From contig CALMEE010000040.1 of the NCBI GenBank assembly GCA_937862885.1, forward strand, positions 1 to 64,000: a stretch of DNA of 64,000 bases, written 5' to 3'. This document shows positions 1 to 64,000 of the stretch, one piece after another. The number at the start of each line of letters is the position of its first letter. The first letter of the stretch is position 1. Made by a program: the position numbers and the translations under genes. A model generated the notes under the pieces. That model searched no databases, was not told where the DNA came from, and worked only from the letters and a program-made list of their open reading frames with translations. This DNA is from an uncultured Planctomycetaceae bacterium. GTDB taxonomy: Bacteria > Planctomycetota > Planctomycetia > Pirellulales > Pirellulaceae.

Positions 1-52
1 TCTGCGCGCTCATTCAATGACGACAGTGCCATTCAGTCCTGACCCCTTTGAT

Positions 53-937
53 TCAGTCTCGTGAATGCGCGCGTAGATTTTCATTCAGCATATCAGCCAT
101 CTTTCTGCTCTTGCGCAGGCGTTGTTCGTAGCTGAGACTTTCCATTTGCGATCCGAACAACTCTATCTCATAGAATCCCTCATAACCAAGTTCTTCAAGC
201 CGTGACATCCATTTAAGGAGTGGCACATCACCATCAAACAGGCATACTCTTGACTGATCCCCCAGGGGCGCATTCAGGGCCGATTGGCGTTTTCGATCAG
301 CGTACTGCACTAACACAACCTTATCGATGAAATTTTGCAAACAATCGAAAATTGCATGATTCATGCCGACATAATACAGATCAAGCACCAAACCCAGGCA
401 ATCGTTGTCGTATTCTGTGACAAAATTAATCGTCTCTTCAGCAGAATCGAACACGCTCCAGTGCTTCGAATGCAACTCATCCATTGGTTCCATCACAAGC
501 TGGATATCGTAGTCAAATGCGCAGGGGACGATTTCTTTGAGGGCCGACTCAATTAAACGTATCGCATGTCGGCGCGTGTGCCCTTGTTTTGATCCAGGAT
601 AAAGAACAACTGTTTTGGCCCCTAATTGTGCCGCTTGGCGAATCCCCTTAACGGCGTTCTTTATGGAATCCTCAAAGCTCACACCATCACAACCTGTGAA
701 TCCACCGATCCAACTGAAACTAGAAATTTTGAATTGATGGTTAAGGATTTGATCCAGCGTTTTTTCGACTCCTTGATCATCTAATTTCTGATTCCAAATT
801 CCTATATTGCGAAAGCCATATCTGCGACAGGAATCAAGTTCACGCTCTAATGACCAACGGCTAGTCGTGAACTCGCTGATTGACCATCGTCCCATAACCG
901 GATGCTCCTGAAGAAACTGTTGGAATTCAATTGTCAA
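53..937 (-). CDS. Sugar phosphate isomerase/epimerase-like TIM-barrel protein
   Basis: 294 residues, the usual length for the xylose isomerase-like TIM-barrel family (AP endonuclease family 2 fold). Seen: alternating strand/helix pattern and likely metal-site residues in the motifs VMEPMDE (about residue 148), LVLDLYYVG (about 183) and YEIELFG (about 256), which correspond to the Glu/Asp ligands of this family. Members isomerise or epimerise small sugars or hydroxyacids in the cytoplasm; the substrate cannot be read from sequence. No signal peptide. A second Met at residue 15 (MGRWSISEF) could be the real start, since the fold appears to begin there. It stands alone, with 600 bases of apparently empty DNA behind its start, so there is no operon context. 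Family assignment is fairly sure, function is open. Confidence 0.75.
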   Translation of the reverse strand: MTIEFQQFLQEHPVMGRWSISEFTTSRWSLERELDSCRRYGFRNIGIWNQKLDDQGVEKTLDQILNHQFKISSFSWIGGFTGCDGVSFEDSIKNAVKGIRQAAQLGAKTVVLYPGSKQGHTRRHAIRLIESALKEIVPCAFDYDIQLVMEPMDELHSKHWSVFDSAEETINFVTEYDNDCLGLVLDLYYVGMNHAIFDCLQNFIDKVVLVQYADRKRQSALNAPLGDQSRVCLFDGDVPLLKWMSRLEELGYEGFYEIELFGSQMESLSYEQRLRKSRKMADMLNENLRAHSRD

Positions 938-1282
938 GCGCCGCGCAAATCATTGTTTGTTATTCTGATAGTTGTTTTGTCAACGCCCAGCCACTGAGAT
1001 ATCATCCCAAGTGTCCAGAGTTTTCTGAACCATTTGCCTGATTGCTATTCGGCGTCGTTAACGACAAATTCCGAAACTCAAGTCGGTTCCAGCAACAACT
1101 CCCTCAAAACAACAACAAACTTTCGTCTTATTGTGTGAGTCGACCAGTATATGCATCTCAACGATGTTGTAAAGTAAGATTTACGCAAAATGATCCCGCC
1201 GACAGTTTCTTAGATCTCATTCGAAAAGTGCTTGCACTTTCACAAATCGACAATTCGAATGGTGGAAAAATTTAGAGAAGTT

Positions 1283-1290
1283 GGTATAAT
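1283..1290 (+). promoter_or_regulatory. Extended -10 promoter candidate for the BON-domain gene
   Basis: The sequence TGGTATAAT (from 1282) fits TGnTATAAT, an extended -10 element. No good -35 hexamer lies 16-18 bases upstream, which extended -10 promoters tolerate. It would give a leader of about 250 nt before the gene at 1546, containing the dyad at 1478-1493. This rests on motif matching only. Confidence 0.35.
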
Positions 1291-1477
1291 GAGCGCTGTG
1301 AATCAAGCGAGAAATTCGCATTCGATCAGAACAACCTTCTGCAACTTGACGTACTATACAAATTGAATTGATTCACGTTCAATATCTTGAGTTCGGCTGA
1401 GCTTTTTGTTGGCGTTCAGTTACATGATTGGAAAGATCAAGATTGGTCGTCCAATATTCTGACTCAGTTGGTGGACT

Positions 1478-1493
1478 GACAGTTGTAACTGTC
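1478..1493 (+). repeat. Perfect 16-base dyad followed by a T-rich run in the leader of the BON-domain gene
   Basis: GACAGTTGTAACTGTC is a perfect inverted repeat with 7-base arms and a 2-base centre, followed by TTTCTTATTT. As DNA it looks like an operator half-site pair. As RNA it is a short hairpin with a U-rich tail, which could be a weak terminator or attenuator. It lies 52 bases ahead of the start codon at 1546. Confidence 0.5.
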
Positions 1494-1545
1494 TTTCTTA
1501 TTTAGTGTCCAGCGAACCGTTTCATTAGTATGAGGGAGGAATACG

Positions 1546-1833
1546 ATGACGGATAATTTATTGGCGGTTCTTAATACATCCGTTTTGGCTGAGCCCTTTG
1601 CTCCAAAGAGTGATGATCAAGACGATTTGGGGCGACGCGTCAGCAATTTCCTGAGAAGCCGACATTTTGATTCGTTCCAGGACCTGAATATCGAGGTCCA
1701 TGATGGTGCGGTCGTTGTTTCAGGAAAACTTGAAAATTATCACGAAAAGCAGGTCGCCCTGAGTTGCTGTCAACGGGTTGCGGGTGTCATTACGCTCGTA
1801 GATAAGATCAAAGTCACGAAGCCAACGTCGTAA
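1546..1833 (+). CDS. Small BON-domain protein
   Basis: 95 residues. From about residue 26 to 92 it matches a single BON domain pattern: LGRRVSNFLRS helix, then NIEVHDGAVVVSG, then a second helix KQVALSCCQRVAGV and a final strand ITLVDKIKV. BON domains bind membranes or phospholipid and occur in OsmY-like stress proteins. There is no signal peptide, so unlike OsmY this one appears cytoplasmic. The start is well supported by the ribosome-binding site GGGAGGA at 1534-1540, five bases ahead of ATG. It is a stand-alone gene with a long leader carrying a dyad. The domain call is fairly sure; the role is unknown. Confidence 0.75.
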   Translation: MTDNLLAVLNTSVLAEPFAPKSDDQDDLGRRVSNFLRSRHFDSFQDLNIEVHDGAVVVSGKLENYHEKQVALSCCQRVAGVITLVDKIKVTKPTS

Positions 1834-2122
1834 ACTCTTGCTCAGATTTACACCCTGCCAATTGCGCGAATCAACCAAGTCTAATTGCGCAAGTAAAGGG
1901 GGAGACGAATTTACGTACACCGCTGCAGATGCGTAAAAATCTTTATAGTTAGTCACTCCCACGCGAAAGAATTCGTTTATCCGTTAACTCGCCCGCTTGA
2001 CGACTAATCCGAATATTGGAATTCCCACCTCATATGAAACCGCTGGTGGTTTTTGGGAATCACTGGCTTACATAGGATGAATAGTGATGATCTCGCGTAT
2101 CTGGCAAACGTAAGATACGCAA

Positions 2123-3745
2123 TTATTTGTCGAAGGGATCATCGTCGTCATCATCATCATCGCCACCGCCTCCGCCGCCAAATGGATCATCGTCATCGTC
2201 GCTGTCACCACCGCCGAAAGGATTAGCATCGTCGTCGTCGACCTCGGTCTTGCGCTGTGGGTTCGCAAACGGATTGTCGTCGTCTGCTTCTGCTCCACCT
2301 TGCACAGCGAAAGGATTGACGGCGGGTTGTCGGGCACGTCGCTCTTTTGCTTTGGCAATCATTTCTTCTTCCGCATCAGCGTGGAAGTATGGTTGTGCAT
2401 TTCCAATTTCACGTAGACATTGAATACGTCCTTTTGTGTTCACGAAGTAAATTCGATCGGTTAAGAAATTGGAAAAATTGACGTCATTGAAACCTACTTG
2501 CATTTGCATCGAGCGAGCTCCGGTTTCCCGATCTAGGGCAATCAACCGGCCCAACGTATCCAGAAAGTACGCTTTTGTTTGACTGGCCGCCAAAAACGAT
2601 GTGATGTCCGGAATGCCTTGCGGCCACCGATCATCTGGAAATCCATCATACGCATTGAGCTTGAAAAGCCGGTTGGAATCGGAAATTACGTAAACGGAAT
2701 CCAAAAATCCAACGGGAGATCGGCTGACAGGGCTGCCCAATGAATATTCCCAATTCAGCTTCCCTCGAAGCTCATCCATGGCGTAGATCTTGCCGTCTTC
2801 GGATGCAACAAATAACTGCCCTGGCAACGAACCACCCGGTGCCACGATGTGTCGGTCTGCCAACAGGCGGTAAGCCACAGAATTGGGATTATTGGCGGAC
2901 GCCACGTTGTAATATCCGATGCCCGAGGGCCACGAAATTGTGTATCTGGTGATGTGGGGCTTGATCGACGTGCGGCCAAAAGAAATGAAACGTCCCGGCG
3001 GCAAGCCATCGTAAATAAAAGGGAATGACTCAACCACGCCCGAACCTTCCGTAACAAACAGGAAGCGATCCGAAATAGCAACTCCGCCGGTTGGACCATT
3101 CGTACAAGTACGTTTCCAACGCGTCAGCCCCGTATCCGCCTCTAAGCAGAACAAATACGGTCCCGAAACCACACCCACGACTTCCGTGTTTGCGGCTAAG
3201 CCAACTGCTGGATGTTTAGGGTCGCCAACGGTTACTTGCCACAACGTCTTTCCGGTTTCGGCGTCGATTGCTTGAACTCGGCCATCCGTGGTCAATGAGT
3301 ACAGGGTGGTCTTAGGGCGAACATATTTAGTAATTGTCGCGTCGTAACCTCGTGCTTTCAGAATCTCTTTCTGTAATTCAGCCCACTCCATAGCACCGTC
3401 GACACCGAATCGTTCTCCGCGAATGTTGATGTCATTTTCAGAAAATACTTCATACGTTTCTCCATACCGCAATTCAACAAACGTCGTCGCTTTATTCTCG
3501 TCGACCGTCATGACTAGCTCTTTAAAATTCCCAAATTGGGGGCTGACATTGACTTGCGAAAACCAATGAAGTTCCAATCCATTTTGTCGCGCCAAATGCG
3601 AACGAATTATTGGGCTATCATCCGATTGGCCATGGGCCGAACACACGGTCACCAACAGAAGCCAAAGGCCGAGCATTGATTTGCATGCAACCGATAAAAC
3701 ACGTTGACGTGTGCGTGTTTGAATCATGACTTTGATCACTTTCAT
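2123..3745 (-). CDS. Secreted PQQ-like beta-propeller protein with Asp/Gly/NPF tail
   Basis: 540 residues from the ATG at 3745, chosen because it gives a signal peptide (basic start, then SMLGLWLLLVTVCSAHGQ). An in-frame upstream ATG at 3826 would add 27 residues with no clear role. The body contains PQQ/BamB-type propeller strands such as GRVQAIDAETGKTLWQVTVGD, EDGKIYAMDELRGKLNWEYSLGS and GRLIALDRETGARSM. PQQ-like repeats here are structural and do not prove a cofactor. The last 60 or so residues (2123-2310) are low complexity: runs of Asp and Gly punctuated by five NPF or DPF tripeptides, ending DPFDK. Such a tail is disordered and could bind cations or envelope partners; that is inference. 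The protein should act in the periplasm or at the cell surface. No neighbour is co-transcribed. Confidence 0.85.
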   Translation of the reverse strand: MKVIKVMIQTRTRQRVLSVACKSMLGLWLLLVTVCSAHGQSDDSPIIRSHLARQNGLELHWFSQVNVSPQFGNFKELVMTVDENKATTFVELRYGETYEVFSENDINIRGERFGVDGAMEWAELQKEILKARGYDATITKYVRPKTTLYSLTTDGRVQAIDAETGKTLWQVTVGDPKHPAVGLAANTEVVGVVSGPYLFCLEADTGLTRWKRTCTNGPTGGVAISDRFLFVTEGSGVVESFPFIYDGLPPGRFISFGRTSIKPHITRYTISWPSGIGYYNVASANNPNSVAYRLLADRHIVAPGGSLPGQLFVASEDGKIYAMDELRGKLNWEYSLGSPVSRSPVGFLDSVYVISDSNRLFKLNAYDGFPDDRWPQGIPDITSFLAASQTKAYFLDTLGRLIALDRETGARSMQMQVGFNDVNFSNFLTDRIYFVNTKGRIQCLREIGNAQPYFHADAEEEMIAKAKERRARQPAVNPFAVQGGAEADDDNPFANPQRKTEVDDDDANPFGGGDSDDDDDPFGGGGGGDDDDDDDDPFDK

Positions 3746-3826
3746 ATCATTCAATAATATGGACAGACTCGATATTATGTTGTTGCGAATCCTGGGCGCT
3801 CGCGTGAAGATACACGGGTTGCGCAT

Positions 3827-4410
3827 ATGAAATGGCTTCCATTATTGTATTTCCGCATTTCATCGGACTAAATCTATTGTAACTCGCGACATACGCTTGT
3901 TTAGGTCCAAAATGTGGCCGGATCCGGAAGAAACGTACAAAAATCCGGTTTTTCCCGATTCTTCGGACGAGCGATGAGGGTGTGCGAGCGCAAGACTCGG
4001 TTGAAATGAACCAGCCAACCGGCAGTGAACCAAAGGCGCTGCGAGATTCGAAGTTTTGCCCGATCACGTGCTCGCACGTACCCCGCTTCCTGGCTGAAAT
4101 TCGTCACGGCTCGCAACGAAACAGCACTAGACCATCTGAGCCAGTTTGACTTACCATGGGAACTGAATTCGAGTGAACGCTAAACTTGGCTTCGCCAAAA
4201 TGCCAGCATGTCCCATGCCGAATTTGACCATCGTCGCGGATCAAGTTTCAATGTCGTTAAACGCGTGCTCACTGGAAGGGCAACGCGTTAACATTGGGTT
4301 AAAAATTCTCAGTTTGAAATCGGCAATTCAGAGTTGTCGTGGCGATGTTTTCAGGCGTTTGAACCGGGAGAGGCTGCTGGTTAATCAAGACGACAATTAC
4401 GGAAAGTAAG
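3827..4410. other. Intergenic region between divergent genes
   Basis: Nearly 600 bases separating the propeller gene from the 1400-residue gene. A 78-codon frame at 4173-4409 ends one base before the ATG at 4411 and could be a leader peptide, but it resembles nothing I recognise. A 10-base palindrome CCGGATCCGG lies at 3918-3927. No RNA gene was recognised. Confidence 0.5.
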
Positions 4411-7400
4411 ATGCAGAAGCAAAATGGAGATTGCGAAATTTATGGACTCCTCGATCAAATACTGGGTTATTTGAACTTTTCGTCCTCTGGTGAGAATTGT
4501 GAGCACCTGCTGCAAAATGTCAATCAACTGTATGCTCACATCATCTCATCGCGCGAATCGCAATGCATTGATGACGCGGACGATCATCGAACGCCTGAGT
4601 TGCGAAAAAAGGCAATCGTCTCCATTGAAGAGAACGACTCGCCGATCAAATCGGGACTGGATTGGGTTACTGCGACGGCTGCTGACCTTTTGATCGGAAG
4701 GCTCGACTATTTAAAGGCCCACAATCGCACATTTGCAGATTCGGAACAGGCCGCCCGCGTAATTCAACTGGTATTTTCTGATTTTCTGCCGGAGTATTTG
4801 GCGCGACATCAAGACTTACTGTTTCATCGACATCCGAATAACACTTTCAATTCCTTTTTTGTCGGTCGGGCAATTCATGCAGTGTTGGCGATTAGCGATT
4901 CGGAATTAACGACGGCAGATATCCTGGAACGTATCTTTAGGAAATTGGACAATTTTGTCGGGCATCGCCCTTTACCAACTCTCGAATCGCGAAAAATTGA
5001 ACCGTATGCTTCCGAGTGGGTCTGCCCCATCCCTTTGTACATACGTGGCGTCGGTGTGGCGCCGGGGCGTTATCAGGCGTTGATAGGGGGGGCGCTTGCG
5101 ATTTTGGAGAGGACTTCGCCAAGCATTTTGAATGCCGCACATTTTGACATCGAACGCGTCGAGGAGTTGGCCATCGATCCAAGATGTTACGACTTCACGC
5201 ATCCAATAAATCGCCGCCCGAATTTTCATTTTGGTCACTGGGATGAAAACCAGATTTCGCGATCAGGTTACTTCAAACGATTCATCGTCCACGAAGTTAC
5301 GCTGGACTCAATTCTGGCGAGGTTGAATGATGCGGAAAACACCGCGGGCAAGTCGATGGAGGAACTAGCAACCGAAGCTGCTATTGTCATGGCTGGCACG
5401 ATCTTGATGGCATCGGGAGTCTGCGGATGGGGTCCGGGTGCCTTTGATTCGGAAACGTCGCTAACTAAGCTCCTCCCCCAAATTGCGGAATATCGCGACG
5501 CGTTTTATGAAATGGCGCTCGCCGAGTTACAGCCCGAACATCAATCCCGTGTTCTCGAGGAAATTCAAAGCTGCCACCAGCCATTTGGACTGGCGCGACA
5601 ACATTTGAACAACTATTTGGCCCATGTTCGCTCGAATCAGATCATGCGTAGTCGCCTTGCCATCAACTTCGCGCGCATGGGTTATCCGGAAGCAGCGTCG
5701 CGTCAAATACAACAGGCACCGACCTCAGGCACGCGAGCGATCTGCCAAATTGAAGCTTTGTTGGCAAAGGCGCGTACGGATTTGCATGACAACGATCTTT
5801 CCGCACTCGGGACAATTATTCCCGAAATTAAAGGCTGGCTCGTGCGCGGAATTGAGTGCGGCGCCATCGCCGATCCCTGGAATATTCTTGGATTTGATGC
5901 CCATTACAGCCTTTTTCCGGCGGTCGAAAATTCGACGCGCGACGATCGACTCGATGACCTGCTCGATCTAGTTGAGTGCATCGTAGGAGTGTGTTCCAAA
6001 GCTTGGATCGTCGCGGCGGTCGAATCGAACGATGGGTTGTGTGAAAAGGTGCGAACTCAATTTGAAGACTTTGCACATTGGTTTCGAAAATTTGCGGCTC
6101 ATGAAGTTGATGCAGTTGATTCAATTGATCCGCTGGAAATCTTCGAAGCGACGCGCAATGTCGCTAACGCAATTCGATTATGGCAACGCAACTTGGACAA
6201 ACGTGACTCGTTGGGGGGAATTGCTTTTTGGTCTCAACATGCGGAGTTGTTCCAGTCCCCGCGCGCGTTCGCATTGACCATTGAAGCGATGATTGAACGG
6301 GCGGACTATGACACGTCAATGGGACTCTTGATCTATTGGCTGAGTCAAGCCAATCGCATTCCTCTGGAATATGGAGAAACATCATTTTGCAATCTTTCCA
6401 ACAAGTGGCTACAACGTCAGGCCAATCAATTATCCAAAGACTTTAACTACGAACGGATCTATGAAACTTGGGTCCGGTTTCAGAAGTTCTATGATTACAT
6501 GGAAGCGAATGCCGAGGAGTATTGGCAAATACCGCAGTTTAATCTGAATGGACGCCCAGACCGACGACACATCGATGATCTGCTCACGGCAGAGCCAGAA
6601 CCGATGGAAGACGATTCCGAAGACGAGTTATATGGTGCGGCCTATGAGGACATGGTTTACATCGACACTACGAATGATGGCATCGATAGCTCATTGAATG
6701 AAGCCGGGACCGATTCTGACGCCAGTGAAGCCTGGAGAACCGAAGCGGAAAACCTAGTCGAACACTTAATGTTCCTCGAAATCTCTGCAGATTTATTCAA
6801 AATGGTTCCAGCCCATATTCCTCCGCCGGATCACGTGCGGCACGACGAACGGATCAGGGGAATGATCGAACAACAATTGGCGCGTTGCGTCGACTGGCAA
6901 GTTCGATCTGCCTATGTATCAGAACGGATTGATGCAGTTGCCGAGCAAGTCGAGAAATATCACCTGCAACCACGCGGTACGGATTACCTGTCCCTCAACG
7001 ACTACGATCGCCAACGTCAGTATAAAGAATCCCTGCTTGAACATTTGGTATCGGTAAGCGTTGAATTTAAGAATGCGCGTCAATTGTTAGCGGCGTGGGG
7101 AATTGCATTACGTGATCAGCTATCAAGCTTGGTTGAGTCCGAGCAAGCACCCCAAGCCAAGTCAAGTCACGAAGACCTTAGCGCACGTGAGTCGTTGGCA
7201 GTTCAGGGATTCGATGATGACTCTGAGCGGGCTATTGTCGAGATGTTGAGCGCGGTCTTGAAGTTCGACAAGGAGCAAATCAGTTCCTCGGCGGAAACGG
7301 TATGTCGAGAAATGCGCGGCAAATCCATTTTGTATGTGCCGATCAGCAAAGGAGGTAAATGCAAAGAGATGTGTGAAGTCCGTGCGCGACAATGCGTTAT

Positions 7401-8613
7401 CGGTGAGTTGCTAGACTGTTTGCCTCGACTAGGTTTGTACCAACAGGCGTTTGATATAACCGAACTCGTCCTGATGCTAGAGCGCGAGCAAAAGCCACGT
7501 TCCGGAGCCGTTACGGATTTCGATGAATTGTTTCGTATTTCCTTAGGTGCCATGGTTGAAACCTTGATCGAGTCTGGCGAAAAATTCCGCAGTTCCCTGC
7601 TGGATGAAGGTCACGCGGAAAAGTTCGCTGCAGAGACCAGCGAACAAGCACTGTTCGACTGTGTGGAAATGTTGACTGAGTCGATGTTATTGATCTGGTT
7701 GTCACATAGCAGAACGTTGCGTCTCAGTGTGTTGGAAAAAATCGAGGACAAAGCGAGTTGGGAACGACTGAAGGATTTTATTGAACATTACGGGACCAAT
7801 CTTTTCACGCAAATCTACCTGAATCCCACCAATATCCGGTCTATTCTCCATTTGGGAGTCGATCAGTGGCTCACTGAATTTAGCGAAGACCCCGCCGCCC
7901 AGGATTTACCCTTGATCTTGGATTTAGACCGCGTATTGCCGCGGCGACTGGCCGTCAAAAACATCACGATGATTTTGGAAGCCGTCTACGAGAATTACAC
8001 CGAATACCGTGATTACAACAGCACAACGACACAGTCCGACCGAGGCGAAATGCTCTTTATTTTGTTGGATTTTCTGAGGTTGCGCGCAAAATACGAACGC
8101 GTCTGCTGGCATTTCAAGCCTGTGACATGGGTGCACGAAACCTTGGTGAAAAAGAACCAATTGCGTGTGGCACGCAGATGGCGTCGCGCGCTGGCCGAGC
8201 GCGTCGGTACGGAGGCCAAGCGATTTTTGGATGAGTGCGAACGATTAAGAAAAGAATACTCGGTTAGCATGGGGTCGATCTATGATCGGCTGAATGAAAA
8301 GTTCGTTCATCAGATGCAAGTGGACCGTTTATGTTCGTTTGTCGAGCCAGCCATGTACGCGCCCCAATCCGAATCTTCGCAACGCCTATTTGATTTGATT
8401 GAGCACCTTGCGGATTCGCTGGCAGCGAACAACACTGGTCCCGGAATCGATGAACCGGCGTGGATCGTCGCCATGTCCCATGAAATCGAAAAGATTGAAC
8501 TGAAGATTATGTATGGAGTCCAGGAAACGAAACCGCTAGTTAAGACGCCGACGCTCCTCTTATCTGATATTCGCAATCAGATCGAAAATCTTCCGCGTCG
8601 CACGATTGCTTAA
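4411..8613 (+). CDS. Very large protein of unknown function (1400 aa)
   Basis: One uninterrupted 1400-residue frame with a GGAAAG ribosome-binding site about five bases ahead of ATG. I do not recognise a family. There is no signal peptide and no transmembrane segment, so it is probably cytoplasmic. It is rich in helix-forming, TPR- or HEAT-like stretches but without a clear repeat period. An acidic segment (EPEPMEDDSEDELYG) near residues 728-745 separates a long N-terminal part from a helical C-terminal part. No nucleotide-binding motif or catalytic signature was seen. It converges on the zinc-ribbon gene, with 18 bases between the stops. Confidence that it is a real gene is very high, because a random 4.2 kb open frame at this base composition is implausible. 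Confidence 0.9.
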   Translation: MQKQNGDCEIYGLLDQILGYLNFSSSGENCEHLLQNVNQLYAHIISSRESQCIDDADDHRTPELRKKAIVSIEENDSPIKSGLDWVTATAADLLIGRLDYLKAHNRTFADSEQAARVIQLVFSDFLPEYLARHQDLLFHRHPNNTFNSFFVGRAIHAVLAISDSELTTADILERIFRKLDNFVGHRPLPTLESRKIEPYASEWVCPIPLYIRGVGVAPGRYQALIGGALAILERTSPSILNAAHFDIERVEELAIDPRCYDFTHPINRRPNFHFGHWDENQISRSGYFKRFIVHEVTLDSILARLNDAENTAGKSMEELATEAAIVMAGTILMASGVCGWGPGAFDSETSLTKLLPQIAEYRDAFYEMALAELQPEHQSRVLEEIQSCHQPFGLARQHLNNYLAHVRSNQIMRSRLAINFARMGYPEAASRQIQQAPTSGTRAICQIEALLAKARTDLHDNDLSALGTIIPEIKGWLVRGIECGAIADPWNILGFDAHYSLFPAVENSTRDDRLDDLLDLVECIVGVCSKAWIVAAVESNDGLCEKVRTQFEDFAHWFRKFAAHEVDAVDSIDPLEIFEATRNVANAIRLWQRNLDKRDSLGGIAFWSQHAELFQSPRAFALTIEAMIERADYDTSMGLLIYWLSQANRIPLEYGETSFCNLSNKWLQRQANQLSKDFNYERIYETWVRFQKFYDYMEANAEEYWQIPQFNLNGRPDRRHIDDLLTAEPEPMEDDSEDELYGAAYEDMVYIDTTNDGIDSSLNEAGTDSDASEAWRTEAENLVEHLMFLEISADLFKMVPAHIPPPDHVRHDERIRGMIEQQLARCVDWQVRSAYVSERIDAVAEQVEKYHLQPRGTDYLSLNDYDRQRQYKESLLEHLVSVSVEFKNARQLLAAWGIALRDQLSSLVESEQAPQAKSSHEDLSARESLAVQGFDDDSERAIVEMLSAVLKFDKEQISSSAETVCREMRGKSILYVPISKGGKCKEMCEVRARQCVIGELLDCLPRLGLYQQAFDITELVLMLEREQKPRSGAVTDFDELFRISLGAMVETLIESGEKFRSSLLDEGHAEKFAAETSEQALFDCVEMLTESMLLIWLSHSRTLRLSVLEKIEDKASWERLKDFIEHYGTNLFTQIYLNPTNIRSILHLGVDQWLTEFSEDPAAQDLPLILDLDRVLPRRLAVKNITMILEAVYENYTEYRDYNSTTTQSDRGEMLFILLDFLRLRAKYERVCWHFKPVTWVHETLVKKNQLRVARRWRRALAERVGTEAKRFLDECERLRKEYSVSMGSIYDRLNEKFVHQMQVDRLCSFVEPAMYAPQSESSQRLFDLIEHLADSLAANNTGPGIDEPAWIVAMSHEIEKIELKIMYGVQETKPLVKTPTLLLSDIRNQIENLPRRTIA

Positions 8614-8631
8614 TGATCTCGCAGCTATTCC

Positions 8632-9306
8632 TCACTGGGAAACGCGACTCAGAATCTCGAAAATTAGAATTAGGGCGGCTATCAACAAGACCATTGAAAA
8701 CGCATAGACGAGCAGGCTGCGAATTCGGCGACGTCGTTCTTTCTTCTCTTTCGGAAGTGCACGAATTTCATGGCGACCGCTATGAGTTTTTATTCCAAGA
8801 CGAGATGCATCCAATTCCACAAGTGCTCCTGTCGCCGTCGGCAAAACTAACAGCTCCGTATTGCGCTTGTTTGAATTCTGATAACGAAGTTGGTCTAATT
8901 CAGCTTGTGTCGATTGAAATTTTGGAGGCATTTTTGGGTGTTCTTCAGATGCTGACGACGTCGACGTCTCTTCAGCGTACGACTCAGTACCATCTAGGAC
9001 GATTACGTCGGCCAAAGGGTTCGGGAGCACACTTTTTGTCGGGCCAGAAATTGCATTTGGGTCTTGGTCGGGAAGGTGCGGAAAGAAGCCAGGTGCAAAC
9101 AATTCGACATCTGGCGAATCGTCAGCCGATTTTTTAAGCGGTTTTGCTGGCTCCTCTCTTTCCAATGAGGACTGCGGAATGTCCTCCGCTGAAGGGAGTT
9201 GAATCGCCTGTTTGCAGTGCGGACACTTGATGGTTTGCCCCAACTTCTTGTCATGGAACTTGAAGGGGCGTTTACAGTGTTTACAAACAAATCGATTGAA
9301 GGGCAT
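8632..9306 (-). CDS. Zinc-ribbon membrane protein
   Basis: 224 residues from the ATG at 9306; an upstream TTG at 9318 is less likely. The N-terminus carries a zinc ribbon with two knuckles, FVCKHCKRPF and IKCPHCKQ (CxxC-x18-CxxC), of the MJ0042 type common at the N-termini of planctomycete and myxobacterial proteins. A polar low-complexity middle follows, then a basic stretch (KEKKERRRRIRS) and one C-terminal transmembrane helix (LLVYAFSMVLLIAALILIF). The layout suggests a tail-anchored cytoplasmic zinc ribbon, perhaps a sensor or adaptor. It is convergent with the 1400-residue gene. The zinc site and membrane helix are seen directly; function is unknown. Confidence 0.8.
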   Translation of the reverse strand: MPFNRFVCKHCKRPFKFHDKKLGQTIKCPHCKQAIQLPSAEDIPQSSLEREEPAKPLKKSADDSPDVELFAPGFFPHLPDQDPNAISGPTKSVLPNPLADVIVLDGTESYAEETSTSSASEEHPKMPPKFQSTQAELDQLRYQNSNKRNTELLVLPTATGALVELDASRLGIKTHSGRHEIRALPKEKKERRRRIRSLLVYAFSMVLLIAALILIFEILSRVSQ

Positions 9307-9596
9307 TGATTGGCACAATCATTCGCCGATAAGCGAAATCAACAGACATTGAAAACAAAACTGGAACGGCTCGTAATTTGTCCCAAGCCAACGACTTTAA
9401 GGCAGCTAGGTAAAGTACTTTCATTATCAACATCGTAATCGATCTCGTTGTCGACGGAAGGATCTGTCCTTGATTCCACTAATTTTTTCAATCGGTTATT
9501 GGAGTAGTGAATTAGCATTGTTGGTTGCTGTTCACGCTGGTATCGTTGGATACTGCGGCATTTTTTCTGCGGGACAGGAAGTTCAATTGAAAAGTC

Positions 9597-10823
9597 TTAT
9601 TCCTCTGTGTTGATGACTTGCTTCCGTTTCTCTTGCTGGTAACGATTGAACAATTCCGGATCAAACGCGTCGATCGGCTGGTAGGCGTTTTTCGTTTCGG
9701 GGGCGACAGCAGTGGTCATCCACGAAACGTCGACGCCTTTCACTGCGTTGCCCTCAGGGATTTCTGTGTCGATGATGATCGACGCTTTGTCAACGTTTAG
9801 CGGATTCTCAGCCTGATTGTCGACGATTGAACGTTCACGGTCTGCGATCAAGTGTAGCCAGGCTCGCAAATAACGAAACTGTATCGAATCCGGATCCCAT
9901 ACCGCATGTGAATTCTGCACGACAATCGGTCGGCTGGCGGCCTCATCCTTGGCCCAGTGCTTTGTTATCGACATCAACAGAATTGGACTCTCATCAGGCG
10001 CAGTCCGATTCACGTATTTGAGTACTTCTTTCAGATTTCGTTCAGTCATGGCCTTCGTGGTTGGCCGCTGCCGCGATTCAAAAATTAATGGCATGACTGC
10101 ACTCGATGACGAGTGGCAACCTGCGGCCGTACATCCATTGATCAATTTCGCTTCGATGTCTTTCGCGAAGTGCTTAAATCCCACGGCATTGACGGACATT
10201 GCAGCAAGCGTCTTATCCTGCGAAGTATGCGTTGTTTGCTCTGCACGTGTCGTCGTGTTTAACGCATTGGTCTTGATTGCATCTTCTCTCGTGGCAGGCG
10301 CGTTATTAATGAAGTTGATGCGCGGATTGAATTTTGTATCATGCTCGGCATAAAGTTGATCCAGGATCGCTTCATCAAGTTTCAATCGCCGAATCCATGC
10401 CAGTTGATATTCTGCCTCGAATTCCAAATTATAACGACAACACCAACGAAATAACTTGATCTGTTCCTCCAATGAAAAGTCGCTCAGGTTACGTCGTTTG
10501 AAATTGACAATGTCGGCCGACCGCATGCAATGCAACTCCACCTCGCGAGGCGGTAACGTTACGACGATTCCATTGGCCAACTCAATACGATAGCCTACCT
10601 CAGTTTTCGACACGCTCCCATGATAAAGCTGATCGTTGGTTGTCAATACGAATGACTTTTCATTCTGCTCCGTTTGCGCTTGAATTTCCGAAGTTAAGCC
10701 GATGGCAAACGCTAATGAGATCAAAAACAGGTTTGTCTGAGGATGAGCCAAACTCTTCAAGCGTGCCATAAACCAACCTTCTGCCATTGCATACCGACGA
10801 AACTTCAGACAAGAATTTCGCAT
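9597..10823 (-). CDS. Secreted protein with CX4CH heme-type motif
   Basis: 408 residues from ATG 10823. An internal ATG at 10769, with AAGG about seven bases ahead, gives a cleaner signal peptide (MARLKSLAHPQ, then LFLISLAFAIGLTSEIQAQ) and may be the true start. After the leader comes a small beta region (LYHGSVSKTEVGYRIEL, VVTLPPREVELH), a helical region, and at about residue 233 the motif CTAAGCH, a CX4CH spacing rather than the usual CXXCH of c-type cytochromes. Secreted planctomycete proteins often have cytochrome-like modules before a second domain. Whether heme is bound is uncertain because of the unusual spacing. It would act in the periplasm. It is a single gene, with 325 bases to flhA on the other strand. 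Confidence 0.75.
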   Translation of the reverse strand: MRNSCLKFRRYAMAEGWFMARLKSLAHPQTNLFLISLAFAIGLTSEIQAQTEQNEKSFVLTTNDQLYHGSVSKTEVGYRIELANGIVVTLPPREVELHCMRSADIVNFKRRNLSDFSLEEQIKLFRWCCRYNLEFEAEYQLAWIRRLKLDEAILDQLYAEHDTKFNPRINFINNAPATREDAIKTNALNTTTRAEQTTHTSQDKTLAAMSVNAVGFKHFAKDIEAKLINGCTAAGCHSSSSAVMPLIFESRQRPTTKAMTERNLKEVLKYVNRTAPDESPILLMSITKHWAKDEAASRPIVVQNSHAVWDPDSIQFRYLRAWLHLIADRERSIVDNQAENPLNVDKASIIIDTEIPEGNAVKGVDVSWMTTAVAPETKNAYQPIDAFDPELFNRYQQEKRKQVINTEE

Positions 10824-11148
10824 TTTCTCGCGAGTTCATAGCAATTTCCGAGGTCGAACGTCAAGGGAACAAGGCATTGCTGGCAACGGATGCTCGATAG
10901 AAGGCACGAAAAGTTGAGAACTTTGGCACCGCCAGCAGTATCTCGATAAGCTATTGCGGTTCGTATGCGCAAGTGGACAGAAAATCAAACTTTACGCATT
11001 TTCGCTGGTTTGCTACCTTCCCCCTGCCATGTTGCGAGAACAATGGCCGACGTTACGCGTTGAGTTCGACAAGCCGTTCGGAATTCTGGATCTAAGGTGC
11101 AACGAAATCCACGCTCGACAGTTATCGGAAATTACGGAAGGTAAGATC
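10824..11148. other. Region upstream of flhA
   Basis: Between the divergent CX4CH gene and flhA. The flhA frame stays open through most of it (from 10954), but that part does not resemble FlhA and is best read as untranslated. No sigma-54 or sigma-28 promoter with correct spacing was found. Confidence 0.5.
11136..11141 (+). promoter_or_regulatory. Ribosome-binding site that fixes the flhA GTG start
   Basis: GGAAGG lies seven bases ahead of the in-frame GTG at 11149. The resulting protein starts just before the first FlhA membrane helix and has the normal family length, which supports this start over the ATG at 11029. Confidence 0.65.
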
Positions 11149-13215
11149 GTGCAATTGCCACTTCGATTTCGGGAATTACTTTTGCCATTGGTAATTATCG
11201 CCAGCATTCTGGTAATTTTGATTCCCTTACCACCGGGAATCATCGATTTACTTTTGATCGCCAATATCACGTTGGCCGTAGTTGTGCTGTTGTCAACGAT
11301 CCAAGCGAAATCGCCGCTGGAGTTGAGCGTGTTTCCGACGTTACTGCTCGTCGCCACGCTAGGTCGTTTGGTTTTGAACGTGGCGACCACACGCCTGATT
11401 TTGACCAACGGAGCGGAAAATCAAGTTGCTGCTGCCGGAGGCGTGATCCAGAATTTTGGTCAATTCGTAGCCGGTGACCATTTGGTTGTCGGCATGATTC
11501 TTTTTGGAATAATCGTCGTGATACAGTTTGTGGTGATCACGAAAGGTGCAACTCGCATCAGTGAAGTCGCGGCGAGATTTTCGTTGGATGGACTGCCCGG
11601 AAAGCAAATGGCAATTGATGCTGATCTGAACGCGGGCATGATTGACCAAAAACAGGCGCAACAACGCCGGCAAGAACTCGGCGCTCAAGCGGACTTTTAC
11701 GGAGCCATGGATGGTGCCAGCAAATTCGTTCGAGGCGACGCGATCGCAGGTGTCTTGATCACGGGCATCAACTTGCTGGGTGGCTTGGCGATTGGTCTGA
11801 TGAGCGGAATGTCCATCAATGATGCAGTGGCTTCTTTTTGCATGCTGACGATTGGAGACGGTCTTGCGTCTCAGATCCCGGCGTTCCTTATCGCATTGGC
11901 GGCGGCCATGTTGATCACCCGCAGTTCGGAAAGATCACAACTTTCGACACAATTCGTTTCCCAATTATTCTCCAAGCCACAAGTATTGGTCGTGGCGGCG
12001 ATGTTCTTGGTCATCTTGTCGTTTACCCAATTGCCATGGATCCCGTTATTCGCCATCGGATTCATTTGTATCTCTATCGCATTTGTCATGAATCAAGCAC
12101 AACGATCGCATCAGCCGATCGTTGAAAAACCACCGGAAGAAGGAAAATCTGAAACTGAGCGATTGGTGGAGGATTGTCTCGCGAACGACCCAATCGAATT
12201 TGAGCTAGGGGTTGATCTCATTCAATTGGCAGATGTGAATCGTGGAGGGCGATTACTGGAAAAGATTGCAATGCTCAGACGAGAGTTCGCGGCGGATATG
12301 GGCGTGATTCTGCCGCGAGTCCGCGTCCGGGACAATTTGGATCTGGCCCGCTGCGGATATCGAATCAATATTCAACAGTTGTCGATGGCCAGCGGAACCG
12401 TGTACTTGGATCATATTTTTGTCATGGCTCCCGCAGCAAGTGCTCGGTCCAATTTGTCTGAGTTGTTCTCGCATGGAATCAATGACATCAACCCATACAC
12501 TGGGGAAGTTGGCTTGTGGATTCGCAACAGCCAACTTGAACGGGCCGTCGATATGGATCTCAAAATCCTCACACCGACAGAGTTCTTGATCAGTCAATTG
12601 AAAGCAACAGCGAAAAAATCAGCTGCAAGCTTGTTAACGCGAGAGGCAACGTCCCATCTCGTTCAGCAATTGCGTGCCGATCAACCGTCGGTCGTTGATG
12701 AATTGATTCCAGAATTGTTATCGATTGGGCAGGTACAGACCGTTTTGCAAAATCTTTTGCGTGAATACGTTCCCATTCGGCAATTTCAGTTGATTCTGGA
12801 AACACTGGCAGATCATTCACGGCTGACTACTGACCTCAATGAGTTGACCGAACGCGTGCGCGAACGGCTTGCCCCATACATTTGTCAACGCTTGGCCAAC
12901 GGGGAGCAGATGCGCATCTTGCGGTTCGACGCGGCAAGTAAGCAACGACTAAAGGACCAGATCTTACTCGCTAATCATGGTGGAAAACCAGACCAACAGG
13001 ATTGGGAGCCTTCGATTGCTGACGAAGTGCTCAACAAAATCGCTCAAGCCGCAACACGCAAACGAGCGGATGCGTTGGTCGTTGAACCCCATCTCCGACG
13101 CCGCATGCAACGTTTGGTCTCCCAAAAAATTCCGCAACTGGCTGTGTTGAGCGAAACGGAAATCCCCTTAGCCGTCGACTGCATCGAAATCGAAACGTTA
13201 GGCATTCAAGTCTAG
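11149..13215 (+). CDS. flhA: Flagellar biosynthesis protein FlhA
   Basis: FlhA is the large export-gate subunit of the flagellar type III secretion system in the inner membrane; its cytoplasmic C-terminal domain receives chaperone-substrate complexes. Seen: an N-terminal membrane domain of about eight helices starting PLVIIASILVILIPLPPGIIDLLLI, the FHIPEP-type region around LSVFPTLLLVATLGRLVLNVATTRLIL, the loop GLPGKQMAIDADLNAGMIDQ, and a C-terminal cytoplasmic domain with the family ending around RRMQRLVSQKIPQLAVLSETEIP. Starting at GTG 11149 the protein is 688 residues, the usual FlhA size. Counting from the first open codon at 10954 would add 65 unrelated residues. No other flagellar genes adjoin it, so flhA is separated from the fliC/fliD/fliS cluster 20 kb away. 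Confidence 0.95.
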   Translation: MQLPLRFRELLLPLVIIASILVILIPLPPGIIDLLLIANITLAVVVLLSTIQAKSPLELSVFPTLLLVATLGRLVLNVATTRLILTNGAENQVAAAGGVIQNFGQFVAGDHLVVGMILFGIIVVIQFVVITKGATRISEVAARFSLDGLPGKQMAIDADLNAGMIDQKQAQQRRQELGAQADFYGAMDGASKFVRGDAIAGVLITGINLLGGLAIGLMSGMSINDAVASFCMLTIGDGLASQIPAFLIALAAAMLITRSSERSQLSTQFVSQLFSKPQVLVVAAMFLVILSFTQLPWIPLFAIGFICISIAFVMNQAQRSHQPIVEKPPEEGKSETERLVEDCLANDPIEFELGVDLIQLADVNRGGRLLEKIAMLRREFAADMGVILPRVRVRDNLDLARCGYRINIQQLSMASGTVYLDHIFVMAPAASARSNLSELFSHGINDINPYTGEVGLWIRNSQLERAVDMDLKILTPTEFLISQLKATAKKSAASLLTREATSHLVQQLRADQPSVVDELIPELLSIGQVQTVLQNLLREYVPIRQFQLILETLADHSRLTTDLNELTERVRERLAPYICQRLANGEQMRILRFDAASKQRLKDQILLANHGGKPDQQDWEPSIADEVLNKIAQAATRKRADALVVEPHLRRRMQRLVSQKIPQLAVLSETEIPLAVDCIEIETLGIQV

Positions 13216-13776
13216 AATTTCTTCAGCATAGAAGCTTTTCTTGTAAGGCTCCGCAAATCCAACGTCTATCTGGAGCACATTTTCGTGACTGCGAATGATG
13301 GCATAAGCAATCGAAATCGCTCAGTAATCATTTACGCCCGATCGCAATTCCCGTGAAGCCTTGTTAGTTGACCGCGAGCATCTGGTCGTTTACCATTCAT
13401 CCAGGACGTTGGCTCAAGCTAGAATTTCGGTTTAAAAGTAACCTTGTTCACGGTCCAAAGTGGAATGCGAACTCGGAAGTCTTGTTGCGAGCAGCGATCA
13501 GAGAGTCGTTTCATTTTGAACGGGACTTAGCATTTGGGCCAGTTCTTTCAATTGAAGTCGCAGCGTTAGGTGTTTATCCGTATGGTTGGAGCAGGCTATT
13601 AAAATTCGCAGGCATGAGACCGCTTCGCGGGCCTAAGTTTTAGATTGTCTCCAGCCGCTCGCTTGCAAGTTTTCGTTACAATAGAATTGCAACTACATCT
13701 TTAGCATTTTGGGGATCACAGTATTCCCAATGGAGAATTGGAACCGAGGCTTCGCGGCTGCGGGGAATTAATTTTG
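13216..13776. other. Intergenic region
   Basis: 560 bases between flhA and the moxR operon. A 91-codon frame (13368-13643) shows no family resemblance. I see no RNA gene, clear terminator or promoter of standard form. Confidence 0.5.
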
Positions 13777-14865
13777 ATGGAAGATCATGACCAGATAATT
13801 CCAGTTGAACTGGTGCCTAGAATAGAACCTGCAAAAGATCTGCATCCCGAATCGACGGGAATCAGCCGAGATGACTTAGAGTTATTGCGGCAGGCAAGCG
13901 ACGGCTACAAACGGCTGAAGCAGGAAATCGCCAAAACCGTAGTTGGCCAAGAAGATGTCGTTCTACCGGCTTTGACCGCAGTTTTCTGTGAGGGACACAC
14001 GTTGATCATTGGTGTTCCCGGTTTGGCGAAGACGTTATTGGTCAAGACGTTGGCCGCAAGCTTAAATTGGGAGTTTAAACGGGTGCAGTTCACGCCTGAC
14101 CTCATGCCATCAGATGTGATTGGCATGGAACTGCTACAGCATGACCAAGCAACTGGAAAGCGGGAAATGAAATTCGTAAAAGGTCCCATCTTTACGAATT
14201 TGCTTTTGGCTGACGAAATCAATCGGACGCCTCCCAAGACGCAAGCAGCCTTGCTGGAAGCCATGCAGGAGTACACTGTGACGAGTTTGGGACATTCTCA
14301 TCCGATCAAGAAGCCATTTGTGGTATTCGCAACTCAGAATCCGATCGAACAGGAAGGAACCTATCCGTTACCGGAAGCTCAATTGGATCGCTTCATGTTC
14401 AGCATTTGGGTGAAATATCCGTCAGCGGAACAAGAGGTGGACATTGTCCTTAACACCACCGATGCGCGACAAGTTAACATCGATCCAGTGTTCAATGTTG
14501 ATCAGATCCAAGCGTTTCAGAGATTAGTTCGACGCGTGCCGGTTTCTCGGCACGTTGCCAAATACGCCGTTTCTTTGGCAAGAGCAACGCGACCTGAATC
14601 AGCAGAAGCCGACGTCTTCGTTAAGAACTATGTGGCATGGGGTGCCGGACCGCGGGCTGGGCAAAACCTGATCTTGGGTGCAAAAGCGCTGGCCGTTATT
14701 CATCAAGAGCCAACGGTTTCGTGCGGACATGTTCGGCAGGTAGCGACGTGGGTTCTGCAACATCGTATCTTGCCCAATTACAACGCTGCCGGTGATAGCA
14801 TTTCGGCGGCAAACATTGTGACGCACATACTCGATTCGGTGCCGGAACCGGATTACCGAAGTTAG
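13777..14865 (+). CDS. MoxR-family AAA+ ATPase
   Basis: 362 residues from ATG 13777; the frame opens earlier at a TTG (13738) that is less likely. Walker A is GVPGLAKT (residues 79-86) and Walker B is LLADEINR, followed by the sensor region FVVFATQNPIEQEGTYPLPEAQLDRF, all diagnostic of MoxR. MoxR ATPases act as chaperones in the cytoplasm, typically loading metal or maturing complexes together with VWA-domain partners. Here the partners are encoded directly behind it: DUF58, BatA-like and a large VWA membrane protein. The four genes share strand with gaps of 72, 105 and 11 bases and are probably one operon. The target of the system is not known. Confidence 0.92.
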   Translation: MEDHDQIIPVELVPRIEPAKDLHPESTGISRDDLELLRQASDGYKRLKQEIAKTVVGQEDVVLPALTAVFCEGHTLIIGVPGLAKTLLVKTLAASLNWEFKRVQFTPDLMPSDVIGMELLQHDQATGKREMKFVKGPIFTNLLLADEINRTPPKTQAALLEAMQEYTVTSLGHSHPIKKPFVVFATQNPIEQEGTYPLPEAQLDRFMFSIWVKYPSAEQEVDIVLNTTDARQVNIDPVFNVDQIQAFQRLVRRVPVSRHVAKYAVSLARATRPESAEADVFVKNYVAWGAGPRAGQNLILGAKALAVIHQEPTVSCGHVRQVATWVLQHRILPNYNAAGDSISAANIVTHILDSVPEPDYRS

Positions 14866-14937
14866 TATCGAGTTGGTAGGCTGCGGAAAATCGGTGCGGA
14901 ATAATGTCTGCTGGGCAAAAAGTGTTTGAGGAAATGC

Positions 14938-15996
14938 ATGGGCGAAATGGAAGAGATTATATTTGCCGACGTCGTTGTTCGTGACGGATTGAAGCGAAAG
15001 TACTTTTCTCCTCGCGACATGCGTCGTCTATCACACGCAGTCTTCTCCTCGCGCCGTGCCATTCAGGGCTTGTTCGCCGGTAAGTTCAGGACCCGCCAGA
15101 GTGGTCAAAGCATCGAATTCCATGATTACCGAGAGTATTTGCCGGGCGATCAAATCAATCATATCGATTGGAAAGTCTACGCGAGAACGGATCGGCTTTT
15201 TATCAAGCTCTTCGAACATCAAACCGATTTAGCCGTCCATTTACTCGTCGATCGATCACGTTCTATGTTATTTAATGGCTTGATGGCAAACGGTGATTCG
15301 AAGTATGACTTTGCTTGCCGCATGGCGGCGGCGATCTGTTTCCTGGTTTCCAAACAAAACGACCGTTTCTCGTTCTCAACTGCATCTGGTGGCTTGGTGC
15401 AACACGTCTCTGCCGGTAACTCGATGCAACATCTCGTCCACACTTTGGATGAAATGGAGCGTGTTCGCCCCGCCGGCGATGCCGATTTGGCCGCCGCCGT
15501 AGAACAACTTATGGAGACGTCGCGGAAAAAAGATTTGTTGTGCCTTTTCAGCGATCTGTTGGACGAAGATTTGTACCAACCAGACGTTGACGTAGGACGC
15601 AAAAGGCAACCAAATCGACGTATCGAGCATCCGCACACAGCGGTTAACAGCGTGCCACGATCGCTGATCCAAGTTTGTAAGAAGTGGTTGCAAGGTGGTG
15701 GTGAGGTTGTTCTATTTCATATTATGCATCCCGATGATATCAAGTTGCCGGACGTTGACGATGCGACATTTTACGACCTGGAAAGCAATGAACGAGTGCG
15801 CGTCAATATATCGGCCGTTCGCGAGCGATTCGCAAAACGCGTTGAGGAGTTTCTCGCGGGCTGGGCCGGTGGTATGCGCAAAATCGGAGTTGACTATAAT
15901 TTAGTGCGTGTATCCGCAGATTTTTTGCCAAACCTTGAGAGATTCTTCTCGCGAAGACGCGACAGGTTAACGAGTCTTCGCGGCAGATTCGCGTAG
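14938..15996 (+). CDS. DUF58 domain protein
   Basis: 352 residues from ATG 14938, supported by GAGGA at 14928-14932. DUF58 proteins are the regular partner of MoxR ATPases and have a VWA-like fold. Seen: the DUF58 signature region FHDYREYLPGDQINHIDWKVYART (about residues 60-85) and a following LLVDRSRSM, a DxSxS metal-ion site as in VWA domains. A long charged insertion sits between residues 210 and 240. There is no membrane segment, so it is cytoplasmic or peripheral. It is the second gene of the moxR operon. Confidence 0.9.
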   Translation: MGEMEEIIFADVVVRDGLKRKYFSPRDMRRLSHAVFSSRRAIQGLFAGKFRTRQSGQSIEFHDYREYLPGDQINHIDWKVYARTDRLFIKLFEHQTDLAVHLLVDRSRSMLFNGLMANGDSKYDFACRMAAAICFLVSKQNDRFSFSTASGGLVQHVSAGNSMQHLVHTLDEMERVRPAGDADLAAAVEQLMETSRKKDLLCLFSDLLDEDLYQPDVDVGRKRQPNRRIEHPHTAVNSVPRSLIQVCKKWLQGGGEVVLFHIMHPDDIKLPDVDDATFYDLESNERVRVNISAVRERFAKRVEEFLAGWAGGMRKIGVDYNLVRVSADFLPNLERFFSRRRDRLTSLRGRFA

Positions 15997-16101
15997 AAAT
16001 TTGCGTGGTGTTGTAATTTCCAATTTGGCGTCGATCGCGGTCTTGCTGCGAGAACAATTATCAGGGTGAGTCAGCAAAATGCCCAGGAGGATTCTTGGAA
16101 C

Positions 16102-18201
16102 ATGATTCAGTGGACAACACCGATGATGTTGGCTGGATTGGGACTTCTTGCGTTTCCAATTTTGGCGCACCTATTGTCGCTGCGTTCTCGAAACAACTAT
16201 TTTTTTTCGACAAATCGGTTTCTCGAGGAGGCGGCCAGCCAGCAAAATAGATTTCTACGATTGAAGCGTTGGCTGCTATTGATCGTGCGCTGTTGCATGA
16301 TCGCGTTCATCGTGCTTGCGTTCGCCAGGCCTATTTGGGAGAAGCGTCTATCGCTTAATTCTGGAACGGAGGAACTAGCTGTAATTATTTTGCTGGACAC
16401 GAGCGTTTCGACTTCTCAGTCAATCGACGGCGGAGTGGCATTCCAAGCCTTGAAAGCGACGACGATTCGCACTTTGAATCAACTGCGTGCAGGTATCGAC
16501 TCAGCCAACATTGTGTTGGCCGAAGATGTGGCCAGTCCAATCGTGCCTGAGTTGACGAAGAACCTGCGGCTCCTGCATCAACTGATGAGAAAGGTTGATT
16601 GGAATTATGGGAGAGCCGATATTGAAGGGGCATTTGTTGAAATTTCGAAGCAGTTCGACAAGTATCCGGGCAAAAAATTGCTGGTGATCGTGTCGGATAT
16701 GCAGGCCACGAATTGGATGAGCGACGAAATTCGCGGGCGGAAACAGATTGCGCTACCCAAGGGAATTGAAACGAAGTTTATCCAATTGCCCACGCCGACG
16801 TCCCTAAATTTTGGTGTTGTGAATCCGCGCTGCTTTCCGGCCGATCCATTGCCTGGTCAAAACTTTCAAGTCGTAGCCGATGTGGGTGGCGACACCAACG
16901 AGCCGACACAACTGTCCGTTACCCTTTCAGTTGTTGGCGGTGAAAGCCAATCGCAAACGGTACGTATCGAGCCGGGCAGTCTGACTCCAGTATCGTTCGA
17001 CGTGGAGTTTGATGCTGCACTTGAAGGCGCATTTGTCTTCTCCATTCCAGACGACCGATTTTCGGCGGACAATAAGTGCTATTTCGCCGTTCGTCGCGGC
17101 GTGACCACGCCAGTGGTGATGATTTCGGATGATCCCCCTGAAGATATTGGCACCTCCGCCTTTTTTATGGAGCGCGCCCTCCGTCCCTTTAATGATATTC
17201 AAGATCGATACAAAATGGTTGCGATGTCTCCAGGGAAAGTGGTTGAAGGCAGTTTAACACGCTTCGAAATTGCTGTGGTTGGTTACGTTTCGGAACTGAA
17301 TGATGAAAGTTGTGCGGAGATTGCGCGTTTTGTGCGGGAAGGCGGCAATCTTATCTATCTTTGTGGCGAAGGCGACGTCAATCGAAATTTGAAACGGCTC
17401 GCAGCTGCCGTCGAGGACAGCCTGTTACCATTCGAGGTTGTTGCGGTCGACCGTTTTTCTCGTTACGAAGATGCACCCTATATTTCGGCAGGTAAATGGC
17501 GTAGCCCTTGGTTGCAAGCCTTCGATGTTTCCAGCCAAGTCGCGCTGCGCGATGTCCGGTTGCATCGAGTTTGGTCCGTGGATAATGTTGCGGAGGATGC
17601 CGATATTTTGCTGACGTACTCCGACGGTCGACCTGCTTTGGCTCACCGATACTTTGGACGAGGGCACGTTTTGTTGGCCAACTTTAGCCCTTCAACTGAT
17701 TTCAGCGAATTTGGCACCTATGGAGCGTTTGCCGCACTCATCCAAATGCTGGTCGGCCATTTGGGTGAGCAGTTGGCGGAAGAGGCCCCGATCGTTCCCA
17801 AACCTATACGATTTACGACTGCTCTGGCACGTCCAAACGACGCGAGCGTGCAGATCATTGACCCCGAAGGAGTGAGTTTGCTGAAATATGACTTAACTGA
17901 CGCAACTCCAGAAGTACTCGTAATTACACAGAACACACAGCCTGGATTCTATCGCATGGAGACCGGTGAAAACATTGTGCAAACCATTGCCGTGAACATT
18001 GACCCGCGGGAAAGTGACCTCCGTAGAATTTCGACCGACAAAATTGAATTTATTGAAGGGCGAGAATTTTCCGTTCAGAGCCTCGATGAATACGGTAGTG
18101 GTATCGTGGATCAAGGGCAGCCACTCTGGGGTTGGTTGGCTATGATCGCGTTGCTCGCATTGACAGCAGAGTCCCTAATGTTGGCCTGGTGGCGCAGATA
18201 G
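16102..18201 (+). CDS. BatA-like membrane protein with VWA-type domain
   Basis: 699 residues from ATG 16102, with AGGAGG at 16085-16090. The first 80 residues form the double-transmembrane BatA/aerotolerance N-terminal module: LAGLGLLAFPILAHLL, then a basic loop with a conserved phenylalanine-rich stretch, then WLLLIVRCCMIAFIVLAFARPIW. A VWA-type domain follows with metal site DTSVS (about residue 110). The rest is beta-rich and presumably periplasmic, and a C-terminal helix (WLAMIALLALTAESLMLAWW) returns to the membrane. In the Bat/MoxR systems such proteins form membrane assemblies whose substrate is mostly unknown. It is followed after 11 bases by the next VWA protein. Confidence 0.88.
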   Translation: MIQWTTPMMLAGLGLLAFPILAHLLSLRSRNNYFFSTNRFLEEAASQQNRFLRLKRWLLLIVRCCMIAFIVLAFARPIWEKRLSLNSGTEELAVIILLDTSVSTSQSIDGGVAFQALKATTIRTLNQLRAGIDSANIVLAEDVASPIVPELTKNLRLLHQLMRKVDWNYGRADIEGAFVEISKQFDKYPGKKLLVIVSDMQATNWMSDEIRGRKQIALPKGIETKFIQLPTPTSLNFGVVNPRCFPADPLPGQNFQVVADVGGDTNEPTQLSVTLSVVGGESQSQTVRIEPGSLTPVSFDVEFDAALEGAFVFSIPDDRFSADNKCYFAVRRGVTTPVVMISDDPPEDIGTSAFFMERALRPFNDIQDRYKMVAMSPGKVVEGSLTRFEIAVVGYVSELNDESCAEIARFVREGGNLIYLCGEGDVNRNLKRLAAAVEDSLLPFEVVAVDRFSRYEDAPYISAGKWRSPWLQAFDVSSQVALRDVRLHRVWSVDNVAEDADILLTYSDGRPALAHRYFGRGHVLLANFSPSTDFSEFGTYGAFAALIQMLVGHLGEQLAEEAPIVPKPIRFTTALARPNDASVQIIDPEGVSLLKYDLTDATPEVLVITQNTQPGFYRMETGENIVQTIAVNIDPRESDLRRISTDKIEFIEGREFSVQSLDEYGSGIVDQGQPLWGWLAMIALLALTAESLMLAWWRR

Positions 18202-18212
18202 GAGAAGCACAC

Positions 18213-20609
18213 ATGCTGGAAATGGAAAGTTTGGCCGCGATCGCACACCTGTCTCTTGATGATCGCGAACATTTTGTCCACCACCTGCTTGCGCTGAGTT
18301 GGCGCAGCTACTTTCCATTGAGTTGGATTATCGGTGCAGCGTTAATCGCAAGTATTGCAGCAATTTTTTCCTATCTTCGCGCTTCACAACGCAATAAGGC
18401 TGCGGGTATTGTGCCGTTATTGCTACGACTCGCCGTGATCTTAGTGCTGGCGACGATTCTGGCCGGGCCGAGCAAGGAAATCGCGTCCGAAACTACGCTT
18501 AAAAAGACTCAACTCATGATACTTGCCGATGTTTCGGAATCGATGTTGACTGAAAATTTGGACGGTAAAACTCGTCTCGATTCCCTAAGCGCAAATTGGT
18601 TGTCGCCTGAGATGCTAGAAAAACTCAGCGACAATCGGGCTGTTTCGATCTACTCTTTCGCCGAACGTCCACAACTCGAATCAGGGAAGGTCAATCTGCA
18701 ACTTGAGCCGCAGATTGACGAGTCCACTCGCTTGGTCGCCTCGACGGTTGAAGTCATGCGAAAAATCTCGCCTCAGCAGTCCGATACGCGTCTGCTCATA
18801 CTCAGCGATGGTATTGACAGCGAAAACACCAGTCCGGGATTGGTTACGGCGTATGCCAGGGCAAAGAACCTTCCAATTGATACCGTCGTCTTCGGCATTG
18901 AAGCCAAAACATGTGATGCCGCCGTCGTTGCAGTTCCGATGCAAGACTACCTATATCCGAATGAGACCGGGAGTGTGATTGTTCGAATCTATCACGCAGG
19001 TTGCGCCGGGAAAAGTTCCGTGCTTCGCGTTACTCAGGGAACAAGCATTAAGGAATTTCCAATCCAGTTTATCGACAATGATCTTATCGAAATTGAAGTG
19101 CCGGTACAGCATGCCGACGTAGGGGAATATCAATACGATATTAGTTTGCAGGCGATTGACGGAGAGGCTGAATTGCGCAACAACGATCAGACGTTATTTG
19201 TCGTGGTACATCCCCATCGCATTCAAGTCCTGATTGTCGAAGGTCAACCATTTTGGGATACAAGGTTCTTGGCACAAGCTTTGCGCAAAGATGATCGCAT
19301 CGAGTTAACCCAAATTTCACAAGTAAATCGGGAAAGACGCCAAACAATTATCTCCCGCAAAGAAAGTCTAGGACCAGTGACCGTGCCGCAGACCAAGGAT
19401 GAGTGGGGTTTGTTTGATGTGGTGATCTTCGGTCGTGCGATTGAACAAGTGTTGAACAAGGATTCCGCGCAGGCATTAGTAGATCAGTTCTCCGAAAAGG
19501 GTGGTAGTCTCATCTACGCGCGCGGTCGGCCATATTCAATCTATAACGAAGCGGGCGCTCAATTAGCAGAAGTTTTTGCCGGAATCGAATCAATGACTTG
19601 GTCCGACGAGCACTTCGGTGCTGGCAAGCTGGAAATTACGTTTGCTGGTCGAGCGACACGCTGGTTTTCGATTTCTTCGACGGGTGCGTCGATCGATGAT
19701 GCATTAAATCGGCTTCCGGGTCTCGACAACGGATTTGTTATTCGAGATGTGAAACCAAGTGGCCGTGTTCTCGCCAACGCGAAGGCCCAGAGTTTAAACG
19801 ACGATGAATTGTCAAGTGACGCCGGACAAGGATCAGACATTACCACGGACGACGAGACGAATGCCGATGCGGATGTTCATGCTGAAATTCCCGTGCAGGT
19901 CTGGCCCGCAATACTGAGCGGGACTTATGGTGCGGCTTCGACCGTAATTGTGGCAGGTGATGGTATTTGGCGGTGGAGTTTATTGCCTCCGGAAAATAGC
20001 GACCTCATCGGTCTGTACGATGCTTTTTGGACGAATATGGTGCGTTTTTTGGTTTCCGGTGGGGATTTCGAACCAGGCAAGCAAGTCGCCATGATGCTGG
20101 ACAAAAGCGTGATTAGGACCGGTGAAAATTTAAACGTACAGATTCTGCTTAAGCATCCGTCACCAACTGGGGGAGTTCCTAGTTTGATACTTAAACCGGA
20201 ATCTGGCGAGAATCGCAATGTGCCCCTGGTCGCTGGACAAGGGCGCGATCCGAGATATCATGCTGAGATACCAGTATCCGAAGAGGGAGTCCACCAACTC
20301 GAATTGACTGTACCGGGCATGATGCCTGAAACAATATCGCGGAAGTTCAGTGCATATTCGTTTAGTATTGAACGCATCAACACGATCGCCCAAGGACGGA
20401 CCTTAGAATTAATTTCTGAGCAGACAGGTGGCCGTCACTATCGAGATCATGAGTTCAAAAAATATTTGGATGACCTGACGATTTCGGAAGAAGCCGCAAC
20501 AGCACCACCCAGAGTTGAATACATTTGGGATCAGACTTGGCTGATGGTTCTACTCGGATTGCTCGCAGGGGCTGAATGGATTCTTAGAAGAGCAAAGCAC
20601 TTGATTTAG
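18213..20609 (+). CDS. Large membrane-anchored VWA / glutamine amidotransferase-like protein
   Basis: 798 residues from ATG 18213, fixed by GGAGAA six bases upstream. The frame opens earlier (18132) but that part overlaps the previous gene. Two N-terminal membrane helices (WIIGAALIASIAAIFSYL and LLRLAVILVLATILAG) precede a VWA domain with metal site DVSESM and the second motif LLILSDGID. A middle beta region leads to a class-I glutamine amidotransferase-like fold starting HRIQVLIVEGQPFWDTRFLAQAL; no catalytic Cys-His pair is evident, so it is probably non-catalytic. A C-terminal helix (WLMVLLGLLAGAEWIL) anchors it. It is the last gene of the moxR operon and probably works in complex with the BatA-like protein. 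Confidence 0.85.
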   Translation: MLEMESLAAIAHLSLDDREHFVHHLLALSWRSYFPLSWIIGAALIASIAAIFSYLRASQRNKAAGIVPLLLRLAVILVLATILAGPSKEIASETTLKKTQLMILADVSESMLTENLDGKTRLDSLSANWLSPEMLEKLSDNRAVSIYSFAERPQLESGKVNLQLEPQIDESTRLVASTVEVMRKISPQQSDTRLLILSDGIDSENTSPGLVTAYARAKNLPIDTVVFGIEAKTCDAAVVAVPMQDYLYPNETGSVIVRIYHAGCAGKSSVLRVTQGTSIKEFPIQFIDNDLIEIEVPVQHADVGEYQYDISLQAIDGEAELRNNDQTLFVVVHPHRIQVLIVEGQPFWDTRFLAQALRKDDRIELTQISQVNRERRQTIISRKESLGPVTVPQTKDEWGLFDVVIFGRAIEQVLNKDSAQALVDQFSEKGGSLIYARGRPYSIYNEAGAQLAEVFAGIESMTWSDEHFGAGKLEITFAGRATRWFSISSTGASIDDALNRLPGLDNGFVIRDVKPSGRVLANAKAQSLNDDELSSDAGQGSDITTDDETNADADVHAEIPVQVWPAILSGTYGAASTVIVAGDGIWRWSLLPPENSDLIGLYDAFWTNMVRFLVSGGDFEPGKQVAMMLDKSVIRTGENLNVQILLKHPSPTGGVPSLILKPESGENRNVPLVAGQGRDPRYHAEIPVSEEGVHQLELTVPGMMPETISRKFSAYSFSIERINTIAQGRTLELISEQTGGRHYRDHEFKKYLDDLTISEEAATAPPRVEYIWDQTWLMVLLGLLAGAEWILRRAKHLI

Positions 20610-20685
20610 TGGTGAATAGGTGTTTTCTTCTTTTACGAGATTCTGATTTAGCGTAACAGAAACATTTACTAACTCGGACAGTTCC

Positions 20686-22071
20686 ATGGAAAATCCACTT
20701 CGCAAACTCCCGTCAGTGAATCAGCTTTTAGAAAGCGCCCCCATCCAGTCATTAATCAAAACTGCCAATCATTCTGCGGTGGTATCTGGAGTGCGCTCGG
20801 CGCTGAACGCCCTGCGCGAGCAAGTCCAGTCCGCCGCGGGCGAATTCCAAATTCCGAATCCCATGGAGCTGGCCCAAAAAATCGCCGATTGGATTCAGAA
20901 GGAGGAACGACCAAGATTACGCCCGGTCATAAATGGGACTGGTGTCGTCTTACACACCGGTCTTGGCCGCGCGCCGTTAGCACGTGAAGCCATTGAGGCA
21001 ATTTCAATCATCGGCGCTGGGTACGCCAGTGTTGAAACGGACCTGGAAAGTGGTGCACGTAGCCAGCGAGTCAAGGTAGTTGAGCGGTTATTATGCGAAC
21101 TGACGGGTGCAGAAGCAGCTGCCGTAGTAAACAACAATGCAGCGGCGACGATGATCGTGCTATCGACTTTGGCCAAAGACAAAGAAGTAATCGTATCCCG
21201 CGGACAATTGGTGGAAATTGGCGGAAGTTACCGTTTGCCCGAGGTGATGCAAACGAGTGGTGCTAAACTGGTCGAGGTCGGTACAACAAACAAGACTCAT
21301 CTTTCCGACTATGCCGATGCGATCAATGAACGGACCGGCGCGATCCTGCGAGTGCATCCAAGTAATTTCAAGATCGTTGGGTTCACCGAGTCAGTCCCGC
21401 TGAAGCAACTAGTCGAATTGGCACACCGCCATCACATCCCATTCGTCGACGACATCGGTTCGGGAGCACTGATCGATTTCGCTCGTTTTAATTTACCTGG
21501 TGAACCGATGGCAAGCGACAGCGTTGAACAGGATTGTGATTTGGTTCTTTTCAGTGGTGACAAATTGCTTGGCGGACCTCAATGTGGAATAATCGTTGGC
21601 AAAGCGAATTGGGTGCACCGTGTTCTTAAACATCCTCTTTTTCGTGCGTTACGTGTGGACAAACTCACCTTAGCTGCCTTGCATGCAACTCTTTTATTGT
21701 ATCGCGATCATGAAAAAGCCGTGGAGAACATTCCGACCCTTGCTGCATTGGCAACACCTTTGCAAAATCTGCGTTTGCGAGCCGACCGACTCGCTCCGCA
21801 AATTCGACAACATGACCTGCTGGAATCGGTTGACGTCGTTGATACTCAAGCCACTTTGGGTGGTGGGTCGATCCCCGGACAGCAGATCGAGTCGATCGGA
21901 TTGCGTATCGTTCCGAAAGACATGAGCGTTGATATGCTGGCAAAGAATTTGCGGCTTGGCATGCACGCCATCATCGGAAGAATTGAAGACAATGGACTGA
22001 TCCTTGACTTGCGAACCATTCATCCTTCTGAAGACATCCGTTTGGTAGACGCAATACAGGCACTCAATTAG
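20686..22071 (+). CDS. selA: L-seryl-tRNA(Sec) selenium transferase SelA
   Basis: 461 residues, full length. SelA is a pyridoxal-phosphate enzyme that converts seryl-tRNA(Sec) to selenocysteinyl-tRNA(Sec) with selenophosphate. Seen: the N-terminal domain, the motif VINGTGVVLHTGLGRAPL (about residues 81-98), NNNAAA, the acidic VDDIGSG motif and the PLP lysine K293 in FSGDKLLGG. Its presence implies the organism makes selenoproteins. Neither selB, selD nor a tRNA(Sec) gene could be found next to it; SelB usually follows SelA. The gene starts 76 bases after the moxR operon and may be co-transcribed or separate. Confidence 0.93.
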   Translation: MENPLRKLPSVNQLLESAPIQSLIKTANHSAVVSGVRSALNALREQVQSAAGEFQIPNPMELAQKIADWIQKEERPRLRPVINGTGVVLHTGLGRAPLAREAIEAISIIGAGYASVETDLESGARSQRVKVVERLLCELTGAEAAAVVNNNAAATMIVLSTLAKDKEVIVSRGQLVEIGGSYRLPEVMQTSGAKLVEVGTTNKTHLSDYADAINERTGAILRVHPSNFKIVGFTESVPLKQLVELAHRHHIPFVDDIGSGALIDFARFNLPGEPMASDSVEQDCDLVLFSGDKLLGGPQCGIIVGKANWVHRVLKHPLFRALRVDKLTLAALHATLLLYRDHEKAVENIPTLAALATPLQNLRLRADRLAPQIRQHDLLESVDVVDTQATLGGGSIPGQQIESIGLRIVPKDMSVDMLAKNLRLGMHAIIGRIEDNGLILDLRTIHPSEDIRLVDAIQALN

Positions 22072-23115
22072 TACGAGTCAATTTTCAACGCATTGCAACG
22101 CAACGACGGCAGTCAGATTTTAACTTTATTTTCCCACTCGTACTCAGCCTTCGCGGCGCTTGTACTTGCAACCGCGCGTGCCTACGAGTGGGAGTGCGAG
22201 TACCATCCCATTGAGTCCGAGTAGGATAGTGCGGTGGGGACATGTGGCGTCCGTGAACAGTATCGAAATTCGCTCGGATACTTTCGAATTCGATTGATGC
22301 CGTTGCTTTCGCCGAAAGAGCAATGAACGTAGCGTGCCATTGGTGGCCGGCTACCTGCCTTTCTCCACAAAACACGTGTGGATCCCAATTCCTCTTTACG
22401 CTTATGGGCAAGCACCCTGTTCAGCGATGTGTTCACTCAAAGTTCTTCCGGCGAAATGAAGGCGTTGATGAATTGATTTACGCGGATTAGCGAAGTGCAT
22501 AAACTCGCAAATATATCAGCCGTTTTCGAAGGATCGGAGCGGCATCTTCAATTCCCGTCGCGTGGCGATGATTTCATCGGGCTTGGCCGAACAGATATTC
22601 AAAATTGAATTGAGTTTTACCAATGAAAACGTCCAAGGAAGATGCGGCGAAAAAGATTACAAAATTAAGCAAAATTTCGATCCAAGTAGCCTGTGAAAAA
22701 TTTCACAAGGACGCTAAACTACGGGTGTTTTAGGTGCAAAGCGAGATTGCGTCGCGTTTGCTAGTAATCCGCAGGTCGCCGTCGTGCAGTTTGGCATGTC
22801 TTGCGTGGCATGCAGCGCCTGTTTGGCGAACTCCAGCAACAGTTACTCAGGTTGTGAGTTGCTAGGGTTGCTACGGTTGCTGGATTTGCCTGTAAGGACA
22901 TTGCAAGTGAACGAACCTCAAACTTTGTTGCTGTTCGAAACTACGCAAGTCCTGATTGGTCGAGCGACATGGGGAGCAAGTTTCTGATTTCGCTGTCTTC
23001 CATGTGGTATTGAAGTTTTGGGTTAACCTGAAGTTTGGGAGCACGGCTAAATGGAGAAGGTCGCCTGAACCACAATAGTCAACATTAATCGTTTGTCGTT
23101 ATTGAGTGTGGACGT
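22072..23115. other. 1 kb non-coding region between selA and the nqr operon
   Basis: More than 1000 bases without a supportable gene. The first 150 bases contain the inverted repeat and GAGTNN hexamers listed separately. The remainder contains only short frames (up to 108 codons on the minus strand) without recognisable features. I looked for a selenocysteine tRNA (T-loop GTTCGA plus a TCA anticodon) and found none with pairing arms. The nqr promoter must lie near the right end but no consensus elements stand out. Confidence 0.5.
22133..22224. repeat. Long inverted repeat with tandem GAGTNN hexamers
   Basis: CCCACTCGTA at 22133-22142 pairs perfectly with TACGAGTGGG at 22183-22192 around a 40-base loop, which itself has nested CGCGG/CCGCG arms (22152-22156 and 22172-22176). 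On the right arm three hexamers run in tandem, GAGTGG, GAGTGC and GAGTAC (22186-22203), and two more follow, GAGTCC and GAGTAG (22213-22224). The left arm read on the other strand is GAGTAC-GAGTGG. It lies 60 bases after the selA stop. It may form a structured transcript end for selA or be a dispersed intergenic repeat. Confidence 0.7.
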
Positions 23116-24462
23116 ATGGCAATAACTGTAAAACCCGGATTGGATGTGCCCATCGTGGGAGCTCCTGTGCAGCAAATTGTACCGGGACCTCAAGTTTCGC
23201 GTGTAGCATTGATTGCCGATGATTATGTCGGAATGCGACCGACGATGCTGGTACAAGTCGGAGATCGAGTGCGCATTGGCGATCCGCTATTCGAAGACAA
23301 GAAGAATCCTGGAGTAATTTTCACATCACCAGGATCAGGGCAGGTGGCTACCATCCATCGCGGTGAGAAGCGAAAATTTGAGTCGATCGTCGTTGAATTA
23401 AACGGTGAAGAGCATGTTGAATTCGACCGCGTGTCGGACCTCGGTAGTTTGAGTCGCGAGGTTGCGCGCGAGCAACTACTGCGGTCTGGTTTATGGACGG
23501 CACTGAGAACGCGTCCTTTTAGTCGCACACCGTCGCCGACAGCAAACGCAAACTCAATATTCGTTACCGCCATGGATTCGCAACCGCTGTGCGCGGAACC
23601 AGAATTGGTTATTGCCAATCATACCGATGACTTTGTCAACGGACTAACGGTGCTGACCAAAATCAACTCCGGTGATGTGTTTGTCTGCACACGCGGAGAT
23701 TCAAGGGTGCCGGGTCGGAATGTGCCCGGAACGAGGTTTGAAGAATTTCTGGGGCCGCATCCTGCCGGAAACGTCGGCACGCATATTCACTTTTTGGATC
23801 CGGTATACGCGGAAAAAACGGTTTGGCATATCGGATATCAAGATGTGATTGCGATTGGTCATTTGTTTCGAACAGGTCACTTGATGACCGAACGGACAAT
23901 TGCTATCGGCGGGCCGCTGGTGAAGGAGCCAAAACTGTATCGAACGCGACTGGGAGCGTGTGTTTCTGAGCTGGTTTCTGGAAAATTGTCGGAAACATCC
24001 GTGGAGCGTCGCATCGTTTCTGGGTCGATTTTGAATGGTCGAAGTGCAACTGGCACCGTGGATTATTTGGGGCGCTTCCATCTTCAGGTCACTGCATTGG
24101 AAGAGGGCACGAAGCGCGAGTTCATCGGTTGGCAACGGCCTGGTCTGAATAAGTTTTCCATCACGAGAGTTTATTTGGGCTCGTGGCTGAAAGGCAAAAA
24201 GTTTGCAATGAACACGAATATCAATGGCGGGCATCGTTCCATGGTTCCTATCGGCACGTATGAAAACGTTATGCCATTGGACTTAATGCCGACGCAGTTG
24301 TTGCGTGCCATTATAACCGAGGACACTCAGACGGCCCAAATGTTGGGAGTGCTGGAGCTGGATGAGGAAGACTTGGCGTTATGTACCTATGTGTGCCCGG
24401 GCAAGTATGACTATGGTACGATTTTGCGAAAGAATTTGACTCGAATAGAAAAAGAAGGCTAA
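23116..24462 (+). CDS. nqrA: Na+-translocating NADH:quinone reductase subunit A
   Basis: 448 residues, typical NqrA length. NqrA is the soluble cytoplasmic subunit of the six-subunit Nqr complex, which oxidises NADH, reduces ubiquinone or menaquinone and pumps sodium. Seen: the N-terminal [14 protein letters not shown], the Rnf-C-like lipoyl-type region [30 protein letters not shown], and the conserved tail [21 protein letters not shown]. The start is ATG 23116. It opens an operon nqrABCDEF-apbE of tightly spaced genes; six bases separate it from nqrB. Confidence 0.96.
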
Positions 24463-24468
24463 CCAACT

Positions 24469-25782
24469 ATGTTACGGAAGTTGCTGGACCGTTTCGAGCC
24501 GCTATTTCACAAGGGTGGCAAGTTTGAACGACTTTATCCTGTCTACGAAGCTCAGGATACGTTTCTGTATAACACCGGTGAAGTAGTAAAAGGCCGAACA
24601 CACGTTCGCGATGCAATTGACACAAAACGCATGATGATCACGGTGGTGATCGCGTTAATTCCTTGCGTGCTGATGGCCTGCTACAACACTGGGTATCAAG
24701 CGGGCAAAATTCTGGAGACGAGCCCTGCATTTGTGATTTCAGATTCAGCGCCACCGCAAGGTTTACCGACAGGATTGGCGGGTTGGCGGTATGAAGTCAT
24801 GAATACGCTCAACCTCAAGTATTGGGATGTTGGTGATTTTTACAAGAATCTGACTGCCTTCGATCTGACGCGGATTGTCAGCTGTGTGATTTTTGGTCTC
24901 CTGTATTTCCTGCCTGTTTACATCGTAACCATGGCTGTCGGGGGAGCGTGCGAGGCGTTGTTCTCAATCATTCGCCGCCACGAAATCAACGAAGGATTCT
25001 TGGTAACCGGATTGCTGTATCCTTTAACATTGCCACCCAACATTCCCTATTGGCAGGTCGCATTGGGAATTATGTTCGGGGTTGTCGTCGGAAAAGAGAT
25101 TTTCGGCGGTACTGGAAGAAACTTTTTGAATCCTGCACTTACGGGGCGGGCCTTCCTGTATTTCGCTTACCCAAAACAGATAAGTGGTAACTCGGTCTGG
25201 ACCGGGATCGATGGTTATTCCGGGGCTACGGCGCTTGGCAAGATCGCTGAACCGTCCAGCACGGGGCCGGTTGGTGAAACGCTGGCGACGCTATATGGAC
25301 CAAGTAGTGGCGCAACCTGGTCGGATTTTTTCTGGGGGAATGTTCACGGATCGATGGGTGAAACCAGTGCTTTTTGCTGTTTGCTAGGTGCGGTAATCTT
25401 GATCATGACACGAATCGGCTCATGGCGCATCATGGCTGGAGTACTGATCGGCATGTCGGCGTTTTCTGTCTTGCTTTGGCTGTTGCCGAAACAGGAGACG
25501 GTTTGGAATATTCTGCCGCATTGGCATTTGGTTTTGGGGGGCTTTGCCTTCGGAACCGTATTTATGGCGACCGATCCTGTTTCTGCGTCGATGACCAATA
25601 CCGGCAAATGGATTTATGGCGGCTTAATCGGTTTTATGACGGTTTTGGTGCGCACGGTGAATCCAGCGTTTCCGGAAGGGATTATGTTGGCGATATTGTT
25701 CGCGAACGTGCTCGCTCCTTTAATTGATTATTTCGTTGTTCAAGCTAACGTTAAGAGGAGGGCATTGCGTTATGTCGCGTGA
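24469..25782 (+). CDS. nqrB: Na+-translocating NADH:quinone reductase subunit B
   Basis: 437 residues with about ten membrane helices. NqrB carries riboflavin and a covalent FMN and forms the main sodium channel with quinone reduction nearby. The FMN site SGAT is seen at residues 251-254, with T254 the attachment threonine (T236 in Vibrio, from the known family). The conserved stretch [17 protein letters not shown] precedes it. The gene overlaps nqrC by 11 bases. Confidence 0.96.
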
Positions 25783-26659
25783 TGGAATTCCGAACACGAT
25801 TATCGTCGCTCTGTGCACTTGCCTTGTCTGTTCCTTTTTAGTTTCGGCGGCCGCTATCGGTTTGCGAGATCGTCAAGATCGAAACCGCAGTCTGGACATC
25901 AAGTCGAATATCGTATCGGTAGCTGGTTTCTCGAGCGAAGAAATCCGAGACGGTGGTGGCGTGGAGGAAATGTTCAGGAAGCGGATTCAGCCTATGATCA
26001 TCAATCTGGAAACGGGTGAAGAGGCGGTCGAAGAGGTGATGAAGCTCTTTAATTTCGCGTCGGCTGATGAGGCTTATTCCAAGTACGACCAGTTCAAAGC
26101 TTCGAAAGCTCCTCTCAGCGAAGGAAAGGCAAACGCACTCAAACGAAGTGATGATATTGCTGGAATATCGAACTTGGAAAAATACGGGTTTGTGTACTTA
26201 CTGACTGACGAAGCACAAAACGTGAAAAAGTACATTCTTCCGATCCGTGGCAGAGGACTTTGGTCCACGCTCAAAGGATTTATTGCCTTGGATCCGGATT
26301 TACAGACGGTCGCAGGACTTACTTATTACGAACATGCCGAAACTCCAGGTTTAGGTGGCGAGGTTGATAATCCTGGCTGGAAAAAATCATGGATTGGGAA
26401 AAAGGTCTATGCTGCCGAAGGAAAGCTAAATGACGACGGTTCATTGCCAGATGTGAAACTAAACGTGGCGAAGGGAACAGCGGATAACGAGTTCAGCGTG
26501 GACGGTTTGGCTGGTGCGACCATCACCGCACGCGGTGTATCTGAAATGGTCCAATTCTGGTTAAACGAATCTGGCTACGGTAGATTTATTGCGAATAGGA
26601 AGGCTCGGCAATCGACGAGTTTAGGCTTGGCAAATTCAGGAGAAAATTCCGATGGCTAA
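25772..26659 (+). CDS. nqrC: Na+-translocating NADH:quinone reductase subunit C
   Basis: 295 residues from ATG 25772, behind GAGGAGG; the frame opens earlier at 25724 but that part is inside nqrB. NqrC has one N-terminal helix ([22 protein letters not shown]) and a periplasmic domain with covalent FMN. The flavinylation site reads [13 protein letters not shown], with the attachment threonine at about residue 250. The usual Ser of SGAT is Ala here, a conservative change. The ApbE at the end of the operon would attach this FMN. It overlaps nqrD by eight bases. Confidence 0.95.
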
Positions 26660-27296
26660 GAAGTATACGCCGAAAGAATTGGTGCTTAACCCAATTTTCA
26701 ACAACAATCCGATCGCTTTGCAGATTTTGGGTATTTGCTCGGCTTTGGCAGTAACCACACGATTGGAAAAGTCGCTGGTGATGTCACTTGCGGTGATCTT
26801 TGTGATTGCATTTAGCAGTGCGGCAGTTGCCTCGATCCGCAACCGAATACCGAGTAGTATTCGAATCATCGTACAGATGACCATCATCGCCTCACTTGTG
26901 ATCCTAGTCGATCAATTTCTCAAGGCATTTAGCTACGGGCTTAGCAAAGAGCTTTCCGTTTTCGTTGGACTGATTATTACGAACTGCATCGTGATGGGCC
27001 GCGCTGAAGGGTTTGCCATGCAAAACACGGTTCGAGACAGTTTTTTAGATGGAATAGGCAATGGCTTGGGCTACAGTTTGATTCTTCTCGTGGTCGGGTT
27101 CATTCGAGAACTATTCGGAAACGGTACGGTTTTCAATGTGACCGTGCTCCCCAAAATTCAGATGGTTGATGGCGTACAAACCGGTTGGTATGAACCGAAT
27201 GGTTTGATGTTGCTGAGCCCCGTTGCGTTTTTCATCATCGGGTTCTTTATTTGGGCCTTGCGAACTTGGAAAACTGAACAGATTGAAGAGGCATAA
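26652..27296 (+). CDS. nqrD: Na+-translocating NADH:quinone reductase subunit D
   Basis: 214 residues, six membrane helices. NqrD and NqrE together hold an iron centre inside the membrane, coordinated by two cysteines of each subunit. C29 ([11 protein letters not shown]) and C112 ([11 protein letters not shown]) fall at the same positions as in the Vibrio protein. FIRELFGNG near the end is family-typical. The start overlaps the nqrC stop. Confidence 0.96.
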
Positions 27297-27298
27297 AG

Positions 27299-27898
27299 AT
27301 GGATGCAATTCTTGACTTAATTAGGCTTTTCCTTCGCTCAGCTTTTGTAGAAAACTTGGCGCTGGTTTATTTCCTTGGCATGTGCACATTTTTGGCTGTC
27401 TCTAAGAATGTCAAGACCGCACTCGGTTTAGGGGTCGCCGTAGTCGTCGTTCAAGGGATTACGATTCCCGTAAATTATTTGATTTACGATTTTATTCTCA
27501 AAGAAGGCGCGTACTTGTTCCCGGCGAACCTGGAGTTTTTGAGCCTGATCTGTTTTATTGGCGTGATCGCGGCGATTGTGCAGATCTTAGAAATGGTTTT
27601 GGACAAATACTTTCCTGCGCTCTTTAATACGCTGGGCATCTTTTTACCGCTGATTACGGTCAACTGTGCCATTTTGGGCGGTTCGTTGTTTATGCAGCAA
27701 AATGAATACAACTTTACTGAATCTTGCGTGTACGGGGTTGGTTCCGGGTTCGGTTGGGCGGTCGCAATTGCCGCCTTGGCTGGTATCCGCGAGAAGATTA
27801 CGTACAGCGATATTCCCAAGGGGCTTCGAGGTCTGGGGATGGTTTTCGTCGTTGTTGGTTTGATGGCACTCGGCTTCCTCGCATTCACGGGAATTTAG
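27299..27898 (+). CDS. nqrE: Na+-translocating NADH:quinone reductase subunit E
   Basis: 199 residues, six membrane helices, inverted-topology partner of NqrD. The iron-centre cysteines are C29 ([11 protein letters not shown]) and C123 ([12 protein letters not shown]). [11 protein letters not shown]-type and [16 protein letters not shown] motifs are typical of the family. It starts two bases after the nqrD stop. Confidence 0.96.
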
Positions 27899-27920
27899 TT
27901 TTATTCCAAGGTCGACTTTC

Positions 27921-29150
27921 ATGAGTTCAATTTCGCAAATATTGATTGGCGTATCGATGTTCACTGGGGTAGTCTTGGTCCTGGTGGCCATTATTCTGCT
28001 GGCCAAGAAGTCACTGATACCCAGCGGCAATGTGAAAATCATTGTTAACGATCAAAAAGAACTTTCGGTGCCCCAAGGGGGTAAGTTGATGGGAGCACTG
28101 GCTGATTGCGGCATTTTTGTGTCATCCGCTTGTGGCGGTGGCGGCACCTGTGCGCAGTGCCGTGTGAAAGTCTTGGAAGGAGGTGGCGATATATTGCCCA
28201 CTGAGACGTCATATATTTCGCCTAAACAAGCGCGGGAAGGGGAGCGGCTTTCCTGCCAAGTAGCGGTAAAGCGCGACATGCGCGTGGTGGTCCCAGAAGA
28301 GGCGTTCGAAACCAAGAAGTGGTTGTGCACGGTGCGATCGAATTACAATGTGGCCACGTTTATCAAAGAACTTGTCCTCGAACTTCCAGAGGGTGAAGAT
28401 GTACACTTCAAAGCCGGTGGTTACATCCAAATCGAAGTTCCACCTCATGAATTGGAATACAAGACGTTCGTCATCGAAGATGAATATCGCGAAGACTGGG
28501 ACAAGTACGATATGTGGAAATTCAAGTCGATCGTCAAGGAAAAGGTATTTCGTGCCTATTCAATGGCGAACTACCCTGGTGAAAAGGGCATTATCAAGCT
28601 GAATATCCGCATCGCTTCTCCTCCTCCTAGGCTACCGCATGTTCCGCCCGGAATCGTGTCCTCGTATGTTTTCAATTTGAAGCCGGGTGATAAGGTGACC
28701 ATTTCAGGTCCATATGGCGAGTTTTTTATCAAAGAAACCCAAAGCGAGATGGTTTATATTGGTGGTGGTGCGGGAATGGCCCCACTGAGGAGCCATATTT
28801 TTGAATTGTTTAAGAATCTTAAGACAAATAGAAAGGTATCGTACTGGTATGGTGGCCGTAGTCTACGCGAGCTTTTCTATGTAGATGAATTTCGTGAAAT
28901 CGAGAAACAATTCCCCAACTTTTCGTTCAACCTCGCTCTTTCCGAACCATTACCGGAAGACAACTGGACGGGCTACGTCGGGTTTATTCATCAAGTCTTG
29001 CTCGACAACTATTTGTCGAAACATCCTGCTCCAGAAGACATCGAGTATTACATTTGCGGACCGCCAATGATGAATGCAGCGGTCTTTAAAATGCTGGACG
29101 ATTTGGGAGTCGAACCAGAAAACATCGCCTACGACGACTTCGGTGGATAA
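27921..29150 (+). CDS. nqrF: Na+-translocating NADH:quinone reductase subunit F
   Basis: 409 residues. NqrF is the NADH dehydrogenase input module. Seen in order: N-terminal membrane helix ([23 protein letters not shown]), a plant-type 2Fe-2S ferredoxin domain with ligands C71, C77, C80 and C112, an FAD domain with [11 protein letters not shown], and an NADH domain with [13 protein letters not shown] and the C-terminal [13 protein letters not shown]. All cofactor motifs are intact. A 22-base gap follows nqrE. Confidence 0.97.
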
Positions 29151-29189
29151 TTTGGCCGGTCGTTGGGCATTGAACGCAGGAATCAGTCC

Positions 29190-30683
29190 ATGTTGAACAA
29201 AGCCCCGCAATTCAAGCAGTTATCGTGGCTCGATTTGGCGGGGCATTGGATTTCAACATGGTCGATCTCGATCATTTGTTTGGTTGGTGGAACCCGGACG
29301 CGTGCTTTGTTGCTGCATGCGTTATGGCACGTGATCATTGTCGCCTTTATCTGCCAAAGTCACCTCTTGAAGGCTAGTCGATTATCGGCTGGTTCGGTTT
29401 CAAGCATCATCTCACCCGTGGCCTCAGGAACGCAAGACAAAAAAACCGGCTTTACACTGTCCGAGGATGACGATGCGGTTCGAGTGAGCGGCACGACTAT
29501 GGGGCCCATTAAGTTCAATGTCACGATTGCAAAATCGGAAATCCAAATTGGATTGCTAAATAGTGTTAAACCACTCTTAGCTCAACAAATCGAAGCTGAA
29601 TTGGAAATTGTGAACCGGTTGATGTCGACGTATTTGGCGGATTCCGACGTCTCTCGCTTCAACCGACATGAGACTGCGGAGTGGTTTGATGTTGCACCGG
29701 AGACAGCTGCCGTCGTTGAAAATGCTCTATCGGTCAGTCGCTTGAGCCAAGCGGCGTTTGATATTACCGTCGGGCCACTTGTAAACCTTTGGAATTTCGG
29801 CCCTACGAAGAAGGAAAATCGGATTCCTTCGGAAGCAGAAATTGCTGCGATTTTGGAGTATGTTGGCTACGAAAAACTTTCGGTTGAATTGGAACCACCA
29901 CGTTTGCGAAAAGACGTCAGCGATCTTCAGATCGATCTTTCGGGCATCGCGAAGGGCTATGCTGTAGACCGAGTTGCCAATTTATTGAGCCAAAACGGAT
30001 TTTATGACTTTCTCGTAGAGGTCGGGGGAGAAGTAGTCGCGCGTGGAAAAAAACGAAATGGAAGTTTTTGGGTTGTTGGAATACTACAGCCGAACCCATT
30101 CGTCACGTCGGTCGGCCATGCAGTGCGTTTGCAGGAACAAGCGATGGCTACGTCCGGGGATTATGAGAATTTCTATCAGATCGACGACCAAGTGTTTTCA
30201 CACACGATCGATCCAGCTACTGGGCGACCAACAAATCACGCATTGGCAAGCGTGTCGATTATCGCTGATACCTGCATGGAAGCAGACGCCCTGGCGACTG
30301 CGGTTTTGGTCATGGGCCCCGAGCGCGGGCAAGCATTCTGCGAATCCAATCGCATCCAATATTTGATGATAGTACGCAACACAAACGGCGAATTGACTCA
30401 TCTTAAGTCGCCCGAATTTCCGATCGCTCAGATCCAGCAAGCGAACACGTTTGCGAATGTAATTTTACCGACGATTTTCGTCTTCGTGATCGTTATGGCG
30501 TTAATGGCGGTCGGAGTCATGTTTGGAAGAAGAAAGATCCAGGGATCTTGTGGAGGAATTGCCTCGCTCAAATCCGGTTCAATTAGTCCAGAATGTTCAA
30601 TGTGCAGCAATCCAACTCAGCGTTGCGAAACATTGAAGAAGGAGATTGAAAAACGCCGATCATCCAATGCCGCAGAGAGCTAG
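29190..30683 (+). CDS. apbE: FAD:protein FMN transferase (ApbE) fused to a NqrM-like domain
   Basis: 497 residues from ATG 29190; an upstream TTG at 29163 is less likely. An extended N-terminus with a hydrophobic segment (ALLLHALWHVIIVAFIC) precedes an ApbE domain: STYLADSDVSRFN, FDITVGPLVNLWNFGP, LSGIAKGYAVDRVA, VEVGGEVVARG and the metal-site region TIDPATGRP with DTCMEADALATAVLVMG. ApbE attaches FMN to threonines of NqrB and NqrC. The last 80 residues (30441-30680) form a separate unit: a membrane helix (VILPTIFVFVIVMALMAVGVMF), RRKIQGSCGG and three more cysteines (PECSMC, QRC). That matches NqrM, the small factor needed to install the NqrDE iron centre and normally a separate gene. The fusion is read from the sequence; its activity is inferred. 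Confidence 0.9.
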   Translation: MLNKAPQFKQLSWLDLAGHWISTWSISIICLVGGTRTRALLLHALWHVIIVAFICQSHLLKASRLSAGSVSSIISPVASGTQDKKTGFTLSEDDDAVRVSGTTMGPIKFNVTIAKSEIQIGLLNSVKPLLAQQIEAELEIVNRLMSTYLADSDVSRFNRHETAEWFDVAPETAAVVENALSVSRLSQAAFDITVGPLVNLWNFGPTKKENRIPSEAEIAAILEYVGYEKLSVELEPPRLRKDVSDLQIDLSGIAKGYAVDRVANLLSQNGFYDFLVEVGGEVVARGKKRNGSFWVVGILQPNPFVTSVGHAVRLQEQAMATSGDYENFYQIDDQVFSHTIDPATGRPTNHALASVSIIADTCMEADALATAVLVMGPERGQAFCESNRIQYLMIVRNTNGELTHLKSPEFPIAQIQQANTFANVILPTIFVFVIVMALMAVGVMFGRRKIQGSCGGIASLKSGSISPECSMCSNPTQRCETLKKEIEKRRSSNAAES

Positions 30684-30758
30684 TCCTTTGCAAACTTGGT
30701 CCACGTTGACGTATCTACTTTATAGATCTTCAAGCGACAAATACTTGATGGTCGAAAC

Positions 30759-32324
30759 TTAATGCGTGTCTAATTCTTTTTGACGACCAATGAATTGCCG
30801 CAGAGTCAATTGCTTCCCACCATTTCTTTTGGACTTGTACATAGAATGGTCAGCTTCGTCGATCAACCAGTTTGGGTCCACTGAATCGCCTTGTTCCGGA
30901 AGGTAATAGACACATCCAGTGCTCAGCGAGATCGGAACGATCCTACCGTCTGGAGTTTCGAGCGGCGGCATATCGTGACTTATTCTCGCCGCCACCGATT
31001 GCAGGTCTTGCAACTTGATATTCTGCAGAATAACGAGAAACTCGTCGCCACCTAACCGAAATGCCAAATCTTGTCGGCGAATCGATCTTCCAAGCCATTT
31101 AGCTACATGTTGTATTGTTTGATCGCCGACTGAATGCCCGTAGGCGTCATTGATCGGTTTAAATTTGTCCACATCGATATAGATCGCTGCCACACTCTCG
31201 CGCCGTTTAATCGACTTTTCGAACATGTTTGCGAAAACGTCACCCAAGTATCTGCGATTATAAAGGCCAGACAAACTGTCTCGGTAAACTAATTCGTCCA
31301 TATCGGCGGTCGTTCTCATCTTGGATTGTCGAATCAACTCCATTTGATTGTTGAGAGCAATCTCTTGCAGAAGCATCTTTGCTTCGAAGATTACGCGATC
31401 AGGACAAACACCCGAACCAATATCAAAGTTGAATAATGCACGATATTCGTTGACTTTGCCAACGACTTCACTGATGATCTCATCAGCTTGGCTACCGTTG
31501 ACACCCAGTTTTGTATGCAGGAAATTTGCCCATTCTTCGACTGCCGCCGTAAATGGACTTTGTGAACCACGATTTGAAAGAAGCAATTCGGCTCCCTGAT
31601 TTGCGGCCTGGAGAACGATGGCCAACTGTCCTTTTTGAGTTTGCGCAGTCATCGTTACTCGATCGTGATGTTGCAAGATTGCGTTGCCGAACGATTCAGA
31701 CAGTCCCCAACGTTCCAAAATCAATGCCGAAACTTGCACATGAGAGAATCCGAAAAAACTGTACTCTGCCGTAAGCACATTCGGGAACCTTGCAAATTCC
31801 AAGACGTGGTCGAGGTACGCGTCAGGCGCCTCGGACAACATGGCCAAGATACCGATGTCCTGAAGCATGGCCGCCAAAAAGCATTGTTCCGGATCTGCGT
31901 ATCTTAATCGTGCCGCAATCAATTCCGCAAACACAGCTTGTGTCAGGGAACTGCGCCAGTGATCTTGCAATACTGGTTGGAGTCTGGCATCGTTCTGGTC
32001 GTGGCGAGACAAGTAGAAGCTGAGAACAATTGTCCGCAGGAGGGTTAAGCCAAGTTTTGGCACCGACTCTTCGATTGTTTCAATCTTTTGACGAAAAGCG
32101 AACAACGCTGAATTAACGGTCTTCAGAATCTTTCCACTAATTGCAGGATCCGAGCGAATCACGCGGCAGATCTCATCATAGTCCGGATCTTGCTGTTGAG
32201 CGATTTGCAGCAATCGCAGCGCAACCTCCGGAATCGTAGGCAGACGCGATGTGTTGGCGAATTGTTCGACTGTGTAGTCGATCGGATGAACGGCTGAGTT
32301 CAAGGGCATTTCTCCAATACTCAA
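30759..32324 (-). CDS. HDOD-GGDEF diguanylate cyclase
   Basis: 521 residues. An HDOD domain spans about residues 22-225 (TSRLPTIPEVALRLLQIA, DPAISGKILKTVNSALF, AAMLQDIGILAML), followed by a linker and a GGDEF domain (about 345-505). The active site GGDEF is intact at 425-429, with the inhibitory RxxD site RRQD at 416-419, exactly five residues upstream. It should make c-di-GMP and be product-inhibited. No membrane segment. It lies seven bases after fliS and is probably the last gene of a fliD-fliS operon, which suggests a role in flagellar or surface control. Confidence 0.92.
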   Translation of the reverse strand: MSIGEMPLNSAVHPIDYTVEQFANTSRLPTIPEVALRLLQIAQQQDPDYDEICRVIRSDPAISGKILKTVNSALFAFRQKIETIEESVPKLGLTLLRTIVLSFYLSRHDQNDARLQPVLQDHWRSSLTQAVFAELIAARLRYADPEQCFLAAMLQDIGILAMLSEAPDAYLDHVLEFARFPNVLTAEYSFFGFSHVQVSALILERWGLSESFGNAILQHHDRVTMTAQTQKGQLAIVLQAANQGAELLLSNRGSQSPFTAAVEEWANFLHTKLGVNGSQADEIISEVVGKVNEYRALFNFDIGSGVCPDRVIFEAKMLLQEIALNNQMELIRQSKMRTTADMDELVYRDSLSGLYNRRYLGDVFANMFEKSIKRRESVAAIYIDVDKFKPINDAYGHSVGDQTIQHVAKWLGRSIRRQDLAFRLGGDEFLVILQNIKLQDLQSVAARISHDMPPLETPDGRIVPISLSTGCVYYLPEQGDSVDPNWLIDEADHSMYKSKRNGGKQLTLRQFIGRQKELDTH

Positions 32325-32331
32325 GTTTGTA

Positions 32332-32748
32332 TCACACCGTGGTCGTCAGACTATTGGAAAAATCTAGCGCGGGGATCGTGCCTTGGTGCTCCAATTGTGT
32401 CGCTTCTTCTCGAATCGCTTCATAACTTGCTCGAATGGATTCGAGTGTTTCAATAGCAATCTCAAATTCATGGTCACACAACTTGGACATGGCAAAATGG
32501 ACCAGCCGCGAAATATTGAAGGCAACGTCATGCTCTTCGGGCTTGAGTCCGCTGTGAATTGCCAGCAGACATTTCTGCGCAAAAAGCGTCTTTTCCCAAA
32601 ATGCATTGGAATCGTCATGTTGTTTAGCGTGCGCTGCTGCTCGAATCGACGCTATGGCCCGATCGTACAAGGCCAGCAGCATATCAATGCGCGTCCACCC
32701 TTGAATAATTGTACGTGCATTGTAAGAGTATGGTTTCATGGAAGTCAT
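32332..32748 (-). CDS. fliS: Flagellar export chaperone FliS
   Basis: 138 residues from ATG 32748; alternatives are ATG 32739 (MKPYSYN, closest to family starts) and GTG 32796, none with a good ribosome-binding site. FliS binds flagellin in the cytoplasm and keeps it unfolded until export. Seen: the family pattern PYSYNARTIIQGWTRIDMLLALYDRAIASIRAA and the four-helix layout, with KPEEHDVAFNISRLVHFAMSKL. It follows fliD and precedes the cyclase gene, the common fliD-fliS order. Confidence 0.85.
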   Translation of the reverse strand: MTSMKPYSYNARTIIQGWTRIDMLLALYDRAIASIRAAAHAKQHDDSNAFWEKTLFAQKCLLAIHSGLKPEEHDVAFNISRLVHFAMSKLCDHEFEIAIETLESIRASYEAIREEATQLEHQGTIPALDFSNSLTTTV

Positions 32749-32834
32749 TAATGCAAAGGTTAGATATTCTTTGGATGTAACATGTTCTGTCCACACACTT
32801 CTGACTGTTTCTCGCTCATTCTGTACTGAACTGA

Positions 32835-34820
32835 TTAGCGTCCATTTTGCAAACCGAATAATTGGCTAGCGACAATCGAGGAAGTCGTTTGCAGTGCGTT
32901 CAGCGCACGTTCCAGTGAAGCGAATTGACGCACAAGCTGCGCTCGTTTCGCATCCGAGAGTTGATTGACGCGAGTAATCGAACGATCAATCGAACTGATT
33001 TGGTCGGCAAATCGATTGTTTACAGTATTCGCGCTTCCTTTTTGGCTGTCGAGGAAGTCACCAAAAAACTGATCCAGCCTGGACGTCGCACCCCGTGTTA
33101 CGACGATTTCTCCTTCGATTCCTGCCCCAACTTGATTGGCCGCCAAGGTTACGCGAACCTGTAAGTCGGCTGTATGTTCATTGCCGGAGTTGCCGATGAG
33201 GACTCGGCCATTTCCGGTCGCAGCCTCAATATTTCCGTTTACGATGAATGAGCCAGCGACATCCTTGCCAATTGCAGACTCGTTACCCGAAAATCCCAAT
33301 GCTGACAACGATGTGCCGTTCAAATGGGATACTTTGGAGCTTGACCCGTATGACTTGGATGTGATTCTGAGCGCGTCGCCCTCAGTTGACACGATTACCT
33401 CCCGGTTACCCAATTTAGGCGATGCGTTAATCACGGCCTGCAAATGCGTGGCAAGTTGACTTGCGGTATAGGTCCCTTCAGTCAATGTCAATGTTTCGCT
33501 TTCGATCCCATCGATCGAAATTTGAAAGGTGTTATTGGTCGAGTCGATAACAACCGGCGAATTGATCTGCGTTCCGGCAGTGATTGAGGCCTGTTCAGCA
33601 GCCTGGGAAATATTAATCTGGTAAGGAACGGACGAAGATTTCGTCTTGGCGCTGCCTAAAATGAATTCAATTCCAATATTCGTGCTAGTTCCAGTCATCC
33701 CAAACAGGCGGCCTACATCATTGGCCGCGAGTCCTTGGATATTCCCGTTGAGGGCGTTACTCAACCGTCCATTGTCAACATTCAAATTCCCCGATGAATC
33801 GATGTTCAAACCGATTTGTGAAAGACGGTTGATACTGCCGTTCAGACCAGGGACCGTTTCCGTGACGATTGCAAGAAGTCGATTTCTCAAATCGGTGACG
33901 TTGCGGTTACCGATCAACGGACTCGCTACCCCAGTCTCCGAATCAAATTTTGTTTGCGCCTGAATGAAAGACATCAAGGAATTAAACTCGTCTGCAAACT
34001 CGCGGATGGCTTGTTCCGCACGATCCGTGTCGCGCGAGATCGTCAACTGAACATCTTGGTCAAGGTCGACGGACAAAAGATTGAGTGTAACACCTTCAAT
34101 TAACGTGGTGACCCGGTTTGTTTCATATTCGACAACAATAGCCCCAGGACCAGAACCAAGCTGAACGATTGCATTCGATGCCTGCTGGACGGCGGGCCCA
34201 GAGAAATCTGGGCGAGCGATCCCGTCTTCGCTGTTCAGGTTATTGACGATCGATATCTCGTTGACTGCACCGGTGAATTTCGAAGTCAATAGAATGCGAC
34301 TAGTGCCGGTCCCTTGATCATTGATAATTGCGGCGGATACATCGGCAACTTGGCTATTGATGGCCTGAACTAGACCGTCAACTGTGTTGTTTGTCGAATC
34401 AATCGTGATCTCTTGCGGCGGACGATTGCCGACTTGCAAAGAAATTGTGCCCGTGGTTATTTCTTGGCTTGGGCTGGTGAAAGTATTGGAGCCTATTTGA
34501 TGAGCGTTGGCACGCCCCGTAACGCGGAGGCTGTAGTTGCCAATCGCAGAATTTTCGGTCGCCGTGGCCGTTACAATATTCTCGTGACTCGAATGCACTT
34601 TGCGTGCGTTGAAGAGGCTATTGTTCGTACGATTTAACTGATTCAGCTTGGTGCGCATCGCAAGAAGACGCGCTTCGATTCCTTGAAACGCTTGTTGTTG
34701 CGATTGGATTATCGATTTACGTGCGGACAATCGATCAACTTGGGCCTTCTGTAGAGAAACGAGCCCGTTGATAATGGTTTCCGTATTTAGGCCACTTATT
34801 AATCCGTCAATGGAGAACAT
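32835..34820 (-). CDS. fliD: Flagellar filament cap protein FliD (HAP2)
   Basis: 661 residues, within the family range. FliD caps the growing filament and helps flagellin fold into it. Seen: the N-terminal D0 signature MFSIDGLISGLNTETIINGLVSLQKAQ, coiled-coil segment, a middle variable region, and the C-terminal helical end with RFADQISSIDRSITRVNQL and RQFASLERALNALQTTSSIVASQL. No signal peptide, as expected for a type III exported protein. First gene of the fliD-fliS-cyclase operon. A terminator behind fliC separates it from flagellin. Confidence 0.94.
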   Translation of the reverse strand: MFSIDGLISGLNTETIINGLVSLQKAQVDRLSARKSIIQSQQQAFQGIEARLLAMRTKLNQLNRTNNSLFNARKVHSSHENIVTATATENSAIGNYSLRVTGRANAHQIGSNTFTSPSQEITTGTISLQVGNRPPQEITIDSTNNTVDGLVQAINSQVADVSAAIINDQGTGTSRILLTSKFTGAVNEISIVNNLNSEDGIARPDFSGPAVQQASNAIVQLGSGPGAIVVEYETNRVTTLIEGVTLNLLSVDLDQDVQLTISRDTDRAEQAIREFADEFNSLMSFIQAQTKFDSETGVASPLIGNRNVTDLRNRLLAIVTETVPGLNGSINRLSQIGLNIDSSGNLNVDNGRLSNALNGNIQGLAANDVGRLFGMTGTSTNIGIEFILGSAKTKSSSVPYQINISQAAEQASITAGTQINSPVVIDSTNNTFQISIDGIESETLTLTEGTYTASQLATHLQAVINASPKLGNREVIVSTEGDALRITSKSYGSSSKVSHLNGTSLSALGFSGNESAIGKDVAGSFIVNGNIEAATGNGRVLIGNSGNEHTADLQVRVTLAANQVGAGIEGEIVVTRGATSRLDQFFGDFLDSQKGSANTVNNRFADQISSIDRSITRVNQLSDAKRAQLVRQFASLERALNALQTTSSIVASQLFGLQNGR

Positions 34821-34942
34821 AAAAGGATCCGCTTGTCAGGCTTTATTTCAAGCCCAGATTTCGTTTTCTATTTGCTAGGGTGTCCGGTCATCAAGTCGCG
34901 TCATGCGGAACGTTTCTATTCAACGTGCCGCTACAAATTAAA

Positions 34943-34984
34943 ATAAACGGGGGAACTGCCAAAATCGCAGCCACCCCCGTTTAT
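34943..34984 (-). terminator. Intrinsic terminator of fliC
   Basis: On the minus strand ATAAACGGGGG and CCCCCGTTTAT form a perfect 11-bp stem (arms 34974-34984 and 34943-34953). Nested inside it are CTGC/GCAG arms. The stem is followed on that strand by TTTAATTTG. It lies 58 bases after the fliC stop codon. Confidence 0.88.
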
Positions 34985-35041
34985 CGGTTGGAAACAGTTG
35001 CCGACCGGGAGTCAACCAACTGCGGTAAGGAGGAGTTCCTC

Positions 35042-36451
35042 TTATCGGAGGAGTGACAAAATCAATTGGGATGATTGGTTTGCACTGGAGAGAACAGCAG
35101 TACCAGCTTGCACCAATACTTGTGAGTTCGTGAAATTCGAAATTTCGCGTGCGAAATCTGTGTCGCGAATGACCGATTCTGCATTCACCGTATTTTCCAA
35201 TGTCGAACGCATGTTGCTGGCCGTCGATTCCAACGTATTGCCTTGGAATGCACCCAATGTGCCTCGCAGGTTCGAAATTTCGTTTATCGCAGCATCAATC
35301 AATGCCAATGTATCGCTGGCTCCAGATGCCGACGTCACGTTGATTTCAGATAGGCTGTTGAACTGGTTGCCGATCAAAGCAACTCCCAAACCTTGCGAGG
35401 CCACGGAATTGATGGCGATGCTCACGCTTTGACCAGAATTTGCACCGATCTGGAAAATCAACGATTGGTCAGTCACGGTGATGGTTCCTTGAGCACCGGT
35501 AACGGATTGCGTCGGATCGGAACCGCTGACTGCGAGTTGTATCGCGATGCCAGCACCATTACCACTTGTCAATTGGAGCACATTGCCGGTGCCAGTCGCC
35601 GCTGCGCCACCAATGGTACCAACTGCATCGACGCCGCTATCTTGGGCCAGAGTCACACCAAAACCTGAACTGTCGGCAGCGGCCGCAACATTAGAAATTA
35701 CGCTGAGACTTGCATCCGAACCAAAAACTTCAGATCGCAGCCGGGTCGCACCAGCGTTCACATCAGCAACCACGCCTGTTTGCGCCGTGAACTCGTTAAT
35801 GCGGCTAACAACACCAGCTTGATTCAGGCCGGCGTCAAGCGTTATCGCAACGCCATTGATCGTGAGGATCTCAGCGGCTGCCAAGTTTTGAGTCTGGTTC
35901 GTACCAGCTGAAACGGTTGCACGTTCGGCGGCGGTCGTTACGTTAACGTCATAGTTTCCGGCAACCGTCTTCGTTCCAACTTTCAGGACCGAAACGTTGG
36001 CGCTGGTGGCGACGCCCTTAATACCAGCCGATCCATTAAGCAAACGTTTTTCACCAAATTGGGTATTAGCCGCAATTCGGTCGATTGTTTCCAATGCATT
36101 TGCAATTTCAGCTTGGTTGGCTGCCAAAGCATCGTCATCGTTAACGCCGGAATTGGCTGAGTCGATCGCTAAGCTGCGAATCTTCACCAACAGATTGTTT
36201 ATTTCGCTGAGAGCGCCTTCTGCAGTTTGTACGACAGCAACCGCTTTGTCGGTGTTGTCGATGGCCGCACGCAAGCCCGCGATCTGAGCGCGTTGCTTTT
36301 CCGAAATAACCAGCGCTGCAGGTCCGTCGGCTCCGCGATTGATTCTTAAACCAGACGATAGTCGCTCGATTGATGTGTTTAGTTTGCTCGAAGCGCGACC
36401 TAAGTTGTGCTGTGCATTAAGCGCGCCTGGGTTATTGACAAGACCTAGCAT
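35042..36451 (-). CDS. fliC: Flagellin
   Basis: 469 residues. Main filament subunit, exported by the flagellar type III system. The conserved N-terminal D0/D1 region reads GLVNNPGALNAQHNLGRASSKLNTSIERLSSGLRINRGADGPA, and the C-terminal D1/D0 region ends SANQSSQLILSLLR. The middle (about residues 150-360) is variable, rich in Ala, Gly, Thr and Val, with little Tyr or Trp. The start is ATG 36451. A strong terminator follows. Only one flagellin gene is in this window. Confidence 0.96.
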   Translation of the reverse strand: MLGLVNNPGALNAQHNLGRASSKLNTSIERLSSGLRINRGADGPAALVISEKQRAQIAGLRAAIDNTDKAVAVVQTAEGALSEINNLLVKIRSLAIDSANSGVNDDDALAANQAEIANALETIDRIAANTQFGEKRLLNGSAGIKGVATSANVSVLKVGTKTVAGNYDVNVTTAAERATVSAGTNQTQNLAAAEILTINGVAITLDAGLNQAGVVSRINEFTAQTGVVADVNAGATRLRSEVFGSDASLSVISNVAAAADSSGFGVTLAQDSGVDAVGTIGGAAATGTGNVLQLTSGNGAGIAIQLAVSGSDPTQSVTGAQGTITVTDQSLIFQIGANSGQSVSIAINSVASQGLGVALIGNQFNSLSEINVTSASGASDTLALIDAAINEISNLRGTLGAFQGNTLESTASNMRSTLENTVNAESVIRDTDFAREISNFTNSQVLVQAGTAVLSSANQSSQLILSLLR

Positions 36452-36573
36452 GAATTGGATCTCCGAACGTGAAGCATGTTACAGTGAAACTGGCGTCCAT
36501 GCAAAACGAATCACGGTATCCATCCCGCGAGGTCAAATTTAGGTTCTGATTTAATGGAACCAAGGATTTTTTG

Positions 36574-36840
36574 TCATCCTAAGATTCTTTTCGCAGCTTT
36601 TTCGGCTTCGGCACGGTTTAGGTATACGCCTAATTGAACCTTGGCCTGGATTTCGACAAGCAGACGATGTCTGGCATCCGACTCCATTTGCAATCGAGTC
36701 AACAACTGCGACTGGTTCGATTTATCGAGTTGTCGAAGTTCTAATCCCAAGTCATCAGGCGAAGCCGAATTCTCGACCGCCTTAAATTGCGCGTGGGGAG
36801 CAGGGACATTTGAGGATTTCCCAACATTTGAAATTTCCAT
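36574..36840 (-). CDS. Small FlgM-like protein (candidate anti-sigma-28 factor)
   Basis: 88 residues from ATG 36840, with GGAACGAG a few bases upstream; the frame opens farther up at 36909. The C-terminal half (QMESDARHRLLVEIQAKVQLGVYLNRAEAEKAAKRIL) has the shape of FlgM, which binds sigma-28: a helix rich in Arg, Val and Lys followed by a short GxY element and a last helix ending in LL or IL. It lies just behind fliC on the same strand, 120 bases upstream of it, a place where FlgM would make sense. The resemblance is short; treat as a candidate only. No membrane or secretion signal. Confidence 0.5.
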   Translation of the reverse strand: MEISNVGKSSNVPAPHAQFKAVENSASPDDLGLELRQLDKSNQSQLLTRLQMESDARHRLLVEIQAKVQLGVYLNRAEAEKAAKRILG

Positions 36841-36909
36841 TGCTCGTTCCTTGTATAGAAAAAATCGACGTTCTTGTAATCGAAACGATTTGCTCCCGAC
36901 TTGCCACAA

Positions 36910-37318
36910 ATTTTTTTAAACCCATAAAACTTTCCTAAAGCGCGGATTGGAACAAAGCCGATAGCTTTACTGATAAGTTGGACTTTGCTGATTAGGCAGA
37001 GTCTACGGCCGCCCGCCATTGAAATCGGTGCTGTATGAATTCGCCAGCATCGGGGTTTCCAGTAGCTGTAACCAGCTTGAATTGAGTTTTTGAAGTTGAG
37101 GCCAATGACTATTGAACCAATCCTTGTGGGAAACCAACAGAATTGTTGATATTCGAATTGGCAGATGAATGAATATTTGGCAAATGTGCAGTTAACACCT
37201 CATAACCGCAAATCAGAAATGGAGTATGTGCCGGGCCCGGACAGCGTTGATTTAGCGAGGTCTTCATTTTTTGGACTTTTTTTTAGCGATTCATTGAGCT
37301 CATGTTCTCGCATTTCCC
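36910..37318. other. Intergenic region between divergent flagellar-island genes
   Basis: About 410 bases. On the plus strand TAAA at 36936-36939 and GCCGATAG at 36957-36964 recall a sigma-28 promoter, but their spacing is 17 instead of about 15 bases, so this is weak. No RNA gene seen. Confidence 0.45.
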
Positions 37319-39502
37319 ATGGTTAACGGAAGAATCTGGATCGTTTCAACTCTTTTCGCTCTCGGCGTAATCGTCGGCTTGAGTTCCCTCCTGATTTCTC
37401 AATATAGGCGAAGCGATTCTTCACATGCCGAACACGATTCCTTGCACGGCTCGTCAGCTGAAACCCTGAACCGAAAAAGCCAGGTACTTCAAAAAGAACT
37501 TCAGCTCTCGTCCGAGCAAGCGGCCGAGCTAGCAATTTCGCTGGTTGCCGAGGGCGACGCCTACCTAATCGCTGGCAATTCAGCCATCGCTACAAACCGA
37601 TTTCAAAGTGCGCTCAAGTTGACAGGGCGAATTACCAACGAGCTATCGTTACGACTCGCATTCTCAGCTGAATTGAGTAGCAATGCCGGGCTAGCTGCGG
37701 ATCATTACCGACGGATCCTCGCAAATAATCCATCCACCATCCACCGTTGGCTGGCCCTTTCGGGTTTAAGTCGCACGTGGATCGAACGGGGAAATCGGCT
37801 GGAAGCGATTTCGATTCTTGCAGACCTCTTTCTTGAGTCAATGGAGAACAATGATTTTCCACTCGAGCTGCGAGCGCAAGTGGGTTATCAATTGGGGCGG
37901 TCGCTCGAAGAAATGGTTTTACAGAATTACCATTTCGATGCAACCAGACCAGATGGGGTCGTATTCTACTCTGCGTCGCCACGAGTTGAAGATGTATTAC
38001 CCTTAATCGACATGCGTGCCAATGCGAAAAACGTACGGCAGCCCACGACTCAATCCGATTGGTTCTCAGAGAGCAGTGCTAATTCTGAACACCACTTAAA
38101 GGATGCAGATATAACTCCTAAGGAAATAACTGGACTCGAGATCACATTAATTCAAAGACCGAGCGAGTTGTTGGACTTGATGGTCGTCGACATACAATCG
38201 ACATTGGTCCCGATTCTTGAATTGATTAAGCAACTTGCGGCGACTTGCCAAACGGAACTGTATGCTAGTGACGAAGCAATGCGGCTAGTCAGCGGTCGAG
38301 CCAAGGCAATTGTCGGCAGTTCCTTTTCTGTCAGCATGTTGCTCGACAGTTTGACGTTGCCTTTGGGAATATTCTGGCATCAAGACGAAAACGGGCTTCA
38401 TTTGTTGTCGCTCGATGAGCGACCTGATCTTGCTTCCATTTACTTGCGCGCTGCGTTCGAGCGCACGTACCGCAGATTCGCGCTCAAGTACCCAGGTGAC
38501 CATCGAGTTTCTTCGTCAATATTTGCTCGCGCCAACGTGCGATTTATTGAAGGAGATCTGGATGCCGCCGCAACTCATTATCAGGAATTGCGAGTGAAGA
38601 ACCTGAAGGGTGAGTTGCTGGCGATGCTCTTCTATAACGTTGGAAAAGTTGAAATGAGGTTTGGCCGTAATGAATCTGCGATTCGGAGCTTCTATTTGAC
38701 TGTGGATCAATCCTATAATCAGGAACTCCAGTCGGCGGCATATTGGCTAATCGGGCAGCTGAGTTTGGAGAGTAATCGCCTGTCTGAAGCGATCAAGACG
38801 TCAGGGCGTGCCTTGAGCCTTGCACAATCGGAGCAACAAAAGCGATTGGCGGCGCTTACGATGGCTCGGGCTTACCTGCTTTCCAATCAACCCCTAAGCG
38901 CGAATCAAGTCCTATTTGAGAATCGTTTCTATTTTGCAAAAAGCGAGCTCTTTGTATCTGCCTCCGTGCTGGGTAGTTTTGCCCGCTATGTCGGCATGAC
39001 GGACGATAGCAGCATCAATTCAGAGGCCAATCGCCTTCTGAGCGCCGTGGCCAATGCCAAGCCGGACCAGTTGAACAGTTTTATAGACATTTATATCGCA
39101 AGCCGAGCTTGGCAAGAACTTGGTTTTCGAGATAAGGCCATCGAGATGTTGACTCTCGCCGCCAGCAACACATCGATTTTGGCATGGCGGTACCAAATTT
39201 TGTTTGAACTTGGCGTTCAGTTGAATTTGGCGCAAGAGACCGAGCGTGCCACAGCAATTTTTGAGTTTATCCGCAACGAAGAATCAAATGGATGGCGGAA
39301 GAAAGCACTGATTCAGTTAGCACACATTTACCTGCACCAACAAAAGTACAAGGAGAGCTTAAGCGCGTGTGAATCTCTGATTTCAGACGATCTGTCAGAC
39401 GAAGACAAACAACAAACGCTCAACCTTATGGGTCGCGCATACCGACAACTCGGCGAACACTACTCGGCAGCACTCTGTTTCGCCGGAATGATACCAAAGT
39501 AG
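37319..39502 (+). CDS. Membrane-anchored TPR protein with possible STN-like segment
   Basis: 727 residues. An N-terminal helix (IWIVSTLFALGVIVGLSSLLI) anchors it; the rest should be periplasmic. TPR-like helices occur around residues 70-200 and again from about 385 to the end (for example ASIYLRAAFERTYRRFALKYPGD, ALAIIRSFYL-type and LAGESLISD-type helices). Between them, at about residues 290-365, is a segment with the rhythm of a secretin/TonB short N-terminal (STN) domain: VDIQSTLVPILELIKQLAATCQTELY, then SVSMLLDSLTLPLGIFW, then a short strand HLLSL. It lies divergent to the flagellin cluster and upstream of two more unknown genes and a sigma-54 activator. No ribosome-binding site is visible. 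I infer a scaffolding role; family unknown. Confidence 0.8.
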   Translation: MVNGRIWIVSTLFALGVIVGLSSLLISQYRRSDSSHAEHDSLHGSSAETLNRKSQVLQKELQLSSEQAAELAISLVAEGDAYLIAGNSAIATNRFQSALKLTGRITNELSLRLAFSAELSSNAGLAADHYRRILANNPSTIHRWLALSGLSRTWIERGNRLEAISILADLFLESMENNDFPLELRAQVGYQLGRSLEEMVLQNYHFDATRPDGVVFYSASPRVEDVLPLIDMRANAKNVRQPTTQSDWFSESSANSEHHLKDADITPKEITGLEITLIQRPSELLDLMVVDIQSTLVPILELIKQLAATCQTELYASDEAMRLVSGRAKAIVGSSFSVSMLLDSLTLPLGIFWHQDENGLHLLSLDERPDLASIYLRAAFERTYRRFALKYPGDHRVSSSIFARANVRFIEGDLDAAATHYQELRVKNLKGELLAMLFYNVGKVEMRFGRNESAIRSFYLTVDQSYNQELQSAAYWLIGQLSLESNRLSEAIKTSGRALSLAQSEQQKRLAALTMARAYLLSNQPLSANQVLFENRFYFAKSELFVSASVLGSFARYVGMTDDSSINSEANRLLSAVANAKPDQLNSFIDIYIASRAWQELGFRDKAIEMLTLAASNTSILAWRYQILFELGVQLNLAQETERATAIFEFIRNEESNGWRKKALIQLAHIYLHQQKYKESLSACESLISDDLSDEDKQQTLNLMGRAYRQLGEHYSAALCFAGMIPK

Positions 39503-39628
39503 AGCTCAAATTCAAAAACGCTTTTCAATTAGGCCATACAGGAAACTTTCGGCTGCATTGAAATTAGCTGACGGAAATATCAACGCACATCGGCCAACAA
39601 CTTTTCGATCAAAATACGGAATCAACCA

Positions 39629-40576
39629 ATGGAACGTCAGTCGCATCCAACTGAACGACGAATGTTCAAAGCCAACAGTATCAAGTCTTCGCTGAGTCTA
39701 GTCCGCGAAGCAGCGGGATTGCCAGTCCGTGCCGTCATTCGAGGAAGAGGATTAGCAAAATCCATCAAAGTCGCCACAATTCTAGTCCTTGGACTTTCTT
39801 GTTGCACGGTATCTTCGCAAGATGAAAAGTCGAAAGAGGATAAGCAAAACGAAAGCGTGGAGACGTTTTTTGCTACGCCTCGTACGCTTGGCTCGCCCGT
39901 GTTCCCGCAAGATACAACTCAAGAGCAGCGACTTTCTGAACGAGAAGCTCGCATAAAGGCGATTGAACAAAGAATCGAATTGATCCGAGAGATTATTGCC
40001 AAAAATCAGGCTGAATTGCGCGATCGTCCCACAGAAGATCCTGAGCGTCAAGCAGAGGAAACGCCTTCGACGACGACACCAACACCAACACAACCCGACT
40101 CCCGTGAGTCTTCCAAGGAAAATATCGCATCCACCGATTTCAACAACACGGAACAAGCCCAACCTGCGACTAACAAAACTGAACCAGAACCGGTGATGAC
40201 TGCTCAGTCCAAAACGAATGCGGTTGTCGTTGTATCATCACCCGTTAATAGCTTGGAGTTAGCCAACAGTCTCTTCCTGACTGGCCATTACGCACAAGCC
40301 TTGAAAAGCTATGAGGCTCTACTGAGTGATGATGCAAATAATCTCGATCGTGATTGGCTCCGTTTGCTCGCTGCGAACGGATATCGCATTCGCCGTGAAA
40401 TCCCCAAAGCCGAGAGACTCTACCGTGAGGTCACTTCATCAAAAAACATTGGCTATCCTACAGATCACGCGAAATGGTACTTGGATCATTTGTCTCGGCG
40501 TAAATTGATTGACGCTGATTTTGAAATGATTGACGCCGAACTACATCCGTTCATGAATAAAACGAGGACGAAATGA
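39629..40576 (+). CDS. Secreted or membrane-anchored TPR protein with proline/threonine-rich linker
   Basis: 315 residues. A hydrophobic segment (KVATILVLGLSCCTVSS) after about 45 residues works as a signal anchor or an N-terminal leader if an internal Met (39662) is used. A charged coiled-coil-like part follows (EREARIKAIEQRIELIREIIAKNQ), then a Thr/Pro/Ser-rich linker (STTTPTPTQPDSRESSKEN region, about residues 145-200), then two TPR-type helices (LELANSLFLTGHYAQALKSYEAL). The pattern recalls periplasmic scaffold proteins. The stop overlaps the next start by four bases (ATGA), so the two are translationally coupled. Family unknown. Confidence 0.75.
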   Translation: MERQSHPTERRMFKANSIKSSLSLVREAAGLPVRAVIRGRGLAKSIKVATILVLGLSCCTVSSQDEKSKEDKQNESVETFFATPRTLGSPVFPQDTTQEQRLSEREARIKAIEQRIELIREIIAKNQAELRDRPTEDPERQAEETPSTTTPTPTQPDSRESSKENIASTDFNNTEQAQPATNKTEPEPVMTAQSKTNAVVVVSSPVNSLELANSLFLTGHYAQALKSYEALLSDDANNLDRDWLRLLAANGYRIRREIPKAERLYREVTSSKNIGYPTDHAKWYLDHLSRRKLIDADFEMIDAELHPFMNKTRTK

Positions 40577-40974
40577 CCATCGAGCCACTCGAACAACGCG
40601 TCTTGGATTCGTTAACAGAATTGTATTCGAGCTATCGAGTCATGCACACATTGATTGACGAGATGATGCAGCATGAAAATGATTCTCACTTACTGGACTC
40701 CTTAACAATCAAAGTAAAACAACAAAATGACGTCATTTTACGGCTAGAGCAAACGACTCGAGAAATTAAAGAGGATTATCGTGCTCGCGTGCCACACGCA
40801 TCCGAGCGAATTCGCCAAGCGTCAGCTGACTTAGCAGAGTATCTCAAGACAATCATGATGAAGGTCAATCAGCTCGAGGAACGAGCACGAGCATCGAGGA
40901 CGGAATTGATTCCGCAAATCCAACAAGGAGTCAAAGCAGTTCAAATGAAAAACGCATACGAAAAATATGCGTAA
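40573..40974 (+). CDS. Coiled-coil protein, FlgN/FliT-like chaperone candidate
   Basis: 133 residues, almost wholly helical and charged: LEQRVLDSLTELYSSYRVMHTLIDEMMQ, then NDVILRLEQTTREIKED, then ASADLAEYLKTIMMKVNQLEERARASRTELIPQIQQG, ending VQMKNAYEKYA. Length, helix pattern and closing AYEKYA resemble FlgN or FliT, the small cytoplasmic chaperones for hook-associated proteins, but similarity is at the level of pattern only. It is coupled to the preceding gene and lies near fliC, fliD and fliS. No secretion signal. Confidence 0.65.
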   Translation: MTIEPLEQRVLDSLTELYSSYRVMHTLIDEMMQHENDSHLLDSLTIKVKQQNDVILRLEQTTREIKEDYRARVPHASERIRQASADLAEYLKTIMMKVNQLEERARASRTELIPQIQQGVKAVQMKNAYEKYA

Positions 40975-41147
40975 GGATTTTCCTAGCCCCGGAAACAGAA
41001 TTCCTTATTGCGCTCAAAAATTCGTAACTGGCGTTTGTCCGCTGCGTGACAGGCCAGAAACATTGCAAACTGAAACCGTTTATGCCATGAATGGGTCGCC
41101 GCATTCGATTCAGGCTGTTTCAATGGTTATTTAAATATATTGTCAAT

Positions 41148-42071
41148 ATGATGAAGATTAGCAGCCAAACTATGCAGGCGCTCGTGAACCAGGCTCGGCG
41201 GTTCGCGCAAAGTTCCGCCTGTGTGCTAATCACGGGGGAAAGCGGTACGGGCAAGGAATTGCTTAGTCGTCTCATTCATAACGAAAGCCAACGTGCTGAA
41301 AACAACTATATTGCCGTCAATTGTGCAGCCCTGCCGGAATTGCTTATCGAAAGCGAGTTGTTTGGGCACGAGCGAGGTGCATTTACGGGTGCTTTTCAAG
41401 AGCGAATTGGTCATTTTCAACACGCTCATCGTGGAACAATTCTGTTAGATGAGATCAGCGAGATTCCTTTATCGATACAAGCCAAATTGCTTCGTGTTAT
41501 TGAAGAACAAGAAGTAATTCGCATCGGCGCGAGCCAACCGATTAAGATTGACGTCCGCATCGTTGCCACATCGAATCGTAATTTGGCGAAGGCTGTGGCC
41601 TCGGAAACGTTTCGGCTCGATTTATTTCATCGATTAAGTGTATTGCGATTGATGATTCCACCATTGCGAGAGCGAGTTGACGATATCCCGCCCCTCGCCG
41701 AACATTTTCTGCAAAAATTCCGCCATGAAGCGCAGCAGAACATCAAAGGTTTTACGAACGAGGCGATTAAGGAGTTATGCAGCTATGATTGGCCGGGAAA
41801 TGTGCGTGAATTGCGGAATGTAATTCACTGCGCATGCGTCGTCTGCGATGGATCGTTGATTGACACAAGTTGTTTCCCTCACCTCCACGAGCAACGCCTA
41901 ACGAGGGAACTACAATCAAACTACTCCACTGACCTGAACGAAATCGAGAAACAAGCAATTCTGGCGACGCTGGAGAAGTATCGAGGAAACAAGACTGCTG
42001 CGGCAGCTGAACTTGGCGTCACGCCTCGAACTCTGTCGAATAAACTGAAGATCTACAAAGCGGCCGGATAA
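41148..42071 (+). CDS. Sigma-54-dependent activator without sensory domain
   Basis: 307 residues from ATG 41148 (a second ATG follows directly). AAA+ enhancer-binding protein: Walker A GESGTGKE (residues 30-37), the sigma-54 contact loop GAFTGA (77-82), Walker B TILLDEI, and a C-terminal Fis-type helix-turn-helix (NKTAAAAELGVTPRTLSNKLKIY). There is no receiver, GAF or PAS domain in front of the AAA+ module, so any signal must come from binding partners or from its own expression, as with PspF-type activators. In many bacteria RpoN activators (FlrA, FlrC, FleQ, FleR) control flagellar genes; its place at the end of the flagellar island suggests the same here. An upstream start at 41091 is possible. 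Confidence 0.92.
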   Translation: MMKISSQTMQALVNQARRFAQSSACVLITGESGTGKELLSRLIHNESQRAENNYIAVNCAALPELLIESELFGHERGAFTGAFQERIGHFQHAHRGTILLDEISEIPLSIQAKLLRVIEEQEVIRIGASQPIKIDVRIVATSNRNLAKAVASETFRLDLFHRLSVLRLMIPPLRERVDDIPPLAEHFLQKFRHEAQQNIKGFTNEAIKELCSYDWPGNVRELRNVIHCACVVCDGSLIDTSCFPHLHEQRLTRELQSNYSTDLNEIEKQAILATLEKYRGNKTAAAAELGVTPRTLSNKLKIYKAAG

Positions 42072-42457
42072 CCCCATGTGTCCACAGCGATTGTGAAAAC
42101 GAGCCTAGAAATGACCACAAGGAATCGACACTCAGTGGTCATTTCCAACAATCTGGACTCGTTGCCCGGGAATACACTTCGCATTGTTAGTTACGACGCA
42201 TTCCGCCAACCCGTCCGCATAATGTGCAAAGGCATGCGTGGAATTTTCCCCCGAGAGCTGGTGAAATGACGCGTGCCCAGAGCGAATCTCGTTCGGCGAA
42301 GTTCCAACCGCGAGTAGCTCGAGATGACGCAGAATGCTACAAAATACGCGTTGGATCATCTGTTGGCAGAAATCAACCAGGTTTGGTAGATGCCGTAACC
42401 CTCACATTTCTAGAAGGCGCTGGAATCGTTGCCAGTTCCTAGCTTTGAATTTATGCC
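42072..42457. other. Intergenic region
   Basis: About 390 bases between the sigma-54 activator and the OsmC-like gene. Open frames of 63 and 72 codons at 42078-42269 and 42224-42442 show no recognisable features. No RNA gene, terminator or promoter of standard form seen. Confidence 0.45.
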
Positions 42458-42937
42458 ATGATTGAAATCAATACCACGATCACGTGGCAACGTAACAACG
42501 AGAAGTTTATCGACGGTCGATATTCTCGGGCTCATACATGGAACTTCGACGGGGGTTTTACAGTACCTGCGTCGTCGTCTCCGCATGTTGTCCCAATTCC
42601 CTATTCCGTCGAGTCGGCCGTCGATCCAGAAGAGGCGTTTGTGGCGTCACTTTCGAGTTGTCACATGTTGTGGTTTCTCTCGATCGCAGCAAAACGCGGC
42701 TTTGTTTTGGACAGTTATCATGATTCTGCGGTTGGGGAAATGTCCAAGAACGAGGACGGAAAACTGTTTGTTTCCGTTGTCCGCTTGCGACCATGCATTG
42801 GGTGGAACGGAGACGCTCCCGATGGTTCGCAAATTCTTGCAATGCACGAAGAGGCTCATGCTTCTTGCTTCATTGCCAATTCCGTTCTTACCACAATTTA
42901 CATTGATCCAACTTCCGACCGACCCGACACAGACTGA
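42458..42937 (+). CDS. OsmC/Ohr-family protein
   Basis: 159 residues, normal length. OsmC-type proteins are thiol-dependent peroxidases that reduce organic hydroperoxides in the cytoplasm. Seen: the N-terminal sheet, VDPEEAFVASLSSCHMLWFLSIAAKRGF with the first conserved cysteine in SSCH, and the second cysteine in EEAHASCFIANSVLTTI. Both catalytic cysteines are present, so it should be active. It is a single gene without operon partners. Confidence 0.9.
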   Translation: MIEINTTITWQRNNEKFIDGRYSRAHTWNFDGGFTVPASSSPHVVPIPYSVESAVDPEEAFVASLSSCHMLWFLSIAAKRGFVLDSYHDSAVGEMSKNEDGKLFVSVVRLRPCIGWNGDAPDGSQILAMHEEAHASCFIANSVLTTIYIDPTSDRPDTD

Positions 42938-43278
42938 TGCGGCTTTTCGACAACACCTGGATGCCAACAAAACCCACGCGTTTGACGCCAAACTAAGGGT
43001 TCACGCTCACATCCAAGCATGCTTTCTACGGCACAATTGCTTTTTGTAGACAATCACCTCCATTTCATTCTTTTCGGCCAAAATATCAGAGTTCTACGTG
43101 TAAACGAGACCTTTTCGTAGCTATGATTTGAGCTAGTGTCACTTTGTTACCATACTCGCCATAATGGTTGAAGGCGACTAACAACTTTGCCACGCGACTG
43201 ATTAATTTATTGATGGCGAGACTGCGGGTTCAAAGCCCGAACAAGGTAACGCTCAAAACATGTTTTCGGAGTATTCAA
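42938..43278. other. Intergenic region
   Basis: About 340 bases between the OsmC-like gene and the PPC-domain gene. The right part is open in the frame of the next gene (from 43168) but does not look like a signal peptide, so I treat it as untranslated. Nothing else recognised. Confidence 0.45.
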
Positions 43279-44889
43279 ATGACTTTTAAGTTCTCAATGT
43301 ACTTGTTAATGAGCTTCGCCGTTTGCTTGGCGACCGTATCCGAAAATGCGTTGGTTATCGTAAACCTGAACGGACAAGAGAGTGATCGAACCGTTGACAC
43401 GCCAGGAGCCTTTGACAAGTACTTGACGCCTAGCACCGTGGATCGATGGACGTTCACCGGCAAAAAGGGAGAACTGATTCTCGTTGGCGTAAAGACGACT
43501 GAATTCGATGCGATACTCAAACTCGTCCAAGTAGCTGATGAGGAAGAACGGCAATTGCTGGATGTTGATGACGATGGCAGTGACGCACATCTTGCTTTAC
43601 GTTTGCCTGAAGCTGGTGAGTACAGAATTGTTGTTCACGGTTATGAATACAAAGGCGGCGGAAATTATCGGATGAACCTAGAACAAATTGAAGCGACCGA
43701 GATTAGCATCGGCGTTTCAACGGTTGGAGTCTTGAACAATCAGGGTGTTGCGTGGTTCTATTTGTCGGGAGAAAAACAGGATACGGTGGCGGTCGACCTA
43801 TTTGGAAGTCCTGGACTTCGTTGGCAAGCCAGAAACACTAAGGGCCTTCCGCACTCGGTTTGGCTGGATACGTTTAAGTTCGACGAGTCGGGCGAGTATT
43901 ATTTGCGCGTTGAGGGACCGGCTGCGGGGCGTTTTGAATTACGACTGAATCCTGCGGCGCGAAAACCACTTGATCTTGAAACCCAATTATCAGCGACATT
44001 GGATCGCAAGTCAGCGTTATTGTTCGATGTCCATGCCGACGACCAGACGTTTGGCGTTTTCGAGTTGGAGGTTTTGGGGGATGTGCAGAGCATACTGGTT
44101 CCAGCAATAGAAAAGAAGTCACAGCAATCTGCCTCAGTGCAACATAAGCCGGATATGCAGTTTATCGAGATTCCCAGCAAGGGTCGGTTTAAACGCTATG
44201 CGGTCGTTTGGGGTGACAAAGAAAAATACCAATTGAAGCTCTATTCTGCGCGAGGTGCCAATGTCCGGATAAATTACACGGATCCCAGGCAAGAAATTGA
44301 TCCACAAACCAGTTTGAGCGCTGACTTGCCTTTAGGCTCAATCCATTTTTTTAAGATTCGAGCTGAAGCTGGACAGGCGCTTACGTTCAAATGCGAATCT
44401 GATCGCTTCGACAGTCAATTGCAACTTTACGACGGTTCTGGCAAAACGTTGGGATTTGATGATGATGGCGGAGGGGGACTCAATAGCAAGCTCAAACATT
44501 TGTCCTTCACATCATCGGACCTGATCTTAGCCGTGTCATCTCGCGGTTACGGTGGAGGTGGCGAGTATTTATTGTCCACTGAAATTGAGCGTCCGCAAAA
44601 GCTAGTTTTAGGTGAAAAGTACAAAGGCAATTTGGCTTCCGCTGAGTCCGGATTTTTCGAGTTGCAAGCAACTGAGAAACAAAAGACGATCTTTCATTTA
44701 CAAAGTGAACACATCAACTCAACGATCAGAATCTTGAATGCCCATGGAGTGATCATGGCCGTTGCCAATAGCGGGCAAAACAAGGACGCAGTCTTGGTTC
44801 ACGAATTTTCCGCATCAGGAACGTACATCGTCTTGCTCACTTTGGGTGACCAGGGAGCGTTTCAATTCCGGACTTTCGACCCCAACTAA
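43279..44889 (+). CDS. Secreted protein with tandem PPC-type domains
   Basis: 536 residues from ATG 43279, chosen because it yields a signal peptide (FKFSMYLLMSFAVCLATVSENAL); GGAG lies seven bases upstream. Several beta-sandwich repeats of the bacterial pre-peptidase C-terminal (PPC) type follow: VDRWTFTGKKGELILVGVKT with DVDDDGSDAHLALRLPEAGEYRIVVHGY, and later IHFFKIRAEAGQALTFKCESDRFDSQLQLYDGSGKTLGFDDDGG, each with the Asp-rich loop and the GEY closing strand. No protease domain is attached. The protein probably binds surface or matrix components in the envelope; a specific role cannot be read. Confidence 0.82.
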   Translation: MTFKFSMYLLMSFAVCLATVSENALVIVNLNGQESDRTVDTPGAFDKYLTPSTVDRWTFTGKKGELILVGVKTTEFDAILKLVQVADEEERQLLDVDDDGSDAHLALRLPEAGEYRIVVHGYEYKGGGNYRMNLEQIEATEISIGVSTVGVLNNQGVAWFYLSGEKQDTVAVDLFGSPGLRWQARNTKGLPHSVWLDTFKFDESGEYYLRVEGPAAGRFELRLNPAARKPLDLETQLSATLDRKSALLFDVHADDQTFGVFELEVLGDVQSILVPAIEKKSQQSASVQHKPDMQFIEIPSKGRFKRYAVVWGDKEKYQLKLYSARGANVRINYTDPRQEIDPQTSLSADLPLGSIHFFKIRAEAGQALTFKCESDRFDSQLQLYDGSGKTLGFDDDGGGGLNSKLKHLSFTSSDLILAVSSRGYGGGGEYLLSTEIERPQKLVLGEKYKGNLASAESGFFELQATEKQKTIFHLQSEHINSTIRILNAHGVIMAVANSGQNKDAVLVHEFSASGTYIVLLTLGDQGAFQFRTFDPN

Positions 44890-44914
44890 GCGGATGACAA
44901 GGTCAGCGTGCCTG

Positions 44915-44926
44915 CCAGATATCTGG
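44915..44926. repeat. Perfect 12-base palindrome and GC hairpin behind the PPC gene
   Basis: CCAGATATCTGG is a perfect palindrome 25 bases after the stop at 44889. Another hairpin follows at 44931-44957 with arms GCGGGG and CCCCGC. Neither is followed by a T-run on the plus strand, so they are not a clear intrinsic terminator. Confidence 0.4.
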
Positions 44927-45078
44927 TGAAGCGGGGATATTTTCACTCTCCCCCCGCGGCAAGTATAAAGGTCCATCAATCTCACACTCAAATGTCGAAG
45001 CAACGGGCCAACGTGGTAAAAAGGCAATAATCGCCAAAACAATTCACGCTTCGTCATTCCAGGAACGCTAGTGAGTGG

Positions 45079-45651
45079 TTACATCACGTTGCGCCGATGC
45101 AACTCCCAAAAGCATTTGCAACTGGTGCGTGCGTCGGCCAGGGCATGATGATGAATTTTCAAGTCTTCATTAAACAGAATGCGATATAACTCGTTTAATG
45201 ACGGCCATTTGAATCCGTCTGCTCGTGGCAAGCGACAAAACTCAGTCGATTCGCGCATGGTGCAACGCAGATTTTTGCCTTTGAAAGGATTCCCAATGAA
45301 TTGCCTCAAAAATTCCGCGCGTAGAACCCGCACGTCAAACGAAATATTGTGGGCTGCGCATGTATCCACTTCTTGCAGATCGGATCGAAAGGCTTTCAAT
45401 ACTTGTTTAATCGGCTCGCCATCGCGTTCCGCTATTTCCTGTGTAATTCCATGAATAGAAATGGCTTGTGGCGAAATTTTGAAGCCAACCGGCCGAATCA
45501 CATGGCAAGCTGACTTGACTTCTTGGCCTTGGTTATCTGTAACAACCCAACCCAGTTGAATGAGACGCGGCCAGTTAGGCAAAAACCATTGCGGCGCTCT
45601 GGGGAAAATTGGCAGCCCATTGGTTTCAGTATCGAGAAATAGAAAGGCCAT
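45079..45651 (-). CDS. DEDD-type 3'-5' exonuclease (DnaQ-like)
   Basis: 190 residues. Exonuclease motifs are seen in order: Exo I FLDTETNG (D7, E9), Exo II around AHNISFDVRVL, and Exo III HHHALADA with the catalytic His and Asp of the DEDDh type. It belongs to the family of DnaQ epsilon subunits, RNase T and related nucleases, acting on 3' ends of DNA or RNA in the cytoplasm. There is no polymerase-binding tail, so the specific role is uncertain. Single gene. Confidence 0.88.
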   Translation of the reverse strand: MAFLFLDTETNGLPIFPRAPQWFLPNWPRLIQLGWVVTDNQGQEVKSACHVIRPVGFKISPQAISIHGITQEIAERDGEPIKQVLKAFRSDLQEVDTCAAHNISFDVRVLRAEFLRQFIGNPFKGKNLRCTMRESTEFCRLPRADGFKWPSLNELYRILFNEDLKIHHHALADARTSCKCFWELHRRNVM

Positions 45652-45792
45652 CAGTTCTGGACGCTAAAAGAATTCCGCAAGATATGAGGACGTACCGAAC
45701 GTCTGAAGGGTTGTCCGCACCGCAAGATAAGCTGCATCAGCGCTATTCCTAGCGGAACAGCCAATTGCGTGAACCCGTTTGAAATTGCTCAA

Positions 45793-46809
45793 CTAGTGAA
45801 CTTCCCAGGTATCTCCTGAATGGAACAGAGCATCCAAGTCACCAGTTCCTTGCTCGGCAATCGCATCTGCGACTTGATTGTTGATATCGTCATTATATGT
45901 TGACCTCAGCACATTTCGAAACACGCCAATTGGTTCCGGCATCTTGGGCCAACGCATTCGACTCAACATGAACGCATAATGTGGTTCTTCCATTGTCTCG
46001 TCGTGACAAACGAGATCTTCGGCGGAAATATCTCCATCCAGTTTGACAGTTTCAGGAACCAATCCTTTTAGGCGAATACCTTTATCATGGTTCTTGCCAT
46101 AAATTAGGGGCTGACCATGAACTAACTCAATGACATTGTCGTCTTTGACTGACTTATCTGTCGCGTATTCCCAGGCACCGTCATTGAACACATTACAATT
46201 CTGATAGACTTCAACAAAGGACGTGCCTTTGTGAGCAGCAGCCCGTTGCAACGTCTGCTCCAAATGTTTTGTGTTGAAGTCAATCGACCGTGCAACAAAT
46301 GTCGCCTCAGCGGCCAACGCAACCGATATCGGGTTCAGCGGATGATCGATTGACCCTCGTGGCGTGCTCTTCGTCACATGCCCCTCGCTCGACGTCGGGG
46401 AATATTGGCCCTTCGTCAAACCGTAAATGCGGTTATTAAACAACACAATGTTAATATCGAGATTACGTCGGATCACGTGCAGAAAATGATTGCCTCCGAT
46501 ACTCAGTGCATCACCATCTCCAGTAATGACAAACACCGTCAAGTCAGGACGCGTTGACTTCAAGCCCGTTGCCACCGCGGGTGCTCGACCATGGATGCTG
46601 TGAATCCCGTAAGTATTCATATAGTAGGGGAAACGGCTGGAACAACCGATTCCCGAAACAAACACGACATTTTCCAATGGCACACCCAAAGTTGGCATGA
46701 CCTTTTGCATTTGTTTGAGAATCGAATAGTCACCGCAACCTGGGCACCAGCGTACCTCTTGGTCTGAAGCAAAGTCATTTGCAGTGAGTAAGGGCAATAT
46801 CGTCGACAT
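45793..46809 (-). CDS. korB: 2-oxoacid:ferredoxin oxidoreductase beta subunit
   Basis: 338 residues. Thiamine-pyrophosphate-binding subunit of a 2-oxoacid:ferredoxin oxidoreductase, probably acting on 2-oxoglutarate; KorB and KorA oxidise it to succinyl-CoA with reduced ferredoxin. Seen: N-terminal RWCPGCGDYSILKQMQK with cysteines, IGCSSRFPYYMNTYGIHSIHGRAPAVATG, and the TPP motif GDGDALSIGGNHF with NNRIYGLTKGQYSPTS. Encoded 12 bases behind korA. The 2-oxoglutarate preference is inferred from the closest family type. Confidence 0.92.
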   Translation of the reverse strand: MSTILPLLTANDFASDQEVRWCPGCGDYSILKQMQKVMPTLGVPLENVVFVSGIGCSSRFPYYMNTYGIHSIHGRAPAVATGLKSTRPDLTVFVITGDGDALSIGGNHFLHVIRRNLDINIVLFNNRIYGLTKGQYSPTSSEGHVTKSTPRGSIDHPLNPISVALAAEATFVARSIDFNTKHLEQTLQRAAAHKGTSFVEVYQNCNVFNDGAWEYATDKSVKDDNVIELVHGQPLIYGKNHDKGIRLKGLVPETVKLDGDISAEDLVCHDETMEEPHYAFMLSRMRWPKMPEPIGVFRNVLRSTYNDDINNQVADAIAEQGTGDLDALFHSGDTWEVH

Positions 46810-46821
46810 AGCGTTCTGAAA

Positions 46822-48702
46822 TTAGAAGTAGGTTTTGAACTTTGCTTTAAGTTCCGTGACTGTGAACGGTTTTCCCTGGACTTTATTCAAGCCTTGGGCA
46901 TCTACCAAATATTTGGCGCGAATCAACATTCGCAATTGTCCAGTGTTCAACTCTGGAATCACAATATGATCGTAGTTTTGAACAATCTCCCCTAAATTCT
47001 TCGGGAATGGATTGATCCACCGCAAGTGCACATGAGCGATAGCACACCCCTCAGCGCGGCATTGCTGGACCGCTGTTCGACAAGCACCCAACGTCCCGCC
47101 CCAACTGAGCACCAACAGCCTACCGGTTTCCGGTCCATCAACTTCGAGCGGAGCAATTACGTTCGCAACATTAGCAACCTTCTGCGCTCTGGTCTGCACC
47201 ATGTGCTGATGATTGAGCGGGTCATAACTAACGTTTCCTGTTCGATCCTCCTTTTCCAATCCGCCAATCCGATGCATCAGGCCAGTCGTTCCAGGAATCG
47301 CCCATGGTCTTGCTAGTCGGCTGTCGCGCTCATAAGGCAGGAATACTTCCCCCGCGCTAATTGGCCCCGGATGACGTATTTCTATTCTGGGAAGTTCGGC
47401 CGTTTTGGGAATCAACCAGGGCTCCGCACCGTTTGCGACGTAGGCGTCCGAAAGGATGATCACCGGAGTCATGAACTGAGTGGCAATGCGCCACGCCTCG
47501 ATAGCCACATTGAAGCAATCGCCGGGACTCGATGCGGCGCACACGGGCAGGGGAGACTCACCATTGCGTCCAAACATCACCTGATTCAAGTCCGACTGCT
47601 CGGTCTTTGTGGGCATTCCAGTGCTTGGACCAGCTCGTTGGATGTCGACAATAAGTAAAGGCAATTCGAGCATCATCGCTAGATTAGCGCCCTCAGACTT
47701 GAGCGAAATCCCTGGCCCGCTACTCGTAGTCACCGCCATACTGCCGCCGAATGCCGCTCCAATCGTTGAGCAAATAGCTGAAATCTCATCCTCAGCCTGC
47801 ATCGTCCGGATACCGAAATTCTTGAAGTGGCTAAGTTCGTGCAAAACGTCGCTGGCGGGGGTGATCGGATAAGTTGACAAAAATAATGACTTGTCACTCA
47901 ACATTGCAGCCGTCATCAAGCCCCATGCCAAGGCTTGGTTCCCCATAATATTTCGATATTGTCCCGGCGGAAGCTTCGCCGGTCGAACTTGGTATGTCGA
48001 CGCGAAGTGTTCCGTCGTCTCACCATAGTTCCATCCCGCCATCAATACGCGTCGGTTAGCCTCGGCAATATCTGGTTTGGATCGGAATTTAGCCTCGATG
48101 AAACGAGTCGTGGGCGAAATATCGCGTCCATAAAGCCAAAACAGCAGACCCATACCGAAAAAGTTACGGCATCGATCAGCGACTTTAGTGCTAATTCCCA
48201 AATCCTGCACCGCGTTTCGTGTGAGCTTGGTCATGGGAACTTCGATCAAGCGGAATCTATCTACGGTACCGTCTACCAGCGGGTTAGTTTTCAGTTTCGC
48301 AAGCTTGAGATCCTTGTCTTCGAAACTATCGCTGTTGACGATTAGGATACCCCCATCGTTCAGGTCGGCAATGTTCGTAATCAAGGCCGCTGGATTCATG
48401 GCGATCAATGCATCGAGACCGTCACCTGGTGTGAAAATCTCTTCGCTAGAAAATTGCAATTGAAAGCCGCTGACACCGGCGCGCGTGCCACGGGGTGCAC
48501 GAATCTCCGCTGGAAAATCGGGAAATGTTGCTATGTCATTCCCGGCTAGGGCCGATGTATTCGTGAGTTGGCTACCCATCAACTGCATGCCGTCGCCGGA
48601 ATCGCCAACCAAACGAACTGTTACAGCAGTCAGATGTGTTATCGGCTTCTTCGAATTATTTGTTTCATCCAACGGGAATACGGCGATCGGCTCTTGGTTC
48701 AT
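46822..48702 (-). CDS. korA: 2-oxoacid:ferredoxin oxidoreductase alpha subunit
   Basis: 626 residues, the length of fused gamma-alpha KorA proteins. The N-terminal gamma part shows VRLVGDSGDGMQLMGSQL and APRGTRAGVSGFQL; the alpha part shows GNQALAWGLMTAAMLSDKSLFLSTYPITPASDVLHELS and TTSSGPGISLKSEG. Together with KorB it feeds electrons from 2-oxoacid oxidation to ferredoxin, replacing or supplementing 2-oxoglutarate dehydrogenase. korA and korB form a two-gene operon. No ferredoxin gene is adjacent. Confidence 0.93.
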   Translation of the reverse strand: MNQEPIAVFPLDETNNSKKPITHLTAVTVRLVGDSGDGMQLMGSQLTNTSALAGNDIATFPDFPAEIRAPRGTRAGVSGFQLQFSSEEIFTPGDGLDALIAMNPAALITNIADLNDGGILIVNSDSFEDKDLKLAKLKTNPLVDGTVDRFRLIEVPMTKLTRNAVQDLGISTKVADRCRNFFGMGLLFWLYGRDISPTTRFIEAKFRSKPDIAEANRRVLMAGWNYGETTEHFASTYQVRPAKLPPGQYRNIMGNQALAWGLMTAAMLSDKSLFLSTYPITPASDVLHELSHFKNFGIRTMQAEDEISAICSTIGAAFGGSMAVTTSSGPGISLKSEGANLAMMLELPLLIVDIQRAGPSTGMPTKTEQSDLNQVMFGRNGESPLPVCAASSPGDCFNVAIEAWRIATQFMTPVIILSDAYVANGAEPWLIPKTAELPRIEIRHPGPISAGEVFLPYERDSRLARPWAIPGTTGLMHRIGGLEKEDRTGNVSYDPLNHQHMVQTRAQKVANVANVIAPLEVDGPETGRLLVLSWGGTLGACRTAVQQCRAEGCAIAHVHLRWINPFPKNLGEIVQNYDHIVIPELNTGQLRMLIRAKYLVDAQGLNKVQGKPFTVTELKAKFKTYF

Positions 48703-49355
48703 TGACTTCTATGTAAATTTCGAATAACTATCTCGACGTTAACGCTATGGAAACGCTTGCGATTGAAATGTCGAATTCGCACCCGTTTCACTAAAAATAT
48801 CTTGAGAAAAACCGTGGCTGACTACGGAGCAATGACTTGCCGCACATCAACTCGCCAGCCACACTCCACTCGTTGAGTCTGTCGGTGTTTCCTTGTCTTA
48901 ACAATTCGACATCGGAACGTTTTGGCACAACATAGTTGCCGTCTTTCCCTGTTTGCTTAGGTGATCTTATCCACCCCAAACGACGCGGAAAGTTGCCGCG
49001 CTCTCAACAAAGAAAACAACAATACATTTTCCTTGAGTTTCTCACACGTTCGGCAGTTTCGGAAGGGGGAACACTTTGCTAGAATCCTGAATTCAATCAA
49101 AAAATCCGACACTTCTCGGCGTTCGCTATCTAGCTTAGGGAAGCTCCAAGGGAAATTTCGTACTTGTTCCTAGCGAATTGGTGCTGGTTCGAATTGTCGA
49201 AACCAGTCCCAATTTCGTGCTTGTATTTGAAAGCGAAATGCGTTGAAACAACAGCGAAACAGATTTTAACCGACGAAACGCCGTGTTCAGGAAGAAGGGT
49301 CACAATCCGTTCATTCAATCAACTTCAATTTACCATTTGATAATAGGATATTCGC
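48703..49355. other. Intergenic region upstream of ndk
   Basis: About 650 bases between divergent korA and ndk. It holds a direct repeat and a bulged hairpin (49154-49224), listed separately. Short frames on both strands have no recognisable features. No tRNA pattern; a GTTCGAA sequence at 49187 lies in the hairpin, not in a T-arm. Confidence 0.5.
49154..49224. repeat. Direct repeat flanking a bulged hairpin upstream of ndk
   Basis: AATTTCGTACTTGT (49154-49167) and AATTTCGTGCTTGT (49211-49224) agree in 13 of 14 bases. Between them CTGGTTCGA (49184-49192) pairs with TCG-A-AACCAG (49197-49206), nine base pairs with one bulged A and a four-base loop. It ends 131 bases before the ndk start. Possible leader structure or binding-site pair. 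Confidence 0.5.
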
Positions 49356-49829
49356 ATGGAGAGAACTTTTGTATTGCTTAAACCCGATTGCGTTGAGCGC
49401 CGTTTGATGGGACGCGTGATCGCTCGGTTCGAAGATAAGGGACTGAACATCATTGCTGTGAAAATGCTTCACGTTTCTGCGGACTTGGCGAAGCAACACT
49501 ACGCTGAGCACGTGAGTAAGCCGTTTTACCCTGGACTTGAAGATTTTATAACAGGTGGCGCGACCAAAGTTCCTGTATTGGCTATGGTGCTGGAAGGGTT
49601 GAATGCAATTGAAGTTGTACGAGCAATGCTTGGAGCAACGAACGGATTAAAAGCGGCCCCAGGAACCATTCGCGGTGACTATAGCTCAAGTCGGCAAATG
49701 AATCTCGTACACGCATCCGATGGACCTGAGTCTGCACAACGCGAAATCTCCCTGTACTTCAACGAAAGCGAGTCCTGCGGCTACGAACCCATTCTAACCA
49801 AATGGTTTCGAGCAGCGGATGAGACGTAA
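49356..49829 (+). CDS. ndk: Nucleoside diphosphate kinase
   Basis: 157 residues. Ndk transfers phosphate from ATP to nucleoside diphosphates through a histidine intermediate. Seen: N-terminal RTFVLLKPDCVERRLMGRVIARFE, the mid motif TGGATKVPVLAMVLEG, GATNGLKAAPGTIRGDY and the active-site histidine H119 in NLVHASDGPESAQREI. All catalytic elements are present. ATG 49356 has AGGATA upstream. The C-terminal tail beyond the usual end is only a few residues longer than average. Single gene. Confidence 0.96.
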   Translation: MERTFVLLKPDCVERRLMGRVIARFEDKGLNIIAVKMLHVSADLAKQHYAEHVSKPFYPGLEDFITGGATKVPVLAMVLEGLNAIEVVRAMLGATNGLKAAPGTIRGDYSSSRQMNLVHASDGPESAQREISLYFNESESCGYEPILTKWFRAADET

Positions 49830-50251
49830 AGATACTGAGTTGTCTTCGCAGTGCCCCGTCGAACCGAATCCGTTATTCTTGTTCCGTCTGGAATCTCGTC
49901 CAGATCGCCAAGGAATTCTGCCGCGTCCCATTAGACCAGAGCTCTCTTGGACTGGTCACCGATGTTGTCCACGCAGAACATCTGAGGTCAAGACTTCAGA
50001 CGCTCGTGGACATATCGCGGGGATCCTGCGCACTCAATTACCAAATTCATACGAGTTTGATCGCTCGGGCAATTCAGGTTGCTAGCTCGGATGCCCTCCA
50101 GCCATGAGCGCCGAAGACCATCGATTTTGGACCTGAGTCCGTAGTTTGCGGAGGCGATGCCCATCCGTTGACGAACGATTGGTAGTCAATGAACAATTGC
50201 ATTGCCCTCTCTCCGAAAGGACTTGCTTGAAGTTCAATGCCAATCGCAAGG
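49830..50251. other. Intergenic region between convergent ndk and the FKBP gene
   Basis: About 420 bases. An 88-codon frame (49819-50085) overlaps the end of ndk and lacks family features. No known RNA motif (6S, SRP, RNase P) was recognised. I see no clear terminator for either gene. Confidence 0.45.
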
Positions 50252-50968
50252 TTACTTCACGATTTCCAGCAACTCAATCTCGAAAATCAATGTACGGTTA
50301 GGCCCGATTGGCGGTCGACCTTGAGGCCCGTACGCGAGGTGACTGGGAATGACGACCCGCCATTTATCACCAACTTTCATTGCCTGCAATGCGGCTGAGA
50401 AACCGGGTACCACACCATTGACTGGAAATTCGGCGGGCTGTTTTCGTTCGACGCTTGAATCGAATACCTTTCCATTTGTGAACGTTCCATGGTAATGGAT
50501 TCGAACCGTATTCGTTGCAGTTGGAGACATTCCACCGCCACTTGCCAAGACTTGATACAGTAGACCATCTTCAAGTTCTTTAACGCCTTCTTTCGCACGA
50601 AACTCAGCCTGAAATGCTTCGCCGGCAGTTTTGTTTTCCTCTCCCTCTCGTCGCATTCGATCTAGTGCTCGCTTTTCCGTGTACTGCTGAAAAGCTTTCA
50701 TGGTCGTCTCGACCTCCTCATCACTCATTTGAAATTCTTCGTCTTGCAGAGCCGCAGTCAAACCACGGAAAAACGACTCGCGATCGAGTTCAACGCCTTG
50801 GCTGATGATGTTCTGTGCCATGTTATACCCGATTATGTAGCTGGATTTTTTTACTAGAGCTTCATCAAAACCCTCCTGAGCAGCCACGTGTACCAGCGGA
50901 AACACAGTCGCCAATAAAACCAATGCCGCTTGCCGACTCAATTGAAATTTATAAGTATTCATCGTCAT
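50252..50968 (-). CDS. Secreted FKBP-type peptidyl-prolyl isomerase
   Basis: 238 residues from ATG 50968; ATG 50962 is an equal choice. Signal peptide (QAALVLLATVFPLVHVAAQ), then the N-terminal dimerisation helices of FkpA/Mip proteins (SSYIIGYNMAQNIISQGVELDRESFFRGL) and a charged long helix, then the FKBP domain (TVRIHYHGTFTNGKVFDSSVERKQPAEFPVNGVVPGF, ending ELLEI). It accelerates proline isomerisation during folding of periplasmic or outer-membrane proteins. It is a single gene. The family assignment is secure. Confidence 0.93.
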   Translation of the reverse strand: MTMNTYKFQLSRQAALVLLATVFPLVHVAAQEGFDEALVKKSSYIIGYNMAQNIISQGVELDRESFFRGLTAALQDEEFQMSDEEVETTMKAFQQYTEKRALDRMRREGEENKTAGEAFQAEFRAKEGVKELEDGLLYQVLASGGGMSPTATNTVRIHYHGTFTNGKVFDSSVERKQPAEFPVNGVVPGFSAALQAMKVGDKWRVVIPSHLAYGPQGRPPIGPNRTLIFEIELLEIVK

Positions 50969-51025
50969 TCTTAATTTTGGGGTGCAAGGTTCCAAGCGGA
51001 ACTTAAAATAAAAACGCCGACCCAA

Positions 51026-51421
51026 CCCGTCGAACTCGCAGATTGCGGCAGCACAAAGAAACGTCTGTCAAAAAACAGAATGCCTCAGCGAATCTTCGAA
51101 AACTCGCGACGCTCCACGCGAAGCGGACATTTAACCGAAAACTTTTCTCGCACACGACGGCATGCCACTCGCATACAGATTCGAACAAACGCCTGTTCTG
51201 GTATCGAGGTCAATTACCGCGGAAGGCTAAGCACAAGTACGAAAACCATGATTCCTCAACGATTACAACATGATCTGCACCCGCGATCAGCGAGAAGTGT
51301 CTTATTATAAAGCAATTACTGATAATTGCCCACAGCACTCTTCGTCAGGTGATCCGGAACTGCGACCTGACAAACTGTTCTGCCCGGAAGTAGCTGTCGT
51401 CTTAACACCCACCCCACATTT
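51026..51421. other. Intergenic region
   Basis: Nearly 400 bases between two minus-strand genes. Several overlapping short frames (up to 76 codons) on the plus strand lack any recognisable feature. No RNA gene or hairpin terminator was seen. Confidence 0.4.
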
Positions 51422-52477
51422 CTATTCCTTTTCAATGGCTTGCTTCAACGCATTCAATACGAAAGGCCAAACGCGGTCAAAATAATCGTAAGCGATATCC
51501 CACTCGCCACCCGATTCCCATCCGTAGTGGACGAGTTCTACGTTGATTTTGTCATTCGACACTGAACTCAACTTAACCATGACATGCGTTTTTCTTCTTT
51601 CACGACGCAGGTTGGGAGTATTCGGCGGAAAGGTCCATTCAAAGATAAGAAATTCGTTCGGCAAAAAACTAACGACCGTGCCGCCTTCGCTGCCCCGCAA
51701 ACCGTTTTCATCAGGTTCCAGCCCAAAATAGATGTCGTACGCTCCACCAGGCCTCAACTCAATCTTCGAATCCGGTGAAAAAAACTTCGCGATGCCTTCA
51801 GACGTTGTCCATAATTTCCAGACACCACCCAGCGTACCAGTGACCTCAACTGACTTGCGAATCGCTCGCGTGCCAGTGGCTTCGCCTGATGCTGAAGCGT
51901 CTTGGTCACTTGCAATCTGCTTGGAAGCAGCCTCGGCAAACCTATCCGCGCGGCGAAATGAAAAGGTTGCCTCATCAACGTCCCCCTCATTATTCCTCAG
52001 TGCCACCCACACTCTGAGTTCGCCTTCATCCGATAATTTGTAGGTCAGACCGGAAAAATAGGCTGTGTTGTTTTCAACTTGAATCAATCGAAACTTGGCC
52101 ATTGCGTCTTTTTCTTCCCAACTAACCATATTTGGATGAAAGTGTTTTAAGCCCAGGATGACTCCTTCATCGTCGGTTTTCATCAGCGAAAAGTATTCAC
52201 TAAATACAAGTTGATTCTGCTGGAAAAGGCGAAACGTACCCGTCATTGAATTGTTCCAAATTGGGAGAAACACCTCTTCACACTCTCCTCCTAGACCCTC
52301 ACCGATCCATCGACCGATCAACCATGAAAATGCTTTCAAGTCCGCAGACGCTGGTTCCGCGCCCTCATCTAATTGCAACGTATTCTCGGTAAGTTGAGTT
52401 TGAGTAACGGCCTCTTGCACCGCTGGAGACAAGAACGACAACAAGGTTACAAAAATTAAAGCAGCTCTTCTTAACAT
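51422..52477 (-). CDS. Secreted DUF6265-like / AHSA1 (SRPBCC) fusion protein
   Basis: 351 residues. A signal peptide (LRRAALIFVTLLSFLSPAVQEAV) leads to a first domain (about residues 47-185) of the DUF6265 type, with FSWLIGRWIGEGLGGECEEVFLPIWNNSMTGTFR. A second domain (about 205-345) is AHSA1/SRPBCC: VEVTGTLGGVWKLWTTSEGIAKFFSPDSKIELRPGGAYDIYFG, EFLIFEWTFPPNTP, and the closing ESGGEWDIAYDYFDRVWPFVLNALK. SRPBCC folds hold hydrophobic ligands. A secreted location is unusual for AHSA1. Neither ligand nor function can be read. Confidence 0.78.
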   Translation of the reverse strand: MLRRAALIFVTLLSFLSPAVQEAVTQTQLTENTLQLDEGAEPASADLKAFSWLIGRWIGEGLGGECEEVFLPIWNNSMTGTFRLFQQNQLVFSEYFSLMKTDDEGVILGLKHFHPNMVSWEEKDAMAKFRLIQVENNTAYFSGLTYKLSDEGELRVWVALRNNEGDVDEATFSFRRADRFAEAASKQIASDQDASASGEATGTRAIRKSVEVTGTLGGVWKLWTTSEGIAKFFSPDSKIELRPGGAYDIYFGLEPDENGLRGSEGGTVVSFLPNEFLIFEWTFPPNTPNLRRERRKTHVMVKLSSVSNDKINVELVHYGWESGGEWDIAYDYFDRVWPFVLNALKQAIEKE

Positions 52478-52779
52478 TTGCGGTTAACTCTAGGTAAATG
52501 CCTAAATGGATTGGGTTCATTTGAGCCGCTCATTGTACGGCTTGAAGCATGAGATCAACAATACGCCAGTAGTCGTGCGACAGTACATAGGCGCTACGGT
52601 ATGCTTCAACCTGTATTTCCGGCCTCATCGCGTTCAGGTTCTCCCGGTTTTTCCGAAGATTGCGGCGAGATCGCTTGCCAAGCATACATTGGCGAATAAG
52701 ATGAAAGTGCTGTTTCCTTCGTCGCAATCTCAATGAATTTCTGTTTGCCGAACTTGGCTTTTCCCACCACCAATTTGCT
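52478..52779. other. Intergenic region between divergent genes
   Basis: About 300 bases. A 67-codon basic frame on the minus strand (52530-52733) is the only candidate and has no recognisable motif. No promoter or RNA element of standard form seen. Confidence 0.4.
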
Positions 52780-54090
52780 ATGTCGACAACGAATCCAACT
52801 CAATTAAAGGCTGATTACACGCAGCCGAGGTCGTTAGTGGATTGGGCATTTCACCTTTTGAACAGCGATGTCCGCGCAATCAACTCAGCGTTGATATTGC
52901 TCGCAATGATTGTTTTGAATGGTGCCGACTTTATGGGAGCCGACCCCGAACGGCTAGTCATCAATTGGCAAATCTACATGCGACTGGCAATTTGCGGAAT
53001 TGCAGGATCGTACGCCATCATCTATGGCGGGACCGCTTTGGAACAGCTGTACCGTTTTCCTGGCATGCTTGTACTGGCTTTTGGGGTGTGGTCATTGATC
53101 TGTACACCGTTTGCCATGGACCCACGATATTCGATTGCGGCAGTTGTCAGCTTTTTCACGGCAATCGTCTTTGTCCCAGTTGCCATCGACCAACTTGGTA
53201 AACATAGATTCGTGGTAACCGTCCTTATTGGCATTTGTATCTACACCGCCATCTCATGGTGTCTCTATCTGGCTCTGCCTGAAATTGGAACGTGGCGAGA
53301 GTATATTTCGCTAGAGGACGCCGTCGAACGAATGGGTGGGCTAGGACATCCCAATACACTTGGTCTCTTTGTATCTGCTGGCTTCGTGATCGCGTTAGCG
53401 CTATGGAACGACAACCGTTTGCGTTTGTTCGAAGTCTTAGTAATTGCAGCGATCTGGGTGTTGACGATTGCCTTTTGCCTTAGCCGAACCTCATTTCTTG
53501 TCGCCTTCATCGCGGCGGGCGCAGTGCTTTATCATCGGGCACGAACTCGCGAAGGCGTGGCCTCCATAAGTGCAGTTACCTTGATTATTGGATTAATCGT
53601 GCTCGTTTTGGCTTTCACTGGAGAAATCGATGATCTTTGGCGTCGGGCAGCATTGGCGTTCAGCAAATCGGGGGACGTCAGTGAATTGACGACGGCCACG
53701 GGACGCACAGAAATATGGCTATACGCGATCGAACAAATTGAAAAACGCCCACTATTTGGCTGTGGATACGGATGTGCTCGCTTCGCCATGGTTGACCATA
53801 GTTTTCATTCCCACAATTTGGTTTTGAACGCTGGACTCATGACCGGTGCGGTTGGGATGGCACTAGTTTTGATGATGGTCGGAGTAATATTCGCTAGGTT
53901 ATTTAATCCCTCAGACGCGTATGTGCGAGGCATTGCCGTCCTATTCTTGGTCGGCGGTACCGTGGAGAGTTTAATTTTCGAACCCGCGCCAACCTTGCCA
54001 ACAATACTCTTCTTGTCACTGTTGTTTTGGCCAAGCGAGCGAAAGACGGCCAGCAAAACGCCGACGCCGCAAATCGAACCACAACATTGA
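52780..54090 (+). CDS. O-antigen ligase/polymerase-like membrane protein
   Basis: 436 residues with about ten hydrophobic segments. The family has the Wzy/WaaL fold: many transmembrane helices with a large periplasmic loop. Seen: helices from INSALILLAMIVLNGADFMG onward, the loop with GGLGHPNTLGLFVSAGF, the conserved arginine in FCLSRTSFLVAFIAAGAV and FGCGYGCARFAMVDHSFHSHNLVLNAGLMTG in the late loop, all matching O-antigen ligase family members. It would join or extend cell-surface polysaccharide. No glycan gene cluster is next to it, so the substrate is unknown. Confidence 0.85.
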   Translation: MSTTNPTQLKADYTQPRSLVDWAFHLLNSDVRAINSALILLAMIVLNGADFMGADPERLVINWQIYMRLAICGIAGSYAIIYGGTALEQLYRFPGMLVLAFGVWSLICTPFAMDPRYSIAAVVSFFTAIVFVPVAIDQLGKHRFVVTVLIGICIYTAISWCLYLALPEIGTWREYISLEDAVERMGGLGHPNTLGLFVSAGFVIALALWNDNRLRLFEVLVIAAIWVLTIAFCLSRTSFLVAFIAAGAVLYHRARTREGVASISAVTLIIGLIVLVLAFTGEIDDLWRRAALAFSKSGDVSELTTATGRTEIWLYAIEQIEKRPLFGCGYGCARFAMVDHSFHSHNLVLNAGLMTGAVGMALVLMMVGVIFARLFNPSDAYVRGIAVLFLVGGTVESLIFEPAPTLPTILFLSLLFWPSERKTASKTPTPQIEPQH

Positions 54091-54182
54091 ATTGGTGACA
54101 TGATATCCAGAACTCATGGTATTTGCGCTGGTGCGGAGACGTAAATACCCCGAGTGATCGCGGATTCCAGCGTGTGACCAAA

Positions 54183-56912
54183 TCACTGTCCGGCGCCGAG
54201 CATTGCAGCATTGATAAACAGTCGCTGCAATGATGGAAACATGGCCCGGTAATTGGGGTCGTCCGTGAACGCGATGATATGTCCGCTCCCTACGGAGCGG
54301 TAGACGACTAAGGGAGTTTTCTCCAACAGTTGCAAGCTCTCCGGCCAACAAAATCCGCTGGTTAACAGTCGATCTGCATCACTGAAAGTGACAAGCGAGC
54401 GCCCAGCAGTTTCAGGGGTTGGCGTGAGTATGATCCGGCCAGTATAAAACGCATGTAACTCGGGACGACAATGGAAGGTCACCCAATGTTGCTGAAACAC
54501 TTCTGTTCTAAAAAAAGCACCTGGCACGCTATCTGGTGGCACTTTTTCCGTTGTGTTTTGTGCTTCGTCTTTGGTCTCGACGATGATTTTGCGGTTAACA
54601 AGCTTATTCTTTAGGAGTTCGTTGTCCTCCTGAGCTGCCCAACTGGTTGCACCGCGCAATGTGATTAGTGTTCCCCCTTTGCTCACCCAATCCAGTAGCG
54701 TCTTGGCGGTTGCGGCACCGAAGCCGGAATTTTCTGAGTAGTTGCCGTCCGGAAGAATTATCGTATTGAACTTGCTCAAATCTGCACGGGAAAAGTCGGC
54801 TCCTTTGACGCGAGTTGTCGGATACTCCAAGTATTGATCGAACAAGAACCAAGTGTGTCCCGACGAATAAAACGTTGGCTCATTCACGACCAATAAAATT
54901 CGGGGTGGACGAATCCATTTGACATTGGGCCCCCCCATATGCACCCCTTCTTCAACGTATGACGAGTCTGTCGGAATGATTTCCACGCGAAACGCTTCGG
55001 AGTCACGCGTCAATCGTTCATGAAGGCTTGCGTCATTTTCGAACACCTTGACAATGAAGGTGCCACGATCAAACGTGCGACCGGCGATCTTAAAGCTCTC
55101 GTTCGCAACATGCACTCGGAAGCCATCGCGAATCATTCCGGCAATGAGCTGCACTCCGCCGTCAGTGCCAGGAATCAAATAAGCGACGCTGGCCATTCCG
55201 AACGCGTCAGGCAGTCCGACGGTATTCACATCGATCAAAGTGCTCGGAATCTTCTGCGTAGTGCGCGTGGCTAGACATTGCACGTCAAATGCCAGAGGAA
55301 GTGACCATGCAGTTACGTCGTAGATCTCATCGGGCAATCGCAATTGATTTAGCTCCAATTGTCTTCGCAAAAATTTGCCGTCCATTTCAACTTCGCGGTC
55401 CAACAACGCTCGAAGTATCATACCACTCGGTTGGGCAACTCGAATGTGAAAACTTCCTGCTGGAACTGTTCGCGATTTGGATTCCGTGTCGTGTGAACTT
55501 CTGCATTCCAATTCGATGGTTTCGTCTATGCGGTGAATTTCAATGCCATTGCGCTGCAGAATTTCGGCCAGACGCAATGAGCGCTGCGGCCGATCATTTG
55601 TTAACAGAAAGAAATCTGTTACGTCGCCATCTTCGCCCAATCGAATTCCACGCATGCGATTCGCATGAAACGTTCTCAGGAGTTCACCACGATGACGCGC
55701 GGCAAATTCCAAGACGGCTAGTGCACTGATGTATTGATGCCGAACGCCGTCACCATAGGAAAGTTGGGTTTCATCGTTCTTGTCGATCAACAGTCCTCGC
55801 GGACCCGCCTGCTCCCACAGAATCCCCAGTCCACCTTGCAACGTCGGCCATTCGCTTCCATAACCTGGAAAGAAAGCGTCGAAGACCTCACGCGTCATGT
55901 ACGCGAATTTGAAGCGATCAAACCATTCGCCGTGGTGCTTACCAAGCTTCCCCAACCAGTCGAACTGAATCGGCGTCAAGAAGGGATTTTTGGGATCGGA
56001 GGGAGGAGGGAAGTAAAACGAACTGTTGTGCCCCATTTCGTGGGCATCCACGAAGAGTTGCGGCTGCCATTCCAGGTACGCGGCGACCTTAGCCCGCACT
56101 TCACGTTGACTTTGCAAAAACCAGTCCCGATTCATGTCGATCCAATAATGGTTCGTGCGTCCGCCTGGCCACCGTTCCGTGTGTTCATTGGCAATTGGAT
56201 CCGTTTGGATAAATCGTCCACGCGTCTCACGAAAGACGTTAACGAATCTCTCGCGGCCGTCGGGATTCTGGAGCGGATCAATAATCACGACGATATTCTT
56301 CAAAAGCTCATGAGTTGACGTCCGTTGATCAGCCAACAAATGGTAGGCCGTAAGTAAAGCGGCGTCACTGGGCGTAACTTCATTTCCGTGAACAGCGTAA
56401 CCAAGCCAAACGATCACAGGCGATTCATCAATCATCGTTTCCGCTTGCTGAAACGCAATCGCACGCGGATCGGCCAATCTCAGGTTATTCGTTCGAATCT
56501 CTTCGAGCCTCGTGATATTCTCCGGCGATGAAATCACGAGATAGTGCAAATCTCGACCTTCGTAAGTTTCGCCATAGCGAACCAACCGACAGCGGTCTGG
56601 AGCTGCCTGGGTGAGTGCCTTCAAATACTCGTTTATCTGGGCATAAGACGAGATCTCTTGGCCCCAGCCATGTCCCAACATCTGTTGGCTATCTGGAATT
56701 GCCGGGTTCGCCACAACTTCGGGCAAAGGAATTAATTCTTGAATCGGCATTTTTTGTAAGGGAACCTGGTCCCGAGTCAACCGCAATTGTGCGTCGATGT
56801 TAGCTGTATGCCCAGCGAATATGAATAACGCCACAACAAAAACAACTGTGTCTATACAAACGCGACGTGCAATCGCATCCCGCATCTTTCCAATTAATCT
56901 AAACGTGAGCAT
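54183..56912 (-). CDS. Secreted M14-family zinc carboxypeptidase-like protein
   Basis: 909 residues from ATG 56912; other in-frame starts at 56984 and 56885. Signal anchor (IDTVVFVVALFIFAGHTANIDAQ) followed by an M14 peptidase domain with the zinc motif HGNE (H175, E178) and the third ligand H291 in FVDAHEMG, plus IDPLQNPDGRERF. These three ligands agree with metallocarboxypeptidases. A long C-terminal part (about 450-909) holds a beta region and a flavodoxin-like/glutamine amidotransferase-like end (FNTIILPDGNYSENSGFGAATAKTLLDWVSKGGTLITL), as in large planctomycete and Bacteroidetes M14 proteins. It should degrade peptides in the periplasm or outside the cell. Confidence 0.9.
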   Translation of the reverse strand: MLTFRLIGKMRDAIARRVCIDTVVFVVALFIFAGHTANIDAQLRLTRDQVPLQKMPIQELIPLPEVVANPAIPDSQQMLGHGWGQEISSYAQINEYLKALTQAAPDRCRLVRYGETYEGRDLHYLVISSPENITRLEEIRTNNLRLADPRAIAFQQAETMIDESPVIVWLGYAVHGNEVTPSDAALLTAYHLLADQRTSTHELLKNIVVIIDPLQNPDGRERFVNVFRETRGRFIQTDPIANEHTERWPGGRTNHYWIDMNRDWFLQSQREVRAKVAAYLEWQPQLFVDAHEMGHNSSFYFPPPSDPKNPFLTPIQFDWLGKLGKHHGEWFDRFKFAYMTREVFDAFFPGYGSEWPTLQGGLGILWEQAGPRGLLIDKNDETQLSYGDGVRHQYISALAVLEFAARHRGELLRTFHANRMRGIRLGEDGDVTDFFLLTNDRPQRSLRLAEILQRNGIEIHRIDETIELECRSSHDTESKSRTVPAGSFHIRVAQPSGMILRALLDREVEMDGKFLRRQLELNQLRLPDEIYDVTAWSLPLAFDVQCLATRTTQKIPSTLIDVNTVGLPDAFGMASVAYLIPGTDGGVQLIAGMIRDGFRVHVANESFKIAGRTFDRGTFIVKVFENDASLHERLTRDSEAFRVEIIPTDSSYVEEGVHMGGPNVKWIRPPRILLVVNEPTFYSSGHTWFLFDQYLEYPTTRVKGADFSRADLSKFNTIILPDGNYSENSGFGAATAKTLLDWVSKGGTLITLRGATSWAAQEDNELLKNKLVNRKIIVETKDEAQNTTEKVPPDSVPGAFFRTEVFQQHWVTFHCRPELHAFYTGRIILTPTPETAGRSLVTFSDADRLLTSGFCWPESLQLLEKTPLVVYRSVGSGHIIAFTDDPNYRAMFPSLQRLFINAAMLGAGQ

Positions 56913-57213
56913 TAAAATTCGATCCAATAGTTGTTGTCTGTCGCGGTTACTACATACGTACATTTGTCGCTTCACTCGCTTCACATCCGAGTTTCGCTGG
57001 GATTCACCGATGCGACCGAGCGCGGAAAGTCCTTGAGTTTGATTTGGTCCCTAAATATCATAATTTACGGCAAGCGTTTGCATGTCGACGAAACCGAATT
57101 TTTGATCCAGAGATTCCGGCTGTGCCACGCGTTACGAGTAGCGTTACAAGCCACAAATGATTAAAAATAAGCATTTGGATCGTATCGTATCTCGATGTTC
57201 CCCGGCGACTTTC

Positions 57214-58290
57214 ATGTCTGTAGCGACACCATTTCCCCCGCTGATTGTGGGATCTGTCAAACTCGACTTTCCGGTTGTGCAAGCCGCGTTATCTGGGTAT
57301 AGCGACTGGCCGATGCGAGTTATTGCGCGCCGCTTTGGTGCATCGTATACGCTGTGCGAAGTCATGCTCGACAAGTTCCTAATCGATCTTAAAGATCGAA
57401 AGAGGACGAGCCACTTCCTTCACATCAGCGACGATGAACACCCGGTAGGTGGTCAATTGATGGGAGCCGAGCCAGAGCAATTCGCACTCGGTGCCAAGAA
57501 GTTAGTTGAAGCTGGTTTCGATGTCATCGATATCAATTTTGGATGCCCAGTGAAGAAAGTGCTCGGACGCTGTCGCGGAGGTTACCATTTAAGCCAACCA
57601 CAAATCGCACTGGATATCGTACGAAAGACAAGAGACATCGTCCCTTCCGCCATTCCAGTGACACTGAAAATGCGTCGCGGCATTGATGATTCCTCCGAGA
57701 GCCGAGACAACTTTTTTGCGATCCTGGATAGCGCATTTGATATCGGCGTTTCCGCAGTGACAGTTCACGGACGAACGGTTAAACAGGGCTATATCGGACC
57801 CAGCAATTGGGAATTCCTGGCAGAGGTCAAACGGCATGTGGGCCCGAAGACAATAATTGGCAGCGGCGATCTGTTCACACCTCACGACTGCCTTAATATG
57901 ATGAAACAAACTAAGGTGAACGGAGTCTCGGTTGCACGCGGTTGCATCGGCAACCCGTGGATTTTTCAACAAGTGCGGGCTTTGGCGCTCGGTGAACCGC
58001 TACCAAATCCGCCATCGCTTCATGAACAACGAGATGTAATTCTAGAGCATCTGCTTTTGGCAGAACAACTTTATGGAAGCAAACAAGCATCAATCGTGAT
58101 GCGCAAGTTCGGCATCAAATACTCGATCTTGCACCCGCAATTCGAATTGGTGCGAGCCGGTTTCGCAAGCTCCAAAAGCCTGCAAGATTGGAAAGCAATT
58201 TTGCACGAATTCTACGCACAGGATCTACCCGGTGTGCATCCCAACGGCAGGATGCATTCCGCTCAAAAGTCATGCGCTTTCGAAGGATAA
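57214..58290 (+). CDS. dus: tRNA-dihydrouridine synthase
   Basis: 358 residues from ATG 57214; ATG 57157 would add 19 residues. FMN-dependent reduction of uridine to dihydrouridine in the D-loop of tRNA. Seen: the TIM-barrel start PLIVGSVKLDFPVVQAALSGYSDWPMR, the Q-motif GGQLMGAEPEQF, the catalytic-cysteine motif DINFGCPVKKV, TLKMRRG, VTVHGRT with GSGDL, and VARGCIGNPWIF. In place of the usual GAGAAL-type loop after GCPxxK it has GRCRGGYHL, a local variation that should not affect activity. Single gene with no nifR3/fis partner. Confidence 0.93.
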   Translation: MSVATPFPPLIVGSVKLDFPVVQAALSGYSDWPMRVIARRFGASYTLCEVMLDKFLIDLKDRKRTSHFLHISDDEHPVGGQLMGAEPEQFALGAKKLVEAGFDVIDINFGCPVKKVLGRCRGGYHLSQPQIALDIVRKTRDIVPSAIPVTLKMRRGIDDSSESRDNFFAILDSAFDIGVSAVTVHGRTVKQGYIGPSNWEFLAEVKRHVGPKTIIGSGDLFTPHDCLNMMKQTKVNGVSVARGCIGNPWIFQQVRALALGEPLPNPPSLHEQRDVILEHLLLAEQLYGSKQASIVMRKFGIKYSILHPQFELVRAGFASSKSLQDWKAILHEFYAQDLPGVHPNGRMHSAQKSCAFEG

Positions 58291-58577
58291 CCGCCAGTTG
58301 CTTGGTTCCATGAAGTCGCCAACCCTTCAGCCTCTGATCGTGTTTGTCTGAGATTCGTGGGAATGTCCGTTCGCCGGTTTCCGTCCCTGCAAAAGCCTTC
58401 GATGATGACGTGACGGTCCATTCTCAGAACGACGGGTTTTGATGCAAGAACTTCGTCGATGCGGGCTGGAAAGCGGGCGTTGCACCTGAACGTTTAGGCA
58501 CTTCGATTGAATGCCATAAAAAATCACCTTAGGATCGTTGCGCCATCGTCCGCCTCAGACCTAATCCAAGGCGTTGG

Positions 58578-59048
58578 TTAGATCTTGTCGCAAAAGGATT
58601 CATTCGATTGCAACCCAAGCGAACTCTGGGTCGGGCGCAAGTTCATGCCGTGACTGCCGTGAACCACTTGTTTTCGTGCACCCGTTGAATTCAATGATTT
58701 TTGCACGGCTTGCAGAAGCTGTTCAGGCATTGCTGGCTTCCGCAGATAGGCGCCGAAATCACGACCAATCAACTCTGTCGCGGAGTCATGAACACTGGTC
58801 AAAAAGAGGATCGGTAACGAACGCCATGGCTCTCCCATGGATTTGAGTGCGTCGCATACTCCATATCCATCAATTCGCGGCATCACAACGTCGACAATGA
58901 CCAAATCGGGCGCGTCGGCACAAGCTAGGCGAATGGCTTCCGCACCATCTCGGGCTTGAGTTACAACGAATCCCGATTTTTCCAAGATTTTGCTGGCCCA
59001 ATTGCGAATCGTTTGGCTGTCATCAACTAACAAGATCTTATTGGCCAT
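58578..59048 (-). CDS. Single-domain response regulator (CheY-like)
   Basis: 156 residues from ATG 59048 (MANKILLVDD); the frame opens 10 codons earlier. Receiver domain with acidic pocket D9/D10, phosphoacceptor D53 (DLVIVDVVMPR), switch T84 (FLTSVHDSA) and K104 (YLRKPAMP): all intact, so it can be phosphorylated. A tail of about 35 residues, polar and probably disordered, replaces an output domain. It is a stand-alone gene; no kinase adjoins it. Confidence 0.92.
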   Translation of the reverse strand: MANKILLVDDSQTIRNWASKILEKSGFVVTQARDGAEAIRLACADAPDLVIVDVVMPRIDGYGVCDALKSMGEPWRSLPILFLTSVHDSATELIGRDFGAYLRKPAMPEQLLQAVQKSLNSTGARKQVVHGSHGMNLRPTQSSLGLQSNESFCDKI

Positions 59049-59078
59049 GTTTTTTGCCTTAAAAACCGCTTGAATCAA

Positions 59079-59531
59079 TGTACTCTTATGTGACCCGTCT
59101 GTGAATTTATAAAAGAGTGGGCAGAGCGTGCCGGCGATTACTCCACAAACGAAAAGATGGGGAACGGCTCATCAGCGGAGCCAACGACGACGCTCGCTAA
59201 TTCACAGTCTCGCCGCGAAACACTCTGGGCAAGTCTAGATTACGTTTAACGCAAATTCCCTCAATCCGCATTCCGCACTTGCCGCCGAAGGGCGTAGCCA
59301 TGCGCTGCCGGAGTTCGACATCCAGCAATCAGCGATATCAATTGGCCTCGTAGGCGCACAAAGTCAAGCCGAATCAGAGATTAGGCGACCTGTTGAGAGA
59401 ATCAAGTTTCGGCGCATGAACGAGAGAACAATCGAAGTAACCTGATCGACCGTTACAATTAGATCGATGCTTGCCAGTGCGAATTTCATTTTCGCTTGCC
59501 ACCTGTGCGTCGCTTTATGTGGACCGTCGCG
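59079..59531. other. Intergenic region
   Basis: About 450 bases between two minus-strand genes: upstream of the response regulator and downstream of the M48 gene. A short hairpin GGCTC/GAGCC (about 59167-59183) is the only structure seen. No gene or known RNA recognised. Confidence 0.45.
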
Positions 59532-61568
59532 TTATGAGAGGCCACCTTTTTTTAGTTTGCTGGCAACAACCGGTGGCACAGGACAATCAAGGGACTCAGA
59601 AATTGCACGAAATAATTCAGCTTCCTCGACGGTGACCTGCCCGTCATGATTGATGGCAATCGCGGCTGCCAACAGAACTTGCTTTTTTATTAGCGGCGCG
59701 GCCTCTGACAAGCGAATCAATGAATCGGCTAGCGACTTACTTGTGAATTGTACGTTTTGCAGTTCGCCAGCAACTCCCCAATTGCGACGTTCTAAACTCT
59801 CCATCGCTTCCAAGAAAGCGGATTCGGCGCTAGCAGAATCGGAATGTCCTGCTTTCACCAAAACTCCGATCACTGCAATCACATCCTTTTGCACGGCATC
59901 CAACTCACGGTAGTTAATCGGGGCCGTGGTGCGATTCCCGAAGAATCGATCCAAGTGGATAATCAAATGATGTTGCAAAAAGAACTCAAACAAGCTGATC
60001 TTACCATCCGATTTGACGAGTTCATCGATGGTTGCCCGAAATGTTTGGAACTGATTAGCTGACATTCCAACCAAGGTCCCTTGAATGATCTCAAACACGG
60101 GCAGCCGGAATTGCGGGGGCACTTGGGCAACTTGTTTTAGCAAGCGAATCGTCTCTTCCGCCGTTCCTTCCCCTTCGTTCTTGGCGATGATCCGCAATTG
60201 GCTTTCGTTAAGTTCGGATTGTCCCGCCTGAATCAAAACCGCGAATGTCAAACAGCGGGCTGCAAACACATCTCGAGCCGCGTCGGTAATGCTTTCCGGT
60301 AAAGCCTCAACGAGCGCACTCGAATATTCGACATCATCTTGCGTAGGCAGGCCAACGGCAGCAATAACCATCACAGGATCGATCGGAAAGCGAGTCGCCG
60401 CACCCGACTTCGTAAAAATTCCTCCAAATTTCCCCCCAGCGGACAATGGAGGGATTGGCATCTTGCCTGCTGCGGAACTCTTGGATTCAGCACGCTCGGT
60501 TTGGAAGGTAATTTTGCTACGCGTGCCGAGATACTCTTGGTAATTCCCTTCGAAACGGGGTTCAATCGCCTGGATTCGTTTGAGCAGCGGGGGATGCGTG
60601 GCAAAAGCACCCGTCATGCCACGCCCGAACATGCTGGCAAAGAACATGTGACTGGCCACCTCGGCGCGGGCAGCATTGACTTGACTGCCGTGCTGCGATG
60701 CACCAATCATTTTCAATGCCCCACCGATGCCATCAGGGTTACGGGTAAACTGCACAGCGGACGCATCTGCCAAAAACTCACGCTGTCGTGAGACCGAAGC
60801 CTTGATCAACCTCGCGAAAAACAATCCAATGCCGCCGAATACGATCAACGCCAAGGCGATCGCAAGAATTGCCCCTCGACCACTATCTTTGTTTGATCCA
60901 CGGCTATAACTCATGCTCCGCAATACGTAATACCCAATCAGGGCCAAGACCTGGATGCCATGCAAAACGCCAATCATGCGAATGCTCATGCGCATGTCGC
61001 CGTTTAGAATATGCGAAAACTCGTGCGCGATCACGCCGGTTAACTCATCACGATTCAGTTGCTCGACAGTCCCGCGATTCACACCGATTACAGCGTCATC
61101 GACGGAAAAACCAGCAGCGAAGGCATTGATGCCCGGTTCATTGTCCAACATGTATACGGGGGGTACGGGAGTTCCCGAAGCAATCGCCATTTCTTCGACG
61201 ACATTCAAAATGCGTCGTTCCACTGGGTCGCGTGAGTTCGTTTGCAAGCGGCGACCACCCAATTGAGCGGCGACGGTACTTCCGCCACCATTGAGTTCAA
61301 CCACCTTATAAGCGGTGCCGCCCCCCACGATCAATAAGACAAAAGCGCTGACAACTCCCAACAATGGCAAATTAAACAGTTGCTCGATTCCACGCTCCAG
61401 CGCTGGATCGACAGACTCTGCTGGAACTTGTGTGGCAGGATATCCAAACATGACTAGCGCGATGACGATGTAGATTCCAAGTATCATCCCCACAACTGCA
61501 AGTATGAAGTAACCAATCAGCCATTTCGTCTTGCGACGGGCCAAATCTTGACTCGCAAAAAAATCCAC
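59532..61568 (-). CDS. M48-family membrane metalloprotease with C-terminal helical domain
   Basis: 678 residues from GTG 61568 (VDFFASQDLARRKTKW), which matches the usual family start; GGAGA lies upstream. A TTG at 61628 would add 20 residues. Two N-terminal helices, then an M48 domain with HEFSH (residues 182-186) in TGVIAHEFSHILNGDMRM, then two more helices (VLALIGYYVLRSM and ILAIALALIVFGGIGLFF), and AALFASMFG-type conserved stretches. The long C-terminal part (about 390-678) is helical and ends VTVEEAELFRAISESLDCPVPPV, reminiscent of a TerB-like domain. Presumed membrane-protein quality control. LemA is encoded upstream on the same strand. Confidence 0.9.
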   Translation of the reverse strand: MDFFASQDLARRKTKWLIGYFILAVVGMILGIYIVIALVMFGYPATQVPAESVDPALERGIEQLFNLPLLGVVSAFVLLIVGGGTAYKVVELNGGGSTVAAQLGGRRLQTNSRDPVERRILNVVEEMAIASGTPVPPVYMLDNEPGINAFAAGFSVDDAVIGVNRGTVEQLNRDELTGVIAHEFSHILNGDMRMSIRMIGVLHGIQVLALIGYYVLRSMSYSRGSNKDSGRGAILAIALALIVFGGIGLFFARLIKASVSRQREFLADASAVQFTRNPDGIGGALKMIGASQHGSQVNAARAEVASHMFFASMFGRGMTGAFATHPPLLKRIQAIEPRFEGNYQEYLGTRSKITFQTERAESKSSAAGKMPIPPLSAGGKFGGIFTKSGAATRFPIDPVMVIAAVGLPTQDDVEYSSALVEALPESITDAARDVFAARCLTFAVLIQAGQSELNESQLRIIAKNEGEGTAEETIRLLKQVAQVPPQFRLPVFEIIQGTLVGMSANQFQTFRATIDELVKSDGKISLFEFFLQHHLIIHLDRFFGNRTTAPINYRELDAVQKDVIAVIGVLVKAGHSDSASAESAFLEAMESLERRNWGVAGELQNVQFTSKSLADSLIRLSEAAPLIKKQVLLAAAIAINHDGQVTVEEAELFRAISESLDCPVPPVVASKLKKGGLS

Positions 61569-61662
61569 GCTTCTTGAATCTCCACAAACAATGAATTGAA
61601 GGCGTCCGGAAACTGAGCAAGTTCGCAAAAGGTCTCAGCTTCCCACTTCGTCGCGCCGGTTT

Positions 61663-61691
61663 GGTTATCCGGCTTTTTTGGCCGGATAACC
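61663..61691 (-). repeat. Perfect 11-bp hairpin between lemA and the M48 gene
   Basis: GGTTATCCGGC (61663-61673) and GCCGGATAACC (61681-61691) are exact inverted repeats around the seven-base loop TTTTTTG. The hairpin is not followed by a T-run on the minus strand, so it is not a typical intrinsic terminator. It may be a processing or attenuation structure in the lemA-M48 transcript or a mobile palindromic repeat. Confidence 0.75.
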
Positions 61692-61786
61692 TGCCGCAAT
61701 CTTTGTTCCATCCGCATCCACCTGACGATGCCGCGTAATCGAGCATCGAGCAGGTACGAACGCTTCTGATTCAAAAGAACTTGGAA

Positions 61787-62395
61787 CTAAAAGGAGACCT
61801 TTGGTGCAACCCGTGCCTTGGGGTCTTCCATTTCGAGTAATTCCGCGCGATTAAAACCAAATAGTCCAGCAACAACATTCGCCGGAAATTGATCTCGATT
61901 GATGTTGAATTGAGTAACCGCATCGTTAAAACCTTGTCGCGCATAGGCGAGTTTGTTTTCGGTAGATGTCAACTCTTCCTGCAGAGCCATCATGTTCTGG
62001 TTTGCCTTGAGGTCGGGATATGATTCAGCAACCATGAGCAGGCGTCCGAGAGCACCACCCAAGTTCTGTTCGGCGGCAGCCAGATTCTTAATGGCCGCCG
62101 GGTCCCCCGGATTTTGGCCTACGGCTTGCCCCGCTGAAAAAGCTTGGTTGCGCGCGTTGATAACTGCCTCCAGTGTCTCCTTTTCATGTTTCATATAGCC
62201 TTTGGCGACTTCCACCAAGTTCGGAATTAGTTCATACCTCCGTGTCAGCTGAACATCGATCTGCTTAAAGGCGTTTTCATAGCGGTTTCGATAGGTGATC
62301 AGTTTGTTGTACGTGATGATCATGAAGAAGACGACTGCCGCTAGGACCAGCAGGCCAATCAACATGATACCCATAAAACTTCCAAAAATTGACAT
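61787..62395 (-). CDS. lemA: LemA family protein
   Basis: 202 residues. One N-terminal membrane helix (IMLIGLLVLAAVVFFMIITYN) followed by the LemA coiled-coil domain: VQLTRRYELIPNLVEVAKGYMKHEKETLEAVINARNQA and YPDLKANQNMMALQEELTSTENKLAYARQGFNDAVTQFN. LemA proteins often occur with M48 metalloproteases in one operon, as here (158-220 bases apart). The biochemical role is not settled. The call is secure. Confidence 0.94.
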   Translation of the reverse strand: MSIFGSFMGIMLIGLLVLAAVVFFMIITYNKLITYRNRYENAFKQIDVQLTRRYELIPNLVEVAKGYMKHEKETLEAVINARNQAFSAGQAVGQNPGDPAAIKNLAAAEQNLGGALGRLLMVAESYPDLKANQNMMALQEELTSTENKLAYARQGFNDAVTQFNINRDQFPANVVAGLFGFNRAELLEMEDPKARVAPKVSF

Positions 62396-62560
62396 GAAAT
62401 GTACCTCGCTTATCTGAACTGGGGTTTGTCTTACTTGTCGAAAGAAGGCGTTGACGAACTATGGACTCGTGTGCGCTCAATATTTGGCGATGCACAATAT
62501 GATTCGTCCAAATCAATTGCTCATTAGGGCTTTTTTCGACTGTTTTTGCAAGTGTCGTTC

Positions 62561-62968
62561 TTAGAAATCGAGAAGATCACGATATGAAATGAGAAAGTCG
62601 CGATTGCTCGACAACAAATCTCCATGCATCAGAAGCTCATTGTACGAGAGCCAATAGACCTCGGATACTTCATCACGACTCGGACGCAACTTATCGGTTT
62701 CAATGCCGTCGATGGAATACCAATTCAGACGCAAATTCACGCTGGCGAGCGACCATGTTTCCGCAAGTTTATTTCCGACGACGACATCCACACCCAATTC
62801 TTCAAATATCTCGCGACGTAACGCGCTCTCATTGCACTCACCAGCCTCAACATGGCCGCCAGGAAAACAAAGCTTACCACCCGCGCGTAAACTAGCGGCG
62901 CGGCGAATGACCAAAAAGTCTCGATTGAGACGACAAACGCCGATCACTGCATCTCTTGTTGATTCCAT
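62561..62968 (-). CDS. NUDIX hydrolase
   Basis: 135 residues. NUDIX box GGHVEAGECNESALRREIFEELGV (GX5EX7REUXEEXGU) is intact, so it should hydrolyse a nucleoside diphosphate linked to another group. The whole protein is one NUDIX domain with no extra module, of MutT-like type. ATG 62968 starts MESTRDAVIGVCRLNRDFLVIRR. Single gene; substrate not readable. Confidence 0.9.
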   Translation of the reverse strand: MESTRDAVIGVCRLNRDFLVIRRAASLRAGGKLCFPGGHVEAGECNESALRREIFEELGVDVVVGNKLAETWSLASVNLRLNWYSIDGIETDKLRPSRDEVSEVYWLSYNELLMHGDLLSSNRDFLISYRDLLDF

Positions 62969-63049
62969 CTGATTAACAATTGATTAACTCTTTGAAAACC
63001 ACACCGCCAAATCATATATTCATCTCGCACAAGTTTCGCTCAAGCGAAA

Positions 63050-64000
63050 TTATTCCACAGAACTAGGTAATACGTTGAATTCGTAGAATGCAAATGCGAA
63101 ATGAACAGCCAAAACATATAAAGTCGTCCACAAGATCGTCGCGGTGACACTTTGACTCACATCGATACTAGAAAATTTTGGTTGCCGCCCTTGGAAATAG
63201 GAAATCACGCCGATTCCCAACCCACAACACACCAACTTCGCCAAAAGCCATCCGGTGCCAAAATAAAACGTGCCGCCTATCACGTGAAGCGAATAATGGA
63301 AATTTTGGTTCCAGAAATCGGGAGTATGTCCTGGTTGCGAAAAGGTAAACGTGAACAAGCTCGTGTAGCGCGCGGCCCAAAATGCGATCATGTTCAGCAA
63401 CGGGGTTCCGATTACAAACGAAATCATGATCGGTGTTAACAAATAAGCGCGGGGACTGACATTGATCGTTTGCAGCGCATCGATTTGTTGGCCGTATTGC
63501 TTCGAGCCGATGTCGGCCGTAATGGCGGCCCCGCTGCGCGCCGCAATCATGACGGTGGCTAATACCGGGATAAAGATCCGGTAAAGCGAAAAGCCCATCG
63601 CCGATAATAATTCCTCAATCAATAGCGGTTGAGTGTAGCCGGCAAACGGTAGGAATCGAAACACAAAATACGTTGTAACGAAACCGATAATCAAGCCCGA
63701 TAACGCCATGTAGATCCAAGCGGTTGGACCGGCCACGAGCCGTGCATAATGCATCAGATATGTCAGGCCCCATTTTTGGCTGCGCCAAGTCGGCACGAGG
63801 CTTACCAGCCCAATCAACATCGCTTCGCACAATTTTGACGTGTGAGGTAACACACGATGGAGATTGGCGAGCCAACGCCAGCCTCCGGTATCATCGGCAA
63901 TGCGTTCCTCGTTTACATGCACCGATCGCGACATGGGCTCCAACATTTCGCCAATCGTTTGCCATTGCTCTTTAGGAATTTCTCGTAACGATGCGTCCGT
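63050..64000 (-). CDS. MlaE-type ABC transporter permease (5' end beyond the window)
   Basis: At least 317 codons to the right edge. The in-frame ATG at 63946 gives 298 residues, but the frame is open for 18 more codons to the edge (DASLREIPKEQWQ...), so the true start may be outside. The permease region has five to six membrane helices and the MlaE hallmark MIAARSGAAITADIGSKQYGQQIDALQTI with the helix-loop EQ-type motif. MlaE is the inner-membrane subunit for phospholipid transport between inner and outer membrane. Neighbouring MlaD or MlaF genes are not in this window. Confidence 0.88.
   Translation of the reverse strand, partial: TDASLREIPKEQWQTIGEMLEPMSRSVHVNEERIADDTGGWRWLANLHRVLPHTSKLCEAMLIGLVSLVPTWRSQKWGLTYLMHYARLVAGPTAWIYMALSGLIIGFVTTYFVFRFLPFAGYTQPLLIEELLSAMGFSLYRIFIPVLATVMIAARSGAAITADIGSKQYGQQIDALQTINVSPRAYLLTPIMISFVIGTPLLNMIAFWAARYTSLFTFTFSQPGHTPDFWNQNFHYSLHVIGGTFYFGTGWLLAKLVCCGLGIGVISYFQGRQPKFSSIDVSQSVTATILWTTLYVLAVHFAFAFYEFNVLPSSVE

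Follow-up and report, generated by a model that had tools for sequence, protein, structure and literature searches.

A complete nqr operon ends in a gene that joins ApbE and NqrM domains

The gene that closes the nqr operon at this locus raises the question of whether one protein can carry two maturation steps for the same complex, the sodium-pumping respiratory enzyme NQR, namely flavin attachment by ApbE and the building of the iron centre associated with NqrM. The window, that is, the whole stretch of 64,000 nucleotides that we analyzed, contains a complete nqrABCDEF set on the forward strand, each subunit of which was identified by its NCBIfam profile: nqrA at 23116 to 24462 (TIGR01936, E 6.9e-170), nqrB at 24469 to 25782 (TIGR01937, E 2.6e-158), nqrC at 25724 to 26659 with an uncertain start that may be 25772 (TIGR01938, E 3.3e-65), nqrD at 26652 to 27296 (TIGR01939, E 6.2e-91), nqrE at 27299 to 27898 (TIGR01940, E 1.4e-88), and nqrF at 27921 to 29150 (TIGR01941, E 1.7e-200). 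The iron-site cysteines are present in both NqrD (GICSA and TNCIV) and NqrE (GMCTF and VNCAI). Using D-x-x-[S/T]-G-A-[S/T] as the flavinylation motif, we found a full match in the NqrB sequence (DGYSGAT), while the corresponding NqrC stretch (DGLAGAT) deviates at position 4, where Ala replaces Ser/Thr; this minor variant also occurs in two separate-type genomes. About 1 kb upstream of the operon, at 20686 to 22071 on the same strand, lies a gene for a protein judged by eye to be SelA-like (L-seryl-tRNA(Sec) selenium transferase).

The apbE-nqrM fusion gene lies behind nqrF at 29190 to 30683 on the forward strand, with a gap of 39 bases counted from the ATG at 29190, and it is an uninterrupted single frame, open to its stop, that encodes 497 amino acids from this ATG. 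The start codon is unsettled, with TTG at 29163 or 29280 also possible, and alignment with relatives points to the TTG at 29280, which lies just 5' of a signal-peptide-like stretch, GGTRTRALLLHALWHVIIVAFICQ, as a possible functional start. Two Pfam domains score above their cut-offs in this same protein, the ApbE flavin transferase domain (PF02424, E 2.8e-87; 29550 to 30362, forward strand) at residues 130 to 400 and NqrM (E 3.5e-7) at residues 452 to 498, both numbered from the TTG at 29163. Compared with the usual trait of NqrM, a separate small protein, this locus differs, as its NqrM part shares the ApbE frame; being separate does not, however, define NqrM in biochemical terms. These results bear out the initial annotation, which had placed a full ApbE domain and an NqrM-like tail in one protein, had given the gene these same coordinates, and had taken it to be the last of the nqr operon.

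The ApbE part retains the fold and catalytic residues of a flavin transferase

An AlphaFold model of the fusion, built with 24 fused sequences, has a mean pLDDT of 82, with values mostly above 90 in the ApbE core, and its best Foldseek matches are all ApbE structures. The best solved relative is the nqr-associated ApbE of Vibrio cholerae (6nxi, E 2.6e-71), which has 40% identity to the model and a TM score of 0.91 normalised by the target. The catalytic triad of the V. cholerae enzyme, Ser241-His257-Asp285 (PMC12052999), has its counterpart in Ser322 (30153 to 30155), His338 (30201 to 30203), and Asp366 (30285 to 30287), all on the forward strand, with the same spacing of 16 and 28 residues, and these three positions are invariant in 24 of 24 aligned fusions. 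The fusion thus resembles V. cholerae ApbE in domain, fold, catalytic Ser-His-Asp, and place behind nqrF, as well as in having its NqrB and NqrC targets in the same operon. In contrast, V. cholerae ApbE ends after the ApbE domain, where the fusion continues into a C-terminal transmembrane helix.

The two proteins also differ at the N terminus. V. cholerae ApbE, like most characterized ApbEs, is lipid-anchored, in its case via an N-terminal Cys (PMC12052999), whereas neither the window protein nor the signal peptides of its relatives show a clear lipobox. The putative N-terminal signal peptide or signal anchor of the fusion, encoded at 29280 to 29378 on the forward strand, is a hydrophobic helix after Arg residues, which spans residues 37 to 65 in the AlphaFold model and lines up with TRRALLLVAFLL, the corresponding stretch in the signal peptides of relatives, with start codon and cleavage site both uncertain. 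The FMN of NqrC is periplasmic, and ApbE works there (PMC12052999). Two more ApbE genes without an NqrM part are present in this genome (C122:8837-9703 and C64:16799-17629), and other flavinylated proteins are therefore expected in it.

The C-terminal tail is an NqrM domain with a predicted N-out, C-in topology

The initial annotation had described the tail as a membrane helix followed by RRKIQGSCGG and three further cysteines, a pattern that we see as well, and had proposed a profile search of the C-terminal part, which matched NqrM (DUF539, PF04400). In the whole fusion the match reaches 30.4 bits against a curated cut-off of 22, in the genome search it reaches 35 bits against the same cut-off, and on the tail alone the E value is 2.9e-8. 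A planctomycete NqrM profile, the first row of which is the fusion's own sequence, gives E 1.5e-27. The NqrM domain is encoded at 30516 to 30656 on the forward strand and has the pattern GSCGG-x(12)-CxxC-x(6)-C; its helix runs into GRRKIQGSCGG, and its four cysteines are residues 454, 469, 472, and 479, numbered from the ATG (codons at 30549, 30594, 30603, and 30624). All four are invariant in the 24 aligned fusions, in which the linker is long and freely variable, and the CGG-CxxC-C motif is kept by 52 of the 54 fusions, as it is by 42 of the 47 separate NqrM proteins. The tail therefore shares with the NqrM proteins of Vibrio, Pseudomonas, Marinobacter, and Ruegeria the single helix, the GSCGG motif, the three further cysteines, and the position directly downstream of ApbE coding sequence, but in those organisms NqrM is a separate protein of roughly 65 to 85 amino acids.

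A single transmembrane helix, that of the NqrM part, is predicted at residues 418 to 445 (30441 to 30524, forward strand). Across 54 fusions, the mean net charge is -1.8 in the 20 residues before this helix and +2.2 in the 12 residues after it, which by the positive-inside rule predicts that the ApbE domain is outside, in the periplasm, and the NqrM cysteines are inside, in the cytoplasm. The cysteine-rich tail itself is poorly modelled (pLDDT 44 to 66), and a search for a solved structure of NqrM found none. The predicted topology would suit both partners, since ApbE acts on the periplasmic side and the proposed role of NqrM is to supply NqrD/NqrE with Fe (PMC6209661; PMC12174285).

A long and variable linker is also what one might expect if the product were split after synthesis into two separate proteins, either by proteolysis in the linker or because translation also starts internally, ahead of the NqrM helix, and five fusions (those of G291, G521, G708, G584, and G688) do have a Met at the start of this helix. 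However, the window protein and most fusions have no Met directly before the helix, and no protease site was recognisable with the tools used, so we regard such splitting as unlikely and favour a single membrane-spanning chain.

The fusion is the sole NqrM in many planctomycete genomes

We surveyed a phylum sample of 392 genomes and a class sample of 398 genomes. PF04400 was found in 22 of the 392 phylum genomes, all 22 of which also have NqrF, and within that sample NqrM was present in 27 of 29 NqrF-positive genomes of the class, as counted from lists. In the class sample, a profile made from the phylum PF04400 matches detected NqrM in 123 genomes. Checking the frames at 100 loci plus the window gave 54 fusions and 47 separate genes, and since every frame of at least 400 amino acids, together with one truncated at the end of its contig, was checked, 54 of 123 NqrM-bearing genomes (44%) is the full count for the class sample. 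The planctomycete survey proposed with the initial annotation thus recovers the same architecture repeatedly, and its occurrence in this genome is more than chance. Where NqrM is separate in the class, its gene mostly sits in the nqr operon, immediately behind apbE.

Among the 80 nearest loci in named records, 27 encode fusions, all from planctomycetes, including Rhodopirellula baltica, Rubripirellula obstinata, Stieleria tagensis, and Neorhodopirellula pilleata; in all Gammaproteobacteria among these loci NqrM is separate. NQR also occurs in Bacteroidota, Chlamydiota, and Verrucomicrobiota; the survey beyond Planctomycetota covered Pseudomonadota, and it found no fusion in 399 genomes, 77 of which have NqrM, the longest NqrM frame being 172 amino acids. 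Matches on Ruegeria plasmids, considered as a fusion outside Planctomycetota, were rejected because they are two genes. The apbE and nqrM genes of Ruegeria TM1040 share a frame and are separated by 30 bases, so that one lost stop would join them, and an assembly or sequencing artefact of this kind might be invoked for the fusion as well. This explanation is refuted by the number of fused frames, 54 in the class sample and 27 in named records, which include isolates such as R. obstinata, R. baltica, Stieleria, and Neorhodopirellula.

A separate nqrM elsewhere in the genome, which the initial annotation had named as evidence against its reading, was found neither with PF04400 nor with the planctomycete profile in this assembly (94% complete). 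Likewise, the planctomycete profile gave no second NqrM match in any of the 54 fused genomes, and in R. baltica the fusion is the sole NqrM. The fusion thus replaces a separate nqrM. This result bears on whether the NqrM part could be a mere membrane anchor for ApbE that no longer takes part in iron-centre assembly. Another anchor could be useful to a protein family whose characterized members are mostly lipid-anchored (PMC12052999), given the lack of a clear lipobox noted above. However, an anchor needs neither GSCGG nor CxxC...C, yet both are invariant in the 24 fusions while the linker varies, and the fused genomes have no other NqrM to do the work. Both points disfavour a pure anchor, which we consider highly improbable.

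Fused and separate states have interchanged repeatedly

On an ApbE tree of 96 rows, the fused label needs 12 changes (9 to 12 in bootstrap trees), and at least three changes between fused and separate states are forced by strong branches. A single origin, with the fusions as one clade, was rejected on this tree (p-AU 5.5e-36). The fused state is not one clade, so fusion or splitting must have happened repeatedly; splitting back is also possible, and the tree, being unrooted, does not tell gains from losses. Repeated fusion would be easy given the apbE-nqrM gene order, with about 30 bases between the genes and at times the same frame.

We also found that 19 of the 54 fusions lie away from the operon, with no nqrF within about 7 kb upstream (for example, loci L086, L087, L088, L102, and L103). 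NqrF was looked up for a subset of these 19, some of which are on short contigs, and lies elsewhere in the genome (G137, G194, G291, G274, and G344). The location of these fusions outside the nqr operon suggests that the ApbE-NqrM pair moves as one unit.

A candidate bifunctional maturation factor for NQR

Taken together, the conserved features argue that the fusion is a bifunctional NQR maturation factor, with the roles of ApbE and NqrM in one membrane-spanning chain, a reading to which we give a probability of roughly 0.87. Retention of the fusion where its gene lies away from the operon also favours this reading, while the low-confidence model of the tail, the Ala in the NqrC motif, the two NQR-positive relatives that have no convincing NqrM, and the unlikely cutting of the chain in its linker speak against it. 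The suggestion in the initial annotation that one protein may carry both maturation steps is therefore supported, as both findings that would have spoken against it, a tail unlike NqrM and a separate nqrM gene, were looked for and neither was obtained. In the proposed mechanism, the N-terminal signal sequence would export the ApbE domain, which at the periplasmic face would use FAD as the source of the FMN that it attaches to Thr in the motifs of NqrB (DGYSGAT) and NqrC (DGLAGAT). The variable linker would lead from this domain into the NqrM transmembrane helix, which would bring the cysteines of GSCGG and CxxC...C to the cytoplasmic side of the membrane, and there they would assist in building the iron centre that lies between NqrD and NqrE. 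That both activities reside in one chain is suggested by conservation, and iron delivery by the fusion is likewise presumptive, this role being a proposal in the literature for NqrM generally. Vibrio and Klebsiella NqrM are reportedly needed for the NqrDE iron centre (Kostyrko and colleagues, 2016).

More tentatively, the fusion might dock on the nascent pump and couple periplasmic flavinylation of NqrB and NqrC to cytoplasmic building of the NqrDE iron centre, making assembly concerted or ordered, although we think this rather doubtful. If such coupling were true, separate ApbE and NqrM would act as a complex in other organisms.

Significance and relation to described fusions

Little is understood of how NQR acquires its membrane-buried iron centre, and the role of NqrM in this step is a proposal. 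An independently recurring fusion would provide "Rosetta stone" evidence that a flavin transferase and an iron factor operate next to each other on a shared intermediate, and it would fix the topology of NqrM, as predicted from charge, with the N terminus on the ApbE, i.e., periplasmic, side. Its recurrence and topology make questions of NQR assembly directly testable, and the fusion is a potential single-gene tool for maturing NQR in heterologous hosts. There is also some practical interest, because both NQR and its maturation have come under discussion as targets for antibiotics.

ApbE domains are also found in the ApbE-fumarate reductase fusions of the eukaryotes Trypanosoma and Leptomonas, in which an intracellular ApbE is fused to its own substrate (PMC12052999). 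In the planctomycete case the fusion partner of ApbE is instead a maturation factor, one that serves a different cofactor within the same complex. The initial annotation knew of no described ApbE-NqrM fusion, and we likewise found no description in the open literature on NqrM, DUF539, ApbE fusions, and planctomycete NQR, a coverage that leaves out the founding NqrM paper, which may mention it; the fusion is thus apparently undescribed in the open literature. Both halves are known families; domain databases should show the fused architecture, which is already present in public planctomycete genomes, R. baltica among them. The joining of two adjacent, functionally linked genes is in itself unsurprising.

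Additional observations on NqrM

Two genomes of the class, G024 and G357, have a strong NqrF and no convincing NqrM (best E 0.015 to 0.017), which indicates that NqrM is not indispensable in the class; G024 shares its genus with two fusion-bearing genomes. At two further loci, L171 and L173 (genomes G595 and G663), the NqrM frame is about 155 to 165 amino acids long and has no same-strand apbE or nqr gene within about 7 kb. Two NqrM copies occur in 6 of the 77 NqrM-positive Pseudomonadota genomes. In Vibrio sinaloensis (L254:7573-8540), a second NqrM-family protein of 64 amino acids (PF04400, E 1e-15) adjoins a Nitro_FeMo-Co protein (PF02579) and a DUF134 regulator (PF02001) in a 16-kb locus without nqr genes, with another nqrM match elsewhere in the genome; this second protein may represent a paralogue of NqrM from a different metal-cluster context.
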